Shown in pieces: positions 1 through 64,000 of a stretch of DNA of 64,000 nucleotides. Each line of letters starts with the position of its first letter. Within the stretch, counting starts at the first letter, position 1. Origin of the DNA: Alphaproteobacteria bacterium (GTDB taxonomy: Bacteria > Pseudomonadota > Alphaproteobacteria > TMED109); assembly GCA_022824395.1 (NCBI GenBank), contig JAJDZX010000101.1, positions 1 through 64,000 on the forward strand. The letters are read 5' to 3'. The position numbers and the translations under genes are program-made. The notes under the pieces are model-generated. The model had not been told where the DNA came from and searched no databases. It saw only the letters and a list, made by a program, of their open reading frames with translations.

Positions 1-59
1 TACCCACCGACCTGCAGCGCCGCGCCTTCGAACTGCTCGACGTCCGGATCACCGTGTAG
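1..59 (+). CDS. C-terminal tail of an unidentified protein (partial)
   Basis: Only the last 18 codons, read from base 3, lie in the window and end at TAG (57-59). The residues run PTDLQRRAFELLDVRITV. This ending resembles the C-terminal tails of large zinc-ribbon serine recombinases, but 18 residues cannot prove it. It is a plausible gene end because the frame is open to the window edge and a non-coding gap with the alsT ribosome binding site follows. Confidence 0.4.
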   Translation, partial: PTDLQRRAFELLDVRITV

Positions 60-181
60 TCAGAAACCGCACACTGACCCTTCCGTAATCCCTCGCGGAT
101 ACAACAACTTGCTGAACTTCAAACCCCAGAACTTCGGGCTAAACTGCTCTTCTGCGAGGCGCTTGCAGGGGGAGGGGCACC

Positions 182-1561
182 ATGGAACGGCTGAACACGG
201 TCATCGATTCGGTCAACGCGTTCGCCTGGGGGCCGCCCATGCTGGGCATCCTCGGGGTCACGGGCGTCCTGCTGACCCTCGGGCTCGTCTTCATGCCCTG
301 GCGCCGGGTGGGGTACGGCTTCCAGCTGCTGTTCGACCGCAGTGCCCCCGAGGGCGAAGGCGAGGTCAAACCCTTCAATGCCCTGATGACGGCGCTGTCG
401 GCGACGGTCGGCACCGGGAACATCGCCGGCGTCGCCACCGCCATCGCGCTCGGCGGGCCGGGCGCCATCTTCTACATGTGGCTGATCGCCCTATTCGGCA
501 TGGCGACGAAGTACGCGGAGGCGGTGTGCGCCGTCACCTACCGCGAGGTCGACCGGTCGGGCAACTACGTCGGCGGCCCGATGTACTACCTGCGGAACGG
601 CGTCGGCGCCTTCGCGCCCGAACTCGGCAAGTGGCTGGGGCTGGCCTTCGCCGTTTTCGGTGCGATCGCGGCGTTCGGGATCGGCAACGCGGTCCAGGTC
701 AACTCAATGGCGGCCGCGCTGGTGGCGAGCTTCGGGGTGCCGCCCTGGCTCACGGGCGTGATCGTCGCGGCGCTGGTGGGCGTGGTCGTCATCGGCGGCA
801 TCCGGCGGATCGCGGAGGTCGCAGGCCGGCTCGTGCCGGCGATGATCGTGCTCTACCTCGGCGCGGCGGTGCTGATCATCCTCATCAACATCACGGCGGT
901 GCCGGCGGCGATCGGACTGATCTTCACCCACGCATTCACGCCGGCGGCGGCGACCGGCGGCTTCGCCGGCGCGGCGGTCGCCGCGGCCATCCGCTTCGGG
1001 GTCGCGCGCGGGGTGTTCTCCAATGAATCGGGACTGGGTTCGGCCGCGATCGCCCACGCGGCGGCCCAGACGAACAGTCCGGTCCGCCAGGGCGTCATCG
1101 CCATGCTCGGAACCTTCATCGACACCCTCGTCGTGTGCACGCTGACCGCCCTGGTGATCCTCACCTCGGGAGCGTGGACGATGACGGGCGCGGACGGCGG
1201 CGGGCTGACGGGCGCCGTGCTGACCTCGGCGGGCTTCCAGAACTCGATCGCCGGCGGCCAGTACATCGTCACCATTGCCCTGGCGGTGTTCGCCTTCACC
1301 ACCATTCTCGGGTGGTCGTACTACGGGGAGCGGTGCTGGCAGTACCTGTTCAGCGAACGAAGCCTGCTGGTCTACCGGGCGCTCTGGGTGCTGGCGGCGC
1401 TCACCTTCGCCAACGTGAAGGTCAACCTGGTCTGGAACCTTGCCGACACCCTCAACGGGCTGATGGCGATCCCGAACCTGATCGGGCTGCTGCTGCTGGC
1501 GCCGATGGTGTTCAAGGTGACCCGCGAGTACTTCGAATCCATCGGGCGGCCGCTGGCCTGA
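182..1561 (+). CDS. Sodium:alanine (AGCS family) symporter
   Basis: A 459-residue inner-membrane protein, the usual length of the alanine or glycine:cation symporter family, which imports small neutral amino acids with Na+. Family motifs are visible: GTGNIAGVA at residues 78-84 onward, followed by ALGGPGAIFYMW, and NESGLGSA near residue 281. Many hydrophobic helices are present. The ATG at 182 is preceded by a purine-rich ribosome binding site (ggggagggg). The gene stands alone, with dtd convergent downstream. A GC-rich hairpin-like stretch lies in the 58-bp gap between them, without a T tract. Alanine versus glycine specificity cannot be read from sequence. Confidence 0.93.
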   Translation: MERLNTVIDSVNAFAWGPPMLGILGVTGVLLTLGLVFMPWRRVGYGFQLLFDRSAPEGEGEVKPFNALMTALSATVGTGNIAGVATAIALGGPGAIFYMWLIALFGMATKYAEAVCAVTYREVDRSGNYVGGPMYYLRNGVGAFAPELGKWLGLAFAVFGAIAAFGIGNAVQVNSMAAALVASFGVPPWLTGVIVAALVGVVVIGGIRRIAEVAGRLVPAMIVLYLGAAVLIILINITAVPAAIGLIFTHAFTPAAATGGFAGAAVAAAIRFGVARGVFSNESGLGSAAIAHAAAQTNSPVRQGVIAMLGTFIDTLVVCTLTALVILTSGAWTMTGADGGGLTGAVLTSAGFQNSIAGGQYIVTIALAVFAFTTILGWSYYGERCWQYLFSERSLLVYRALWVLAALTFANVKVNLVWNLADTLNGLMAIPNLIGLLLLAPMVFKVTREYFESIGRPLA

Positions 1562-1618
1562 TCGCCGTCGGCGGGCGGCGCCGGGTGGCGCCGGCCGGCC
1601 GGCATCAGGCGGGACGGA

Positions 1619-2068
1619 TCACGCCGGCGGCGCCACGCGCAACGTGAACGTCACCGGACCGTCGTTGGTGAGCGAGACCTGCATGTAGGCGCCGAAGCGC
1701 CCGGTCCGGACCAGCGGGTGCAGCGCCTGCGCCCGGCGCACGACGTGCTCGAACAGGCGCTTCCCCTCGGCCGGCGGCGCGGCGTTGGACAGGCTCGGAC
1801 GCGTGCCCTTGCGCGTGTCGGCGGGCAGCGTGAATTGCGGGACGAGCAGAAGTCCGCCGCCGACGTCGGCCACGCTGCGGTTCATCTTCCCGTCGCTGTC
1901 GGGAAACACGCGGTACCCCACGAGACGCTCGACGAGCCGGTCCGCCGTGCGCTCGGTGTCCCCCCGCTCCACGCCGATGAGCACCATCAGGCCCGGGCCG
2001 ATGGCCCCGACGGTGTCGGTCCCGATGTCCACCCGCGCGCTGGAGACGCGCTGGAGCAGCCCGATCAA
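1619..2068 (-). CDS. dtd: D-aminoacyl-tRNA deacylase
   Basis: Removes D-amino acids wrongly attached to tRNA (and glycine from tRNA-Ala) in the cytoplasm. The 149 residues from a TTG start match Dtd length (about 145) and begin with the typical IGLLQRVSSARV. The C-terminal NDGPVT (135-140), holding the Gly-cisPro chiral filter, and GAYMQVSL are present. The usual SQFTL catalytic-loop motif reads PQFTL here (77-81), so the conserved serine is proline. The TTG start was chosen because Dtd proteins begin immediately before this block; no good ribosome binding site is visible. Confidence 0.9.
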   Translation of the reverse strand: MIGLLQRVSSARVDIGTDTVGAIGPGLMVLIGVERGDTERTADRLVERLVGYRVFPDSDGKMNRSVADVGGGLLLVPQFTLPADTRKGTRPSLSNAAPPAEGKRLFEHVVRRAQALHPLVRTGRFGAYMQVSLTNDGPVTFTLRVAPPA

Positions 2069-2204
2069 GGCGGAACCGCGGGCGCCGGACGACCGCTGCC
2101 GGCACGGGCCGTACGGAGCGCACCGACACGGCCCGGTTCCCGGTCCAATCGGGGCGGGTGGAGGAGGGCCGGCACGCTTCCCGCGCCGGTCATCGCCCCA
2201 CGGC

Positions 2205-2612
2205 TCAGGCGGCGGCTTCGCGCGGACCCTCCACGACGCGGGTGCCGAAATCGGCCGGCGAGACCACCTCGAGCACCTCGTAGTCGTCCGAGCACGCGAT
2301 CTCGCGGTGCTTGATCCTCGGCGGCTGGAGGATGCAGTCGCCCTTCTCGAGGCGGTGCACCCCTTCCCCTTCGAATTCGAACTCGGCCCAGCCGTTGAGC
2401 ACCAGCACGAACTGGAAGTCGCAGTCATGCACGTGCCACTCCTGCACGCCGCCTTGCATCCGCTTGCCGTTGGCCTTGATGATGTGGGCGATGTAGTCGC
2501 CCTTGGTGCCGTCCTTAATACCGAGGTCGCGGTAGTCGAAGATCTCGCGCAGACCGGGCGCCCAGTCGGCCTCGCCTGCCTTCGCATGAACGAATTCCCA
2601 TTGCTTTCCCAT
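2205..2612 (-). CDS. Cupin-domain protein
   Basis: A 135-residue single-domain cupin. The first cupin motif gives H60 and H62 (EWHVHDCDFQFVLVLNGW) and the second gives a histidine near 102 (ILQPPRIKHREI), so two or three metal ligands are retained. The body alternates short beta strands and glycines as expected for the barrel. Small stand-alone cupins include dioxygenases, isomerases and sugar-binding proteins. Nothing here or next door selects among them. It reads toward dtd with a 136-bp gap, so co-transcription is possible but unproved. Confidence 0.8.
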   Translation of the reverse strand: MGKQWEFVHAKAGEADWAPGLREIFDYRDLGIKDGTKGDYIAHIIKANGKRMQGGVQEWHVHDCDFQFVLVLNGWAEFEFEGEGVHRLEKGDCILQPPRIKHREIACSDDYEVLEVVSPADFGTRVVEGPREAAA

Positions 2613-3168
2613 GTCGTGACCTCACTTTCGCCGGATCATCGGAACGCGGGGTGCCGATGATGGCACGAAGCGTGGGCGCCGTCTCGCGGGTTCTCGCATT
2701 GGAGCCGGACCAATTCGCTGGAGGCAGCTCCATGACACTTACACCCCGACCAGGTGTACAAACGCGACGATGGTCGATGCGGCGGCCGTTGCCGCCGGCT
2801 TCCTGGCCTGTCCGTCCGTGCCGAGTTCCCGGTTCCAGGGCCTTTCCGCCGAGTTCCCGGCCCGCGTCGCCCGCGGTTTCGGAGGCCGCGGTCCGTCGTG
2901 CTGGGCGCGCCTCGCGTGTTTCCACGACGACGGGGGGCCGCACCGCGGGCGCCGAACACTGCCTCGTACACACTCGGGTAAGGCCACCCCGTCGGGTGCC
3001 CCTTCGCGATTGCCGGTGCACAACTCGGCAGCCGGGTCACCCTTCCAGCCGTGGTCCCGGGCCGGAAATCCAAATGGCGCGGAAAACGGGAAGCAAGGAC
3101 GACGAAGATCCCGCCCGCAACCTTGACACGGCGCATTCGATTCCGCCTGATCCGACGACGTGTCGAGA
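2613..3168. other. Intergenic stretch, no gene recognised
   Basis: About 550 bp between the cupin gene and the PIN pseudogene. All six frames contain ORFs because of the high GC, but they overlap each other and none resembles a known protein or has a convincing ribosome binding site. The cupin promoter presumably lies at the left end. Confidence 0.5.
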
Positions 3169-3616
3169 TCAGGCGATGTCAATCCAGAGTTCAGCCGGGA
3201 CGTACTGCGAGAGATGTTTCGGGTTGGTGGTGGCGATAATCACGCCGGTACGGTCGAGGGTCGCCGCCTGCGCGGCCAGGATCACATCACCGTCGAGGGC
3301 CGGGGTCTGGTGCGGTTGGCCGTCCTTGCTGACGTGCCTCGGCCCAGAACGCGGCGGCCTGACGCATTGCCGCGGTTGCTATGGGAAGGAATCCGACCTG
3401 CGCGATGAATGCGTCGAGCCGTGCGATCCCGGCAGTGCGGCGCGCCCTGATGAGTTCACGCCGCAACTCGTAATCGGCGATTTCCGGGACCAGGATCGTG
3501 GCACCGCGGTCAATCGCATTCACAACCCAGCGGCCACAGGCCGCCGCCACCGGCGACGCCCTGGGATTCGTGATCAAGCCAAGTGGACCGCTGTCGAGCA
3601 GGATGGTGCGGTTCAC
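3169..3616 (-). pseudogene. PIN-domain nuclease, frameshifted
   Basis: PIN-domain ribonuclease of the VapC-like fold. Translation begins at GTG 3616 (VNRTILLDSGPLG, first acidic residue of the PIN site) and follows the family to about base 3330 (AAAFWAEARQQGR). The frame then runs to a premature stop at 3287. The missing C-terminus is intact in another frame: LDGDVILAAQAATLDRTG, then TTNPKHLSQYVPAELW, ending in TGA at 3169. The total of 448 nt is one base off a multiple of three, so a single-base indel around 3320-3335 explains it. The GTG overlaps the TGA of the upstream glycosylase-like gene (GTGA), so the two were translationally coupled. Confidence 0.75.
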
Positions 3617-4602
3617 CAACTCCGGCCCTTGAACTCCTTGGGAAAGAGCTTCCGCACGGAAAGCCGTTCCTGGTTCAAGCCTTCCACGAGGTGGTTGATC
3701 GTCTCGCGTTGCTCACCACCATCTTGCATGTCCGCCCATGAGCGGATCAGCGCACCGACGGCTTCCGCTCGCTCCGCCTGGTTTTCATGTTCACGGACCA
3801 ACTGCGCGAGCTCCGGATTGGTCAAGTAGAGGCCGCTCTTCGCGCACAGCAGCCAGATGGCGTTGTCGGCCATGACGACGGGTATGCCGGCAGCCGCTGC
3901 AACGCCCTGCACTGCTTCCATGACGGCCAGGTGCGACGTGACGGAGGACACAGAGGGCGCTGACCGACCACTCCTGTTGGGCCATTCCCGAAACGGAACC
4001 AGACCGAAGGAAGCCACGGCCCGCCGGACGTGACGGTCGGGCTTGGCCACATCGAAGCCCAGGTTCTTCAGGGCCTCGGCCGCCAGTGCCACCCCGAAGG
4101 CCGGAAGCTTGTATTTGTCGCCCCGGGATCCCAGGCGAAGTGCGGCCTGCTTGGGGTCTCCGTCCAGATGCTCGACGAGCGCCGTAAAGTAACTCTCCGC
4201 CGTACCGTGAACGCGACTGTGTTCGGCTAGCAGCCGTGCGGTGTCGATGAGATTGACAAGGCCCTCCTTGAGGGTCTGAGAACCTGCCCTGCGCTCAAGA
4301 AACCAAGGCAGGAACCGAGTGCCGATCTCGCTGGCCGGAAGCTCGGCATACGACTTCAAATCAAACCCTGAGAACAGCTCTGCGAGGTCTGCCTGAATCT
4401 CTTCAATTTTCGACCAGTCCGTGTTGCTTGACAGCACAGCCAGCAACAGGCCCCTGAAGGTCTCCTCGTCGCTCCATGCCCGTCCGTCCGTCCGGGCCTT
4501 GACCGACGCCACTTGGTCCAGACCATCCACCCGGTTGCGCCAGTCGGTGAGAGATGAGTTCAGACGAGACTCAATGCGCTGCCAGAGCATCACTGACGTC
4601 AT
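3613..4602 (-). CDS. HhH-GPD DNA glycosylase-like protein paired with a PIN nuclease
   Basis: A 329-residue cytoplasmic protein whose middle looks like the helix-hairpin-helix/GPD fold of base-excision glycosylases. KLPAFGVALAAEAL (165-178) fits the hairpin, and KPDRHVRRAV (187-196) fits the GPD loop with D189 as the catalytic-type aspartate. There is no lysine at the position that makes Nth bifunctional. The N-terminal WSDEETFRGLLLAVLSSNTDWSKI (43-66) resembles the Tag (3-methyladenine glycosylase I) substrate-side helices. The last 90 residues are family-unique. The stop overlaps the start of the downstream PIN gene, suggesting a functional pair. Glycosylase activity is inferred from fold motifs only. 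Confidence 0.6.
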   Translation of the reverse strand: MTSVMLWQRIESRLNSSLTDWRNRVDGLDQVASVKARTDGRAWSDEETFRGLLLAVLSSNTDWSKIEEIQADLAELFSGFDLKSYAELPASEIGTRFLPWFLERRAGSQTLKEGLVNLIDTARLLAEHSRVHGTAESYFTALVEHLDGDPKQAALRLGSRGDKYKLPAFGVALAAEALKNLGFDVAKPDRHVRRAVASFGLVPFREWPNRSGRSAPSVSSVTSHLAVMEAVQGVAAAAGIPVVMADNAIWLLCAKSGLYLTNPELAQLVREHENQAERAEAVGALIRSWADMQDGGEQRETINHLVEGLNQERLSVRKLFPKEFKGRSW

Positions 4603-5314
4603 AAGCGATGCCTCGCACAGAACCCCCGGTATCGCTTCATAGCCGCAAACGACACTCCTTCGCCGTCAAATGACAAGACCGGATGTACGGGTGCACGTCT
4701 CAGGCCTGGCTCGTCGCCCGAACAGCAACCCCAACCGTACACTCGCGAATTGCCGGGACATGCCGTCGATCCGAATATACATCCTGTCGGCCGTCAGGGC
4801 TTGCCCCGACGGTCGGTCGACGGCGCCATCACACACCACGCTGAAGCACGGGCCCCCGTGTTGAGTTGATGCAGGGGCTGCCAGCCCGCCGGGCCGATCT
4901 CGGGGCTGGCCAGAGCGAATCCGCGTAGTCAATGGCCGCCACTTCCCGGAGGTGGCGGTCCCCGGGTTCCCTCGTGCTACCCGGGCACTCGGCGGAAAGC
5001 CGGGTCGTAGCACTTGGTGGCAGCACTTGCTTGTCCCGCTCTGCTCCGGACACCGTGCCCTTTCCGGCGGAGATGCATCCCGTTTCACTGGAGCGCCCGC
5101 GGCCAGAAGTGATTAGCGGACGAGCGGGACTACGTTCAGCGCATTCTGCCGGCCTAGCGCACTTGGGCAAACGTCGTGCATGGCACGGTCCCTGGTTCCC
5201 TCAATGCCGTTCGAAAGTTCCCCGGCCGCAGACCGGTCAGCGCGCAATCTTTGCCGCCACACCGCTGTCGGCCGGGGTCCTGGGGCAAGGCCCTTCGGGC
5301 CCGTGCGGGTTGGG
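4603..5314. other. Intergenic stretch, no gene recognised
   Basis: About 700 bp between the glycosylase-like gene and the tkt promoter. I found no tRNA, no recognisable protein and no clear repeats. ORFs here are shadow frames without family resemblance. Confidence 0.45.
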
Positions 5315-5343
5315 TTGACGACACGCGGCGTGGCACGCATGTT
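5315..5343 (+). promoter_or_regulatory. Candidate sigma-70-type promoter of the tkt operon
   Basis: TTGACG at 5315-5320, a 17-bp spacer, then CATGTT at 5338-5343. The -35 box is near consensus and the -10 box is weak. A transcript starting near 5350 would place the TTG start of tkt about 57 nt downstream. Confidence 0.35.
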
Positions 5344-5406
5344 GCAGTCTGCCGGTGTTCGCCGGTTCCCCTTGCTGATGACCTGACCGCGCCCCCGGAT
5401 ACCGGC

Positions 5407-7401
5407 TTGTCCGAGACGTTTTCGCCTGCCACGTACCGCAGCATGGCCAATGCGGTGCGTGCCCTCGCCATGGACGCGGTCGAACGGGCCGCCTCCGGCC
5501 ATCCGGGCATGCCGATGGGCATGGCCGATGTCGCCACGGTGCTTTTCTCCCGGCACCTCAAGTTCGATTCCGAGCACCCGGAATGGCCGGACCGTGACCG
5601 GTTCGTGTTGTCGGCCGGCCACGGTTCGATGCTGCTGTACGCGTTGCTGCACCTCACGGGCTACACCGACTTCCCGCTCGAGCAGCTCAAGCGGTTCCGC
5701 CAGCTCGGGAGCCGCACGGCCGGCCATCCCGAGTACGGGCATGGACAGGGCATCGAGACCACCACGGGACCGCTGGGGCAGGGACTGGCCAACGCGGTTG
5801 GCATGGCGCTCGCGGAGCGGATGCTGAACGCGCGCTTCGGCGACGATCTGGTCAGTCATCGCACGTGGGTGATCGCCGGCGACGGATGCATGATGGAGGG
5901 GATCAGCCACGAGGCGGCCAGCCTGGCCGGCCACCTCCGGCTCGGGCAGCTCACGGTGCTGCTGGACGACAACGGGATCTCGATCGACGGGCCGACCAGC
6001 CTCGCGATGTCTGACGACTACCCGGCCCGGTTCGCCGCGCTCGGCTGGCACACCCAGTCCGTCGACGGCCACGACGTGGAGGCGGTCGACCAGGCGCTGG
6101 CGGCGGTCGCAGACGACCCGCGTCCCTCGCTGATCTGCTGCCGCACGACCATCGGGCTTGGCGCCCCCACGAAGGCGGGCACCGCCGGTGCCCACGGCGC
6201 GCCGCTCGGCGCTGACGAAATCTCGGGCGCCCGCGAGGCCCTCGACTGGCCGCACGCGCCGTTCGAGATCCCCGGCGATGTCGCTGGTTGGTGGCAGGCG
6301 GTCGGCGGGAGAGGACGAGAAGAGCGTGCGGCCTGGGAGGCCCGGCACGCCGCTGCCGGGGATCGGGCGCACGCCCTGTCCGACGCGCTGGCGGGAGAAC
6401 TCCCGGAGACGCTGGAGACTGCGGCGGCTCGGCTGGTCGATGAGTTCTCGGAAGCGGCGCCCAAGTGGGCGACCCGGAAGGCCAGCCAAGAGGTGCTGAA
6501 CGAGCTGGCGCAGGTGATCCCGGACCTCGTGGGCGGCTCGGCCGACCTCACGGGCTCCAACAATACCCGGGCGTCCACGCAGGAACCGGTCACGCCGGGG
6601 AACTACGCCGGCCGCTACCTCTACTGGGGGGTGCGCGAACTCGGCATGGCGGCCTGCATGAACGGGATGGCGCTGCACGGCGGGCTCATCCCGTACGGCG
6701 GTACCTTCCTCGTGTTCTCGGACTATGCGCGCTCGGCGATCCGCCTGGCGGCGCTCATGGGTGTGCGGGTCATTCACGTGGCGACCCACGATTCGATCGG
6801 TCTCGGGGAGGACGGCCCGACCCACCAGCCGGTCGAACACCTGGCCGCACTCCGCGCGATTCCCAACCTCCTGGTCCTCAGGCCGGCCGACGCCGTGGAG
6901 ACGGCGGAGTGCTGGCAGCTGGCGCTCGAGCACGTGGATGGCCCTTCCGTCATCGCGCTCACCCGCCAGGGCGTGCCGACGGTGCGGACGACGACCGGAC
7001 CGGACTGCACCGCGCGCCGCGGCGGGTACGTGCTGCGCGACGCGCCGGCCGCGCAGGCCGTGCTGATCGCCTCGGGCTCGGAAGTGGCGGTGGCCCTGGG
7101 CGCGGCGGACCTCCTCGCCGGAGACGGCATCGCCGCCCGGGTGGTGTCCCTCCCGTCGTGGCAGCTGTTCGGAGCCCAGGACGAGGCGTATCGCGAGCAC
7201 GTGCTCGGGGGTGATACGTTGCGGGTCGGCATCGAGGCGGGGACGCGGTTCGGCTGGACGCGTTGGCTCGGCGCCGACGGGGAATTCGTCGGCATGACCG
7301 GCTTCGGGGCATCGGCGCCGGGCGCTGATCTCTTCCGGCATTTCGGCATCACGGCCGATGCCGTTGCCGAGCGGGTACGCGCTCGGCTCGGCCGCGGTTG
7401 A
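5407..7401 (+). CDS. tkt: Transketolase
   Basis: Thiamine-diphosphate enzyme moving two-carbon units between sugar phosphates in the pentose-phosphate (or Calvin) pathway. From TTG 5407 the protein has 664 residues, the family norm. GHPGMPMGMADVATVLF (31-47) is a transketolase hallmark, and the ThDP motif runs from GDGCMMEG to LLDDN. The pyrimidine domain and C-terminal domain follow in order. Longer in-frame starts would add a tail unlike any transketolase and would lie upstream of the candidate promoter; ATG 5443 is an alternative. First gene of a sugar-phosphate operon, with gap 14 nt downstream. Confidence 0.95.
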   Translation: MSETFSPATYRSMANAVRALAMDAVERAASGHPGMPMGMADVATVLFSRHLKFDSEHPEWPDRDRFVLSAGHGSMLLYALLHLTGYTDFPLEQLKRFRQLGSRTAGHPEYGHGQGIETTTGPLGQGLANAVGMALAERMLNARFGDDLVSHRTWVIAGDGCMMEGISHEAASLAGHLRLGQLTVLLDDNGISIDGPTSLAMSDDYPARFAALGWHTQSVDGHDVEAVDQALAAVADDPRPSLICCRTTIGLGAPTKAGTAGAHGAPLGADEISGAREALDWPHAPFEIPGDVAGWWQAVGGRGREERAAWEARHAAAGDRAHALSDALAGELPETLETAAARLVDEFSEAAPKWATRKASQEVLNELAQVIPDLVGGSADLTGSNNTRASTQEPVTPGNYAGRYLYWGVRELGMAACMNGMALHGGLIPYGGTFLVFSDYARSAIRLAALMGVRVIHVATHDSIGLGEDGPTHQPVEHLAALRAIPNLLVLRPADAVETAECWQLALEHVDGPSVIALTRQGVPTVRTTTGPDCTARRGGYVLRDAPAAQAVLIASGSEVAVALGAADLLAGDGIAARVVSLPSWQLFGAQDEAYREHVLGGDTLRVGIEAGTRFGWTRWLGADGEFVGMTGFGASAPGADLFRHFGITADAVAERVRARLGRG

Positions 7402-7415
7402 GGAGGCAGAGTTCG

Positions 7416-8435
7416 ATGGCTGCACGACTGGCCATAAACGGTTTCGGCCGGATCGGCCGGCTGGTGTTCCGGGCCATCCGGGAATCCGGCCGCGAGGATG
7501 TGGAGGTGGTCGCCGTGAACGACCTCGCTCCCCCCGAGACCTCCGCCCACCTGCTGCAGTTCGATTCGGTGCACGGCCGGTTTCCGGGCGCGGTTGCCCT
7601 TGCAGACGGTCGACTGGAGGCCGGCGGCGCCAGCGTCGCCGTGCTGGCGGAGCCTGATCCGCAGAAACTCCCCTGGGGGGACCTGGAGGTCGATGTCGTG
7701 CTGGAATGCACCGGCCGGCTGGTCGATCGGGCGGGCGCCGCCCAGCACCTGGCCGCCGGCGCCACGCGGGTACTGGTGTCGGCCCCTGCCAGGGACGTCG
7801 ACCGGACGGTCGTCATGGGCGTCAACGACGCGATGCTGCGGGCGGGCGACCGTGTGGTGTCGAATGCATCGTGCACGACCAACTGCCTTGCTCCGGTGGC
7901 CAAGGTGCTCCACGCGCTGGTGGGTCTCGAGCGCGGTTACATGACGACCGTGCACGCGTACACGGCGGATCAGCGCCTGCAGGACACGATGCACGGCGAC
8001 CTTCGCCGGGCCCGGGCGGCGGCCCAGTCACTGATCCCGACTTCGACGGGGGCGGCCCGGGCCATCGGACTGGTCCTGCCCGACCTTGCCGGCAGGCTCG
8101 ACGGCTGCGCGATCCGGGTGCCGACCGCGAATGTCTCCCTGGTGGACCTAGTGTTCGATGCCGCCCGCCCGACCAGTGCGGACGAGGTCAATGCCGCGAT
8201 GGCCGCGGCGGCGGCCGGCGAGCTGCAGGGCGTGCTTGCGTACACCGAGGCACCGCTCGTCTCGTGCGACTTCAACCATGTCCCCGCCAGCGCCACGTTC
8301 GATGCCACGCAGACGCAGGTGGTCGACGGACGCCTGGTTCGTGTGCTGGCCTGGTACGACAACGAGTGGGGATTCTCCAACCGGATGGTCGATACGGCCG
8401 CCCGCATGGCCGCGTTCGGCGGGCCGGACGGGTGA
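7416..8435 (+). CDS. gap: Glyceraldehyde-3-phosphate dehydrogenase, type I
   Basis: Oxidises and phosphorylates glyceraldehyde-3-phosphate with NAD(P)+. The 339 residues are standard length. FGRIGR (10-15) is the nucleotide fold, SNASCTTNCLAP carries the catalytic cysteine near residue 153, and WYDNEWGFSNRM closes the protein. ATG 7416 was preferred over an ATG 18 nt upstream because AGGAGGC sits at a proper distance. VNDL after strand 2 keeps the aspartate typical of NAD preference. The stop overlaps the GTG start of pgk. Confidence 0.96.
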   Translation: MAARLAINGFGRIGRLVFRAIRESGREDVEVVAVNDLAPPETSAHLLQFDSVHGRFPGAVALADGRLEAGGASVAVLAEPDPQKLPWGDLEVDVVLECTGRLVDRAGAAQHLAAGATRVLVSAPARDVDRTVVMGVNDAMLRAGDRVVSNASCTTNCLAPVAKVLHALVGLERGYMTTVHAYTADQRLQDTMHGDLRRARAAAQSLIPTSTGAARAIGLVLPDLAGRLDGCAIRVPTANVSLVDLVFDAARPTSADEVNAAMAAAAAGELQGVLAYTEAPLVSCDFNHVPASATFDATQTQVVDGRLVRVLAWYDNEWGFSNRMVDTAARMAAFGGPDG

Positions 8436-9628
8436 AGCTCCGGTCCCTCGACTCGGTTCCCTGGGAGGGACGGCGGGCGCTTGTCCGCTGCGACCTCAAC
8501 ATTGCGTTCCTCCCGGACGGCTCGCCGTCGGACCTCGCACGGATCGAGCGCCTGAAGCCCACCGTCGCCGAACTCGCGGGGCGGGGGGCCAAGGTCGTGC
8601 TGGCCTCGCATCTCGGCCGACCCGGCGGGGCGGTGGCCCCGGACCTCTCGCTCACGCAGGTGGTGGAACCCCTGGGCGAAACCCTGGGGGCGGAGGAAAT
8701 CGCGCTGCTCGGCGACTGCGCGGGAGACACGATCGAGGCCATCACGCAGGACCTGCAGCCGGGTGGCATCGCCCTGCTGGAGAACCTTCGGTTCCATCCC
8801 GGCGAGGAAGCCAACGACCCGGATTTCGCCGCTGCGCTCGCGCGCCTCGGCGATGTCTACGTGAACGACGCGTTTTCCGTGGCCCACCGCGAGCATGCCT
8901 CCATCGTCGGGGTCCCCCGGCACCTTGAAGCGGTCGCCGGGCGGGCTTTCGAGGCCGAGGTGGGAATGCTGGGGCGGGTGCTCGACGCCCGTGACGGCAG
9001 CGTGATGGCGATCGTGGGCGGATCCAAGGTGTCCTCCAAGATCGTCGCTCTCCGCAATCTCGTGGCGCACGTCGATGCCGTGGCCGTGGGCGGCGCAATG
9101 GCCAATACCTTCCTTGCCGCGCAGGGCCTGGATCTCGGCGATTCACTGGTCGAGCCCGAGATGCTCGACGAGGCCCGCGCGATCATCGAGGCCGCGTCGG
9201 GGGCAGGCTGCGAGCTGATGCTCCCGGTCGACGTCGTGGTGGCGGCGGATGTCGGCGGAGACGCGGAGCCCCAGGTCGTGCGGGTGGACGAGGTGCCGGC
9301 GGGGCAGCGGGTGTTCGATATCGGGCCCGAGACCTGCGACGTCTACGGCAATCGGTTGACGACCGTGCAGACCGTGCTCTGGAGTGGCCCGCTGGGGCTG
9401 TACGAGGTGCCGCCGTTCGACCAGGGCACTGCGGTGGTCGCGCGCACCGCGGCCATGCTGACCCGAGGCGGCGTCCTCACGTCGGTTGCCGGCGGCGGCG
9501 ACACCGCGGCCGCGCTGAACCGGCTGTCGCTGGGCGGCGGCTTCAGCTACGTGTCGGTCGCCGGAACCGCCTTCCTCCGTTGGGTCGAGGGCCGAAGCCT
9601 GCCGGGCCTCCTGCCGCTTGCCGCCTGA
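8432..9628 (+). CDS. pgk: Phosphoglycerate kinase
   Basis: Transfers phosphate between 1,3-bisphosphoglycerate and ADP in glycolysis or gluconeogenesis. 398 residues, normal for the monomeric enzyme. VRCDLNI near the N-terminus, ASHLGRPGG, NDAFSVAHREHASIVG and the C-terminal GGGDTAAAL loop all match. GTG 8432 overlaps the gap stop (GTGA), implying translational coupling. The VRCDLNI segment is VRVDLNVP in most homologues, a mild local divergence. Confidence 0.95.
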   Translation: MKLRSLDSVPWEGRRALVRCDLNIAFLPDGSPSDLARIERLKPTVAELAGRGAKVVLASHLGRPGGAVAPDLSLTQVVEPLGETLGAEEIALLGDCAGDTIEAITQDLQPGGIALLENLRFHPGEEANDPDFAAALARLGDVYVNDAFSVAHREHASIVGVPRHLEAVAGRAFEAEVGMLGRVLDARDGSVMAIVGGSKVSSKIVALRNLVAHVDAVAVGGAMANTFLAAQGLDLGDSLVEPEMLDEARAIIEAASGAGCELMLPVDVVVAADVGGDAEPQVVRVDEVPAGQRVFDIGPETCDVYGNRLTTVQTVLWSGPLGLYEVPPFDQGTAVVARTAAMLTRGGVLTSVAGGGDTAAALNRLSLGGGFSYVSVAGTAFLRWVEGRSLPGLLPLAA

Positions 9629-9657
9629 ACCCGCTTCCCGGAAAAGGATTCCAGAGC

Positions 9658-10578
9658 ATGCATGCAACGCCTGAAGTCAAACGCATCCTCGGTTACTACG
9701 AGGGAGAGGCGTCGGCACTGCTCGCGAACCTCGGCCGGATCCTCATGCACGGGGCGCTCGGCGGCACGGGCCGTGTCCTGATCCTGCCGGTCGACCAGGG
9801 ATTCGAGCACGGGCCCGGCCGGTCGTTCGCCCCCAATCCGGACGGATACGACCCGCTTTATCACTACCGTCTGGCGCTCGACGCCGACCTGAGCGCGTTC
9901 GCGGCGCCGATCGGGCTGCTCCAGGCGGGCATCGACACGTTTGCCGGGCGTGTGCCCCTCATCCTGAAGCTGAACAGCGGCATGAGCTGGTCGACCGTGA
10001 AGGATCAGGCCGTGACAGCGACCGTGAGCGATGCGCTGCGGCTGGGGTGCGCGGCGGTGGGATTCACGATGTACCCGGGCGCGGACGCCCAGTACGGCAT
10101 GATGGAGGAGTTGCGCGAGATCATCCGCGAGGCGCGGGCAGCCGGTCTGCCGACCGTCGTCTGGTCGTATCCGCGCGGCGGCGCGCTGGCCAGGGAAGAC
10201 GAGACGGCGCTCGACGTGACCGCCTACGCGGCGCATCTGGCCGCCCTCGTCGGTGCCCACGTGATCAAGGTGAAGCCGCCGTCGGCGCATCTTGCCCAGA
10301 AGGAGGCGGCGGCGGTGTATGCCGAGCAGGGCATCCCTGCCGAAACCCTGTCCGAGCGGGTCCGCCACGTGATGCAGGCTGCCTTCAACGGCCGGCGGAT
10401 CGTCGTGTTCTCCGGCGGCTCGGCGAAGGGGCAGGACGCGGTCCTGGCGGAGGTGGGAGAGGTCGCCCGCGGCGGCGGCCATGGATCGATCATTGGCCGC
10501 AACAGCTTCCAGCGACAGATGCCCGAAGCGATCGCGCTCCTGAGTTCGATCATCGACATCTACCGGAATGCAGGCTGA
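9658..10578 (+). CDS. Fructose-bisphosphate aldolase, class I (DhnA/FbaB type)
   Basis: Cleaves fructose-1,6-bisphosphate through a lysine Schiff base. The 306 residues belong to the archaeal/bacterial DhnA-type class I family, not the zinc-dependent class II enzyme. Visible markers are ILPVDQGFEHGP near the N-terminus, LKLNSGMSW, and HVIKVKPPS near residue 200 with the candidate Schiff-base lysine. GGSAKG is the phosphate-binding segment. ATG 9658 follows AAAAGGA at a workable distance. It sits 29 nt after pgk and overlaps thiE by 11 nt. Confidence 0.92.
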   Translation: MHATPEVKRILGYYEGEASALLANLGRILMHGALGGTGRVLILPVDQGFEHGPGRSFAPNPDGYDPLYHYRLALDADLSAFAAPIGLLQAGIDTFAGRVPLILKLNSGMSWSTVKDQAVTATVSDALRLGCAAVGFTMYPGADAQYGMMEELREIIREARAAGLPTVVWSYPRGGALAREDETALDVTAYAAHLAALVGAHVIKVKPPSAHLAQKEAAAVYAEQGIPAETLSERVRHVMQAAFNGRRIVVFSGGSAKGQDAVLAEVGEVARGGGHGSIIGRNSFQRQMPEAIALLSSIIDIYRNAG

Positions 10579-11257
10579 ACTCCCGTCGTCCGAGGCGCAC
10601 GGATCGGACTGCCGGCTGTACCTGATCACGCCGTCGGTCTTCGAACTCGACGGGTTTGTTCCGCGCTTCGAGGCTGCGCTGGCGGGCGGAGCGGTGGGCT
10701 GCGTGCAGCTGCGGATGAAGGAGGCTGACGACGCTGCGGTCGTGGCGGCGATGGCCGAGCTCCTGCCCCGCTGCCGGGAGCGGGGCGTGCCGCTGGTGCT
10801 GAATGATCGCGCCCATCTCGTGGACGTGACGGACGCCGACGGCCTGCACGTGGGCGCCGAGGACCTGGCGGCCGTGGCGGCTCGCGAACGGATCGGAGCC
10901 GACCGGATCCTGGGCGTGAGCTGCTACGACTCCAGGCATGCCGCGATGGAAGCGGCCGCCCGCGCGGATGCGGACTACGTGGCGTTTGGCGCGTTCTTCC
11001 CGACGACCACCAAGACGCCGCGGGCCCGTCCGGACATTTCCCTGCTCGAGGAGTGGGACGCCGTCACGGTGGTGCCGGCAGTCGCGATCGGCGGGATCAC
11101 GCCGGACAACTGCGGCGCCCTGGCCGAGGCCGGCGCGGCGTTCGTGGCCGTGGTGTCAGCGGTGTGGGACCACCCCGAGGGGCCGGGTGCGGCCGTGGCC
11201 GCATTCGGCCGTGCTCTGGGTACGGCTGCCAACCGTCAGGCTGGCAATCAGCAGTAG
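10568..11257 (+). CDS. thiE: Thiamine-phosphate synthase
   Basis: Joins the thiazole and pyrimidine phosphates to make thiamine monophosphate. The 229-residue TIM barrel shows QLRMKE, NDRA, GLHVGAEDL, FGAFFPTTTK and the phosphate-binding AIGGI, all in family order. The ATG overlaps the end of the aldolase gene. Its place at the end of an operon led by the thiamine-diphosphate enzyme transketolase suggests coordinated supply of cofactor, which is inference. The extra 20-odd residues at both ends are not conserved. Confidence 0.93.
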   Translation: MQAELPSSEAHGSDCRLYLITPSVFELDGFVPRFEAALAGGAVGCVQLRMKEADDAAVVAAMAELLPRCRERGVPLVLNDRAHLVDVTDADGLHVGAEDLAAVAARERIGADRILGVSCYDSRHAAMEAAARADADYVAFGAFFPTTTKTPRARPDISLLEEWDAVTVVPAVAIGGITPDNCGALAEAGAAFVAVVSAVWDHPEGPGAAVAAFGRALGTAANRQAGNQQ

Positions 11258-11305
11258 CGATCGGGAAGCGCAACGCTCCGCGGGCGGCGGGACCGCCCAG
11301 GCTGC

Positions 11306-11506
11306 TCAGGCTTCGCGGGCGGCGCGCTTCCGCTGCAGCTTCCGCCAGCGGCGCACGGCTTCCGACTTTTCGCGAGCCCTTCGCTCGGAGGGTTTCTCGT
11401 AGGCCCTCCGCTTCTTCATTTCCCGGTACAGGCCTTCGCGCTGAAGCTTCTTCTTCAGTGCCTTCAGGGCCTGATCGACATTGTTATCTCGTACGACGAC
11501 CTGCAA
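11306..11506 (-). CDS. rpsU: 30S ribosomal protein S21
   Basis: Small, very basic ribosomal protein that binds the 30S subunit near the platform. From TTG 11506 it has 66 residues starting [18 protein letters not shown], the exact start expected for S21, with [17 protein letters not shown] and a lysine/arginine tail. The longer frame upstream has no S21 similarity. It is convergent with thiE across a 48-bp gap. An AGAGAG sequence lies a short distance upstream of the TTG. Confidence 0.95.
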
Positions 11507-11685
11507 TGGATGCTCTCTCTCGTGAACGCAACTGCGTAATTTCCCGTCGGGGCGGTTGCTTTCTATAGCACAGGCGCGGATACGATGGGAAGGCGTCGGT
11601 CGCGACACAAGATCATTTCACGCTGCCGGAACTCTGGCGTTGCGGTCATGTACGACCCTTGGCGTATCTTGCTGTCCATCGAGTC

Positions 11686-11784
11686 AAAAAAGATAACTAT
11701 ACCGGAAATATCGGGATCAGGTTCGCTTTTTTGATCTGAAAAGATAACTAAATCGTCCTTTCGGATGTATAGTTACTTTTTTGC
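11686..11784. promoter_or_regulatory. Three-copy operator-like motif upstream of the AlbA_2 gene
   Basis: A 17-bp AT-rich motif occurs three times in 99 bp of otherwise GC-rich DNA: AAAAAAGATAACTATAC at 11686-11702, GAAAAGATAACTAAATC at 11738-11754, and the reverse-strand copy at 11768-11784 (read on minus: GCAAAAAAGTAACTATA). Two copies are direct and one inverted; the last ends about 10 bp before the ribosome binding site (11794-11798). This arrangement looks like repressor binding, possibly autoregulation. Confidence 0.55.
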
Positions 11785-11807
11785 AGCGGCCCCGGAGGGT
11801 GCCGGTC

Positions 11808-13751
11808 ATGGCTTTGGGCGCGTTTGGGCGGGACCCGATTGACGACCTCGTCGAACAGGCACTGCGTCGATTGGCGCAGGGAGAGTCGCCATCCCGAATC
11901 GAGACGGAGCGGCTGGATGTGAAGGAAGAGCCGGGCCGTCGAGGGGCCGGCGGGATCGTTTCTCCCGGCGAGAGAACCAGCGAGGAGGCCGCCGACTTTC
12001 TGGCGGCGGAACTGGCCTGCATGGCAAACACGTCTGGGGGTGGTGCGCTCATCGTCGGCGTCGCTGGTGACGGTTCCCGGATCGGCACTAGGCTCGATCC
12101 GGATTGGCTGCGCCATCGCATATGGGAGTGCACCTCCGGACAACTCACCATCGCCGCCCGCGAGGGACATCTCAATGGCTGCCGTATCCTGATCCTGACC
12201 TGCGTGGAGGCGCTCGCCCCCGTCAGGTACCGCGGGAAGCTGCGATGGCGTGTCGGGACCAACTGTGTCGAGGTCGACCCCGTTGTCTGGCAATCGAGGA
12301 TGCTGGAGCGGGTCGGGTTCGACTGGTCGGACGAACCGTCCGGCCACACGCTGAACGATGCGAGCCCGGTCGCCTGCGAGGTTGCGCGCGGCTACCTGCG
12401 CGAATCCAACGGCGATGATGCCGCTTCCGGGTTGGTCAATGCGACCGATGCCGATCTCCTCCGCCGCCTCAACCTGGTCAAGAATTCGCAACGGCTCACG
12501 AACGCGGGGTCACTGTTGTTCGTGGAGACCCCTTGGCCGGCCATCGACTACATTCGCCGCGACATGCCGGGGGGCGACAGCACCCTGCGCATCCACGGTG
12601 CCGGACCCCTGCTCGCGCAAGTGCATCAGGTCGAGCAGGCCGGAGAGGTGGCCAACCGAGTGACACGCGCCGCCGAGGGCTTTGCGCGCAGCAGGATCCG
12701 GGCCATCCCGCCGCGGACGCTGCGTGAAGCGATCGTCAACGGGATTGTCCACCGTGACTGGCAGTCGCCACTGCCGACCACCATCGAGCACGTTGGCGAC
12801 ACGTTGACAGTGACTTCACCTGGCGGATTCTTGGGAGGGGTGAATCCCGGCAACATCATCACCCACCCCGCGGTACCTCGCTATCGAAGCCTTTCCGCGG
12901 CCATGGCAACACTGGGCTTGGCCGAACGCGAGGGGATCGGCGTCGACAGGATGGTGCGGGACATGCTGGCCATTGGGCGACCTGCGCCAGCCATCTCCGA
13001 GGTCGACGGCCCATACGTTCGCGTCGTGCTGCTGGGAGGGGCCCCGGATGAAGCCACCACCGCCTTGTTGACTTCGCTTGTTCCTCCCCGTGCAGGCAGC
13101 GTGGATTCGCTCCTGCTGATCGAGCACTTGACTCGGCATGGCTGGGTAGACGCGGTTTCGGCAATTCCGGTTCTGCAACGCTCCTCCCAGGCGGAAACCG
13201 AGGAGGCAATCCGTCGGTTGGCGGACGCTCGTCTGGGACCGGGCGAGGCGATGCCCGTGATTGCGCGGGTGCGTGGAATGCCCGCTCATCCCCCCGAAGC
13301 ATTTCGGCTCTCCGACGTGGCGCGCGGCCGACTCTCCCATCGGTGTGCTCACCTTCGCACCCCCAAGGGACGCGAAGCGTTCGTTCTCGACTGGAGCCGC
13401 GGGCGGGGGCGAGTCTCCACGACCGAGGTGGCCGATGTGACGGGGCTCAGCACGGTAACCGCCGGAAAGCTCCTGACCGGTCTCGCCGAGGCCGGTCATC
13501 TCGAGGGGGGCGGCCCGGGCGGAGAGGCCGGGGCTACTTCTATGTTCCAGTCGACACGGAACACTGAAGCTCTCGTCCGGTTGCTGCGGAAGGTTGTGTC
13601 CGGCCCTCGCATCGCCAGCGGAGGGCGTCATGCACTGCGGCGCTTGTCTGCACGTCGCGAATCCGTGTGCACCGTGGAGACGCCCTGTTGCAACACACAA
13701 ACCGTCGAGGGAAACCGTAGCCCGTTGCGGCGCGGGGTGGCGACAGGGTAA
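11808..13751 (+). CDS. AlbA_2 (Schlafen-type) / ATPase-like DNA-binding regulator, probably frameshifted near its end
   Basis: The N-terminal part (about residues 25-150: ERLDVKEEPG, then ANTSGGGALIVGVAGDG) is the AlbA_2 domain of Schlafen-like bacterial proteins. Residues 290-390 carry REAIVNGIVHRDW and a GFLGGVNPGNI segment typical of the HATPase_c_4 domain found with it. The last third has winged-helix-like stretches (TTEVADVTGLSTVTAGKLL). These proteins are usually called regulators or defence-associated; the true role is unknown. After LEGGG the frame leaves the family. The expected ending (GRGYFYVPVDTEH, stop at 13567) is in another frame, so an indel in a six-G run at 13505-13510 is likely and residues beyond are spurious. 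ATG 11808 has GGAGG upstream. Confidence 0.75.
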   Translation: MALGAFGRDPIDDLVEQALRRLAQGESPSRIETERLDVKEEPGRRGAGGIVSPGERTSEEAADFLAAELACMANTSGGGALIVGVAGDGSRIGTRLDPDWLRHRIWECTSGQLTIAAREGHLNGCRILILTCVEALAPVRYRGKLRWRVGTNCVEVDPVVWQSRMLERVGFDWSDEPSGHTLNDASPVACEVARGYLRESNGDDAASGLVNATDADLLRRLNLVKNSQRLTNAGSLLFVETPWPAIDYIRRDMPGGDSTLRIHGAGPLLAQVHQVEQAGEVANRVTRAAEGFARSRIRAIPPRTLREAIVNGIVHRDWQSPLPTTIEHVGDTLTVTSPGGFLGGVNPGNIITHPAVPRYRSLSAAMATLGLAEREGIGVDRMVRDMLAIGRPAPAISEVDGPYVRVVLLGGAPDEATTALLTSLVPPRAGSVDSLLLIEHLTRHGWVDAVSAIPVLQRSSQAETEEAIRRLADARLGPGEAMPVIARVRGMPAHPPEAFRLSDVARGRLSHRCAHLRTPKGREAFVLDWSRGRGRVSTTEVADVTGLSTVTAGKLLTGLAEAGHLEGGGPGGEAGATSMFQSTRNTEALVRLLRKVVSGPRIASGGRHALRRLSARRESVCTVETPCCNTQTVEGNRSPLRRGVATG

Positions 13752-13829
13752 CGCCAGTAGGTCAAGACCCAGCAACGTTCCTGCGCGCGGCCAGGGGTGC
13801 GGAGGCGGTGGGTGTTGCTGCCGAACGGA

Positions 13830-14258
13830 TCAGATGACGGTGAGGGATTCGGCGGTCGCCCGCCGGACAGCACCCAGGGGTACGGACCTCTCGAGGGTGA
13901 CAAATCGAGCGCCGTGCGCGACGGCAAGCGCCAGCAGGTAGACGTCGGTCAGCTGGCGGGGGACCAGCAGCTGGTGGCGGTCGACGGCATGATCGTCAAG
14001 CAAGCTCACATCATCCGGCAGGAAACGATGCCACGGGGTGGACACCGCGATCCGCAGCCGCATCACCGCTTCGGCCGCGCCCAGGACGTTCGGGTATCGC
14101 GGCTGCGACAGGATCCGCACGCAGCCGTTTTGCGTGAGTGGGCACGATGCCCATCCGTGCTCGATGTTCGCCTCGAACCATTCCGAAGCCGTCGCGTGCT
14201 GGGCGTGATTCTCGTCAAGCAGCGCGATCAGGACATTGACGTCGAGCAGCGCCCGCAT
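13830..14258 (-). CDS. vapC: VapC-type PIN toxin
   Basis: Type II toxin, a PIN-fold ribonuclease. The 142 residues start MRALLDVNVLIALLDENH with the first acidic residues of the active site and end with LTDVYLLALAVAHGARFVTLE, carrying the later aspartates, as in the TA-VapC subfamily. ATG 14258 was chosen over the overlapping upstream TTG. It lies 3 nt after the antitoxin stop, so the pair is one operon. The toxin appears intact although the antitoxin frame is broken. Confidence 0.85.
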   Translation of the reverse strand: MRALLDVNVLIALLDENHAQHATASEWFEANIEHGWASCPLTQNGCVRILSQPRYPNVLGAAEAVMRLRIAVSTPWHRFLPDDVSLLDDHAVDRHQLLVPRQLTDVYLLALAVAHGARFVTLERSVPLGAVRRATAESLTVI

Positions 14259-14261
14259 CAA

Positions 14262-14505
14262 CTAGACCTCCAGTTCGTCCCGGAGCGTGTTCACGAGATC
14301 ATTGGTGACGACTTCACCCCCCGACGGGATGGGCTTGAAGCCGTAGACGTCGCGCCGTGAACGCCTGGGACCTGCGGAACCAGCCCGCGCGCAATGCTTC
14401 GCGCAACAGATTGGAGACGAACTCGCCGGTGGTGGTCTGCTCCCGCTTGGCGAGTTCCTTTACGGCGGACAGGACATCGCCGTCGATGTTCAGTGTGGTA
14501 CGCAT
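14262..14505 (-). pseudogene. vapB: VapB-type ribbon-helix-helix antitoxin, frameshifted
   Basis: Starts MRTTLNIDGDVLSAVKELAK, the RHH DNA-binding segment that would repress the operon. The expected toxin-binding tail (RDVYGFKPIPSGGEVVTNDL and LRDELEV) lies in another frame and ends in TAG at 14262. The in-frame reading instead gives an unrelated tail ending at 14314. The span is 244 nt, one more than a multiple of three, so a single-base insertion around 14350-14370 explains it. A truncated protein could still bind DNA but would lack the neutralising tail. Confidence 0.7.
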
Positions 14506-14889
14506 GCCGCGGCTCTCCCGGCCGTTCGGCAGGCCATGGTAATGCCTCACCCGGTTGCATCCAACATCAGGCATCTGCCATCACCTTCCTGTCCGGCAGA
14601 TGACGCGTTTCGTGGCGGCAGCGACGCTGAACCGTGGTCCGTCGTAGCGGTATCGGCCGGGAAGCCGCGCCCACGGGAACCCCGCCGGGACGGCTCATCG
14701 GCTGGGCACCGCGAGAACCATGCGACGGCATCGGGCTTGACGCATATACTTGACATTCCGATGCGCAACTTGACTTACGCATGGTAACGCTGCTTGCGAC
14801 GTCACGATCGTGGCGCGGCCGTTGCCGGGTTCCCGCGGCGGCCTCACCGGGCCGCCACGTACGTGCCGCGGCGCTGACAGGAGCACGAC
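14506..14889. other. Intergenic stretch with three CTTGAC repeats
   Basis: No protein or RNA gene is recognised. CTTGAC occurs three times at about 14736, 14749 and 14769, inside a locally AT-rich patch. These could be operator or promoter elements for vapBC (minus) or the DUF218 gene (plus). Neither direction gives a clean -35/-10 pair. Confidence 0.35.
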
Positions 14890-15486
14890 CTGTCGCGCTA
14901 TAGCCGAGCCGTTCGTACGGTTCCCCTCGTGGTGGTGGGTTCGTGCATCTTCGCTTGGGGCGCTGGACTCCAGGGGTTCATTCACTCCCTGCCGACTCCG
15001 CCCGACCTCCAGTCCGAGGTCAGGGCTGTCATCGTGCTCACCGGAGGGCACGGGCGCCTTGCCGCCGGGTTCAAGCTGCTGGAAGCGAATCCCGGGGCGC
15101 GCCTGCTCATTTCGGGGGTCGGGGCAGGCGTGCGCACGACCGATCTGGTCGTACCGCCGGGCGTCGAATCCCGGGTGGACCTCGGTCGGACGGCCGTCGA
15201 TACCGTGGGCAACGCGATGGAAAGCCAGCGCTGGGCGAGAGAGCACGGCATTGCGAGGGCCGTGCTGGTGACCAGCGACGTGCACCTGCCCCGCAGTCTG
15301 CTCCTGTTCCGGCACCTGGCCCCCGACATCGAGGTCGTCCCGTACCCGGTCGCAGGCCCGGGAGGCGGTCCCGAGGACCGTCCGATCGCGTGGTACGCAG
15401 CCGCCGCGGTCGAGTACTCCAAGTCGGTGGTCATGCGGGTCATCCTGCTGCTGGTCGGGCCCGACTACCTCGCCGGCAGGGCCTGA
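14890..15486 (+). CDS. DUF218 (YdcF/ElyC-like) protein
   Basis: About 198 residues with a short N-terminal membrane anchor (VPLVVVGSCIFAWGAGL) and a DUF218 domain: AVIVLTGGHGRLAAGFKLL, DTVGNAMESQRWA and VLVTSDVHLPRSLLLF. Family members include envelope proteins such as ElyC and S-adenosylmethionine-binding YdcF; no precise function is assigned. The start is unusual. AGGAG at 14879-14883 is spaced 6 nt from CTG 14890, whereas the first conventional start, GTG 14929, has no ribosome binding site. I therefore prefer the CTG, which adds a basic SRYSRAVRT leader before the membrane helix. Confidence 0.75.
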   Translation: MSRYSRAVRTVPLVVVGSCIFAWGAGLQGFIHSLPTPPDLQSEVRAVIVLTGGHGRLAAGFKLLEANPGARLLISGVGAGVRTTDLVVPPGVESRVDLGRTAVDTVGNAMESQRWAREHGIARAVLVTSDVHLPRSLLLFRHLAPDIEVVPYPVAGPGGGPEDRPIAWYAAAAVEYSKSVVMRVILLLVGPDYLAGRA

Positions 15487-15658
15487 TGGCACCGATCGCG
15501 GCGCGCTCGCGGTGGAATCGGGCCAATCAAACGCTATATGCTTGTGTTCGCACACTTCATGCGGGCGTGCGCACTTCTGCTGTCAGGGATTCGGGGGGTC
15601 ACGGGCTGGGGCGCGATCGAAGCAGCCGCTCGACGATGCCGTCAACAGTCAGAACATC

Positions 15659-17026
15659 ATGACCGAGCCCACCGGCGTCGAAGCTGAACCCCGGCGCGTC
15701 GAGAACCAAGCGCCATCCTCCGCCCCGAAGGTGGCCCGCTGGCGATTCTTCCGCGGGTTCCGGCGAATCTGGCACGGCCTGCATTTCGTGGGGGTGCTCG
15801 CCGCCGGAATCGCCGTTTTCGTCGCGCTGGTGCGCGCCAAGGCGCCGCCGGAATTTCTGGACATGACCCTTCCACCGATGCCGGTCGCGGCGATTACCGC
15901 CCAGGAAGGTGATCATGCGTCGACGATCACCGCCTACGGTGAGGTGGTCGCCCGGCGTTCAGCCGACATACGGGCCATTGTCGGGGGTCCCATCCTGCGG
16001 GTGTCGGAGCACTTTGCGAACGGAGCGCCGGTGATGGCCGGGGAGGTGCTGCTGGAGCTGGATCCGTTCGAGTACGAGCGTCGGGTCGAGGAGACGGCGG
16101 CGGCCGTCCGGGAAGCGGAAGCCCGGCTGATGGAGAACCGCGAGACCACTCGCCATCAAATGGACCTCGTGGCGCTCGCGGAAGAGCGGCGGAACCTCAC
16201 GCGGACCGAATACGAGCGGCAGGTGGACCTAGCCGAACAGAATGTGAGTGCCAGGCGTACGCTGGAGGCGGCGCAGTCCCAGCTGGCGGCAGCCGAGGCG
16301 AATCTGACGCAGCAGCGCCAGCAGGCGACTGCCGGCACCGCCAAGATCGCCCAGCAGGAAGCCATTCTCGAGCGCCTGCGTGCGGCCGAGGCGCGGAGCC
16401 GGCGGGCGTTGAGCGATACCCGGATCCGCGCTGCCTTCGACGGCTATCTCGCCCAGGTATCGGGCGACCTGGGCCAGCAGATCAAGGCGGGAGAGCGCAT
16501 CGCGCGACTGATCGACACGGCCGTGCTGGAAGTACGGTTCTTCATCCCCGAAGGTCAGCTGGCCCGGCTGGTCGAGATTGCCGACGAGGGCATTGGCGCC
16601 ATTTGCGTGGTGTCCTGGCGGACGGACGCGGGCATCCGTACCTATTCGGCGCGCGTGACCCGCATCGAGGGCGAAATCCAGACGAACCGGGCCGGTGTCA
16701 ACGTGTACGCCCGCATTTCCGACGCCGACCTTAAATCGGATCCCATCCGGCCGGGCGCCTTTGTCGAGGTGGAGCTCTTCGAGGAGACGCACGTGCGGAC
16801 CTTCCAGGTTCCGTCCGAAGCGGTACGCCCGGGCCCCAGCCTGTTGGTGGCAGCGGAAGGGATAGCGGTGGTCCGCACGGTCGCGGTCGTCGCCAGGGCC
16901 GGCCGGAAGGTCCTGGTGCGGGGCGAACTGGCCCCGGGCGAGGCCGTGATTCTGACCCGTTCGGGCGAACTTCACCCCGGAGATGCGATCGCGGTCGTTG
17001 CCGGCGGGACGCTAGGTGGACAATAG
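15659..17026 (+). CDS. RND efflux membrane fusion (periplasmic adaptor) protein
   Basis: 455 residues. One membrane helix at about 42-58 anchors the protein, followed by a barrel-sandwich half (VVARRSADIRAIVGGPI), a long alpha-helical hairpin rich in Ala/Glu/Gln (about 130-245), the second half of the lipoyl-like domain (ALSDTRIRAAFDGYLAQ) and a beta-barrel. This is the HlyD/AcrA adaptor that links the inner-membrane pump to an outer-membrane channel. ATG 15659 begins the hydrophilic head; the longer upstream frame is not family-like. Its stop overlaps the RND gene start. No TolC-type gene is present in the window. Confidence 0.92.
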   Translation: MTEPTGVEAEPRRVENQAPSSAPKVARWRFFRGFRRIWHGLHFVGVLAAGIAVFVALVRAKAPPEFLDMTLPPMPVAAITAQEGDHASTITAYGEVVARRSADIRAIVGGPILRVSEHFANGAPVMAGEVLLELDPFEYERRVEETAAAVREAEARLMENRETTRHQMDLVALAEERRNLTRTEYERQVDLAEQNVSARRTLEAAQSQLAAAEANLTQQRQQATAGTAKIAQQEAILERLRAAEARSRRALSDTRIRAAFDGYLAQVSGDLGQQIKAGERIARLIDTAVLEVRFFIPEGQLARLVEIADEGIGAICVVSWRTDAGIRTYSARVTRIEGEIQTNRAGVNVYARISDADLKSDPIRPGAFVEVELFEETHVRTFQVPSEAVRPGPSLLVAAEGIAVVRTVAVVARAGRKVLVRGELAPGEAVILTRSGELHPGDAIAVVAGGTLGGQ

Positions 17027-20000
17027 CTCGACACCGGGCCCGCGCAGCGGGCTGATTGCCGCGTTCGCCCGCCACCCAACTGCGCCCAACATCCTGATGC
17101 TGATCATGGTGGCGCTGGGCATCGCGTCGCTGGATCGGCTCAACCGGCAGTTTTTCCCCGACTACTCGATCGATTACGTGAATGTCGGGGTGGTCTGGCC
17201 GGGGGCCAGCGCGGAAGAGGTCGAGCATTCGGTGCTGGCTGCCATCGAACCCGAGGTTCGTTTCCTCGATTCGGTCAAGCGTGTGATCGCCACGGCTCGG
17301 GAGGGCTACTGCGGGATCGTCATCGAGTTCCGGGAAGGAACCGATATGCAGAAGGCGCTTGCCGACGTGGAGACGGCCGTGGCCGGCGTCACGACCCTGC
17401 CGGAGACGACCGAGCGGCCGACCATCACGCGGATCATTCCGTTTGAGCAGGTCGCCCGGATCCGCGTCGCCGGGCCGTACGACGAGGCCCAGCTGCGGAG
17501 CTATGCCAAGGTCCTTCGGGACGGTCTGCTCGCCGCCGGCGCCGACAAGGTCACGATCTCGGACCTTCGTTCGCCGGAACTGGTCGTGGACGTGGACCCG
17601 GCCGCCCTCCTGGCGCTCGACCTCAGCCTGCATGAAGTTGCCAGTCGCATCGCCGCCCACTCCCGCGACGTGCCGGGAGGCGACACGCACGGTGCGGCCG
17701 AGCTGCAGGTGCGCATGCTGGGTGAACGGGCCACGGCCCGGGAGATGGCAGCACTCGAGATCGTGTCGGATGCGACCGGACGCACCTTCCGGGTCGACGA
17801 TCTGGCGACGGTCTCGGATACGTTTGCGGCGGGCATGGCGAGCGGCCGGGTCGATGGCCGGCTCGCGCTGTCGCTCCGCGTGAGCCGTTCACCGGCCAGC
17901 GACATCCTGGAGATCTGGGAGGACGTTCAGACGTATCTCAACGGCGACCTGGACGGCCTGCCCGACGATCTGGAGCTGACGCTCTACCGGATCGAGGCCG
18001 ACGGGGTGGTGAGCCGGCTCGACATGCTGGTCCGGAACGGCCTGGGGGGGCTCGCGCTGGTTCTGATCATCCTGTTCGTGTTCCTGAGCCCCCGGACGGC
18101 GTTCTGGGTGGCAGTCGGCATCCCGGCCGCCTTCGCGGCGACCCTGTTCGCGATGTACCTCTCCGGGCAGTCCATCAACATGATCAGCATGTTCGCCATG
18201 ATCATGATGCTGGGGATCGTGGTCGACGACGCGATCGTGGTTGCCGAGCACGGACAGATGCAGTGGGAGCGGGGCGTGCCTGCCCTTGACGCTTCGGTCA
18301 TGGGCGCGCGCGCCATGCTCTGGCCGGTCATCGCGGCGTCGGTCACCACCGCGTGCGCCTTCATGCCGGTGTTCTTCATGACCGGCCTCGTCGGCCAGAT
18401 CGTCGGGGCCATCCCCTTCGTCGTGGTCGCCGTCCTCCTGGCCAGCCTGTTCGAGTGCTTCCTGGTGCTGCCGGGCCATTTGCGGCATGCCTTCGCCGGG
18501 AAGTCCGTCGGCCCCCGTGAGGCCAGGGGGTTCCGGCGCTGGTTCGACCGGGGCTTCGCCTCACTGCGCGACGGGGTGTACCGCCGGTTCGTCGCCTGGG
18601 CGCTGACGCGCCGCTACCTCATGGTGGCCATCGTGGTGGCCTCGTTCCTCGCGGTCGGGGGATTGCTGGCGGGCGGCAAGGTGAAGTTTGTGTTCTTCCC
18701 CCAGCTCGAGGCCGACGTCGCTGAAGCGATGTTCTGGTTTCCCGCCGGGACCCCGCGCAGCACCGCGGAAGCCATGGTCGACGAACTGGAGCGCGCGGCC
18801 CATGCCGTCGACGATGCCGGCTTCATCGAAACCACCTACGGCTTCGTTGGGCGGCTGTCTCAATCGGGCCTGTCTGGATCGGGCCTGTCGGGGGACCATG
18901 TCGGCGGCATGATCCTGCAACTGATTCCGAACGAGGACCGGACGATCCAGCTGCAGCAGGTCATGGATGCCTGGCGGGCGGAGATTCGCCCCCTGCCGGG
19001 TCTCGAGAACCTGGTGATCGCGCCACCGCCGCGCGGCCCGCCGGGCAAGGACATCGACATCCGTCTCTCTGGTGCCGGCCCGGAGGCGCTGAAGGCGGCC
19101 GCGCTGGAGACCCGCACGCTGCTGGCGGGCTACGTGGGCGTGAACGACATCCGCGACGACTTCCCGTACGGCAAGCGTGAGCTGGCCCTGACCCTGACGC
19201 AGCGCGGCCGGGCGCTTGGGTTCACCACGGTCAGCGTCGCCCGCGAGGTGCGGGGCGCGTTCGAGGGCATCATCGCGCAGCGGCTGGCCGCGGGTGACGA
19301 GGAGCTGGTGGTCCGGGTCCGGATGCGCCCCGGCGCCATGGAGGCGCATGCGCTCCAGACCCTGTTCGTGCGGAGTCCCGCCGGGCTCCAGGTACCGCTG
19401 TCCGAGGTCGTGGATATCGAGGAGCAGCAGGGCTTCTCCGTGTTCCGGCGCGAAAACGGCGTGCGCGAGGTCACCGTTACGGCGACTGTGGATTCCAGTC
19501 GTGCCAACGCCAACGAGGTGCTGGTGCAGCTCGCGGAGGGCGCCCTTGACGATGCCGTCTCGCCGCACGGAGTACGCTGGCGGCTGGCCGGTCGGAGCGA
19601 GGAGCAGCAGGACACGCTCAGCGAAATGCGGCTGGGCGCTGGCCTCGGCCTGCTCGCGATCTACCTGACGATCGCGCTCGTGTTCGGCTCGTACACGCGT
19701 CCCATCATCGTCATGGTGGTGATTCCGTTTGCCACCGTCGGGGCGATTCTCGGGCACTGGGTCATGGGCCACGACCTTACGATCATCTCCCTGCTCGGCC
19801 TGCTCGGCCTGTCCGGCATCGTGGTCAACGGCTCGATCATCGTGGTGAATACCATCGACCGGCACATGCGCGCCGGTGAGGACCTGTTGGAGGCGGTGGT
19901 CAACGGGAGCTGCGAACGCTTCCGGGCGGTCATTCTGACCACGGCGTCGACGATCGGCGGCCTCGCGCCGCTGCTCCTGGAGACGAGCTTCCAGGCCCAG

Positions 20001-20168
20001 TTCATTCAGCCCATGGTGGTGACGATCATCTTCGGGCTGCTGGCGACGACGCCACTGGTGCTGGTCATCGTGCCCAGCCTGTTCCTGGTCCAGAACGATG
20101 CCGGGCAGCTGGTCCGGTGGCTGCTCACCGCCGCCAGAAGCCGGGGGCGAACATCACCAGCGCCGTGA
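17016..20168 (+). CDS. RND (AcrB/HAE1-like) efflux transporter
   Basis: 1050 residues, full RND length. The first helix (about 22-41) is followed by a large periplasmic loop beginning FFPDYSIDYVNV. Helix 4 carries GIVVDDAIVVAEH (about 400-412), whose two aspartates relay protons. A second repeat starts near residue 535 and ends with the GLSGIVVNGSIIVVN helix. Substrates may be drugs, detergents, lipids or signals and cannot be chosen from sequence. GTG 17016 overlaps the adaptor gene by 11 nt, so the two are coupled. The 3' end overlaps trkH convergently by 44 bp. Confidence 0.93.
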   Translation: MDNSSTPGPRSGLIAAFARHPTAPNILMLIMVALGIASLDRLNRQFFPDYSIDYVNVGVVWPGASAEEVEHSVLAAIEPEVRFLDSVKRVIATAREGYCGIVIEFREGTDMQKALADVETAVAGVTTLPETTERPTITRIIPFEQVARIRVAGPYDEAQLRSYAKVLRDGLLAAGADKVTISDLRSPELVVDVDPAALLALDLSLHEVASRIAAHSRDVPGGDTHGAAELQVRMLGERATAREMAALEIVSDATGRTFRVDDLATVSDTFAAGMASGRVDGRLALSLRVSRSPASDILEIWEDVQTYLNGDLDGLPDDLELTLYRIEADGVVSRLDMLVRNGLGGLALVLIILFVFLSPRTAFWVAVGIPAAFAATLFAMYLSGQSINMISMFAMIMMLGIVVDDAIVVAEHGQMQWERGVPALDASVMGARAMLWPVIAASVTTACAFMPVFFMTGLVGQIVGAIPFVVVAVLLASLFECFLVLPGHLRHAFAGKSVGPREARGFRRWFDRGFASLRDGVYRRFVAWALTRRYLMVAIVVASFLAVGGLLAGGKVKFVFFPQLEADVAEAMFWFPAGTPRSTAEAMVDELERAAHAVDDAGFIETTYGFVGRLSQSGLSGSGLSGDHVGGMILQLIPNEDRTIQLQQVMDAWRAEIRPLPGLENLVIAPPPRGPPGKDIDIRLSGAGPEALKAAALETRTLLAGYVGVNDIRDDFPYGKRELALTLTQRGRALGFTTVSVAREVRGAFEGIIAQRLAAGDEELVVRVRMRPGAMEAHALQTLFVRSPAGLQVPLSEVVDIEEQQGFSVFRRENGVREVTVTATVDSSRANANEVLVQLAEGALDDAVSPHGVRWRLAGRSEEQQDTLSEMRLGAGLGLLAIYLTIALVFGSYTRPIIVMVVIPFATVGAILGHWVMGHDLTIISLLGLLGLSGIVVNGSIIVVNTIDRHMRAGEDLLEAVVNGSCERFRAVILTTASTIGGLAPLLLETSFQAQFIQPMVVTIIFGLLATTPLVLVIVPSLFLVQNDAGQLVRWLLTAARSRGRTSPAP

Positions 20169-21591
20169 GGAATTCGAGCCGGCCGAGCAGCATGCCGAAG
20201 GACAGGGCCCATTTCGCCGCATCCGGGAGCGGCGCATACGAGCCGGCCGGCCCCACGATCGGACCCAGCCCCGGCCCCACGATGGCGACCGCCGAGGCGG
20301 CGGCCGAGAGTGACGTCAGGCGATCGAGCCCGAGGATCGACAGGAAACCCGCCAGGACCGTGACGGTGACCAGGAACAGCGCGGCGATGCTCAGGACCGG
20401 TCGGAGCGTGTCCTCGCTGATCCGCTTGCCCGCCAACCGCGGCGTGCTCACGAGCCGCGGCTGGGGCACCTTCCTGAGCTGCGCCGCCACCAGCGCCAGC
20501 ATCACCTGAATCCGAAAGATCCGCAGGCCGCCGGTCGTGCTGCCGCTGCACCCGCCGACGAACATCAGGAGGAACAGCAGGGCGGTCGTGCCGCCGCCCC
20601 AGCCGGAGAAGTCCTCCGTCGCGTACCCCGTTCCGGTCATCACCGAGATCACGTTGAAGGCCGAGCGGCGCAGGGCATCGAGAGGCCCGGCCCCGGTACC
20701 GAGCCAGAGCCAGAGCATGACGGCACCGACCGCGGCGACGACGACCGCAAAGAAGGTCCCGACTTCCGGGTTGCCGGCGAAGCGCCGCCAGTTCCCCTCG
20801 GCGATCTGGCGGTAGCCGATGAACGGCAGCGAGGCCGCGAGCATGCCGATGATGACGACGGTTTCGACGGCCCCGCTCTGCCAGGCCCCCACGGAGCCGT
20901 CGCGCGTGGAGTAGCCGCCGGTGGCGATCGTCGTCATGGCATGGCACAGGGCGTCGAACCATTCCATGCCGGCGACCCGGAGCAGCAGGACCCAGATGGC
21001 GGTGAGAATCAGGTAGATCCGGACCAGGACCAGCGCCAGCCGGGCGTCACTCAGTTTCCGGCCACCGCTCAGGCTGTCCTGGTCGACGCGGATGACTTCC
21101 ATGCCGCCGATTTCCCGGAACGGCAGCATGACCAACGCGATGACCACGATGCCGAGCCCGCCGAACCACTGCAGCATGGCGCGCCAGAGCAGCACGCCCG
21201 GCGGCCGCTGTTCGAGGTCGGTGAACACCGATGCGCCGGTGGTGGTGAGCCCCGAGGCAGCCTCGAAGAACGCATCCGTGTAGTTGATTCGATGATCGGC
21301 GAAGTAGAGGGGAAGCGCTGCCAGCACGATGGCGAGGAGCCACCAGAGCGTGATCAGCGCCAGGACCTGCCGGGGGTCGTGGTTGCGGCCGAAGTCACCG
21401 GCCAGCGGGCCGCTCCGGCAGGCCAGGACGAGGGCGATGCCCACGAAGGCGGTCGCGGCGCCGGTGCCGGCGAAGGCGAGCGCCGACGGCTGCCTGGCCA
21501 GCAGGTCTGCCGCCATGGGGATCAGCATGGCGCCCCCCACCGGGAGCATCAGGATCCCGGTAAGGTGAAGGACCGGCCGGATTCGCAGCAT
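20125..21591 (-). CDS. trkH: Potassium uptake protein TrkH/TrkG-type
   Basis: 488-residue inner-membrane K+ channel subunit of the Trk system, which works with the cytoplasmic NAD-binding TrkA (absent here). The four pore loops are visible: GLTTTGASVFTDL, MTTIATGGYSTRD, SVMTGTGYATEDF and a degenerate last loop around AAASAVAIVGPGLGPIVG. GGCSGSTTGGLRIFR between repeats is typical. It ends inside the RND gene's 3' end on the opposite strand. folE starts 15 bp below its 3'-to-5' neighbour, in the same direction but upstream genes differ. Confidence 0.94.
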   Translation of the reverse strand: MLRIRPVLHLTGILMLPVGGAMLIPMAADLLARQPSALAFAGTGAATAFVGIALVLACRSGPLAGDFGRNHDPRQVLALITLWWLLAIVLAALPLYFADHRINYTDAFFEAASGLTTTGASVFTDLEQRPPGVLLWRAMLQWFGGLGIVVIALVMLPFREIGGMEVIRVDQDSLSGGRKLSDARLALVLVRIYLILTAIWVLLLRVAGMEWFDALCHAMTTIATGGYSTRDGSVGAWQSGAVETVVIIGMLAASLPFIGYRQIAEGNWRRFAGNPEVGTFFAVVVAAVGAVMLWLWLGTGAGPLDALRRSAFNVISVMTGTGYATEDFSGWGGGTTALLFLLMFVGGCSGSTTGGLRIFRIQVMLALVAAQLRKVPQPRLVSTPRLAGKRISEDTLRPVLSIAALFLVTVTVLAGFLSILGLDRLTSLSAAASAVAIVGPGLGPIVGPAGSYAPLPDAAKWALSFGMLLGRLEFLTALVMFAPGFWRR

Positions 21592-21605
21592 TCGCTGTCG
21601 GGTAC

Positions 21606-22190
21606 CTAGCGGGGTCCCCGGTCAATCAGGTAGAGGAACTCGCGGCGGGTCGAGGGGTCTTCACGGAAGGCCCCCGTCATGCGGCTGGTGACCATGACGG
21701 CGTTCCGCTTGTTGACGCCGCGGGTGGAGACGCAGAAGTGCTCCGCCTCGATCACCACCCCGACGCCCCGCGGCCGCAGCTCCTCGGTGATCGTGTCGGC
21801 GATCTGGGCCGTCATCTTTTCCTGCAGCTGCAGCCGCTTCGCGAAGACGTCGACGAGACGGGCGAGCTTGCTCAGCCCCACCACCCGGCGATCCGGAAGA
21901 TAGCCGACATGCGCAGTGCCGATGATCGGGGTGAGGTGGTGTTCGCAGTGCGACGAGAACGGAATGGCCCGGAGGGCGACGATCTCGTCGTAGCCCTCGG
22001 TTTCCTCAAAGGTTCGACGCAGGATGGCGCCGGGGTCCTTGGCGTAGCCGGCGAAGTGCTCGTCGTACGCGCGGATGACGCGGCTCGGCGTGGCGGCCAG
22101 GCCCTCGCGGTCGGGATCCTCGCCGATCCAGCGAATCAGGGTGCGAACCGCCGCCTCGGCCTCCGCACGCGACGGGTGTTCGCCGTCCAT
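21606..22190 (-). CDS. folE: GTP cyclohydrolase I
   Basis: Converts GTP to 7,8-dihydroneopterin triphosphate, the first step of folate/tetrahydropterin synthesis. 194 residues, typical length. The zinc and active-site segment [14 protein letters not shown] and the second cysteine in [15 protein letters not shown] are intact, as is the [18 protein letters not shown] helix pair. The ATG overlaps the apaG stop (ATGA), so translation is coupled. A longer upstream frame is a shadow of apaG. Confidence 0.96.
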
Positions 22191-22642
22191 CAGTGGAGCG
22201 TACGCTGGGACCAGGGGCTCTCGAGCGGGAACGCCGGAATCTCGACTTCGAACGTCTGGCCGTCTTCGCCCTGCATCGAGTACGTGCCGCTCATGATTCC
22301 AGACGGCTGCGACAGCGGGGTGCCGGAGGCGTACTCGAAAGTCTCGCCCGGAGCCAGCACCGGCTGTTCGCCGACGACGCCCTCGCCCTTCACCTCGATG
22401 GCCTGGCCGCGGCCGTCGACGATCCGCCAGTGGCGGGTCATCAGCTGTACCTTGCCGGCGCCGCGGTTCTCGATGCGTACCTGGTAGGCCCACAGGTAAC
22501 GTTCCTCGTGGGGCACGGACTGCTCTTCGAGATAGAAGGGCCGCACGCGGACTGTGATCCCGCAGCTTTCCTTTTGGTACCAGTGTCCTTCGTCGTCGTC
22601 TTCGGGCTCGGGCTCGGCCACGTCAAATGGGTCTTCATGCAT
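22190..22642 (-). CDS. apaG: ApaG/CorD-family protein
   Basis: 150 residues with a complete ApaG (fibronectin-III-like beta) domain: [41 protein letters not shown] and [10 protein letters not shown]. The biochemical role is unsettled; it is linked to Co2+/Mg2+ tolerance and Ap4A metabolism in enterobacteria. The first 22 residues (an acidic [10 protein letters not shown]-type stretch) extend beyond the usual ~125-residue protein. It starts 3 nt after the radical SAM stop and overlaps folE, so it is the middle gene of a three-gene operon. Confidence 0.92.
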
Positions 22643-22644
22643 GA

Positions 22645-23604
22645 TCAGCTCGCCGAACAGTTGGCGCCGCCAAGGACGCAGAACTGCGCACAAAAGGGGT
22701 GATTGAGCGCCACGCTCTGCCGCGCGTCAGACAGGTTGGCGCCCAGCTCCAGCGTCTCGTCGTAGGGCAGCAGCGTGCAAGGGACCACCGCGGGGCCGGA
22801 CGCTCCCTTCCGCCGCACCACCATCCGCGACGAGGCGCACATCATGGAGTCGGGATCCACGTCCAGGATCTGCCAGCAGGACTGGGTGATCTCCGGCACC
22901 TCGCGGCCGCGGTCCATCAGCGGGAACAGCACCAGGCGCGCCGGGTCGTACGCATCGACATCAAGGTCGTGCTCCCGGAACAGCGCCGCGAAGCCGGCCC
23001 GCATCTCGGTCTCGGATTCGTCGTCGAGGCGGCGGCACGCGACATGGACCCGGAAGCCATGGTCGCGCAGCCAGCGGAGCCCTCGCATGGCCGGCGCCCA
23101 CGAGCGCGGGCCGCGGACCGCCTCATGCCGTTCCGCACCGTAATGGTCGAGCGAGACCCGGATGGTCAGGTCGCCGCGGCCGGCCAGGCCAGCCAGGCTG
23201 GCTGCCTGCTTCTCCATCGGGCGCATCGCGTTGGTCAGCACCAGCACCTGAAAGCCGCGGTCGAGGCTGCATGCCAGCATGGCGACCAGATCGGGATTCA
23301 TGAAGGGCTCGCCGCCGGTGAACCCGATCTGCCGGGTGGCCAGACCGGCGGCCCGGATTTCGTCCAGATAGGCCTGGACTTCCCCGAGGGACAGGTACTG
23401 CAGCCGGTCGTTGCGGGGGCTGGATTCGATGTAGCAGCCTTGGCATGCGAGATTGCAGAGCGTGCCCGTGTTGAACCAGAGCGTATCGAGCCGGCGCAGC
23501 GTGACCCGCGCGCGCGGGCTGCCGTCAAGCGTGTAGTCGGGGTCGGCGTACTTGGCCGATTTCGCGGCGAGTATTGGCGATTCGGGAACGGCGTAAGCGT
23601 CCAT
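22645..23604 (-). CDS. Radical SAM protein with additional C-terminal cysteines
   Basis: 319 residues. C50, C54 and C57 (CNLACQGCY) bind the radical SAM 4Fe-4S cluster, and FTGGEPFMNP follows as the SAM-contacting GGE motif. The second half holds further cysteines (CWQIL, MMCASSR, VVPCTLL, then FCAQFCVLGGANC at the very end) that could bind an auxiliary cluster in a SPASM/twitch-like arrangement. Substrate is unknown. As first gene of an operon with apaG and folE it may act in pterin/folate-related or redox metabolism, which is only contextual inference. Confidence 0.85.
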   Translation of the reverse strand: MDAYAVPESPILAAKSAKYADPDYTLDGSPRARVTLRRLDTLWFNTGTLCNLACQGCYIESSPRNDRLQYLSLGEVQAYLDEIRAAGLATRQIGFTGGEPFMNPDLVAMLACSLDRGFQVLVLTNAMRPMEKQAASLAGLAGRGDLTIRVSLDHYGAERHEAVRGPRSWAPAMRGLRWLRDHGFRVHVACRRLDDESETEMRAGFAALFREHDLDVDAYDPARLVLFPLMDRGREVPEITQSCWQILDVDPDSMMCASSRMVVRRKGASGPAVVPCTLLPYDETLELGANLSDARQSVALNHPFCAQFCVLGGANCSAS

Positions 23605-23799
23605 GGGCAGTTCCGAGCAGAAATTGCCCCGGGGACGGGCACGGGATCAAGATAGCGCAGGGTAATCACCCATTCTATACCGGAACCCACTTTCCCGCCG
23701 GCTCCGGGCGGCCCCGGAGCGCGGTTCCGGGGGGCCTTTGACCGGGGGCGGGGCTGCGGATACCTTCGATGCCAGCGTCGGATGGATGCTGGTGTTCGC

Positions 23800-23874
23800 G
23801 CGGGCGTAGTTCAGTGGTAGAACGTCAGCTTCCCAAGCTGAATGTCGCCGGTTCGATCCCGGCCGTCCGCTCCA
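23800..23874 (+). tRNA. tRNA-Gly (anticodon CCC)
   Basis: A complete cloverleaf: acceptor GCGGGCG pairs with CGTCCGC, with a U discriminator and encoded CCA. The anticodon arm is TCAGC-TTCCCAA-GCTGA, giving anticodon CCC, and the T arm is GCCGG-TTCGATC-CCGGC. It reads GGG codons, which are plentiful in this GC-rich genome. Confidence 0.95.
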
Positions 23875-24456
23875 GTGCCGTCTGACAGCTCGGCGCCCTT
23901 TCGGGTGACCGTCTCGGGCCTGCGCACGGTCCAGCATTCCCGCTTTGGCCGGCCCGGCCACGTGGTGTCCATCCTCGATCCCGGCAACCGGACGCCCCGG
24001 CCGCTCCGGAGCGGCAACGGCGGGCGCGTGACCCGGATGGCATTCCACGACGCGGTGCGGCCGGTTCGGGGCAAGCAGCTGCCGTCGGCCACGCACATCC
24101 GCCGGCTGGTTCGCCTCGGCCGCCGACTTGCGGTGGCGCGCTGCCGGCACGTGCACGTCCACTGCTACCAGGGCGTCTCCCGGTCTACGGCGGCCGCCCT
24201 GATCGTGATGGCCGCCGGCAGCGGCGGAGCCGCCGCCGCCGGCCTGCTGGAGGAGCTCGACCGGATTCGCCCGAAGAACTGGCCGAACAGCCGGATGGTG
24301 GCGCTCGCCGACCGGCAGATGGGCTATCGTGGAAGCCTGACCGCGGCCCTGCGGACGCACCAGAGGCGGAAGGCCCGGCGGGATCCCTCCCTGGCCCGGA
24401 TCATTCGCTCGCATTCGTTCGGACACCGCCGCCACGAGGTTCCGGAAGGCGCGTGA
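23875..24456 (+). CDS. Dual-specificity/tyrosine protein phosphatase-like protein
   Basis: About 193 residues with the cysteine-phosphatase signature HCYQGVSRST (96-105): nucleophile C97 and phosphate-binding R103. The fold is small, with a basic C-terminal tail (RTHQRRKARRDPS). In this family such short proteins are predicted protein phosphatases; the target is unknown. The most sensible start is GTG 23875, directly abutting the CCA end of tRNA-Gly; longer frames would run into the tRNA. It may therefore be expressed by processing of a tRNA-mRNA transcript. The next gene is hrcA, 72 bp downstream. Confidence 0.75.
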   Translation: MPSDSSAPFRVTVSGLRTVQHSRFGRPGHVVSILDPGNRTPRPLRSGNGGRVTRMAFHDAVRPVRGKQLPSATHIRRLVRLGRRLAVARCRHVHVHCYQGVSRSTAAALIVMAAGSGGAAAAGLLEELDRIRPKNWPNSRMVALADRQMGYRGSLTAALRTHQRRKARRDPSLARIIRSHSFGHRRHEVPEGA

Positions 24457-24528
24457 GGCCGACGGACGGACAGGCGCCGGGGCTGGACGGCGCGGCCATG
24501 AAGGGATGATTGAGGCAGGGAAGACGCG

Positions 24529-25605
24529 ATGCGGAAGACGACCGGCGAGGAGAGCACCAGTCCGTTAAGCGAGCTCGACGCACGCTCGCAGGAGATTTTC
24601 CGCCAGGTCGTGGAATCGTACCTCGAAGGCGGCGCCCCCGTGGGATCGCAGACCGTCGCCAAGGAGCTGAACGGCGCCCTGTCGCCGGCGTCGGTGCGGG
24701 CGGTCATGGCGGAGCTGGAGGGGCTCGGGTTCCTGTACGCGCCGCACGTCTCGGCCGGTCGGCTCCCGACCGAGCGCGGGCTCCGCCTGTTCATCGACGG
24801 GCTGCTCAAGCTAGGCGATCTGCCGCCGTCCGACTGCAGCCGCATCGAGGCGCTCTGCGCCGGGGCGGGCCGCAACCTGCGCGAAGTACTGCGCGAGGTC
24901 GGGGAGGGGCTGTCCGGCCTCGCGCAGTGCGCGTCCCTGGTGATTACGCCGAAGGAGGAGCAGCGCGCGATCAAGCACATCGAGTTCGTGCGGCTGGATC
25001 CGGGGCGGGCGCTGGTGGTGATCGTCGACACCCACGATCTGGTGGAGAACCGCCTGATCGACCTGCCGCCCGGGCTGCCGGCGCATGCACTGATCGAGGC
25101 TTCCAACTACCTCAATGACCGCTTCGCCGGACGCTCGCTCGAGGAGGCGGGCCGGGCGATCGAGGCGGACATGGCGGCGGACCAGGCGGAGCTGGACGCG
25201 GCGACCCAGAAGGTGATCGAGGCGGGACTCGCGGTTCGCACGGCAGCCGACGGTGACCCGTCGCTGATCCTGACCGGCCGGGCCCGCACCCTGGAGGGCG
25301 TGCAGGAGCGGGCCGACATGGAGCGGGTGCAACTCCTGTTCGAGGCGCTCGAGCGCGGCCGCACGCTCCGCCGGCTGCTCGATTCGACCCTGCAGGGGTC
25401 CGGCGTGCACGTGTTCATCGGGGCCGAGACCGAACTGTTCGCGCTGTCGGGCTGCTCGATGATCGTCGCGCCCCTCGTGCAGAACGAGAGCGGCGCGGGT
25501 CCCTTGGGCGCGATCGGCGTGATCGGGCCCACGCGGCTCAACTACGCCCGCATCATCCCGATGGTGGATTACACGGCGCGTGCCGTGGGCCGCCTGCTCG
25601 GCTGA
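24529..25605 (+). CDS. hrcA: Heat-inducible transcription repressor HrcA
   Basis: Represses groESL (and sometimes dnaK) by binding CIRCE elements. 358 residues, standard length. The N-terminal winged helix (SQEIFRQVVESYLEGGAPVGSQTVAK; LSPASVRAVMAELEGLGFL) is followed by SAGRLPTERGLRLFIDGLL and the GAF-like dimer domain ending LNYARIIPMVDYTARAVG. No CIRCE inverted repeat was seen in front of grpE, dnaK or hrcA itself, so its target is probably outside this window, as in many alphaproteobacteria. Confidence 0.95.
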   Translation: MRKTTGEESTSPLSELDARSQEIFRQVVESYLEGGAPVGSQTVAKELNGALSPASVRAVMAELEGLGFLYAPHVSAGRLPTERGLRLFIDGLLKLGDLPPSDCSRIEALCAGAGRNLREVLREVGEGLSGLAQCASLVITPKEEQRAIKHIEFVRLDPGRALVVIVDTHDLVENRLIDLPPGLPAHALIEASNYLNDRFAGRSLEEAGRAIEADMAADQAELDAATQKVIEAGLAVRTAADGDPSLILTGRARTLEGVQERADMERVQLLFEALERGRTLRRLLDSTLQGSGVHVFIGAETELFALSGCSMIVAPLVQNESGAGPLGAIGVIGPTRLNYARIIPMVDYTARAVGRLLG

Positions 25606-25678
25606 GCATGGCCGGACGGTGCGCCGCCGCAGATGTCCCGCCGGGCGGGGCCGGAACCCGGTGGACAGGCGGGAAGCG

Positions 25679-26452
25679 ATGATGAACGGGCCCGACGCTG
25701 GCGGCGATCCATCGGCCCGCCTGCGGGACGAGCTCGATTCAGCCCGGTGCATCCTGATCTTCACGGGTGCTGGAATCAGCACGGAGTCGGGCATCCCGGA
25801 CTTCCGCAGCCCGGGCGGCGTGTGGGACCGCAACCAGCCCATCCTGTTTGACGATTTCCTGCGGTCCGAGGAGATGCGGCGCGAAAGCTGGCGCCGGAAG
25901 CGCGAGACGGACCGCTCGATCGGGCAGGCCGGCCCCAACCGCGGTCACCGGGCGATCGCCGATCTGGTGCAGCGGAATCCCGCGTCGGTGGTCGTGACCC
26001 AGAACGTCGACGGCCTGCATCAGGCGTCCGGCGTTCCGGAGGGGCAACTCGTCGAACTGCACGGCAACGCCACCTACGCGGCCTGCTGCGACTGCGGGCT
26101 GCGGCACGAGCTCGACGCCATCTTCCGCGCGTTCGACCGTGACGAGACGCTCCCGACCTGCCGGGGTTGCGGCAGCCCCTACGTCAAGAGCGCGACGATT
26201 TCGTTCGGGCAGCCCATGCCAGTCGAGGCGATGCGCCGCGCCGAGGCAGCGGCCCGCGCGTGCGATCTCGCGATCGCCGTCGGATCTTCACTGGTCGTCT
26301 ACCCGGCGGCGGACGTGCCCCTGATGGCGAAGCAGCACGGTGCGCGCTACGCAATCCTCAACCGTGAGCCCACGCCGCAGGATGGCTATGCCGACCTCGT
26401 GGTCCACGGCGAAATCGGCCCCGTCCTCGGCGACGCCGTCGACATCGACTGA
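25679..26452 (+). CDS. Sir2-family NAD-dependent protein deacylase
   Basis: About 257 residues. GAGISTESGIPDFR (30-43) binds NAD, TQNVDGLH is the ribose/active-site segment, and the catalytic histidine is in LHGN. Cysteines in CCDCG and CRGCG form the zinc module. It removes acyl groups from lysines using NAD+. The start pair ATGATG at 25679/25682 follows GGGAAG. It stands between hrcA and grpE, where these two are often adjacent, and follows hrcA by 73 bp in the same direction. Confidence 0.92.
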   Translation: MMNGPDAGGDPSARLRDELDSARCILIFTGAGISTESGIPDFRSPGGVWDRNQPILFDDFLRSEEMRRESWRRKRETDRSIGQAGPNRGHRAIADLVQRNPASVVVTQNVDGLHQASGVPEGQLVELHGNATYAACCDCGLRHELDAIFRAFDRDETLPTCRGCGSPYVKSATISFGQPMPVEAMRRAEAAARACDLAIAVGSSLVVYPAADVPLMAKQHGARYAILNREPTPQDGYADLVVHGEIGPVLGDAVDID

Positions 26453-26825
26453 CTCAGGGCCAGACGGGGCCACGCACCGGCCGGCTCGAATGCCAGTCGG
26501 GGAACATCACACGGGCGACACCGGCCGCGCGTAGCGGCGGCGCGGGCGTCACCCGCTTTACGGAAGGCAGCCAACTGCAGCCGGGTGGATCGGATGTAGC
26601 GATGGGGCGATCAAGCGTGGATCGTCGTGAGTGCCGACCGCGGCGGAACCGTATCTGTGCTGCATGGAGGATGACGGCTGGCGGGACCATGTTGCATCTC
26701 GGAAGCGGCTCGACTTCAGGTAGTGTGTCGGCGTACCGGTCAGCGGCCAAACCTTGATATCTTGGAGTTATTAGAACACTATGTTCAGAACGTAGAACCT
26801 TGTGCACAATGACGAGAGACTAAAC
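26453..26825. other. Intergenic stretch with AGAAC repeats before the PIN module
   Basis: No gene in the first 280 bp. The last 70 bp become AT-rich and carry AGAAC three times (near 26773, 26787 and 26795) with GAACACTATGTTC (26774-26786) as an imperfect palindrome, just upstream of the 162-aa gene. This looks like a promoter-operator of the downstream two-gene module, consistent with toxin-antitoxin autoregulation. I see no clear terminator for sir2. Confidence 0.4.
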
Positions 26826-27314
26826 ATGCCGAAGGCCATCCGTGTCGCTGACGAAGTCTGGATCGCGACGGCACATCTTCACCGCAGTCACCCGGAACGG
26901 GCAGACTTCACAATCGACGAGATCATGCAACAGGCGGAAACCGCCAACGTCACCGGCGCAGCACCGCTGCGACCCGGAGTCAAGGTTCATGTCTATCTCC
27001 ATTGCGTTGCCAACAAGCCGCCCAACCCCGGCCGGTACCGCATGCTGCTCGAGACCCCCGCCGGTCGCCGACGGCTCTATCGGCCCGGTGATCCATGTCA
27101 CCCTCGTCGGATGGCGGGCAAGCATGTTCCGAAACGCGACGAAATCCCGAGGTGCTACCGGGAACTCCTCGATTGGTATGTCACCGACTATGCCGCTCCG
27201 GCGGGCGGCCATGCCCGGGACCCCGTCCTTGCGATGCGGGGTATGGGCAAGGAGATCTGGGCGAACGAAACTGCCGACGACTACGTGCTTCGCCAACGGT
27301 CGGGCTGGCAATGA
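26826..27314 (+). CDS. Conserved-type hypothetical protein, putative antitoxin/partner of a PIN nuclease
   Basis: 162 residues, not an RHH, AbrB, HTH or Phd antitoxin by eye. It opens with KAIRVADEVWIATAHLHRSH and DFTIDEIMQQAE, a helical segment, followed by HVYLHCVANKPPNPGRYRML (beta-like) and a charged C-terminal half with WANETADDYVLR. I recognise the opening as a pattern seen in uncharacterised proteins but cannot name a function. The stop overlaps the PIN gene start (ATGA), the layout of toxin-antitoxin pairs. ATG 26826 was chosen because the upstream part of the frame is not conserved-looking. Confidence 0.65.
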   Translation: MPKAIRVADEVWIATAHLHRSHPERADFTIDEIMQQAETANVTGAAPLRPGVKVHVYLHCVANKPPNPGRYRMLLETPAGRRRLYRPGDPCHPRRMAGKHVPKRDEIPRCYRELLDWYVTDYAAPAGGHARDPVLAMRGMGKEIWANETADDYVLRQRSGWQ

Positions 27315-27733
27315 GCAGAATCTTCTGGGACACGAACCTGTTTGTGTACATGCTCGAGGACAAGGGCCAGCTTACTGAGCGCGTCGTATCGCTGCGTGAG
27401 CGGATGATCGAGCGCGGCGATGAACTGCTGACCTCCACGCTCACCCTGGGTGAAATCCTCGTCAAGCCACTGGAAGCGGGCGACGAGGCACTTGCCCACC
27501 GCTACGAGCAGGCCATCATGGCCGCCGCTGCCGTCGTTCCTTTCGATCGACCCGCTGCTCACGCCTTCGCTGCCGTTCGCCGGGACGGCACCATCCGGCC
27601 TCCGGATGCGGTCCAGCTCGCCTGCGCCTCCGTGGCGGGCATCGACCTGTTCATCACCAACGACCAGCGGCTCAGTCGGAAGGTGGTGCCCGGGGTCCAC
27701 TTCATCCAGTCGCTCGCCACAGCGCTGCTCTGA
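27311..27733 (+). CDS. PIN-domain nuclease (VapC-like)
   Basis: 140 residues beginning SRIFWDTNLFVYMLEDKG, with the DTN motif of the PIN active site. STLTLGEIL supplies the second acidic residue and RPPDAVQLACA and FITNDQRLS the last two acidic positions. All four catalytic acids appear present, so it should be an active RNase toxin or processing enzyme. It overlaps the 162-aa gene by 4 nt. The module interrupts the hrcA-grpE neighbourhood, suggesting acquisition. Confidence 0.85.
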   Translation: MSRIFWDTNLFVYMLEDKGQLTERVVSLRERMIERGDELLTSTLTLGEILVKPLEAGDEALAHRYEQAIMAAAAVVPFDRPAAHAFAAVRRDGTIRPPDAVQLACASVAGIDLFITNDQRLSRKVVPGVHFIQSLATALL

Positions 27734-27865
27734 ACTCGGGCTTGTGGCAGGAGTACGAGCGCGTCATCACGGGGGTCCGCCGCCGTCGTTACATTGCCGC
27801 TCCCTGCTGCCGGCGCAAAGTCGAGCGTGTTGAGTACGTTGAGCAGGGTGGGCAGCGTGCGCGAA

Positions 27866-27896
27866 CCCTTGCATCGGAACGCAAGCGGTACCATCT
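27866..27896 (+). promoter_or_regulatory. Sigma-32-like heat-shock promoter of grpE
   Basis: CCCTTGCA at 27866-27873 resembles the RpoH -35 box, and ACCATCT at 27890-27896 the CCCCATnT -10 box. CTTG to CCAT distance is 23 bp, identical to the element before dnaK. Transcription would begin about 26 nt upstream of the TTG start. Confidence 0.5.
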
Positions 27897-27928
27897 GCAC
27901 CATCTGCCTGCACGGGGGATGACCGGCC

Positions 27929-28672
27929 TTGACCGACCAGAACGACGCCAAGCCGACGGCGACCGACGACCTGCCCGAATCCGACGTCACGGCAGAACCG
28001 GAGTCTCACGTTCCGCCCGACCCGGCCGCCGACGAGGCGCCGCCGGCCGAGACCGAGGATCTCGAGGCCAGGGTCGCCGCACTCGAAGCCGAAGTCGCCG
28101 CCGAGCGGGACCAGGCGCTCCGCGCCCGGGCCGAGGCGGAGAACACCCTGAAACGCTCGGCGCGCGAGCGCGCGGAGGCCGTCCGGTACGGAACGTCGGG
28201 CCTGGCCCGCGACTTGCTGGAGATCGTCGACAACCTGGAGCGCGCCTTGGCGAGTATGCCGGAGGACGGGGCGGCCAAGGCGGAGGACGTGGCCGCCTTG
28301 CGCGAGGGTGTCGCGCTGACCCTGCAGGAACTCAACGCGAAGTTCCGCCGCCACGACATCCAGCGCATCGCCCCGGCGCCCGGGGAACCGTTCGACCCGA
28401 ACTACCACCAGGCCGTGACGCAGATCGCGCGGCCCGACCTGCCGGGCGGCGCGGTGGCCGAACTCCTGCAGCCGGGCTACCGGCACCACGACCGCCTGCT
28501 GCGCGCGGCCGTCGTGGCGACCACGCCGAAGGAAGCCGGCGAGACGGTCCCTGAGGAGGCGGCGTCCAATGGTGCCGCCGAAGCGACGCCAGGTCCCGAT
28601 GCGGACGAGCCGGAAGCGACGGACGCGGACACCGCCAGCTCGACGGCTGAAACTGCCCGGACCGACGCATGA
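27929..28672 (+). CDS. grpE: Nucleotide exchange factor GrpE
   Basis: Releases ADP from DnaK during the chaperone cycle. 247 residues: an acidic disordered head (1-45), a long coiled coil (LEARVAALEAEVAAERDQAL, about 44-95), the four-helix segment, and the beta wing with FDPNYHQAV and GYRHHDRLLRAAVV. An acidic/alanine-rich tail after residue 195 makes it longer than the usual ~200. The TTG 27929 start follows GGGGGATGACC. The stop overlaps the next gene (ATGA). Confidence 0.94.
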   Translation: MTDQNDAKPTATDDLPESDVTAEPESHVPPDPAADEAPPAETEDLEARVAALEAEVAAERDQALRARAEAENTLKRSARERAEAVRYGTSGLARDLLEIVDNLERALASMPEDGAAKAEDVAALREGVALTLQELNAKFRRHDIQRIAPAPGEPFDPNYHQAVTQIARPDLPGGAVAELLQPGYRHHDRLLRAAVVATTPKEAGETVPEEAASNGAAEATPGPDADEPEATDADTASSTAETARTDA

Positions 28673-29649
28673 CCGACGGGCAGCCCCTGGCGCTCGGCGA
28701 CGGGGCGGTCCGGCTGATGCTGCCGGCGAGCTGGCGCCTGCGCGAGGCCGAGCGGGACCGGGCGAAGGCGAGCTTTCCGTTCGGCGACTACCCCGTCCTC
28801 GGGATCAGCGTGGTGTCGGTCGACGACCCCGACGCGGTGGCGCGGGGTGAGCCCGGCGATTACCTCCACGGCGGCGATGCCGGGCTGGTCGCGGACGGTG
28901 ACCCCGAATCGGGCTGGAACCTGAGCTACCGGGCGGTCCTGGACGGCAACGAGGAGGTCCGGATCTGGCGGCGCGCGGCGGTGTTCGGCGAGCGCTACTT
29001 CCGGATCGTGACAATGGCACTGGCCCACCCGGCCACCGACGAGGCGCGGGGCATCGTGGACGGTGTGGTCGACGACATCGAGACGGTGGCCGCGGGCATC
29101 TCGTTCGCCGCCGGCGAGACGGCGCTCGACCGGGAAGCCCGCGCGGAGCGCCGGGCGGGTGCGGTCGCGCTGCAGCGGGCGACCCCGTGGCCCGGGGTTG
29201 CGATCCGGCTCCCGGCCGGCTGGACGGAACTTCCGGAGTCCGGTGCGCGGGTGCTGGTCCTGGAGGCGCCGGACCTCCCGGGGACCTGCCTCGTCCTGGA
29301 GGGCGACGACCGGAGCCTCTCGCAGGCGCCGCCCGATGCCGAGGCCACCGTCCAGCTGATGCACTCGATCGCCGAATCCAAGCAGGCGGGCGACATCCTG
29401 ATCCGGAGCGGCAGCGCGGGGGAGTACATGCTGTCGTGCAGCCGGATCAACCGGGACCACCCGGAGGCGGGCCCGCTCTGCGAGCGGTTCTGGCACCGCT
29501 TCCTGTTCACGCCGGGGCGGCTCACCACCCTCAACGCGACCTTCGTCTACCCCGAGGCCACCGACGAGCCGGAGTACCACGCCGCCCTCGCGCGCGTGCT
29601 GTCCCGGGTCATGACCGAGGCCGAGGTCGCGGTGCCGGATCCCGACTGA
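28669..29649 (+). CDS. Unrecognised protein with two tandem DcrB-like repeats
   Basis: 326 residues, soluble, no signal peptide. Two halves look homologous. Each begins with a strand and an LP-x-x-W element (GAVRLMLPASWRLREAE at 12-28; GVAIRLPAGWTELPES near 175-195), continues through a sheet with LGISVVSVDD or GTCLVLEGDD, and ends with RYFRIVTMALAHPA or RLTTLNATFVYPEA plus a helix. This resembles the DcrB/PsbP-like alpha-beta fold, an inference from pattern. ATG overlaps the grpE stop, so it is co-translated with grpE between two heat-shock promoters. Function unknown. Confidence 0.75.
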   Translation: MTDGQPLALGDGAVRLMLPASWRLREAERDRAKASFPFGDYPVLGISVVSVDDPDAVARGEPGDYLHGGDAGLVADGDPESGWNLSYRAVLDGNEEVRIWRRAAVFGERYFRIVTMALAHPATDEARGIVDGVVDDIETVAAGISFAAGETALDREARAERRAGAVALQRATPWPGVAIRLPAGWTELPESGARVLVLEAPDLPGTCLVLEGDDRSLSQAPPDAEATVQLMHSIAESKQAGDILIRSGSAGEYMLSCSRINRDHPEAGPLCERFWHRFLFTPGRLTTLNATFVYPEATDEPEYHAALARVLSRVMTEAEVAVPDPD

Positions 29650-29668
29650 GGGAGCCCGGCCGCGCCGC

Positions 29669-29698
29669 CTTGCAGGGGGCGCGCGTCGTTCCCATATA
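29669..29698 (+). promoter_or_regulatory. Sigma-32-like heat-shock promoter of dnaK
   Basis: CTTGCAG at 29669-29675 and CCCATATA at 29691-29698. CTTG to CCAT is 23 bp, as before grpE. The -10 box matches the RpoH consensus CCCCATnTA in all but one position. The start of transcription would lie near 29705, giving a leader of about 57 nt. Confidence 0.6.
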
Positions 29699-29762
29699 CC
29701 GTTTCTTGCCCAATACGAATGTCCGCCGCCGGTAAGGGCCGCGGGTCCCGGAGGAGAATGCA

Positions 29763-31715
<1,953 letters not shown>

Positions 31716-31765
31716 GAGCCGGCGCCGTCGGGTCCCGGCGGCGTCCGTTTCTGCTCCGCCGCTAG

Positions 31766-33692
<1,927 letters not shown>

Positions 33693-33696
<4 letters not shown>

Positions 33697-34676
33697 ACGG
33701 GGATGCGCCACCGGTTCGGGTGGCGTTCAACGGGGTCATGGGCGCACGCTACGCGGAGCTGCTCCAGGCGAGCCTGGCGCTGCCGCACACGCTGCGCTGC
33801 GCGGGTGCCGACCCCGATGCCTGGGCGGATGCGCTCGCCACCGCTGAAGTCGTCATCAGCATGGACTGGCCGACGAGCAGCCCGCCGGCGCCGAGGCTGC
33901 GCCTGCTCCATCTTCCGGGCGCCGGCACCGATTCGGTCGACGTCGCCGCCCTGCCCGCGGGTTGCGCCGCCTGCAACGTGTTCGAACACGAGGTGCCGGT
34001 CGCCGAGTACTGCATGCGGGCCATGCTCGAGCATGCGATCGGGGTAACGGCGACCGACCGGCGGTTCCGCTCGGGCGACTGGTCCGACAGCCTGGTGGCG
34101 GGCGGCCCCACCCATGGCGAGCTGCAGGGTCGGGTCCTGGGCATTCTCGGCTATGGCCGCATCGGGCGGGCCCTGGCGAAGCGTGCCGACGCGTTCGGCA
34201 TGGAGGTCCGGGCGGTGACCGCCCATCCGGCCCCGGAGCCCCCACTTGCCGAGGCCGTGGCGCCGGACCGGCTGGCCGAGGCTGCCGCGCGGTACGACTA
34301 CCTGGTGGTGGCGTGCCCGCTGACCCCGGCCACGCGCGGCATGGTGGATGCGCGGGTACTGGCCGCGATGAAGCCCGAAGCCGTGCTGATCAACGTCGGG
34401 CGCGGACTGGTGGTCGACGAGCACGCACTGTTTCGGTCCCTGGAGCGCGGAGACATCGGCGGTGCGGTCATCGACGTGTGGTACCGCTATCCAGGTTCGA
34501 CCGGGCCACGGGATGTCCGGCCCTCGCAGTACGACTTCGAGAGCCTTCCCAACGTCTGGATGACACCGCACACGTCGGCCTGGAGCACCCCGATGCTCGA
34601 GCGGCGGTTTGCGATCATTGCCGACAACATCATCCGGATGCGCGAAGGCCGGCCGCTTCTGAACCGCTTCGCCTGA
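33693..34676 (+). CDS. D-2-hydroxyacid dehydrogenase family protein
   Basis: 327 residues. The Rossmann motif is GRVLGILGYGRIGRALAKRA (about 147-166). ACPLTPATRGMVDARVLAAM, NVGRGLVVDE and MTPHTSAWS carry the substrate-binding arginine, the acidic residue and the active-site histidine. A glyoxylate/hydroxypyruvate, phosphoglycerate or related reductase is possible. GTG 33693 overlaps dapB (GTGA) and gives the normal family length; the much longer upstream frame is a shadow of dapB. Confidence 0.85.
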
Positions 34677-34830
34677 CGGCCAGCCCCCCGGTCCCCGGCA
34701 GGATTACGCAGGCCCGCCCAATGGCCGGTCGGTGAACGGTTCCGGCGGCGGCGCGCCGATCGGCCGGGCCCATCGCTGCTCGCCGCCGTCGCTGGCGCGA
34801 TCCGCGCCGGCCTTCCGCACCTCCAAGCGC

Positions 34831-34917
34831 GCTAGAAATCATAAGGAAATATTATATATAATATAATTACTAAGTATTGGACTTTATACATAAAGATTGC
34901 CAATTTCTTGTCAGGAC
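34831..34917. promoter_or_regulatory. Very AT-rich island upstream of oxyR
   Basis: About 85 bp of strongly AT-rich DNA in a high-GC region, including the perfect palindrome ATTATATATAAT at 34851-34862. It lies in the 584-bp gap between the dehydrogenase gene and oxyR. A strong promoter region, a DNA-unwinding/curved element or transferred DNA are all possible. No single promoter can be pinned down. Confidence 0.45.
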
Positions 34918-34977
34918 AGGAGCCGTCAGACGTGCGAGCGGTCGACCGGCTCCGGGAAACCGGGACGGGAGACGACC

Positions 34978-35256
34978 ATGGGTGATCGAGCAGACATTCC
35001 GATCGACCAGAGGGCGTCGGGCAACGCTCAGGCGCGACGATCCGGGCAACCGCTTTCGGACCATCGACTGCGGGGCCGCAGCGTGCGACCGACGGCGCCC
35101 GGTCCGGTAGGCGGGACGAAGCGCGTTGCGGGCTCCCGGCCACGGGCATCGTGCGTGAACGCGCGGGTCCACGGTCCGTCCGGCGGCGGGATCAGCCGGC
35201 GCGATGGTTCTCGATGGCCTGCCCCGGGGGCGGGCCGTCCGGCAAGGAAAGGATGA
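34978..35256 (+). CDS. Possible small basic protein upstream of oxyR
   Basis: A 92-codon frame starting ATG 34978 after GGGAGACGACC and ending 4 nt before the oxyR start. The product begins MGDRADIPIDQ and is rich in Arg, Gly, Ser and Pro, without recognisable domain. Support is positional only: a good ribosome binding site, an AT-rich promoter-like region upstream and tight spacing to oxyR. Composition is also what a random frame in GC-rich DNA gives, so it may not be real. Confidence 0.25.
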   Translation: MGDRADIPIDQRASGNAQARRSGQPLSDHRLRGRSVRPTAPGPVGGTKRVAGSRPRASCVNARVHGPSGGGISRRDGSRWPAPGAGRPARKG

Positions 35257-35260
35257 CGAG

Positions 35261-36226
35261 GTGAAGGTAACGTTACGTCAGCTGCGGTACTTCCGAGCGC
35301 TGGTCGAGCACGGCTCGTTCAGTCGGGCGGCCGAAAACGTATTTGTCAGCCAGCCGGCGCTGTCGCTGCAGATCCAGGAGCTGGAAGGCACGCTGGGCGG
35401 CCCGCTGGTCGAACGCGACCGCCGCGGGATCATCCTGACCCAGATGGGCCGGGATGTGCATCAGCAGGCGCTGCGGGTGCTCGACGAGGCCCTGCTTCTC
35501 GAGACATTGGGCAAGCGGTTTGCAGACACATCGCTGCGGGTCGCCGTCGGCATGGTGTCGACGCTTGCGCCGTACCTGCTCGGCGGGGTGCTCGAGCGCC
35601 TGCAGTCGGCGTCGCCGCGGATCGATCTCGATCTCAGGGAGGCTCCCGGTCAGACCCTGGTATCCGACCTCCTTGCCGGTCGTCTGGACGCCGCGGTCGT
35701 TTCGCTGCCGCTGGGGTTGCTGGAGCTCCCAGAACGGGAACTCTTCGAGGACCGTTTCCTGATCGCCGCCCGCTCCGAGCGGATCGCCGCCGTGAACCAC
35801 GCGTTCAAGGGTGATCCGCGTCCGCCGGACCTGGCGCGCGCCGACATCGGGCCGCTGCTCACGCTCGATGAGGGGCACTGTCTGGGCGAGCAGATCCGGG
35901 GCGCTTGCGCCACGTGGCGGCTGCAGGACGTGCGTCGCGGTGCGGGATCGTTGACCACCCTGAGCAGGCTCGTTGCCAGTGGCGCCGGTTTGACCCTGTT
36001 GCCGGAGACGGCAGCGCTCGCCGAGCGGGCGAACGCCCCCGAGCTGAACCTGCTGCGGTTTGCCGATCCCGAGCCCTCGCGGCGCATCGGCCTCGTGCAT
36101 CGCGTGGCCTCGCACGGTCAGCAGTGGATCGAGGTCCTGGCTGACGCGGTGACCGAAGCCGGCGAGGCGCTCGTCGAGCAGGCCCGCGCGGCGGTCCGGA
36201 ACGGCGCGGCCGCCGTCGCCGCGTAA
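35261..36226 (+). CDS. oxyR: LysR-family hydrogen-peroxide regulator, OxyR-like
   Basis: 321 residues. N-terminal LysR winged helix (TLRQLRYFRALVEHGSFSRA, QPALSLQIQELE), then the two-lobed sensor domain. LLTLDEGHC and RGAC place cysteines at about 207 and 216, nine residues apart, exactly as C199 and C208 of E. coli OxyR that form the peroxide-sensing disulfide. The following ASGAGLTLLPE also matches. GTG 35261 follows AAGGATGACGAG. No catalase or peroxiredoxin gene is adjacent; xth follows 151 bp downstream in the same direction. Confidence 0.9.
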   Translation: MKVTLRQLRYFRALVEHGSFSRAAENVFVSQPALSLQIQELEGTLGGPLVERDRRGIILTQMGRDVHQQALRVLDEALLLETLGKRFADTSLRVAVGMVSTLAPYLLGGVLERLQSASPRIDLDLREAPGQTLVSDLLAGRLDAAVVSLPLGLLELPERELFEDRFLIAARSERIAAVNHAFKGDPRPPDLARADIGPLLTLDEGHCLGEQIRGACATWRLQDVRRGAGSLTTLSRLVASGAGLTLLPETAALAERANAPELNLLRFADPEPSRRIGLVHRVASHGQQWIEVLADAVTEAGEALVEQARAAVRNGAAAVAA

Positions 36227-36377
36227 CCCGTTCCATCCGGGCCGGCTGCATCCGAGAGACCTGGACGTTGCGGTAGTCCCCGGAGACGGTTGAGAGCATC
36301 CCGACCGTGCGGGCCACCGCGCGCCGGGCGGGATACGATGGCCGGTCCTGTCGCGGCGCGAGGAAGGGCCCGGATAC

Positions 36378-37163
36378 ATGCGGATCGTGAGTTGGAACGT
36401 GAACGGAATCCGAGCGTGCACGCGTCGTGGCTTCGTGGACTTCCTGGCGCGCTCCGATGCGGATGTCGTGGGGATCCAGGAGGTCAGGGCGCTCCCGGAG
36501 CAGGTGCCCGAGACCGCCCGGTTTCCCGCCGGCTGGCATGCCGCGTTCGTACCGGCCGAGCGCCGCGGGTACAGCGGTGTCGGGGTGTACGCGAAGGTCG
36601 AGGCGGAGCGGCTGGAGACCGGGCTCGGCGATCCGCGCTTTGACATCGAGGGCCGCTACATGGCCGCCCACTTCCGGGGCGATCGCGGGCGGTTCGTCGT
36701 GGCCAACGTGTATTTTCCGAAAGGCAGCGGGAAGGATCGCGACAACAGCCGCGTCCCCTACAAGCTCGACTTCTACCAGGCGGTCTTCGAGCGGGTCCAG
36801 CGCCTCCGGCGCCGATGCCCGGTGTTCGTGATCGGCGACTACAACACCGCACACCGCGCCATCGACCTCGCACGTCCGAAGACCAATGTGAAGAGCAGCG
36901 GGTTCCTGCCCGAGGAACGGGCGGAACTCGACCGCTGGGCGGAGGCTGGCTGGGTCGACACATTTCGCGCGCTGCATCCCGATGACCCGGGGCACTACAC
37001 GTGGTGGCGCCAGTGGGGCGGAGCCCGGGAGCGGAACGTCGGCTGGAGAATCGACTACGTGCTGGCCTCGCCGGCGGCGATGAAGCGGGTACGCAACGCC
37101 TTCATCTGGCCGGACGAGCAAGGCTCCGACCATTGCCCGGTCGGTGTGGACGCCGACCTTTAG
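36378..37163 (+). CDS. xth: Exodeoxyribonuclease III / AP endonuclease
   Basis: 261 residues, standard. MRIVSWNVNGIRACTRRGF opens the fold. DVVGIQEVRA has the metal-binding glutamate (E34-type), VIGDYNTAHRAIDL the catalytic aspartate and asparagine, and WRIDYVLAS with SDHCPVGVD the C-terminal histidine pair. It cuts DNA at abasic sites and trims 3' blocks, fitting its place beside oxyR as part of oxidative-damage repair. The usual xthA glutamate motif reads IQEVR instead of LQETK. Confidence 0.94.
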   Translation: MRIVSWNVNGIRACTRRGFVDFLARSDADVVGIQEVRALPEQVPETARFPAGWHAAFVPAERRGYSGVGVYAKVEAERLETGLGDPRFDIEGRYMAAHFRGDRGRFVVANVYFPKGSGKDRDNSRVPYKLDFYQAVFERVQRLRRRCPVFVIGDYNTAHRAIDLARPKTNVKSSGFLPEERAELDRWAEAGWVDTFRALHPDDPGHYTWWRQWGGARERNVGWRIDYVLASPAAMKRVRNAFIWPDEQGSDHCPVGVDADL

Positions 37164-37295
37164 CAGGCGGCCCGGAACAGGACGATCCGACCGACTGCGG
37201 CGGGACTCCGGCATTCCCGCGACGGACCGGCCGCGGCCGGTGGCCGGCCACGACGGACCCGGAACCGACGGCAGGCACGCCGCGGGAGACGGCCT

Positions 37296-37832
37296 TCAGA
37301 ACGAGGAGCCCTCGGTCTTGAGGAAGGCGGTCTCCTCGGTCGTGGAGGGCCGCGACAGCACCGCGTTGCGGTGCGGATAGCGCCCGAAACGGTCGATGAT
37401 CGCCTTGTGCTGCAGTTCGTAGTCCAGGCTCTCGGCATCACCCAGCGATGCGAAGAGCGGCACGGCGATCTCGTGCACAAGTGCCGATTCACTGTGCTGG
37501 TACGGCATGTAGAGGAAGCCCCGCCGCTCCGCCGGGAGCTCCCGGTCGGCGCCGGCCCGCACCGCTTCCTGCGCCAGCACCAGCGCCATCCCGTCGTTGG
37601 CGAAGGCGCGCGCATCGTCGCGGTAGAGGTTCCGGGAAAATTGATCGAGCACGATGATCTCGGCGAGGCGCCCCTCGGGGCTGGCCCGCCAGTCGTGGAG
37701 CTCGGCGCGGACGGCCCGCGCATGGAGAGCGCCGAACTGCACGCGGATCGCGTCATCGAAGTCGGGGTCCTTGGCCCACCACTGGTCGGGGCCGTGACGT
37801 TGGAACCAGAACGTGAGCAACTGCTGGATCAT
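37296..37832 (-). CDS. DUF924 family protein
   Basis: 178 residues starting MIQQLLTFWFQRHGPDQWW, the standard start of DUF924, with IIVLDQFSRNLYRDDARAFA and FLYMPYQHSESALVHE. The family is all-helical and TPR-like; its function is unknown. The frame continues upstream without similarity. It is convergent with xth and divergent from the ABC importer genes. GC-rich inverted sequences fill the 130-bp gap to xth. Confidence 0.88.
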   Translation of the reverse strand: MIQQLLTFWFQRHGPDQWWAKDPDFDDAIRVQFGALHARAVRAELHDWRASPEGRLAEIIVLDQFSRNLYRDDARAFANDGMALVLAQEAVRAGADRELPAERRGFLYMPYQHSESALVHEIAVPLFASLGDAESLDYELQHKAIIDRFGRYPHRNAVLSRPSTTEETAFLKTEGSSF

Positions 37833-37999
37833 TCTCCGTCCTCCCGCGCGAAGGGCGTCAACATACGCACGCCGCGCTACCCAGGCCGACGGGCGCCGGT
37901 CAGGCGAGAGCCAGGCATGATCGCTGGCCACGCTCGTTCCGCTCGCACAATGGGGCCCCTCCGAGGCTACGCTAGCGGCACCGTGGGCAGGAGCCGGCC

Positions 38000-39019
38000 A
38001 TGCGCAACGCTGTGATCCTCGCGACGATGTTGGCGGTGACGGGCGCGGCCGATGCGCGGTCGGTCACCGATTCCGCGGGCCGGACGGTCACGATTCCAGA
38101 AACGGTGCAGCAGGTCTACGCGGCCGGACCGCCGGCGGCCGTCCTGCTGTACGTGCTTGCCCCTGACCGCCTGATCGGCTGGCCGCGGGCGCCGTCCCGC
38201 GAGGACGAACGGTATTTGCCGGAAGCGTACCAAGGGCTGCCCGAAACCGGCCGGCTCACGGGGCGCGGCAATACGGCTAACCTCGAAGTCGTCCTTCGTG
38301 CCAAGCCCGACCTGATCTTCGATTTCGGGGCGGTTCGCGGTGCCCACGTCTCGCTGGCCGACCGCCTGCAGGCCCAGACCGGTATCCCGTACCTGTTGAT
38401 CGACGGGCGGTTCGAACACACCGCGGCCGCATTGCGCCTGATGGGCGATGTGCTCGGCGTCTCCGAGCGTGCCGAGGAACTCGCGGTCTACGTGGAAACG
38501 CTGCTCGCCGAACTCGCGGACGCACTGGCGGGCATTCCGGAGGAACGGCGGCCACGCGTCTACCTGGCCCGGACAGCCTCCGGGCTCGAGACCGGCCTGC
38601 AGGGTTCGATCAACACCGAGATCATCGAGCGGGCCGGCGGGCGCAACGTGGCCGGCGCTGACCCCGACGAGCGGAGCCGGCGCGGCCTCACGCAGATGTC
38701 GGCCGAGCAGGTGATCCTTGCCGATCCGGACATGATCATTACGTGGGACCGGGAGTTCTATGCGCAGGTGTGGGGAAGCCCGCTCTGGTCGCCGATCGAT
38801 GCCGTGCAGCGGGGGCGCGTGTTCCTGGCGCCGACGTCGCCGTTCGGCTGGATCGATCGGCCGCCGTCGATCAACCGCGTCATGGGGCTTCGCTGGCTGG
38901 GCAGTCTCTTCTATCCCGATCGAATGCAGCTGGACTGGCGGCGGGAAGTCCGGGCGTTTTACCGACTGTTCTATCATGTCGACCTGACGGTCGAGCTGCT
39001 GAGCCGATTGACCGATTGA
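38000..39019 (+). CDS. ABC transporter periplasmic binding protein (metal/siderophore/B12 class)
   Basis: 339 residues with a signal peptide (MRNAVILATMLAVTGAADA). The class III binding-protein fold is seen in GRTVTIPETVQQVYAAGPPA, TANLEVVLRAKPDLIF, a central backbone helix, and C-terminal WIDRPPSINRVMGLRWLGSL. Relatives carry iron chelates, haem, cobalamin, nickel or molybdate. The RPPSINR ending is seen in several metal-type binders, so ligand is open. AGGAG precedes ATG 38000. No cobalamin riboswitch box was seen in the leader. The stop overlaps the permease gene. Confidence 0.88.
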   Translation: MRNAVILATMLAVTGAADARSVTDSAGRTVTIPETVQQVYAAGPPAAVLLYVLAPDRLIGWPRAPSREDERYLPEAYQGLPETGRLTGRGNTANLEVVLRAKPDLIFDFGAVRGAHVSLADRLQAQTGIPYLLIDGRFEHTAAALRLMGDVLGVSERAEELAVYVETLLAELADALAGIPEERRPRVYLARTASGLETGLQGSINTEIIERAGGRNVAGADPDERSRRGLTQMSAEQVILADPDMIITWDREFYAQVWGSPLWSPIDAVQRGRVFLAPTSPFGWIDRPPSINRVMGLRWLGSLFYPDRMQLDWRREVRAFYRLFYHVDLTVELLSRLTD

Positions 39020-40059
39020 ACCCGCCCGGTAGTCCGGAACGACAGCGCGCGCGCACCGCCGCTGGTCCCATCATCGGCGTCCTGGCCGCCGGCCTGCTGC
39101 TGCTCGCCCTGTTCGCGATCACGGTCGGGCCGTATCCCGTTTCCGTCGACCAGATTTTCGTCGCGCTGCTGGACTATGCCGGTGGCAGTGCGGGGTTGAC
39201 GGATGCCCAGGTCGAGACTGTCCTGTTCTCGGTGCGCATTCCGCGTGTCCTGGCAGCCCTGCTGGTCGGTGCGGCTCTGGCGGCCGCCGGTACGGTCTAT
39301 CAGGGCCTGTTCCGCAACCCGCTGGTGTCCCCGGACATCCTCGGCGTCTCGACCGGGGCCGGCCTGGGCGCGGCGCTGGGCATCCTGCTGTCGATGCCGG
39401 TCGTCGTGACCCAGGGCTTCGCCTTCGCCGGCGGGCTGGGAACGGTGGCGCTGGTGTACGCCGTGGCGACGGCGGTCCGCGGCCACGACCCCATGCTGGT
39501 GCTGGTACTGGCGGGCGTCGTGCTCGGGGCCCTGGCCGGCGCGTGCATATCCCTGGTGAAGATCCTGGCGGACCCGTACGACCAGCTGCCCGCGATCACG
39601 TTCTGGCTGCTGGGATCGCTGGCCGGCACGCAGCCCGACGACGTGTGGTCCGCGCTGCCCTTCGTGGTGGTCGGCCTCGTGCCGCTGGTCCTGCTCCGCT
39701 GGCGCATGAACCTGATGACGCTGGGGGACGAGGAGGCCACGGCGCTTGGGATCGACCCGCGGCGCCTGCGGGTCCTGCTGGTCGCCGCCGCGACGCTGAT
39801 GACGGCCAGCGTGGTGGCGGTCGCGGGCGTGGTCGGTTGGGTGGGGCTGGTGATGCCGCACATTGCCCGCCTGGTGGTCGGGCCGAACTTCGATCGCCTG
39901 CTGCCGGCAGCGATGATTCTGGGGGCGGGCTACCTGCTCGCGGTTGACACTATCGCCCGTACCATGGCGGACACCGAGACGCCGCTGGGCATCCTGACCG
40001 CCTTCGTCGGGGCCCCGGTGTTTCTCTGGCTGCTCGCGACCGGGCGGCGCAGCTGGTGA
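39016..40059 (+). CDS. FecCD-family ABC transporter permease
   Basis: 347 residues with about ten membrane helices. The BtuC/FecCD family motifs are VRIPRVLAALLVGAALAAAG, FRNPLVSPDILGVSTGAGLG, and VVGWVGLVMPHIARLVVG (coupling-helix region). TTG 39016 overlaps the binding-protein stop by 4 nt (TTGA). The longer in-frame extension is a shadow of that gene. Works with the preceding binding protein and following ATPase. Confidence 0.93.
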   Translation: MNPPGSPERQRARTAAGPIIGVLAAGLLLLALFAITVGPYPVSVDQIFVALLDYAGGSAGLTDAQVETVLFSVRIPRVLAALLVGAALAAAGTVYQGLFRNPLVSPDILGVSTGAGLGAALGILLSMPVVVTQGFAFAGGLGTVALVYAVATAVRGHDPMLVLVLAGVVLGALAGACISLVKILADPYDQLPAITFWLLGSLAGTQPDDVWSALPFVVVGLVPLVLLRWRMNLMTLGDEEATALGIDPRRLRVLLVAAATLMTASVVAVAGVVGWVGLVMPHIARLVVGPNFDRLLPAAMILGAGYLLAVDTIARTMADTETPLGILTAFVGAPVFLWLLATGRRSW

Positions 40060-40883
40060 GCGAGCTGCGGGCCGAGGGCCTGGGGTTCGGCTATCCGCGG
40101 TTTCCGGTCGGCCGCGCGGTGGATCTCTCGCTGCAGGCCGGCGAGATCCTGTGCCTGCTGGGGCCCAACGGGTGCGGCAAGACCACGCTCTTCAAGACCC
40201 TGCTCGGGCTGATTCCGCGCCAGGCGGGCCGGGTCATGCTCGACGATCGCGACATCCTCTCGCTGCACCGCCGGCACATCGCCCGCGTGATGGCCTACGT
40301 CCCGCAAGCGCACGCGACCGTGTTCCCGTACGCGGTGGGCGACATGGTCCTGATGGGCCGCACCGCCCACCGCGGCACCTTCTCAAGGCCCACGCGAGAG
40401 GACCGGGATCGCGCCAGTGGCGCCCTTGCGCAGATGGGAATCGATGAGCTTTCCGGGCGCGACTACACGCGGATTTCCGGGGGCCAGCGGCAACTGGTCC
40501 TGATCGCCCGGGCGCTGGCGCAGGACGCCCGGCTGATCGTGATGGATGAACCGACCGCCAGCCTGGATTTCGGCAACCAGATTCTCGTGCTGAATCAGGT
40601 GCGGAAGCTGGCGGCAGCCGGCCTGGGCGTCGTGCTCTCGACCCACAATCCCGATCACGCGTTCACCTACGCAACCCGCGTGCACCTGCTCGGCGACGGC
40701 GTGACCCAGGCCGCCGGCCGCCCCATCGAGGTGCTGACCCCGGCCGTCCTGTCGAGGGTCTACGGGGCGCCGATCACTGTCGAACGCCTACCCAGCGGCT
40801 ACCACGTCTGCGTGCCGACCGGCCTGTCTTCCGATGCGGAGACCCGGCCGCCAGCGGCGCGGCCGGTGCCTGCCGGCGACTGA
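40056..40883 (+). CDS. ABC transporter ATP-binding protein (FecE/BtuD class)
   Basis: 275 residues. Walker A GPNGCGKTT (about 34-42), Q-loop YVPQAH, signature ISGGQRQLV, Walker B LIVMDEPTASLD and switch histidine in STHNPDH are all intact. GTG 40056 overlaps the permease stop. The last 30 residues are proline/alanine-rich. Completes the three-gene importer; no outer-membrane TonB receptor is next to it. Confidence 0.94.
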   Translation: MSELRAEGLGFGYPRFPVGRAVDLSLQAGEILCLLGPNGCGKTTLFKTLLGLIPRQAGRVMLDDRDILSLHRRHIARVMAYVPQAHATVFPYAVGDMVLMGRTAHRGTFSRPTREDRDRASGALAQMGIDELSGRDYTRISGGQRQLVLIARALAQDARLIVMDEPTASLDFGNQILVLNQVRKLAAAGLGVVLSTHNPDHAFTYATRVHLLGDGVTQAAGRPIEVLTPAVLSRVYGAPITVERLPSGYHVCVPTGLSSDAETRPPAARPVPAGD

Positions 40884-40961
40884 CCGGATGACTGTGGCGG
40901 CCCGCCGGCCTTGGCGGCGGCACTGCCGTTCGCGATCCGCGGTGCGCTTCCCCGGCGAGGT

Positions 40962-41384
40962 TCAGGCGTTCCGTCGGGCGGCCACGGCTTCCACCTCGAT
41001 CAGGAACTCCTCCCGGACCAGCCCGTCGATGATCAACAGGGTGTTGGGAGGGTAGTCGGGTCCGCTGAACAGGCTCGGGAAGATCTTCGCCCTGACTTCC
41101 ATGAAGGTCGGCAGCAGGTCTGCGTCTACGAGGTACGTGCGCATGGAGACGATGCTGTCGCAGCTTTCGCCCAGCGCGCTCAGAACCGTGGCCAGGTTGT
41201 CGTAGGTCTGGCGAACCTGGGCGCCGAAATCGTCGATGCCGACGATGGCCCCATCGGTACCGACGGACACCTGGCCGGCGATGTGGTAGGTGCCGAGCCC
41301 GGCAGGCATGAATGCAGCCTGGGAATAGAGGCCCTGCGCCGGTGCGGCGGCAGGAGGATTGAGAAGTTCGATCTGGCTGGCCAT
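40962..41384 (-). CDS. RidA/YjgF-family enamine/imine deaminase
   Basis: 140 residues. Hydrolyses reactive enamines/imines from PLP enzymes or acts as a related hydrolase. The active-site arginine is in VSMRTYLVD, and the C-terminal FLIEVEAVA glutamate is present; LGTYHIAGQVSVGTDG and QVRQTYDNLATVLSALG match the family. ATG 41384 is preceded by CAGGAGGCAACC, an excellent ribosome binding site, so the longer frame is rejected. It lies alone, convergent with the ABC importer. Confidence 0.9.
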   Translation of the reverse strand: MASQIELLNPPAAAPAQGLYSQAAFMPAGLGTYHIAGQVSVGTDGAIVGIDDFGAQVRQTYDNLATVLSALGESCDSIVSMRTYLVDADLLPTFMEVRAKIFPSLFSGPDYPPNTLLIIDGLVREEFLIEVEAVAARRNA

Positions 41385-41513
41385 GGTTGCCTCCTGGTGC
41401 GGGGCTGGATATTGCGTGATTGCGGGAGTTGACGGGAGTTCGGGGGATTCCCGGGTCAGGGCTTCCAAGGGGGCGCCTTCCCCTTATCAAGCCACAGGTC
41501 CACTATGGGTCCC

Positions 41514-41762
41514 ATGAGGATGACCCTAGACATTAACGACGAGCTTCTGGCGCGCGCCAAGCGCTATGCCCAGGAGACCGGCTCTTCGTTGCGTGCCGTT
41601 GTCGAGGACGGGCTCCGGCAGGTGCTGGACTCAGCGAGTCCGACTCGGAAGTACGTGCTTCCGGACCTGCGGGTGGGCGATCCCACCGCGCATGACCCAC
41701 TGGAGCATTACTCCTGGTCGGAACTGCGCGAATTGATTTACGGCGACCCGGGTACCCGATAA
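41514..41762 (+). CDS. VapB-type antitoxin
   Basis: About 82 residues from ATG 41514 ([20 protein letters not shown]), an RHH-like N-terminus followed by [15 protein letters not shown] and a toxin-binding tail ([22 protein letters not shown]). This is the VapB family found with TA-VapC PIN toxins. Two further in-frame ATGs (41505, 41520) are possible starts. The partner toxin immediately downstream is only a stub, so this antitoxin is orphaned. Confidence 0.75.
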
Positions 41763-41812
41763 TCGCGGTGAACACAAATCTCCTGGCGTGCGCTCACCGC
41801 CACGGGGCGTGA
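41759..41812 (+). pseudogene. VapC toxin remnant
   Basis: Seventeen codons after the antitoxin read [17 protein letters not shown] and then TGA. This matches the first residues of PIN toxins (MIAVDTNVLVYAHR), with the first catalytic aspartate changed to asparagine and the ATG to ATA. Nothing PIN-like follows in any frame, so the toxin is deleted rather than merely frameshifted. Confidence 0.6.
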
Positions 41813-42063
41813 CTGGGCGAGGCGGCCTTAGCGCCGATGCCATTGGACCAACTCAATGTGGCTTCGCTGTGTCCGAGCTTTCTCTGAACCGCCAGGGCCA
41901 TGCCTTCTGCAGTTTGATTGAGGGTCGCATCCTCCAGGTGAGCGTAACGACCGGTCGAGCCTGGCCGCGGGTGCCCGAGCGGGCAGGCCGGGGACGTGGG
42001 GACTCTCGCCGCCCATGACCGACTTGGGACAGCGCCTGCAAGTTGGGCAATCCAGTGGATCGC

Positions 42064-42450
42064 TCACCGTGCTCCGTTCGGCAACGGGTAGAGTTGCATG
42101 GCAAGGTCGGTAGACACCTCCAGCACACGGTTGATCATGACGTCCATGGGGTCGCCGCGTTCCGCCAGAAAGTCAATGGCGGCGCGCAGCAGCGCTTCCG
42201 AGCGTGCGCGGCCCACGCACGGGAGGACAATGAGGCCGGGGTGGATGGCTTGCGTGGCGACCAAGGCGCGAAAGTCGCTGGCGTTTTCTGTCACGAGCAC
42301 GAGGTCGTGTTCGGTGCAGCGCTTCAGCACTTCGTGATCCGACGCACCCAAGCCGCCAAAGTCGCGCGGGTGCAGGGCGACGTGGAATCCTTCGGCGTTC
42401 AGCACTCGGGCGATGGCGGGCGAGAGGCACTCGTCGAGAAACAGCCGCAC
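42064..42450 (-). CDS. DUF5615 PIN-like toxin
   Basis: 128 residues opening MRLFLDECLSPAIARVLNAEG with the DE acidic pair, then DHEVLKRCTEHDLVLVTENASDFRAL with the second acidic site. This is the DUF5615 PIN-like family that pairs with DUF433 antitoxins. It lies 20 nt after the DUF433 gene, in the same operon. Complete by length and active-site residues. Confidence 0.85.
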   Translation of the reverse strand: MRLFLDECLSPAIARVLNAEGFHVALHPRDFGGLGASDHEVLKRCTEHDLVLVTENASDFRALVATQAIHPGLIVLPCVGRARSEALLRAAIDFLAERGDPMDVMINRVLEVSTDLAMQLYPLPNGAR

Positions 42451-42470
42451 GGCGTTGCTGCGACGGAGTT

Positions 42471-43061
42471 TCAGGTCGCTTGACGCCAGGGTCTACCGGA
42501 CGGGCGGCCTCGAAGCGGGTGGGCCTTGGCGTACAGCTCGGCGGCCATGAAGGCTTCCCGTGGAATCTCTGGATAGTCCGCCACAAGATCGTCGATGGAA
42601 TCACCGTCCTGCGATCGTCCTAGGACCGCGTAGACCGTGAGTCGGGTACCGGTAATCACTGGCGTGCCACCGAGGATGTCCGGGTCCGATGCGATGTGTC
42701 GATCGCGCGCGTCCTTGTAGTGCTCCGCATGGCGCAGGCATTGAGCAGCGAGGCGCTTGAGGTCGAGTACAGTGCCAGGCGCAAACTCGATGGTGGCCAG
42801 TCGCATGGGCTCGGATTGAACGAGACCCTTCCAGATTGCTCGCTTGTGCCGTGTCGGCAGGCCCGCGAGATCGGCCGCCTTGAGGGAACGGAAATAAGCG
42901 ACTGCCCGAATCGGGAGGTATCGTCTTGCGCCGCCGCGAAGGCGGGGTGGAGCAGGGACGGTGCGCAGGACGCGGGCCTCGATGGCCTTCTCGACCGTCG
43001 CCTTCGGCACTCCCGAAAGGGCCGCGGTCTCGCGGATGGTCAGGTCGGCAGTTAGCGGCAT
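42471..43061 (-). CDS. DUF433 antitoxin with N-terminal helix-turn-helix
   Basis: 196 residues. The N-terminal LTIRETAALSGVPKATVEKAIEARVL is a MerR/excisionase-like winged-helix reading head, with an intermediate helical part. The C-terminal DPDILGGTPVITGTRLTVYAVL through DDLVADYPEIPREAFMAAELY is a complete DUF433 domain. The latter neutralises DUF5615 toxins and the former would bind the promoter. Start ATG 43061 follows AGGGGACGATTAT; the longer frame upstream is the HigA scrap region and is rejected. Confidence 0.85.
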   Translation of the reverse strand: MPLTADLTIRETAALSGVPKATVEKAIEARVLRTVPAPPRLRGGARRYLPIRAVAYFRSLKAADLAGLPTRHKRAIWKGLVQSEPMRLATIEFAPGTVLDLKRLAAQCLRHAEHYKDARDRHIASDPDILGGTPVITGTRLTVYAVLGRSQDGDSIDDLVADYPEIPREAFMAAELYAKAHPLRGRPSGRPWRQAT

Positions 43062-43179
43062 ATAATCGTCCCCTATAAGGAACCAATATATGGCGATGCT
43101 CCTAGATCGCAAGACGGGGCTGATGCAGCGATGACAAAGGAGGCCGTGCCGAGGGCACGCGGATCGCGTCGCCGTCGCG

Positions 43180-43335
43180 CTGTACAGGGTGCTATTCCCC
43201 GGTCGATCTTTGGCTGTACCGTGCGTTCGGCGATGTGGAGATGGTAACGGGCTTGCAGGTTGATCCAGAACTCCGGCGTCGTCCTGAAATAGCGTGCCAG
43301 TCGTAACGCATCGATGATGCCCTGAGCGAGCCCTG
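43180..43335 (-). pseudogene. higA: HigA-type antitoxin, C-terminal fragment
   Basis: On the minus strand the frame reads ALRLARYFRTTPEFWINLQA and RYHLHIAER, the C-terminal half of HigA/XRE antitoxins (usual form ALRLARYFGTSPEFWMNLQ). The helix-turn-helix half is absent; homology stops at about 43335, where an integrase fragment on the other strand begins. No HigB toxin was found. Confidence 0.6.
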
Positions 43336-43605
43336 GCGGGCCTGCGTACTCTCTGGCTCAGGCCGGAAGCGGTCAACATGTTTACAACGCTTCCCCGGTC
43401 GGAAGGCGCGACGCGGGTGTTCCCCGAGGACCTGGCCGCGACAAGTCTCTACACGTTCTGGGTCGGTGTCCGCGCGGACGCCTGGCCGCACGGCGTGCAC
43501 CTTCACGATACCTGGCACTCCTACGCCTCACGGGGCGTCATGAACGGCGTCGGATTGACCACTGTGGGCAAACCGCTTGGGCGTCGCAAGCGTGCCGCCA
43601 CCGTC
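43333..43605 (+). pseudogene. Tyrosine recombinase, C-terminal fragment
   Basis: The frame reads LWLRPEAVNMFTTLPRSEGA then VFPED and HLHDTWHSYASRGVMNG with TTVGKPLGRRKRAATVN, the catalytic-domain end of a phage-type integrase. The HxxR box is damaged (HDLRHS is HDTWHS, so the arginine is lost) and the final GHxxxxTTxxYAHL with the nucleophile is degraded to GRRKRAATVN. No N-terminal part is present. The fragment is fused in frame to the following lipoprotein frame but clearly separate. Confidence 0.65.
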
Positions 43606-43707
43606 AATACCGGGACGTGTTCTACGCACTCAAACGGTCATCTGCACATATTCGAGTGTAGTACCCTCAGTGGCTGGAGGTTGACCGAATCCCGAGGAGA
43701 TCGATCG

Positions 43708-44736
43708 ATGCGGATGGCCGGCTGGTTTCCCGTCGCCACTGTCGCGTTGGTGCTGGCCGCCTGCGGCGGGGGCGGGGGTGGCGACGGCACGCCGCCTTTG
43801 ACCGAGCCACCGGCCACCGGGACCGAACCTCCGGTTGCCACCCAGGTCCGCGTCATCGATGCGGACACCGTGGACATCGACGGGACACGCTATCGCCTCT
43901 TTGGCATCGATGCGCCCGAGGCCAGCCAGACGTGCCGGGCATGGGGCCGGACATGGGATTGCGGGGCGGCGGCCACGGAAGCGCTGATGTCGCGTGCCGC
44001 CGGTATGGGCTGTACTGGCAGTGACACCGACCGTTTCGGTCGGGTGCTCGGGGTTTGTTCCTCGGGCGGGGATGATCTGAACGCCTGGCTCGTGGCGAAC
44101 GGTTGGGCGCTGGCCTATCGACAATTCGCAGACGACTATGTCAGCGAGGAAGAACAGGCCCGGTCGAACAAGCGCGGGATCCATCGCGGTGAGTTCATCG
44201 AGCCCTGGAGCTGGCGGCGCGGCGAACGGATCACCGGGGAAGACACGTTCACCGCGATCGCTTCAGACGTCCTGGATGTCGAGGCGCTCGCCGATCGAAT
44301 GCTGCGCGGCGACCTTACCGGCGTTTATGGCCAATGGATGGACGACAGCGTATTCGTCATGGTGGATGACGCCGTGGCGGTGTCCTTCGGCGGCTCGCCC
44401 GGCAACACTCCGAGTGCGCTTGGCGGCGCGGTCTGGCGAGGCGCAGTCGTGGGCGTTGACATCCGGACCCGAGACCGGATCAAAGGCCGCGCGGTCATCG
44501 ACATCGACGAATTTGCCCGCCCGGACGTCGATGTCGCATTCACCGGACTTGCGGACGCCCACGGCCGCGCCCGGGCCGATCTCCGGTGGGAAGACATCCC
44601 GGTGTCGCAAGGCTCTTTTCGGGCGCGGGACGCGGATGGCACGATTGAAGGCCGGTTCTACGGAAGCGAACATCGGGAAGTCGGAGGCATCTTCGAGCGA
44701 GATCACCTGACCGGAGCTTTCGGCGCTTCACGCTGA
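43708..44736 (+). CDS. Lipoprotein with thermonuclease (SNase) domain and C-terminal TbpB-like domain
   Basis: 342 residues. A lipoprotein signal ends LVLAAC, then a Gly/Pro linker. Residues about 48-175 are a staphylococcal-nuclease domain: VIDADTVDIDGTRYRLFGID supplies Asp21, Arg35 and Asp40 equivalents, APEAS the glutamate, and DRFGRVLG the second arginine. The C-terminal 160 residues end GRFYGSEHREVGGIFERDHL then GAFGASR, the hallmark of TbpB-like/Slam-type surface lipoprotein beta barrels. A surface-anchored nuclease is predicted. ATG 43708 follows GAGGAGA. Position after an integrase scrap suggests transfer. Confidence 0.8.
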   Translation: MRMAGWFPVATVALVLAACGGGGGGDGTPPLTEPPATGTEPPVATQVRVIDADTVDIDGTRYRLFGIDAPEASQTCRAWGRTWDCGAAATEALMSRAAGMGCTGSDTDRFGRVLGVCSSGGDDLNAWLVANGWALAYRQFADDYVSEEEQARSNKRGIHRGEFIEPWSWRRGERITGEDTFTAIASDVLDVEALADRMLRGDLTGVYGQWMDDSVFVMVDDAVAVSFGGSPGNTPSALGGAVWRGAVVGVDIRTRDRIKGRAVIDIDEFARPDVDVAFTGLADAHGRARADLRWEDIPVSQGSFRARDADGTIEGRFYGSEHREVGGIFERDHLTGAFGASR

Positions 44737-44907
44737 ACGTACCGCCCGCGGACAGCGGCCACACGCATGAAGGGAATTGGCGCAGCCCACCGACGTACTT
44801 ACGCTGCTCGGCGGGCATTGACCGTTCCCTCACGCCCTTCAACTTCTAGGCGTCGCCGGGCAGACACACGGCTCAGCACTCAGCCGTGTACCTGCCCGGG
44901 TCACTCC

Positions 44908-47475
44908 CTACCAGCGCATGTTCGCGGTTAGCCCGACCCGGTGCTCCGGCGGCCCGTCGTTGTTCGCGGGCTCCCACCGCGTCCCCTCGAGCCTGAGGTG
45001 GAACGAGACACGCTTCGTCTCCGCAAGCCCGAGCCTCCAGCCCAGCCGCCAGTCGCGGCCGGTTTCGGAAAGCCCGAGTCCCAGCTCCGGCGTCCCCGTG
45101 AAGTGGCCGCCGGGCAGCGCCATCCCGTAGCCCACGCGTGCGTCCAGCCGCCCGCCTTCCTGGCCGGCCGATGCCGCTCCCGGAGTGAGGCCTGTCGCCC
45201 ACAGCCGCTGCACGCCGCTGGCCGTCTGGCCCCACGCCGGCCGCACGCTGAGTGCGAGCCCCCTGCCCGCGGCGCCCGGGGCGAGCCGCACCAGCCCGCT
45301 CACGCCCCACTCCTCGTCGTCACCGCTGTGGCCCAGCAGCGTCCGGGCCCGCCACGCGACGGTGAGACCCGTCGCCTCGTTGGCGTAGCGCAGACCGCCC
45401 CCGACCTCGACACCGTTCCCGGTCTCGCCATCGCCGACGTCGTTCCGCATGCCGATCTCGACCGAAGGCGTGACCGTCGCGCCCGACGCCAGTTGCCGGG
45501 TGTGGTTCCCCTCGATCATCAACCGCTGCCGGCCGGCCTCAAGGGTCGCCGCCGCGATCGTGCCCGAGCCATCGATCTCCGCCTCCGTGAAGGCGGCGTC
45601 GCCCTTGGCCTGCAGCCGGGTCGTGCCGCCTGCGATCAGCACGTCGCTGGTCAGCAGCGTTCCGCTGAGGCCCGCCGCCGCCATCCGCTGCGTCAGGTCG
45701 CTCGCCTGCGTGCCCGCCGCATCCTCGATCTCGACCTCGCCCGAGCCATGGCCCACCGTGGCCCACACACTCATGCCGGCCGGTGCCTGCCAGCCCACGT
45801 AGGGATTGATGCTCGTCACGGTGGTCGTGAGCTTGCCCGTCGACGCGCCGGAGGCCGTGTAGTCCACGGTCCCGCGCGACCGGCCGACCGACACGCCCGC
45901 CAGCAGGTCCGCGCTCAACCGCGTATCGATCCCCAGGTGGGCGCTCAGCACGTCGCCGTCGTAGTCGACGCTCCCGGGACTGCCGCCGGAGAGGTTACGG
46001 TAGTCCCCGCTGCCCCACAGCGTCAGGTTCCCGAAGGGGCCGCCGTCTCCGGTCTCCGCCATGCCGAGCGGCAGCATGAAGGACGAGTCGGCGAGCAGCC
46101 GCGCGGCATCGAACGTGCCGTCCTCGAGCGCCTGTCCGTTGGCCGTCAGCACGTCCGCGAGCGTCGAGGCGCCGCCCAGGCTCAACTCCCCGGACGACGA
46201 CGCGCCGGCGGCCGCCTGGCCGATGCGGCCCGAGACGGCATCGACCGTGCCCGCCGTCATGGCCCGCATGACCTGGGGAAGGATGGACTCGACGACCGTG
46301 TCGTGGTCCCCCGCGACCTCCTCGGGCGCGGTTCCGTAGAAGCCCGAGCCGACGATGAGGTTGATCGGGATCGCGCTTCCGTCCGGCCTCTGGACGTGAC
46401 CGGTGAACACCCGGGCGTACCCCACCTTGGGGATGTCGGCGCGGTCGGTGTCGTCGGTGGGATCGTCCCAGTAGTACTCGAGGAAGCCGCCTTCCGGGCT
46501 GCTCTTCGCCGCAGCGATGACCTGCGGCAGAACGAACTCTCCGGTCACGGCGTCTCGAACGGTCGGCACCAGAGGCCGAAGCTCGAATCTGTCCGGGAAC
46601 GCTCCGTGAAAGAGGATCACGTTGCTGTTCAGGTCCAGGACGTAGAGGTACACGGAACCGTGCCTCCAGGGTCCGCTCGGATCACGCAGGGCGATCCGCG
46701 CTTTCGACGAAGCGGCCGGATCGCCGCTCTCCTGCAGCGCGAGAACATATTCCCCCGCCTGCGTGACGAATGCCTTCAGAGTTGCCCGGTCTACGACGTC
46801 CCTGGCCGTAACGGCCGGTTCGATGTGTTCGATCGTTTCTTCGGCCAGATGCGATTCGCCGAGATCGAATCCGGCGAGCATCACGAGCGGGGCTCGAAAA
46901 TTGGCCGATAGATATGCGAAGGCGTATCCAGAGGCGCCTGGAACACTGGGGATGCTGAACGAGGCGCCATCCCCGGCTGCGGCAGCAGCGAAAGCGGCGA
47001 AGAAAGCCGCGGGGTCGGCCAATTCGGCCGGGTTGATGCCCAATGCCTGAAGTATCGCTCCATAAATCAAGGGGTGGAGTTGCCGGCCCGACAAGGCCAT
47101 GTCCTTCGCGTGGACGAGAATCCTGCCGTCTGGCGTCAGCTGCACAAGGTAGGTGGATCCCGACCGATAGGGGCTCTCTTCTTGCCTGACCCGACATCCA
47201 AGGTACGCCACTTGCTCCAAGCTCGTTCCTGACCCGATCTCGTTATTTTGGTCTCTCACGGCCAGCGCGAAGTCCATCAGGTTTGCGCGCCCCTCTTCCA
47301 CATCCTGCGCTGCCACGTGCAGGTCCGCCGGCGGAGCCACACCGGCCGGGAGCGGGCAGGCGTCCCGCATCTGTGCCAGGGCCGGGTGTGCCCCAAGAAC
47401 CAAGCCGAACAGCAAGAGCAGGCTGACAGCAAGAAATGAGGACCCTCCCCCGGATTTCTTCGTCGTGGCTTTCAT
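44908..47475 (-). CDS. Autotransporter with Cache-like passenger domains
   Basis: 855 residues. A signal peptide (helical LLLLFGLVLGAHPALA) is followed by two Cache-like segments: about 45-140 (TYLVQLTPDGRILVHAKDM) and about 230-400 (HGSVYLYVLDLNSNVILFHG), with an Ala-rich spacer between. From about residue 480 the repeated beta strands (LTLWGSGDYRNLSG, SINPYVGWQAPAGMSVWATV) build an autotransporter barrel ending in aromatic W (TANMRW). Cache domains normally sense small ligands in chemoreceptors and kinases, so this pairing is unusual. ATG 47475 was chosen because the signal peptide starts there; the longer frame is rejected. Flanked by gaps on both sides. Confidence 0.82.
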   Translation of the reverse strand: MKATTKKSGGGSSFLAVSLLLLFGLVLGAHPALAQMRDACPLPAGVAPPADLHVAAQDVEEGRANLMDFALAVRDQNNEIGSGTSLEQVAYLGCRVRQEESPYRSGSTYLVQLTPDGRILVHAKDMALSGRQLHPLIYGAILQALGINPAELADPAAFFAAFAAAAAGDGASFSIPSVPGASGYAFAYLSANFRAPLVMLAGFDLGESHLAEETIEHIEPAVTARDVVDRATLKAFVTQAGEYVLALQESGDPAASSKARIALRDPSGPWRHGSVYLYVLDLNSNVILFHGAFPDRFELRPLVPTVRDAVTGEFVLPQVIAAAKSSPEGGFLEYYWDDPTDDTDRADIPKVGYARVFTGHVQRPDGSAIPINLIVGSGFYGTAPEEVAGDHDTVVESILPQVMRAMTAGTVDAVSGRIGQAAAGASSSGELSLGGASTLADVLTANGQALEDGTFDAARLLADSSFMLPLGMAETGDGGPFGNLTLWGSGDYRNLSGGSPGSVDYDGDVLSAHLGIDTRLSADLLAGVSVGRSRGTVDYTASGASTGKLTTTVTSINPYVGWQAPAGMSVWATVGHGSGEVEIEDAAGTQASDLTQRMAAAGLSGTLLTSDVLIAGGTTRLQAKGDAAFTEAEIDGSGTIAAATLEAGRQRLMIEGNHTRQLASGATVTPSVEIGMRNDVGDGETGNGVEVGGGLRYANEATGLTVAWRARTLLGHSGDDEEWGVSGLVRLAPGAAGRGLALSVRPAWGQTASGVQRLWATGLTPGAASAGQEGGRLDARVGYGMALPGGHFTGTPELGLGLSETGRDWRLGWRLGLAETKRVSFHLRLEGTRWEPANNDGPPEHRVGLTANMRW

Positions 47476-48017
47476 CGTGAAGTCCCCAGGTTGCGCTCGG
47501 CCTCCACTGCGCAGGAAGCGTGGCGGGAGAGGGGTCAGGCGGACAGCGTGAATGCGGGCAACATCCGAAGCACGGCAGTTTGCCATGCGAGATTGCACGG
47601 AACGCGCGCGCGATCGCTGTCAACTCTATGCGCAGACCTTCATAATTGTGCGCAAATGATGCCAGAAAGGCGCACGTAGGTCAGTAGCGATGCCCTGACG
47701 GGGTGTTTTCGTGGCTGCTGCGTTGGCTCCGGTCTCCGCTGCGGCGCCGTCCCGGTCGACGGGGCCGGGCGAGGGCGAGTCCGACCGGACGGGCCAATCC
47801 AGACGCGTCTGGTGCGCAGGGCCGCCTGGACATCGACGAGCGGGAAGCAAGCCGCAGCCACGCGGCCAGCGCAGGCAGGGTGACGGAACATGCCGGACGG
47901 GCCTGCCAAGCTGGCCCGTCGGCAGTCCGGTCACGTCTGTGATGCCCGATCCGGCCCGCGTCTACGGTCCCTCCGACTGCCCGCCGTCGGCGGGACGTCC
48001 AGCAACCACGCCCCAGC
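47476..48017. other. Intergenic stretch before the autotransporter
   Basis: About 540 bp with no recognisable gene. On the minus strand TTGACA (complement of 47617-47622) lies about 140 bp upstream of the autotransporter start and could be a -35 box, but no good -10 follows. TGCGCA occurs twice near 47630-47655. Confidence 0.4.
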
Positions 48018-49169
48018 TCACTGGAGTCGGGCGACCTCCTTCCACTGTCCGCCCTCGATCACCGAGAGGATGACCTCGTCGGAACCTTGATGGTCGTCGG
48101 CCGAATAGTCGACGTGGTTGTCGAGGATCGGGTCGTAGTAGTCGATGCTCTCGATCGCCGCGAGGAAGCTGTCGACGGTGAGATCGCGCCCCGCCTTCTC
48201 GAGTGCCCAGGTCAGGCCGGTCGCGGCCGAGTAGCCGAGGAGCGCGCCGGTGCCCGGGAATTCGCCGTGGGCTTCGGTGTAGGCCGCGATGAAGGCTGCC
48301 GGTTCCGGCTGGTCGGCGCGCGCAGCCAGATCGGCCCAGCCGGCAGCCGCGTACATGCCTTCGGTCAACCCGCCGGGCACCTTGGCGAGCAGGGTGTGGA
48401 AGGTGCCGGACGAGCCGACGAACTTGATGTCGTTGAAACCGAGCTTCTTCGCGGTCCCCAGGACCGTGATGGTCTGGCGGATGCCGAGTGCCAGGGCGAT
48501 CATCTCGCAGCCTTCGGCGTTCAGCTTCTGCAGCGAGCCGGCGAAGTCCGTCTCGTCGGGCTTGTGGGCGGTCTGGGCGACGTACGTCACCCCGTCCGTT
48601 GCGGTGGCCTCGTCGTCGACGGCTTCATGGACCTCGATGCCGAAATCGGACGGGATGTACATGGTGCAGGCGGCCGTGACCCCGTGGTGCTCCACCATGT
48701 ACCGCATCGCCAGCCGCAGCTGGTCGTAGTACGTGCTGGTGCCCAGGAAGCGCAGTCGGATCGGTTCCTCCAGCATTTGCCGCGCGGCGGACAGCGGCGA
48801 GATGTTCGGAATGTTCTTCGGCGTTGTGAGCTTGAAACCGGCGATGTTCATCGGCGTGCCCAGCGACAGGAACATCGCGAACACCTGGTCGCGGTTCACG
48901 AGCTTGTTGTACCCCTGCAACGCCTTTTGCATCTGGTAGCTGCTGTCCTCCACGACGAACCGGATCGTCCTGCCGTGAATGCCGCCGGCCGCGTTCACCG
49001 CATCGAAATGCATCTGTGCGGCGGTTACCGCGGGAGCACCGAACGCAGCGAAGATGCCGGACAGGTCGCCCACGGAACCGAAGACGATCTCGTCGTCGCT
49101 GACGCCTTGATCGGCCAAGGCGGGTGTCGCGAGGATCACGGCCGCCGCCAGAGTATTCAGGAACTTCAT
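48018..49169 (-). CDS. Branched-chain amino-acid-type ABC transporter binding protein
   Basis: 383 residues with signal peptide (MKFLNTLAAAVILATPALA). Class I periplasmic binding protein of the LivJ/LivK type: DEIVFGSVGDLSGIFAAFG, AQMHFDAVNAAGGIHGRTIR and a second lobe with TACTMYIPSDFG. The adjacent acyl-CoA ligase suggests an aromatic or branched carboxylate rather than an amino acid, which is inference. It is last in the liv-type operon, 20 nt after the ligase stop. Confidence 0.9.
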   Translation of the reverse strand: MKFLNTLAAAVILATPALADQGVSDDEIVFGSVGDLSGIFAAFGAPAVTAAQMHFDAVNAAGGIHGRTIRFVVEDSSYQMQKALQGYNKLVNRDQVFAMFLSLGTPMNIAGFKLTTPKNIPNISPLSAARQMLEEPIRLRFLGTSTYYDQLRLAMRYMVEHHGVTAACTMYIPSDFGIEVHEAVDDEATATDGVTYVAQTAHKPDETDFAGSLQKLNAEGCEMIALALGIRQTITVLGTAKKLGFNDIKFVGSSGTFHTLLAKVPGGLTEGMYAAAGWADLAARADQPEPAAFIAAYTEAHGEFPGTGALLGYSAATGLTWALEKAGRDLTVDSFLAAIESIDYYDPILDNHVDYSADDHQGSDEVILSVIEGGQWKEVARLQ

Positions 49170-49189
49170 GTTCGCTCTCCTTTTTGATG

Positions 49190-51061
49190 TCAGTACATCT
49201 GCTCGATCAACGCCTTGTGCTTGCGCTGCACGAAGTCGCGACGAAGTTTCATGGTGGGTGTCAGCTCGTCATCCTCGGCGGTGAGCAAGGCGTCGATCAG
49301 GCGGAAATCCTTCACCTGCTCCACGCGCGCGAACCGGTCGTTGACGGCTTCCAGCTCGGCGCGGATCAGGGCCTGCACGGGTTCCGCCGCGCACAGCGAG
49401 GCAAAGTCCGAGAACGGCACGCGGCGCTCCTGCGCGAAGCGCTCGACGTTCTCCTGATCGATCATGATCAGCGCTGTGAGGTACTTCCGGCGGTCGCCCA
49501 CGACGACCGCGTCCGAGATGTAGGGCGAAAACTTCATCTGGTTCTCGATGCTGGCCGGCGTGATGTTCTTCCCCCCGGCCGTGATGATGATGTCCTTGAT
49601 CCGCCCTGTGATCCAGAAGAAGCCGCGGTTGTCGACCCGGCCGACGTCGCCGGTGTGCAGCCATCCGTCGCGAATGGTCTCCGCGGTTTTCTCCGGGTTG
49701 TTCCAGTAGCCCTGGAACACCAGCGGCCCCCTGGCCACGATCTCGCCGTGTTCGGCGATTCGCATCTCCACGCCGGGGACCGCCACCCCCACCGAGCCGG
49801 TCGCGTTGCGCTCCGGCAGGTTGATCGACAGCACGCCCGAGCTTTCCGTCTGCCCGTAGCCCTCGAGCATCACCAGGCCGATCGCCCAGTACCATTTCAC
49901 CAGGTCGGGAGAAATGGGTGCGGCTCCCGTGGCGACTCGCTTGGCTCGATCGAGACCGATCATCCGGCGGACGTTCGCCAGGACCAGCCAGTCCCAGAGC
50001 CGGTAACGCGCCTCCAGCCAGCCCGGGACCCGGCGACCGGCCATCCGGTAATCCGCCCGCTGCATGCCGCAGGCGACCGCCCGCCCGAACGCCCACCGCC
50101 CCACCACGGTCGCTTCCTCGTTCAGCAGCGCGATGCGCGAATAGATCTTTTCCCATAACCGGGGCACGGCGGTGAAGAAGGACGGCGACACCTCGCGCAT
50201 GTTTTCGAAGACCGTTTCGGTGCTCTCGGCAAAGTTGACGACCGATTTCGCGGCCAGCGGGACGAACGTGGACAGCAAGCGCTCCAGTACGTGGCAGAGC
50301 GGCAGGAAGCAGAGCTGCTCATCGCCCTCATGCACGGGGAGCATGGTGAGGCCGGACTGCACCGAAAAGACGATGTTTTCGTGCGATATCATCGCCCCCT
50401 TCGGTTGCCCGGTCGTCCCGGAGGTGTAGATCAGGATTGCGGTATCACCGGGCGTTGATGCCGCCACCTCGCGTTCGAAGCGTTCCGGGGCTTCGGCGTG
50501 GGCGCGGTTGCCGAGCTGGTAGAGGTCGTCGAGAAACAGCACGCCGTCGTCGACTAAGCCGCGCAATCCGTCGCGTTCGAGGACGACGCACTTGCGCACC
50601 TCCGGGACGCGGTCGCGGATCTCCAGGAACTTGTCGAGCTGTTCGTCGTTCTCGACGATCACGAACTTGCTTTGCGAGTCGTCGAGCAGGAAGGCGACCT
50701 GCTCCGCGCTGTCGGTCGGATAGATGCCGTTCGTGATCCCGCCCATGCACTGGATCGCGAGATCGGCGTACAGCCATTCCTTGTTGTCTTCGGAGAGAAT
50801 TGACACGACCTCGCCACGCTTCAGGCCCATCGCCGCCAAGCCCAACCCGATTGCCCGGGCCGCCTCCAGGAACTGCGCCCACGAGTGGCTCTGCCAGATC
50901 CCAAGTGTTTTTTCCCGATGCGCGGTCTGGTTGCCCAGCGTCAGGCAACGGTGCAGGAACAGTTTCGGCACCGTGTCGCAGCCGTCGATCTGGTACGGGC
51001 CGCGGGCCTCGGCGCGTTCGGTCCGGACCGTCTCCCCGGTCTTGCGCAGCGGAGTCGACAT
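49190..51061 (-). CDS. AMP-forming acyl-CoA synthetase (long-chain type)
   Basis: 623 residues. The adenylation signature ILIYTSGTTGQPKGAMISHE (about 203-222), GYGQTESSG, and TGDVGRVDNRGFFWITGRIKD (hinge) are all present. The overall pattern, with a C-terminal NDRFARVEQVKDFRLID, matches long-chain fatty-acid-CoA ligases of the FAA1 type. It activates an acid, presumably imported by the co-encoded ABC system. Lies 8 nt after livF and 20 nt before the binding-protein gene. Confidence 0.93.
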   Translation of the reverse strand: MSTPLRKTGETVRTERAEARGPYQIDGCDTVPKLFLHRCLTLGNQTAHREKTLGIWQSHSWAQFLEAARAIGLGLAAMGLKRGEVVSILSEDNKEWLYADLAIQCMGGITNGIYPTDSAEQVAFLLDDSQSKFVIVENDEQLDKFLEIRDRVPEVRKCVVLERDGLRGLVDDGVLFLDDLYQLGNRAHAEAPERFEREVAASTPGDTAILIYTSGTTGQPKGAMISHENIVFSVQSGLTMLPVHEGDEQLCFLPLCHVLERLLSTFVPLAAKSVVNFAESTETVFENMREVSPSFFTAVPRLWEKIYSRIALLNEEATVVGRWAFGRAVACGMQRADYRMAGRRVPGWLEARYRLWDWLVLANVRRMIGLDRAKRVATGAAPISPDLVKWYWAIGLVMLEGYGQTESSGVLSINLPERNATGSVGVAVPGVEMRIAEHGEIVARGPLVFQGYWNNPEKTAETIRDGWLHTGDVGRVDNRGFFWITGRIKDIIITAGGKNITPASIENQMKFSPYISDAVVVGDRRKYLTALIMIDQENVERFAQERRVPFSDFASLCAAEPVQALIRAELEAVNDRFARVEQVKDFRLIDALLTAEDDELTPTMKLRRDFVQRKHKALIEQMY

Positions 51062-51069
51062 GACGGACC

Positions 51070-51840
51070 TTACCGCCAGGACTTCCGCGGCTTCCAGCGC
51101 CGGTCGTCGCGTGCAGCCCGCTGGTTCCCCCCGAGGTAGAACTCCTGGATGTCGCGACTCTCCTTGAGGGTATCGGCGGGGCCGTCCAGGACGATGCGGC
51201 CGGTTTCCATCACGTAGCCGAAGTCGGCGATCTCGAGCGCGAGACGGGCATTTTGTTCCACCAGCAGCACGCTGATCCGGTGCTCCCGGTTGAGGCGCCG
51301 GATCACGTCGAAGATGGCGCGGACCAGCATGGGCGACAGACCCAGCGACGGTTCGTCGAGGAGCATCAGCTTCGGGCGCGCCATCAGGCCCCGCGCGACG
51401 GCAAGCATCTGCTGCTGGCCGCCCGAGAGCGTCCCGGCGGGCTGGGCCATGCGCTCCAGGAGTACCGGGAAGTAGTCGACAACCCGTTCCGTGTCCGCCG
51501 CGACAGCGTTGTCCGAGCGGGTGTACGCACCCATGGCGAGATTCTGGGCCACGCTCAGCAGCGGAAAGATCTCGCGCCCCTCGGGCACGTGCACGATCCC
51601 TCGCCGGACGATCGCGTCGGGCTCCCAGCGCGTGATCGGCTCCCCGGCAAACCGCACGGCCCCCTTCTCCGGAGTCAGAACCCCGGAAATCGTCTTGAGC
51701 AGGGTCGTCTTCCCCGCGCCGTTCGCGCCGAGCACGCAGACGATGGCTCCCTCCGGCACATCGAGACTGATCCCGCGGATGGCCAGGACCGGTCCGTAGT
51801 AGCTCTCGAGGTTCCGGACCTCGAGGAGGGCGCCGCTCAT
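51070..51840 (-). CDS. livF: ABC transporter ATP-binding protein LivF-type
   Basis: 256 residues. Walker A GANGAGKTT (about 34-42), signature LSGGQQQML, Walker B KLMLLDEPSLGLSP, in the short form typical of the LivF half of branched-chain transporters. The ATG overlaps livG's stop by 4 nt. C-terminal 15 residues are an Arg-rich tail not found in most homologues. Confidence 0.93.
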   Translation of the reverse strand: MSGALLEVRNLESYYGPVLAIRGISLDVPEGAIVCVLGANGAGKTTLLKTISGVLTPEKGAVRFAGEPITRWEPDAIVRRGIVHVPEGREIFPLLSVAQNLAMGAYTRSDNAVAADTERVVDYFPVLLERMAQPAGTLSGGQQQMLAVARGLMARPKLMLLDEPSLGLSPMLVRAIFDVIRRLNREHRISVLLVEQNARLALEIADFGYVMETGRIVLDGPADTLKESRDIQEFYLGGNQRAARDDRRWKPRKSWR

Positions 51841-52613
51841 GCCGCGGGCCCCGGTTCGACGCCGAGGAAGGCCTGCACCACTTCCGGGTGCGACTGCACG
51901 TCGGCGGGGGACCCCAGCGCGATGACCCGGCCCTCGGCCAGCACGAGCACCCGGTCCGAGACGGCGGAGACCAGGCCCATGTCGTGCTCGACCATCAGGA
52001 CGGTGACCCCAAGCTCCGCACGGATATCGCTGATCCAGAACCGCATGTCCCGCGATTCCTCCGGGGACAGCCCGGACGCGGGCTCGTCCAGGAGGACGAT
52101 CCGGGGCTCCATCGCGAGGGCCCGGCCGACTTCCACCACCTTGCGCGTGCCGTACGGGAGGCCGGCGATCCGCTGCTCGCGGTAAGCGTGCAGGTCCAGG
52201 AAATCGATGATTCGCTCGACCGCTTCCCGGTGCGCGATTTCCTGCCGCCGGACCGCCGGGCTGAAGACCGCCTGCGCGACGAACGACGACTGGCGGCGGG
52301 TATGGCGTCCGATCAGCAGGTTCTCCAGTACCGTCGACGTTTCGAACAGGTCGATGTTCTGGAAGGTGCGGGCGACGCCAAGCGGAGCCATGTCGGCGGG
52401 CGCCCGGTCCAGGAGGCTGGCCCCGTCCAGGCGCACGTCCCCGGACTCGGGTTCGCAGAAACGCGAGATCAGGTTGAACAGCGTTGATTTGCCGGCACCG
52501 TTCGGCCCGACGATGGCAAAGATCTCGCCCGGTTCCACGCTGAAGGAGACGTCGGCGAGCGCGGTGACGCCGCCGAAGCGGATCGTGACGTCGCGCACGT
52601 CAAGCAGGCTCAA
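51837..52613 (-). CDS. livG: ABC transporter ATP-binding protein LivG-type
   Basis: 258 residues from TTG 52613. Walker A GPNGAGKST, FCEPESGDVRLDG, ARTFQNIDLFETSTVLENLL, and Walker B IVLLDEPASGLSPEES are LivG features. The signature helix reads LPYGTRKVVEVGRAL, the normal LivG variant of the ABC signature. The TTG overlaps livM's TGA (TTGA). A longer frame reaching 52700 is a shadow over livM and is rejected. Confidence 0.92.
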   Translation of the reverse strand: MSLLDVRDVTIRFGGVTALADVSFSVEPGEIFAIVGPNGAGKSTLFNLISRFCEPESGDVRLDGASLLDRAPADMAPLGVARTFQNIDLFETSTVLENLLIGRHTRRQSSFVAQAVFSPAVRRQEIAHREAVERIIDFLDLHAYREQRIAGLPYGTRKVVEVGRALAMEPRIVLLDEPASGLSPEESRDMRFWISDIRAELGVTVLMVEHDMGLVSAVSDRVLVLAEGRVIALGSPADVQSHPEVVQAFLGVEPGPAA

Positions 52614-53539
52614 CGGAGGCGCTCCGTCTTCAGGTAGGACCGCTGGCGGCGGAACAGGTCGCGGCGATAGAAGGGAAATAGTTCGAAGTAGATCTTCCAC
52701 TTCGTGAGCCTGCCGTGGACGCCCAGCGGCTCGAACAGGATGAACAGGACGAGGATCAGGCCGAAGATCCCGGTTTCAAGGCCGGGGATGGCCACGCCGC
52801 CGGTACCCAGAACGTCCGTGATCCAGTCTCGCCCGATATTGATGGCCTGGGGGATGATCCCCACCACGAGCGCCCCGTAAAAGGCGCCATGGATCGATCC
52901 GATGCCGCCGATGACGATCATGAGCAGCAGCTGGATCGAGACCACCACCGTGAAGACTTCGTGGTTGAACGTGTAGAAGAAATGCCCGAGCAGCGCGCCG
53001 GCCCAGCCCGTGACGAGGCACGACAGCCCGAAGGCGGCCGCCTTCGTCCGGGCGAGGTGGACGCCCATCGCCTGGGCGGACACCTCGGAGTCGCGGATCG
53101 CGAGAAAGGCCCGTCCCAGCGGTGCCCGCAGGATGTTGCGATACCCGAGCGTGACCAGGAGCGCGATGGCTAGGCACAGCCAGTAGAACCGGTCCGGCGA
53201 GCTGAACCGGTCCATGTCCATGCCGGCGATGGTGACGGTCGGCGCGGTCAGGCCGACCACTCCTCCCGTCCACGGTTCGGCCAGGACGATGATGTCCTCG
53301 ACCAGCATGGAGAGGGCGAGGGTTGCGATGGCGAGGTAGATCCCGTGCAGCCGGAACACCGGAATCGCGATCAGCACCCCTGCGATCCCGGTCACGATTC
53401 CGGCGAGCAGGAAGGAGGGCAGGAACGGAAGCCCGAAACGGTCCATCAGGATGACGTTGGCGTAACAACCGACGGCGAGGAATGCGGCATGTCCGATGCT
53501 CACCTGCCCGGCATGGCCCGTCAGCAGCATGAGGCCCAT
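52610..53539 (-). CDS. livM: ABC transporter permease LivM-type, 5'-truncated
   Basis: 309 residues of a LivM permease: LMLLTGHAGQVSIGHAAFLAVGC, then several helices and LGRAFLAIRDSEVSAQAMGV (EAA-like loop). The first possible start, ATG 53539, falls inside helix 1. Upstream codons still encode LivM-like residues (YILIGEVTGVLIWAIAG) to about 53590, then an in-frame TAA (53600-53602) occurs in unrelated DNA. The native start and perhaps 20-40 residues are missing. Upstream livH is absent. The break coincides with the edge of the mobile island. The truncated protein may be non-functional. Confidence 0.85.
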   Translation of the reverse strand: MGLMLLTGHAGQVSIGHAAFLAVGCYANVILMDRFGLPFLPSFLLAGIVTGIAGVLIAIPVFRLHGIYLAIATLALSMLVEDIIVLAEPWTGGVVGLTAPTVTIAGMDMDRFSSPDRFYWLCLAIALLVTLGYRNILRAPLGRAFLAIRDSEVSAQAMGVHLARTKAAAFGLSCLVTGWAGALLGHFFYTFNHEVFTVVVSIQLLLMIVIGGIGSIHGAFYGALVVGIIPQAINIGRDWITDVLGTGGVAIPGLETGIFGLILVLFILFEPLGVHGRLTKWKIYFELFPFYRRDLFRRQRSYLKTERLR

Positions 53540-53589
53540 CCCGGCGATCGCCCAGATCAGGACGCCCGTGACCTCGCCGATCAGAATAT

Positions 53590-53880
53590 AATGTATGGAT
53601 TACGGCCTGTTTCGGACCGATTGTTGGCGTGCCGGACATCACCTGACAGGAGTAGCTTGATGTGGCCTGAAGGCCTCCATAGCATGATTTATCCTCGTAA
53701 TACGGTGCTTTATTCTGGCCCTTTCGTTTGGAACGGCATATCCCGGGCAGGCGGAGCGCTTCGCCATGCGTGGCCATGCCTGGCCAGCAGAGGCCAGGAG
53801 TAACGCTCCAGTCGGTTGCGGTACGATTACGGTTACGGTAACGTTTCCCCGCCTACCGGAACCGAACGAAACGCTTCGCC
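53590..53880. other. Island left boundary: junction with livM and pre-integrase region
   Basis: LivM homology stops near 53590. The next 290 bp have no gene. They contain GGCCTGAAGGCC (imperfect palindrome near 53663), a GGTAACG box at 53837-53843 preceded by repeated TTACGG, and CGCTTCGCCATGC twice (about 53758 and 53872) as a 13-bp direct repeat flanking this block. These are plausible integrase binding or attachment elements. Confidence 0.5.
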
Positions 53881-55065
53881 ATGCCCGCCTGTGCCCCCGT
53901 CAAGCTCACCAAGCGCGCTGTCGATGCGCTCTCCGTGGAAGCCGGCGACGCCGTCGTCTGGGACCGCGACCTGCCCGGCTTCGGCATCCGGGTCTATGCC
54001 TCGGGGCGCAAGGTCTGGTGCGTCCAGACCCGCGGGCCGGCGGGTGGGCCGAAGCGCGTGGCGCTCGGGCCGCACGGCAGCATCACGGCCGACGACGCGC
54101 GGCGCAAGGCGGTTGAGGTCATCGACCGCATCAAGCAGGGCCTCGATCCGGTCCCGCCGCCTCCGGTGCCCGCGCCCACCGTCGCTGATCTCGCCGAACG
54201 CTACATGGAAGCCCATGTCAGGGTGAACTGCCGCCCAAAGACGGTCGAGACCTTCGGGCGGGTGGTGCGGCTCTACATCGTGCCGGAGCTGGGCGGGTTG
54301 AAGCTCTCGGAAGTGGACCGTCCGCACGTCTCGGCGCTGCACCACAAGATGCGGGGCAAGCCGTATCAGGCGAACACGACGGTGATGGTACTGGCCAAGA
54401 TGTTCCGGCTTGCCGAGGCCTGGGGCATGACGCCGCCACGCCGCAATCCGTGCCGCTCGATCCGGTACTACAGGGAGACGCGGCGCGAGCGGTTCCTCTC
54501 GCCGGAGGAGTACCGCAGGCTGGGCCGGGTGCTCGACGGGGCCGAGGCCGACGGGTCGGTGTTCCCGACGGCGGTGCCGGCACTCCGGCTGCTGCTGCTG
54601 ACGGGCTGCCGCAAGAACGAGATCGTGACGCTGAAGTGGGACGACGTGGACCGCACGGCGGGCGAGCTGCGGCTCACGGACGGCAAGTCCGGATGGCGGA
54701 GCGTGCCGCTGACGCCCTCGGTCGAGCACGTGCTTGCGTCCATCCCCCGCATCGAGGGCAACCCTTGGGTGATTACGGGCCGGAACCCCGGCGACCACCT
54801 GAAGAACCTCGACGCGACCTGGCTCAGGCTTCGCAAGCGGGCGAAGCTCGAAGACGTGCGGATTCACGACGCCCGCCATTCCTACGCCTCGCGGGCGCTG
54901 GCGCTTGGCGAGGGGCTCTCGATGATCGGGGCGCTGCTCGGTCACGTCAAGGTGACCACGACTGCGCGCTATGCGCACCTCGCGCGCGAAACCGAGAAGG
55001 CGTCCGCCGCGAAGGTGGGCGGCAGCATCGGCACCGACATCCTGCCGTGCGCCGACGCGGCCTGA
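53881..55065 (+). CDS. Tyrosine recombinase (phage-type integrase) 1
   Basis: 394 residues. N-terminal DUF4102 arm-binding domain (LTKRAVDALSVEAGDAVVWD, FGIRVYASGRKVW), core-binding domain, and catalytic domain with first Arg (LLLTGCRKNEI), HDARHSYAS (His-xx-Arg) and LLGHVKVTTTARYAHLA with the nucleophilic Tyr. All catalytic residues are present, so it should integrate/excise the element. ATG 53881 follows GAAACGCTTCGCC. Recombinase 2 begins 16 nt downstream. Confidence 0.93.
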   Translation: MPACAPVKLTKRAVDALSVEAGDAVVWDRDLPGFGIRVYASGRKVWCVQTRGPAGGPKRVALGPHGSITADDARRKAVEVIDRIKQGLDPVPPPPVPAPTVADLAERYMEAHVRVNCRPKTVETFGRVVRLYIVPELGGLKLSEVDRPHVSALHHKMRGKPYQANTTVMVLAKMFRLAEAWGMTPPRRNPCRSIRYYRETRRERFLSPEEYRRLGRVLDGAEADGSVFPTAVPALRLLLLTGCRKNEIVTLKWDDVDRTAGELRLTDGKSGWRSVPLTPSVEHVLASIPRIEGNPWVITGRNPGDHLKNLDATWLRLRKRAKLEDVRIHDARHSYASRALALGEGLSMIGALLGHVKVTTTARYAHLARETEKASAAKVGGSIGTDILPCADAA

Positions 55066-55081
55066 CAGGGAGGACAGGGCG

Positions 55082-56296
55082 ATGGCAAAGCTCACCACGA
55101 CGACGATCTCGAAACGCACGGTCGAGGCGCTCGCCGTCGAGAAGGACACCGTGTTCTGGGACTCCGAGCTCTCGGGCTTCGGGATCCGGGTCTATCCGTC
55201 GGGGCGCAAGCAGTATGTCGTGCAGACACGCGCGCTCGGCAGGGCCGCGAAGCGGGTGACGGTGGGCCGCCACGGCATCGTCACGGCGGAGGAGGCGCGG
55301 CGCCGGGCGGCGCTCATCATCGCGCGCATCAAGGCGGGCGAGGAGCCGGTGCCTCCGGCGCTGGCGCTCGCCGACGGCCCGACGGTGGGCGATCTCGCAC
55401 GGCAGTGGCTCGACGAGCATGTTGCAGTGCGCTGCAAGCCGACCACGGCGGAAATGTACGCGCTGATCGTGAACAAGCACCTGCTGCCCGCGTTCGGGAA
55501 GGTCCCGGTGCTGGCGCTCGACCATGTCAGGGTGACAGGACTGCACCATTCCCTTCGGGCCACGCCGTCGATGGCGAACCGGACGGTGGACGTGCTCTCG
55601 CGCATCTGGAACGCGGCGGAGGACCGGGGGCAGCTGCCGGAGGCGAGCAACCCCTGCCGGCTGGTGGTGAAGAACCGGGAGCGCCGGCGCGAGCGGTTCC
55701 TGAGCGCCGACGAGTTCCGCCGCCTCGGGAAGACCCTCGCCGAGGCCGGAACCCGCAAGGGCGTCTCGGTCCATGCCGTCGCCGCGATCCGGTTGCTCCT
55801 GCTCACCGGTTGCCGACGCAACGAGATTTTGACGCTGCGCTGGCGGGACGTGGACCTGGGGGCGCGCGAGTTGAAGCTCGGCGATTCGAAGACCGGCGCG
55901 CGCACCGTGCCGCTCTCGCCGGAGGCGGCGGACGTGCTCGCGAACACCCCGCTCGTCGAGGGCAACCCGTATGTCATTCCGGGGAAGCTCAAGGGCCGGC
56001 GCATGCGCAACCTGAACGGCCCGTGGGAGCTGATCTGCAAGCGCGCGAAGATCGAGAATGCGCGGCTTCACGACTGCCGCCACAGCTTTGCGTCCAGGGC
56101 GCTCGCGCTCGGCGAGGGGCTGCCGATGATCGGCAGGCTGCTCGGTCACACCCAGGTGGAAACCACCGCGCGCTATGCGCACCTGGCGCAGCACTCGGTG
56201 CGCGAATCCGCCGTCCGCGTGTCGGACAGCATCGCCGCCGACATTCTCGGGGACTACCGGGGCGGGGACGGCTCCCCGGCCGCTACAGCAACTTGA
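55082..56296 (+). CDS. Tyrosine recombinase (phage-type integrase) 2
   Basis: 404 residues, paralogous to recombinase 1 with the same domain order: ISKRTVEALAVEKDTVFWD and FGIRVYPSGRKQYVV, then LLLTGCRRNEIL, HDCRHSFASRAL and LLGHTQVETTARYAHL with intact Arg, His-xx-Arg and Tyr. The two proteins are similar throughout yet clearly diverged. ATG 55082 has GGGAGGAC upstream, 16 nt after recombinase 1, so they form one operon. The 3' end overlaps the convergent coiled-coil gene by 14 bp. Confidence 0.93.
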   Translation: MAKLTTTTISKRTVEALAVEKDTVFWDSELSGFGIRVYPSGRKQYVVQTRALGRAAKRVTVGRHGIVTAEEARRRAALIIARIKAGEEPVPPALALADGPTVGDLARQWLDEHVAVRCKPTTAEMYALIVNKHLLPAFGKVPVLALDHVRVTGLHHSLRATPSMANRTVDVLSRIWNAAEDRGQLPEASNPCRLVVKNRERRRERFLSADEFRRLGKTLAEAGTRKGVSVHAVAAIRLLLLTGCRRNEILTLRWRDVDLGARELKLGDSKTGARTVPLSPEAADVLANTPLVEGNPYVIPGKLKGRRMRNLNGPWELICKRAKIENARLHDCRHSFASRALALGEGLPMIGRLLGHTQVETTARYAHLAQHSVRESAVRVSDSIAADILGDYRGGDGSPAATAT

Positions 56297-56840
56297 CGAG
56301 GATGACGATCACCCCGCCCTGGCCAATCAGCAGGCCGATCATCCATTTGAGCAGCTCGGACTTCGATGCCTCTATGCGCGCTTCAACCTTGGCGATGTCG
56401 GCTTTGGTCTCCAGCCGCAGGGCCTCGATACCGGCCCTGGTCTCCTGCCGCAACGCGTCCATACCGGCCTCGACCCGCGCGATACCGGCCCTGGTCTCCT
56501 GCCGCAACGCGTCCATACCGGCCTCGACCCGCGCGATGTCGGCCTTGGTCTCCTGCCGGAGCGCGTCCATGCTGGCGTTGGTCTCCTGCCGGAGCGCGTC
56601 CATGCCGGCGTTGGTCTCCTGCCGGAGCGCGTCCATGCCGGCGTTGGTCTCCTGCCGGAGCGCGTCCATGCCGGCCTTGGTCTCTTGCCGCAAAGCCTCG
56701 ATATCGGCCTTGGTCGCAAGGTTGGTGTTGAGCAGCGTGACATGCTCGTCGGCCAGCGTCTCGGCCTGCTGCTCGGTGAAGCCGCAGTCAGTCAGGCGCT
56801 TGACGAAGCGGTGGGTATCGAACGTGATGGCCCCGATCAT
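56283..56840 (-). CDS. DUF1640 coiled-coil protein with hendecad repeats
   Basis: 185 residues. It opens FDTHRFVKRLTDCGFTEQQA, the DUF1640 start, and ends with a hydrophobic C-terminal helix (LLKWMIGLLIGQGGVIVILV) that may anchor it in a membrane. Between them is an 11-residue repeat (GMDALRQETNA type) in about eight copies, interrupted by 7-residue DIARVEA-type units. The alternating 11/7 pattern is diagnostic of a long coiled coil. Function of DUF1640 is unknown. ATG 56840 was chosen because the longer frame is not conserved. Confidence 0.8.
   Translation of the reverse strand: MIGAITFDTHRFVKRLTDCGFTEQQAETLADEHVTLLNTNLATKADIEALRQETKAGMDALRQETNAGMDALRQETNAGMDALRQETNASMDALRQETKADIARVEAGMDALRQETRAGIARVEAGMDALRQETRAGIEALRLETKADIAKVEARIEASKSELLKWMIGLLIGQGGVIVILVKLL
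56395..56720. repeat. Tandem 33-bp and 21-bp coding repeats in the DUF1640 gene
   Basis: Units of 33 bp (centred on gcgtccatgccggcgttggt and relatives) occur in near-identical tandem copies from about 56550 to 56690, with 33+21-bp composites at 56440-56550. Copies differ by few bases, suggesting recent unequal expansion. They encode the 11- and 7-residue coiled-coil units. Confidence 0.7.
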
Positions 56841-57064
56841 GACGGAATCATAGGAAGCCCGGCGGCGGGCGGCAAGCATCCTTGCACCGCGCCGCCGCAC
56901 CGCGGACTGCGCCTGCCGCCGGGCGAAGGGACAATCGACGACTCTCGCGGCCATCCGATGTCAGTGTGTTGTTCGGCACTTGTTCTTTGATCCGCGAGTG
57001 CATATCTGGTCAGCATGGACCGGCCCGAATCCTCCCATGCCGCCGCTGTCGCGCGGCTGCCGCG

Positions 57065-60000
57065 ATGGTAGCGTCGATCGGCAAGATCGCCTCGCCGGCG
57101 CAGGGTGCGAGCTACTACGAGCGCGACGGTTACTACGCCAAGGATGACCCGACGCACAGGGAGGCCAGCGCCTGGGCGGGCCGGGGCGCGGAGGCGCTGG
57201 GGCTCGAGGGCCCGGTCGATCCGGAGGCGTTCCGCCGCGTCCTCGAGGGCGAGGTGCCGGGTGGACGCCGGCTCGGGCGGAAGGAGCCCGACGGCAGCAT
57301 CACCCACCGACCCGGGCGGGACGTGACGCTGAGCGCGCCGAAGTCCGTATCCCTGATGGCGATGGTGGGCGGCGACGAGCGGGTCGTCGCCGCGCACGAC
57401 CAGGCGGTGGGCGCCACCCTCGGCTGGATCGAGAGGAACGCCATCGAGACCCGGCTGCGCGACAGGGCCACCGGGGCGATGGTCCGGGCCGGGGATCAGA
57501 AGATGGTCGCGGCGACGTTCCGCCACGACACGTCAAGGAATCTCGACCCGCAGCTCCACACCCACTGCGTGATCGCCAACATGGTCCAGGGCGAGGACTC
57601 GAAATGGCGGACGATGGTCGACGACGGCCTGTTCGCGCACCAGAAGGCCATCGGGGCGATCTACCGGGCGGAGCTCGCCCAGGGCCTCGGGGAGCTGGGC
57701 TACGGCATCGCGAAGTCCCACGCGGACGGGCGGTTCGAGATCGCGGGCGTCTCCCGCGAAGTCATCGACGCCTTTTCCACGCGCCGGGCGGAGATCGAGG
57801 CGGCGATGGCGGAGCGGGGCCTGGGCGCCACGGCGGACAACCCGAAGCTCGCGGACCGGGCGGCGCTGCTGACGCGGGCGGCCAAGCGCGACGTCGACCG
57901 TGGCGAACTCGGCCGGTCGTGGCGGCGCCAGGCCCGCGCCCTCGGCTTCTCGGCGGCAAAGGTCCGGGCGCATGCCCGCAAGGCCGAGCGCGGGCTCGCC
58001 GGGCCGGACCTGTTCGCGGGGCCGGGCTACGCGGCGCACGACGCGGCGGCCTGGGCGGTGGAACACCTCGCCGAGCGCCAGTCGGTGTTCGGTCATGCCG
58101 AGCTGCTGGCGGCGACGCTCGCACGCGAGCCGGGCGCGGTGACGGTCGAGGCGGCGGAGCGCGCGATCGCGGCGCTTGAGCGCGGCGGGTCGCTCCATGC
58201 CGCGCGCGGCCTCGACCCCGGCCGGCACTGGAGCACGGACGCGGCGCTGGCGCGCGAGTCCGAGACCATCGCGCTGATGCGCGGGGGCCAGGGCGCGGAG
58301 AAGGCGGTGATGCGCCGCTGGGTGGCGGAGACGAAGCTGCACCGGGGCCGGCTCAACGAGGGCCAGAAGGAGGCCGTCAAGACCATCCTCGCGTCGAAGG
58401 ACCGGGTAATGGGCGTCCAGGGGTATGCCGGGACGGGCAAGACGACGATGCTGAAGCGCCTCCGGGCGCTGGCGCACAGCCGGGGCTACCGCACCGTCGG
58501 GCTCGCGCCCTCGGCCTCGGCGGCGAAGACGCTCGCGAACGAGTCCGGCATCCGCTCCGAGACCCTGCAACGCTACCTCGCGCGCCATGAAGGGATCGCA
58601 GAGGGGCGGGGCACGGCGGCGGGGTTGCGCAAGCTCCGCGCCGCCAATGCGAAGACCGTCCTGGTGGTGGACGAGTCCTCGCTCGCCTCCACCGCGCAGA
58701 TGCGGAACCTGCTGAGGATCGCGACCGCGCTCCGCCTGCCCCGCGTGGTGCTGGTGGGCGACGAGAAGCAGCTCGGCGCGGTCGAGGCCGGGAAACCCTT
58801 CGCGCAGCTCAAGGCCGCCGGGATGCAGACGGCGGTGATGGACGACATCGTGCGCCAGCGCGACGCCGAGTTGAAGGCGGCGGTCAGGGCGAGCCTGACG
58901 GGCGACGTGAAGGCCGCGTTCGCGAAGCTCGGCGGGAGCATCCGCCAGGTCGAGCGCGTGGACCTCGGCGCGGCGACCGCGCGGCAGTGGCTCGACCTCG
59001 CGCCCGGCCAGCGCGAGCGGACCGGCGTGATCGCCCCGACGCGGGCGCTCCGCGACGAGATCAACGCGACGATCCGCGAGGGGCTGGTGGCCGAGGGCGC
59101 GATCAACGGCCCCGCCCGGCAGGGGGAGAAGCTGGTTTCGCGCGACCTCACCCGCGCCGAGATGGCGCGCGCCTCGACCTACGCCGTCGGCGACACGGTG
59201 ATCTTCAACCGGCCCTACAAACGGATCGGTGTCGAGAAGGGCGACGAGCGCACCGTCACCGGCATCGACCGGCGCTGGGGCACGGTGCTCCTGGCGGACG
59301 CCGCGGGCAACGCGACGCCGTGGCGGCCGGGCGGTCTCGCCGCCGCGAAAGGCGGGATGGAGGTCTACCGGAGCGAGGCGATGGAGCTGCGCCGGGGCGA
59401 CCGAGTGCGCTTCACGCGCAACGATCCGGCCGCCGGGCTCACCAACGGCGAGACCGCGACGGTGGAATCGGCCGGCCGCGAGGGCGTGGTCTTCCGCCTC
59501 GACGACGGCAGGGTCGCCAAACTCGGGCAGAACGACGCCCAGCTCCGGCACATCGACCGCGCGTTCGCGGCCACCGTGCACGCGTTCCAGGGCCGGACGG
59601 TGGACCGGATCCTCGCGGCGATGCCGACGGAGAACCCCAACCTGGTCAACCAGCGCGCGTTCTACGTGGCGATCTCGCGGGCGCGGGACGCGGCCCGGCT
59701 GGTCACCGACGACGCCTGGAAGCTCGCCGACAAGCTCGAGCGCGCCACCGGCGAGCGCCTCGCGGCGCTCGATGCGACGGCGAAACAGGCCGCCTGGGAG
59801 ACCGTGTTCGGCCGCGAGGGCGACCGTGACCGTGCCGGCGATCATGCGGCACGCGCGCCCGACCCGATGGATCGCGGCGATGAAGTCGCCCGCGTCGGGC
59901 GGGACGGGCACGAACGCGGGGGCGAAACCGGCAGGGAGCGCGACGGAAAAGCCGCCGGTCGCAGCGCCGAACGCGCGCGAAGCGGGCAGGACTCCGCCGG

Positions 60001-60118
60001 CAAGGACCACGAATTCGACGGCGGCGGCGGGCGCCAAGGGGGAGTCTCGCGCGACACCGCGAACGACAATGCCGCTGAACCGAAGCAGAAGACGCCCGAC
60101 CTCGATCTCGGGATGTAG
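57065..60118 (+). CDS. MobF-family conjugative relaxase (TraA/TrwC type) with helicase domain
   Basis: 1017 residues. The relaxase N-terminus has tyrosines in ASYYERDGYYAKDDP (Y17/18 and Y23/24) as nicking candidates and HDTSRNLDPQLHTHCV with the metal-binding histidines (about 152, 164, 166). A RecD-like helicase follows with Walker A GYAGTGKTT (about 454-462) and VDESSLAS, TVHAFQGRT and VAISRARDAARLV. The tail is charged and disordered. It nicks oriT and unwinds DNA for conjugative transfer. ATG 57065 was chosen where relaxase homology begins. No type IV secretion genes appear, so the element would need another system's pore. Confidence 0.92.
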   Translation: MVASIGKIASPAQGASYYERDGYYAKDDPTHREASAWAGRGAEALGLEGPVDPEAFRRVLEGEVPGGRRLGRKEPDGSITHRPGRDVTLSAPKSVSLMAMVGGDERVVAAHDQAVGATLGWIERNAIETRLRDRATGAMVRAGDQKMVAATFRHDTSRNLDPQLHTHCVIANMVQGEDSKWRTMVDDGLFAHQKAIGAIYRAELAQGLGELGYGIAKSHADGRFEIAGVSREVIDAFSTRRAEIEAAMAERGLGATADNPKLADRAALLTRAAKRDVDRGELGRSWRRQARALGFSAAKVRAHARKAERGLAGPDLFAGPGYAAHDAAAWAVEHLAERQSVFGHAELLAATLAREPGAVTVEAAERAIAALERGGSLHAARGLDPGRHWSTDAALARESETIALMRGGQGAEKAVMRRWVAETKLHRGRLNEGQKEAVKTILASKDRVMGVQGYAGTGKTTMLKRLRALAHSRGYRTVGLAPSASAAKTLANESGIRSETLQRYLARHEGIAEGRGTAAGLRKLRAANAKTVLVVDESSLASTAQMRNLLRIATALRLPRVVLVGDEKQLGAVEAGKPFAQLKAAGMQTAVMDDIVRQRDAELKAAVRASLTGDVKAAFAKLGGSIRQVERVDLGAATARQWLDLAPGQRERTGVIAPTRALRDEINATIREGLVAEGAINGPARQGEKLVSRDLTRAEMARASTYAVGDTVIFNRPYKRIGVEKGDERTVTGIDRRWGTVLLADAAGNATPWRPGGLAAAKGGMEVYRSEAMELRRGDRVRFTRNDPAAGLTNGETATVESAGREGVVFRLDDGRVAKLGQNDAQLRHIDRAFAATVHAFQGRTVDRILAAMPTENPNLVNQRAFYVAISRARDAARLVTDDAWKLADKLERATGERLAALDATAKQAAWETVFGREGDRDRAGDHAARAPDPMDRGDEVARVGRDGHERGGETGRERDGKAAGRSAERARSGQDSAGKDHEFDGGGGRQGGVSRDTANDNAAEPKQKTPDLDLGM

Positions 60119-61071
60119 CTTCTCGGTTCCGCTTCCGGCCGCCGTGAGGCCGGCGAACGTCGGCGAAAACAGCTGCGCGGCACGCTCCCCGCAACCTCCG
60201 GTCACCCCGAAACAGGGCGCGCGCGCCATTCAGCCCCACACGATGTCTGGACGGCGCTGGCGGGGCATGAAGATGCCCGAAGGGGCCGGAGATATCATGG
60301 AAAAGTGCAGAGTACGTGGCGCGGTCGGCGGGCCGTCCACGGCCGGCAAATTCCGGGGGGATGTGCGCCCGGGCGACGGGACAGGCACGGGAATTCCCCC
60401 GCGAAATCAAGCGTGTACTACGGCCGCAGGGCGCCGGCATGCTCGCGAGCATACGCGCTTTTCCAAGGGGTTTCCGGAGCATACGCGGAGGCATACGGGG
60501 ACAGGAAGCGCCTGGAGGGGCCTGAAAGGCCCCGGAGGGTGACAGGCACTACCAGTGCGGGTGGTGTGACCCGAACCGCCGCAGGGCGTTCAGATCGATT
60601 TGCCGGCACCGTCGAGGCGACCGCTCGGAAACGGCCGCTGCCGCAAGGGCCTGGAGCCATCGCGGCGATTGAGCGAGGCGACATGGCCGCGGTTGCCCGC
60701 GCGTTCCGCATCGCCTTCCCAAGCGCAGAGGTAACAGTTCGATGCGCGTCGGACAAGTGCCGGGTATCTTATCCCACACTTCCCGCAGTTGCGTGGCAGT
60801 AGCAGAACGGTGTTCCCGCCGTGCACCGGATGTTGGCGCACACGTTACCGCTCCGCATTGCGTATCCGTTCACACGTTACCGTAGAGGCGTGTGGATGGC
60901 CGAGACGTAGGGTCAGCCGATGGCTCGCTGCGACCTGGACGCCGACCTGGCCGCACAGGCAGCAGTCCAGGGACGCGTTACCGCTGCGCACGGTTTCCGG
61001 CGCAGCTTCACATTCCGCATGGCCATCGTTCGCGGCGAACATCATCAGCGGCCAGCGGCGGCGCGGGCTTC
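60119..61071. other. Non-coding region with palindromes and repeats after the relaxase
   Basis: About 950 bp without a recognisable gene. It contains the perfect palindrome ATGCTCGCGAGCAT (60439-60452), ATACGCG repeats, the hairpin GGGGCCTGAAAGGCCCC (60517-60533), and three CGTTACC boxes (60843-60849, 60875-60881, 60976-60982). These could be oriT, a terminator or attachment/arm sites. Confidence 0.5.
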
Positions 61072-61170
61072 CGCCATCGTATCGGTGCGGTCATGAAGTG
61101 GGCGGTCGCCCAGGGCTACCGGGAGGACAACCCGGCTGGCGACGTGATCTCCGCCGCGCTGCCGGAGTAA
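61072..61170 (+). pseudogene. Integrase fragment at the right end of the island
   Basis: About 32 codons ending in TAA (61168-61170) read RHRIGAVMKWAVAQGYREDN and PAGDVISAALPE. This matches the core-binding domain of phage-type integrases (usual form RIRAVMKWAVAxGxRxDNPAGD). No other part is recognisable, so it is a relic of a third recombinase. Confidence 0.6.
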
Positions 61171-61238
61171 CTCACCAGCTTCTGCGGGCCCGTCTCCGAC
61201 TGTTCCCAAGCATCGGTCGGATGCGAGTCCTTCTCACA

Positions 61239-64000
61239 TCATGGTTGCTGCCTGCCTTGCCTCGGCCCTCCGCGGTTGTCGGTCGCGCGCGTTGCGCCCC
61301 ATGCCCGACGGTTCCTCTTTGAACCATGGACCTGCACTTCGAGGATGGGGTACTCCCACGACGGCACGGCGATCCGCTGCCGATACTCGTGTGCCTGCTC
61401 GTCCTCCGCAACGCGGGTCACCAGACACACCACCCGCACGGTCCCGACCGCCTCAAGCCGCGGCAACCATCCCCGGGCGGCGGTTTTCGACAGCATCCCG
61501 ATCCGCATGCCGCCGTCCACGATCTCGACCCCACCCCGTTCGTTCGGCCTGAGTTCGACCGCGTCGCCGGCCCGCAGCCCCGACAGCCGGGAGTGCACAC
61601 CGTGCCTGACCGAGTTCCCCGCCGCAAAGTCGATGTTCACGTCCCCCTTGCCGAGTATCTCGTACTGGACTGCGGGCACATGCTCCGGTTCGGCCACGCC
61701 GACCTTCCGCCGCTGCACGCGCCGCTCCCCGATCTCGCGCACGAACGGCACCGGATCGTCCAGCCGGTCGATCAGGGTGAGCGTGCAGCCCGCCCGCGTC
61801 ATCGCTACGTAGTAGAGTCGGCGTTCCTCCTCCGTCTCGCTGGCCGGTCTCGCCGACCATTCCTCCCCCGGCTTTCCGCGCCAGCCGCCTCCGAGCACCA
61901 CGACATGACGGAACTCCAGTCCCTTGGCGGCGTGCGCCGTCCCGAAGAGTACGCCGTCCCCGACGATGTGCGTGTGCAGGTGGTCCGCCAGCGCCCGGTG
62001 CAGCGACTCGGCCAAGTCTGCCGCCGGTGCGCCGTCGCCCAGCTCGGCCCCGATGCCCGCCAGGATTCGATCCGCCATGGCCGTCCACAGCGTCTCCCCG
62101 CCGCAAATCTCCACGACGCGTTTCCGGAGGTCCTCCGGCACAGCATCCGCCGTCCCCATGCCCGACAGGTGCGCCAGCAGGCGCCGGAACTCGCGCACGC
62201 GCGTGAGTGGCGGCAGCTTCTTCCGCGGCAGCCCCCAGCGCGTCGGCACGCCGTTGGCTTCCATGAACGCGCGCACCGCCGACAGTTCCTCGTGCGTGCG
62301 GGCCAGCACGGCGAACGCCTGCCAGTCCGGGTCCGGGTCGAGGCCCCGCAGCCGTTCGATCTCCGCCAGCGCCGCCCTCGCCTGCGACCCGGCTCCCGCC
62401 ACCTCGAACACCGACACGCGTCCCTGCGCCACCTTGTCCATCCGCTCCCAGCCGCCGCCCGGCGGGTCGTCCGCCCGGGCCCGGTCAACCTCGATGAGGT
62501 GCCCCGTCTTCATCCTGTCGCGGTTGTGTCCGATCAGCGAGTTGGCCGCGTCGACGATGTTGCGGGTCGAGCGGTAGTTCTCCGCAAGATAAAACCGTTG
62601 CGCTTCGTACTCCCTCTCGAAGTCCCGCAGGAACTCCACGTTCGCCTCGCGCCACTCGTAGATTGTCTGGTCGTCGTCGCCTACCGCAAAGATGGTTGCC
62701 CGGTCGTCGCCGGCTTGGCCGGGGCGGCAGGCCACGTGCGTGACCAGTTCGTACTGCCGCGCATCTATGTCCTGGTACTCGTCCACCAGCACGTACTCGA
62801 ACCCCGCCAGTAGCCGATCCCGCAGATCGTCCGCTTCAACGCCGACGACTTTGTCGTCGCCGCGCAGGCGCCGGTTCGCTTCGTCGATCACCGCGTCGAA
62901 ATCGACCTTTTCCTCGCCCGCGACCGCGACGCGGGCCGCCATCGACCTCTCCGTCAGTGCCAGCGCGAGCGAGTGGTAGGTGTGCACGGCAACGCGGCGC
63001 GCCGTGTCGCCCACCAGGCTTCGGATCCGCTCCCTGAGCTCGTGCATGGCGCCGCGGTTGAAGCAGACCACCAGTATCCGGTCCGGCCGGATTCGCGCGA
63101 TCTTCAGCAGGTACGCGCAGCGGTGCGCCACGACCCTTGTCTTGCCGGACCCCGGTCCTGCCAGAACGAGCATGTTGCGCTCCGGTGGCGCCGTGACGAT
63201 CTCCTCCTGGGTCGGATTGCCGAGGTCCTCGACGATCCGCGCGTACATCCTGTGGGACGTCGCTCGTTCGAGCGACGCCGGGTAGTCGCCGAAGTACTGC
63301 GCCCGGAACGCGGGCGCGCGTAGCGCGAAGTAGTTCTCGACATAGCCCCGACCGCCGTCCGCGCCGACCAACCCCTCCTGCACATAGCGTCCCATGGCGT
63401 GTATCTGGCACACGCGCTCGTTGTAGTGCTCGGCGAGCTCGGCGTAGTGGCCGCCTCGGTACCGGCGGTGCTTCGCCTCCTCGAGCACGCGGATGCGCAT
63501 CGACTGGCGGAATACCGCCAGTCCCTTCTCCAGCTTGATCACCCCGTTTTCGTCGAGGAACAGGAGGGTCTTCTCAAGCGCGACGAATACGTCGCCCAGC
63601 TGCTCGGCGAGCCCCAGCGCCCCCTGCACGCCCCGTTCGAGATCCGCGAGCGAGAACCGAACGAGCCGCTCTCCGAACGCCTCCTGGCGCTCGGCCTCCC
63701 GGACCAGCACGCCAACCACGACGTCACCCAGTTGCGCGCGCAGCCCCAACTCCTCCTCCAGCGCCGTCCAGCCGACGTTGAGACCCGCCTCCAGGCGGCG
63801 CTCGCCCCGCGGTCGCAGACGGATCGGTGCACGGCCGCGGACGCCGACCCGCTCCCAGCCCCGCAGCAGCGTGGAGACCGCCTCAGCGGTCACCTTCAGG
63901 TCCCTTGTCCGCAGTCGCTCGACCAGATTGCCGAGATTGAGGGACACATCCCCGCCGAGAGCCGCATCGGGGTGCTCCTCGCGCAGGATGTCCGCCACCG
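61239..64000 (-). CDS. UvrD-family helicase, C-terminal part of a probable RecQ-UvrD fusion (partial)
   Basis: At least 920 residues run off the right edge, so the N-terminus is missing. About 280 residues in, LVLAGPGSGKTRVVAHRCAY is Walker A; DEYQDIDARQYEL (Walker B), VGDDDQTIYEWR and LTHAAKGLEF-like and YVAMTRA motifs follow, giving a complete UvrD helicase core. The part before it (HYAELAEHYNERVCQIHAMG; FLDENGVIKLEKGL) resembles the RecQ C-terminal/linker region of known RecQ-UvrD fusions, not a UvrD N-terminus. GTG 63998 is probably an internal Val. The extra C-terminal domain is small. Confidence 0.8.
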   Translation of the reverse strand, partial: VADILREEHPDAALGGDVSLNLGNLVERLRTRDLKVTAEAVSTLLRGWERVGVRGRAPIRLRPRGERRLEAGLNVGWTALEEELGLRAQLGDVVVGVLVREAERQEAFGERLVRFSLADLERGVQGALGLAEQLGDVFVALEKTLLFLDENGVIKLEKGLAVFRQSMRIRVLEEAKHRRYRGGHYAELAEHYNERVCQIHAMGRYVQEGLVGADGGRGYVENYFALRAPAFRAQYFGDYPASLERATSHRMYARIVEDLGNPTQEEIVTAPPERNMLVLAGPGSGKTRVVAHRCAYLLKIARIRPDRILVVCFNRGAMHELRERIRSLVGDTARRVAVHTYHSLALALTERSMAARVAVAGEEKVDFDAVIDEANRRLRGDDKVVGVEADDLRDRLLAGFEYVLVDEYQDIDARQYELVTHVACRPGQAGDDRATIFAVGDDDQTIYEWREANVEFLRDFEREYEAQRFYLAENYRSTRNIVDAANSLIGHNRDRMKTGHLIEVDRARADDPPGGGWERMDKVAQGRVSVFEVAGAGSQARAALAEIERLRGLDPDPDWQAFAVLARTHEELSAVRAFMEANGVPTRWGLPRKKLPPLTRVREFRRLLAHLSGMGTADAVPEDLRKRVVEICGGETLWTAMADRILAGIGAELGDGAPAADLAESLHRALADHLHTHIVGDGVLFGTAHAAKGLEFRHVVVLGGGWRGKPGEEWSARPASETEEERRLYYVAMTRAGCTLTLIDRLDDPVPFVREIGERRVQRRKVGVAEPEHVPAVQYEILGKGDVNIDFAAGNSVRHGVHSRLSGLRAGDAVELRPNERGGVEIVDGGMRIGMLSKTAARGWLPRLEAVGTVRVVCLVTRVAEDEQAHEYRQRIAVPSWEYPILEVQVHGSKRNRRAWGATRATDNRGGPRQGRQQP

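Follow-up and report, generated by a model that had tools for sequence, protein, structure and literature searches.

A two-Cache passenger on a predicted autotransporter-like barrel and its relatives in sponge-associated bacteria of many phyla

In the usual view, Cache domains provide transmembrane receptors with their input half. The closest described modules are the single-Cache sensors of sCache_2/dCache_2 chemoreceptors, such as PscD-SD (5g4y), Adeh_3718 (4k08), the Vibrio parahaemolyticus sensor (4exo/2qhk) and TlpB (3ub6). The second system of comparison are the type Va autotransporters, such as BrkA, EspP, Hbp and EstA, of which the classical barrels have 12 strands. For PscD it was shown that Tyr90, His103, Tyr143 and Lys156 hydrogen-bond the carboxylate ligand (PMC5062169). 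Eukaryotic-like and adhesion proteins of the ankyrin, fn3 and cadherin families are enriched in sponge metagenome-assembled genomes (MAGs) and were reported to be laterally transferred between symbiont lineages (PMC8163846). Cache Pfams were found to be enriched in sponge-associated Thaumarchaeota, for which a role in host recognition was proposed (PMC7848895). The family described here resembles the former group in its occurrence in sponge MAGs and in its lateral transfer, and the latter, which is also enriched in sponge symbionts but archaeal, at the level of the Cache Pfam. It is not mentioned in two sponge MAG papers, in which the word "cache" is absent (PMC9531527; PMC8163846), and in the literature library searched, "Cache domain" and "autotransporter" occur together in a single paper, which concerns something else.

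The window analysed is a stretch of 64,000 nucleotides of alphaproteobacterial DNA (GCA_022824395.1, contig JAJDZX010000101.1). An open reading frame on its minus strand starts with the ATG at 47475, ends with the stop codon at 44908-44910 and encodes 855 residues, in agreement with the coordinates of the preliminary description. From the N- to the C-terminus, a Sec signal peptide is followed by two Cache-type modules in tandem, a linker helix and an autotransporter-family barrel. The features are as follows:

44908..47475, minus strand: whole gene, 855 residues, two-Cache passenger and outer-membrane barrel (reading frame and translation, Pfam, full-length same-genus homologues)
47371..47475, minus strand: Sec signal peptide, residues ~1-35, ending HPALA-Q (sequence; motif GLLVLAGV..ARPALAQ conserved in relatives from other phyla)
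46840..47328, minus strand: Cache-like module 1, residues ~50-212 (half-to-half hhalign, homology to L022 and L050, AlphaFold, alignment columns)
46330..46839, minus strand: Cache module 2, residues 213-382, with intact carboxylate pocket (dCache_2, AlphaFold, PscD pocket comparison)
46426..46650, minus strand: pocket residues Y276 (codon 46648-46650), H290 (46606-46608), Y334 (46474-46476) and K350 (46426-46428) (alignment columns, PscD contacts, PscD alignment)
46210..46326, minus strand: long linker helix, residues 384-422, at the passenger-barrel junction (AlphaFold; conserved LPQVMRAMTASTVDAVS motif)
44911..46026, minus strand: C-terminal barrel, residues 484-855, with Trp as last residue (PF03797, AlphaFold/DSSP, Foldseek)

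Full-length homologues of the protein are present in the same genus, and selection on the family is purifying (dN/dS 0.11-0.39, with wider pairs limited by dS saturation). Searches of NCBIfam and, by phmmer, of the PDB with the 855-residue protein alone gave no match. The pairing of a transmembrane helix with a receptor signalling output module is absent from the protein and from the related loci examined. We consider it somewhat better than an even chance that it is a carboxylate-binding protein which sponge symbionts share by lateral transfer and display at their surface, probably serving host or matrix recognition or capture. The protein would be exported by Sec and its barrel would insert into the outer membrane, both steps resting on homology; the barrel would then display the two Cache modules at the cell surface, where module 2 would bind a carboxylate-bearing ligand of a class suggested by its residues. 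As there is no membrane helix and no signalling domain, the protein would act in surface binding or recognition, i.e., capture, adhesion or host recognition, and not as a receptor. Within sponges, the passenger would have been swapped among phyla and refitted onto each phylum's own surface anchor. The biological use, be it host or matrix recognition, capture or adhesion, is the least certain part of this reading.

The assignment of two Cache-like segments between signal peptide and barrel, made originally by inspection, was confirmed by profile, homology and structure prediction. In Pfam, dCache_2 (PF08269) matches residues 270-357 of the whole protein below the cut-off (E=3.3e-5) and the isolated module 2 just above it (E=3.5e-6, 26.8 bits, cut-off 26.5), while module 1, i.e., the N-terminal half of the passenger, alone gives no Pfam match. 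By hhalign, one half aligns with the other over 72 columns (probability 96%, E=3.6e-9), and this duplication, together with intermediate relatives, identifies module 1 as a Cache module. Among these relatives, the distant homologue L022, whose genome belongs to this genus, aligns over the entire passenger length and contains two sCache_2 stretches (E=2e-17) as well as a barrel. L050:2709-3947 matches dCache_2 with E=3e-29, and L073 (minus strand) matches sCache_2 in five stretches (E=2e-28). The L050 single-Cache protein matches by sequence the solved sensors 2qhk/4exo (E=1.2e-15), 4k08, 5g4y (PscD) and TlpB. Module 1 additionally contains Cys94, which is part of a conserved Cys40/Cys94 pair. 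AlphaFold, supplied with an alignment of the window protein and the fetched loci, predicts for residues 40-420 two alpha/beta modules with identical order of elements (pLDDT 86.4, pTM 0.81), in each of which a long N-terminal helix leads into a PAS-like sheet, as in the Cache superfamily. A beta-helix passenger, which would have spoken against the original assignment, is not seen in this model. Foldseek of the passenger against the PDB returned mostly PAS/LOV/Cache-type folds, the matches being weak (best E=2e-3); as none was below E=1e-3, the Cache fold is divergent. Thus, the fold class is supported by several lines of evidence, yet the modules are divergent members of it.

Module 2 shares with the single-Cache sensors the fold topology, the motif order Y-x-aromatic, H, Y-x-W/F, PKxxY and all four hydrogen-bonding residues of PscD. 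An alignment of PscD with a relative gives Y-x-W, H, Y-x-W, K-x-x-Y as the order of motifs, by which Y276 corresponds to Tyr90, H290 to His103, Y334 to Tyr143 and K350 to Lys156. Among 87 alignment rows, Y276 is conserved in 86, and H290, Y334 and K350 are each conserved in all 87. The sandwich formed in PscD by Trp92 and Trp145 is altered, with Tyr278 in 76 of the 87 rows and Phe, Trp or Tyr at position 336. Module 1 keeps the equivalents of the first Tyr and the His (Y109 and H122) and is without those of Tyr143 and Lys156. As module 2 retains the pocket of single-Cache chemoreceptors, its ligand is most likely a short carboxylate or the carboxylate group of a larger host or matrix molecule. 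The carboxylate contacts are conserved in ordinary single-Cache receptors too and may in part have a role in folding. That module 2 retains four contacts while module 1 has lost two speaks for selection acting on the pocket. In contrast to the single-Cache receptors, the window protein has no transmembrane helix, HAMP, MCP or kinase part and its two modules follow one another after a cleaved signal peptide and are borne by an outer-membrane barrel.

The passenger alignment, when scanned against 84,980 species genomes, revealed 209 related stretches, of which the best 80, corresponding to 78 distinct loci, were retained. All 78 carry bin labels in the style of sponge metagenomes (jk18x, p16x, RHO, COS, IRC, CO, SB06xx, Plut, EF100, bin52), the habitat being read from these labels and from two papers. 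The labels p16x, SB06xx, Plut, EF100 and bin52 we take to derive from sponge projects, Plut being unsure. The jk18x bins are from Caribbean Ircinia sponges (PMC9531527), and the RHO, COS, IRC and CO labels fit the sponge host species of the second study (PMC8163846). The best loci fall into at least eight phyla, i.e., Pseudomonadota, Gemmatimonadota, Latescibacterota, Acidobacteriota, Chloroflexota, Binatota, Myxococcota and Nitrospirota, and one further relative is titled Aminicenantes. Among 385 alphaproteobacterial genomes sampled, only 5 gave strong matches (E<1e-20), four belonging to the protein's own genus, and so did only 2 of 251 genomes in a Chloroflexota sample that included the query genome. 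Twenty carrier genomes have between one and 12 places each.

The anchors of these passengers differ. Apart from an autotransporter-family barrel C-terminal to the passenger, as in the same-genus homologue L022, the Gemmatimonadota and Latescibacterota have a tail of ~180 residues that contains FlgD_ig (E=6.9e-8) and, below threshold, Por_Secre_tail (L031), often in tandem gene arrays. In Caldilineaceae nothing follows the passenger and a lipobox-like signal precedes it, and L099 (Dehalococcoidia) ends in a C-terminal hydrophobic or transmembrane tail. In Bryobacterales the passenger is lengthened by several more Cache modules, four loci (L044, L046, L059, L060) combine four modules with Big_2 and a barrel, and in some relatives the passenger is free-standing. 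No kinase, HAMP or MCP/chemoreceptor module was found in the related loci examined. That one binding part occurs with several different anchors in the cell envelope speaks for an extracellular role, and these alternative anchors, together with the sister passengers on related barrels, suggest that the passenger is displayed at the surface. The preliminary description had suggested an unusual ligand-binding surface protein, which remains the best reading since signalling modules are absent from the related loci examined; it was incomplete in that the passenger spans many phyla and anchors and is confined neither to autotransporters nor to this genome, and surface exposure is probable. Separately, L050:1-4613 from Gemmatimonadota contains, upstream of a full family member, an array of short secreted one- or two-Cache proteins with neither anchor nor signalling part.

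The same architectures are open to a second interpretation, which we consider unlikely although it deserves serious attention, namely that the protein is a structural adhesin or homotypic contact protein, in which the reused Cache fold provides a stable module at the surface, with the pocket residues persisting as a relic. Relatives in which many Cache modules succeed one another, without a barrel and with Big_2/Ig-like spacers, resemble adhesin stalks, and related barrels of the same genome bear fn3, SRCR, Calx-beta and cadherin-like passengers. A relic is difficult to reconcile with a His, a Lys and both Tyr residues that are exact in 86-87 of 87 rows, all the more as module 1 has lost two of the four contacts.

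The relationships among the passengers do not follow the phyla. The passenger tree intermixes phyla, with 19 changes for eight groups where seven is the minimum, and an AU test rejected holding the Gemmatimonadota rows together (p-AU 4e-56), to which paralogy can contribute. This disagreement between tree and phyla implies that the passenger was exchanged between phyla by lateral transfer. Within the genus the passenger evolves faster than DnaK (dN 0.024 vs. 0.003), whereas across phyla and in the same genomes passenger identity (60-71%) equals that of DnaK (61-68%). Signal peptides, which normally change fast, are similar across phyla (mean local score 41 vs. 18 for shuffled sequences). Several carrier contigs are 200-640 kb long, which argues against mis-binning. 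Low cross-phylum dS was dropped as evidence of transfer since DnaK values are similar, reflecting saturation under codon bias, and the amino-acid comparison was used instead. No relatives were found in viral_contigs and plasmids, so that carriage by phages or plasmids is unsupported.

A Cache surface-binding family that is widely shared among many phyla, occurs in one type of animal host and sits on each recipient's own anchors would point to a common host ligand. It is a standing question how very different symbionts recognise sponges and remain there; through the conserved pocket, one answer can be tested directly. Sponge glyconectins carry pyruvylated or acidic glycans (PMC7828597). A bolder version of the preferred reading, which we regard as improbable, is that the passenger is a Cache-based carboxylate lectin and pan-phylum recognition module of the sponge microbiome, reading a host carboxylate mark such as glyconectin glycans as a common "home" tag.

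The C-terminal domain is predicted to be an autotransporter-like barrel larger than the classical type. PF03797 matches residues 486-683 (E=1.1e-6, 29.1 bits, cut-off 26), covering profile positions 1-206 of 255 and thus the first ~200 barrel residues. Foldseek with the full model returned mainly barrels, among them the domains of BrkA, EspP, Hbp and EstA, with a TM-score by target that reaches 0.6. The autotransporter architecture proposed initially has all its parts, i.e., signal peptide, N-terminal passenger, PF03797 barrel and the terminal aromatic Trp855, and with its linker helix it is like that of type Va autotransporters. In contrast to these, the passenger is a Cache alpha/beta structure instead of a beta-helix, and the barrel has ~370 residues and, by DSSP on the AlphaFold model (global pTM only 0.49), 18 predicted strands instead of 12. 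Calx-beta, fn3, SRCR, He_PIG and cadherin-like passengers sit on homologous barrels of this genome and support a display function. The strand count would also suit a Cache part that stays in the periplasm as N-terminal domain of a large barrel of the ordinary kind, e.g., sensing or gating an outer-membrane channel: an even number of strands leaves both barrel ends in the periplasm, the global confidence of the model is modest, and PF03797 matches just the first 206 of its 255 positions. We judge this decidedly improbable, as the genome's related barrels bear giant adhesin-type passengers (fn3/SRCR/cadherin-like), the barrel follows on a long helix in autotransporter fashion, and the passenger also occurs in Chloroflexota, which are not known to have an outer membrane and would offer no such periplasm.

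Three observations concern the barrels themselves. The 18 predicted strands at 44911-46026, despite the autotransporter profile match, may denote an enlarged class of autotransporter barrels. In the own genome (G000:C91), L126:9777-15467 (minus strand) encodes a protein of 1897 residues whose fn3, SRCR (PF00530, E=2e-10) and Calx-beta domains sit on a homologue of the barrel at 44911-46026, SRCR being an animal-immune-type domain that is here part of a bacterial surface protein. The 3' ends of L024 and L026 (genome G408), which have different passengers, contain an identical stretch of 141 bp at the passenger-barrel junction, and L131 and L132 (genome G313), also with different passengers, an identical contig-end stretch of 55 bp at this junction; this suggests near-identical barrels common to paralogues, i.e., passenger swapping or gene conversion. 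Apart from weak similarity to designed repeat proteins and to one lectin, regarded as chance, a PDB profile search with the barrel matched nothing.

That the protein captures and concentrates C2-C3 carboxylates for uptake in a nutritional role is very improbable: its pocket is identical to that of monocarboxylate sensors and a gene for a Peripla_BP_6 binding protein (branched-chain amino-acid type) lies directly upstream on the same strand, but the only conserved neighbours across the 78 loci are an unspecific ABC-ATPase cluster (13 of 78) and lineage-specific synteny, so that no conserved transporter neighbour is established, and a surface site lacking a delivery route would be inefficient. 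As a general partner, a TbpB-like neighbour was considered and rejected, since it was confined to both copies in this genome and, by a strict motif, was not seen at the other 78 loci. These two genes ending in a TbpB-like barrel domain, at 43378-44736 (plus strand) of the window and at L002:1951-2742 (minus strand), adjoin both Cache-protein genes of this genome; the window copy matches PF01298 at the 26-bit cut-off and is fused to a staphylococcal-type nuclease, and the L002 copy is below the cut-off. Further along the window, at 53842-56293 (plus strand), two consecutive reading frames resemble tyrosine integrases of the DUF4102 type, as judged by eye from the starts of their translations.
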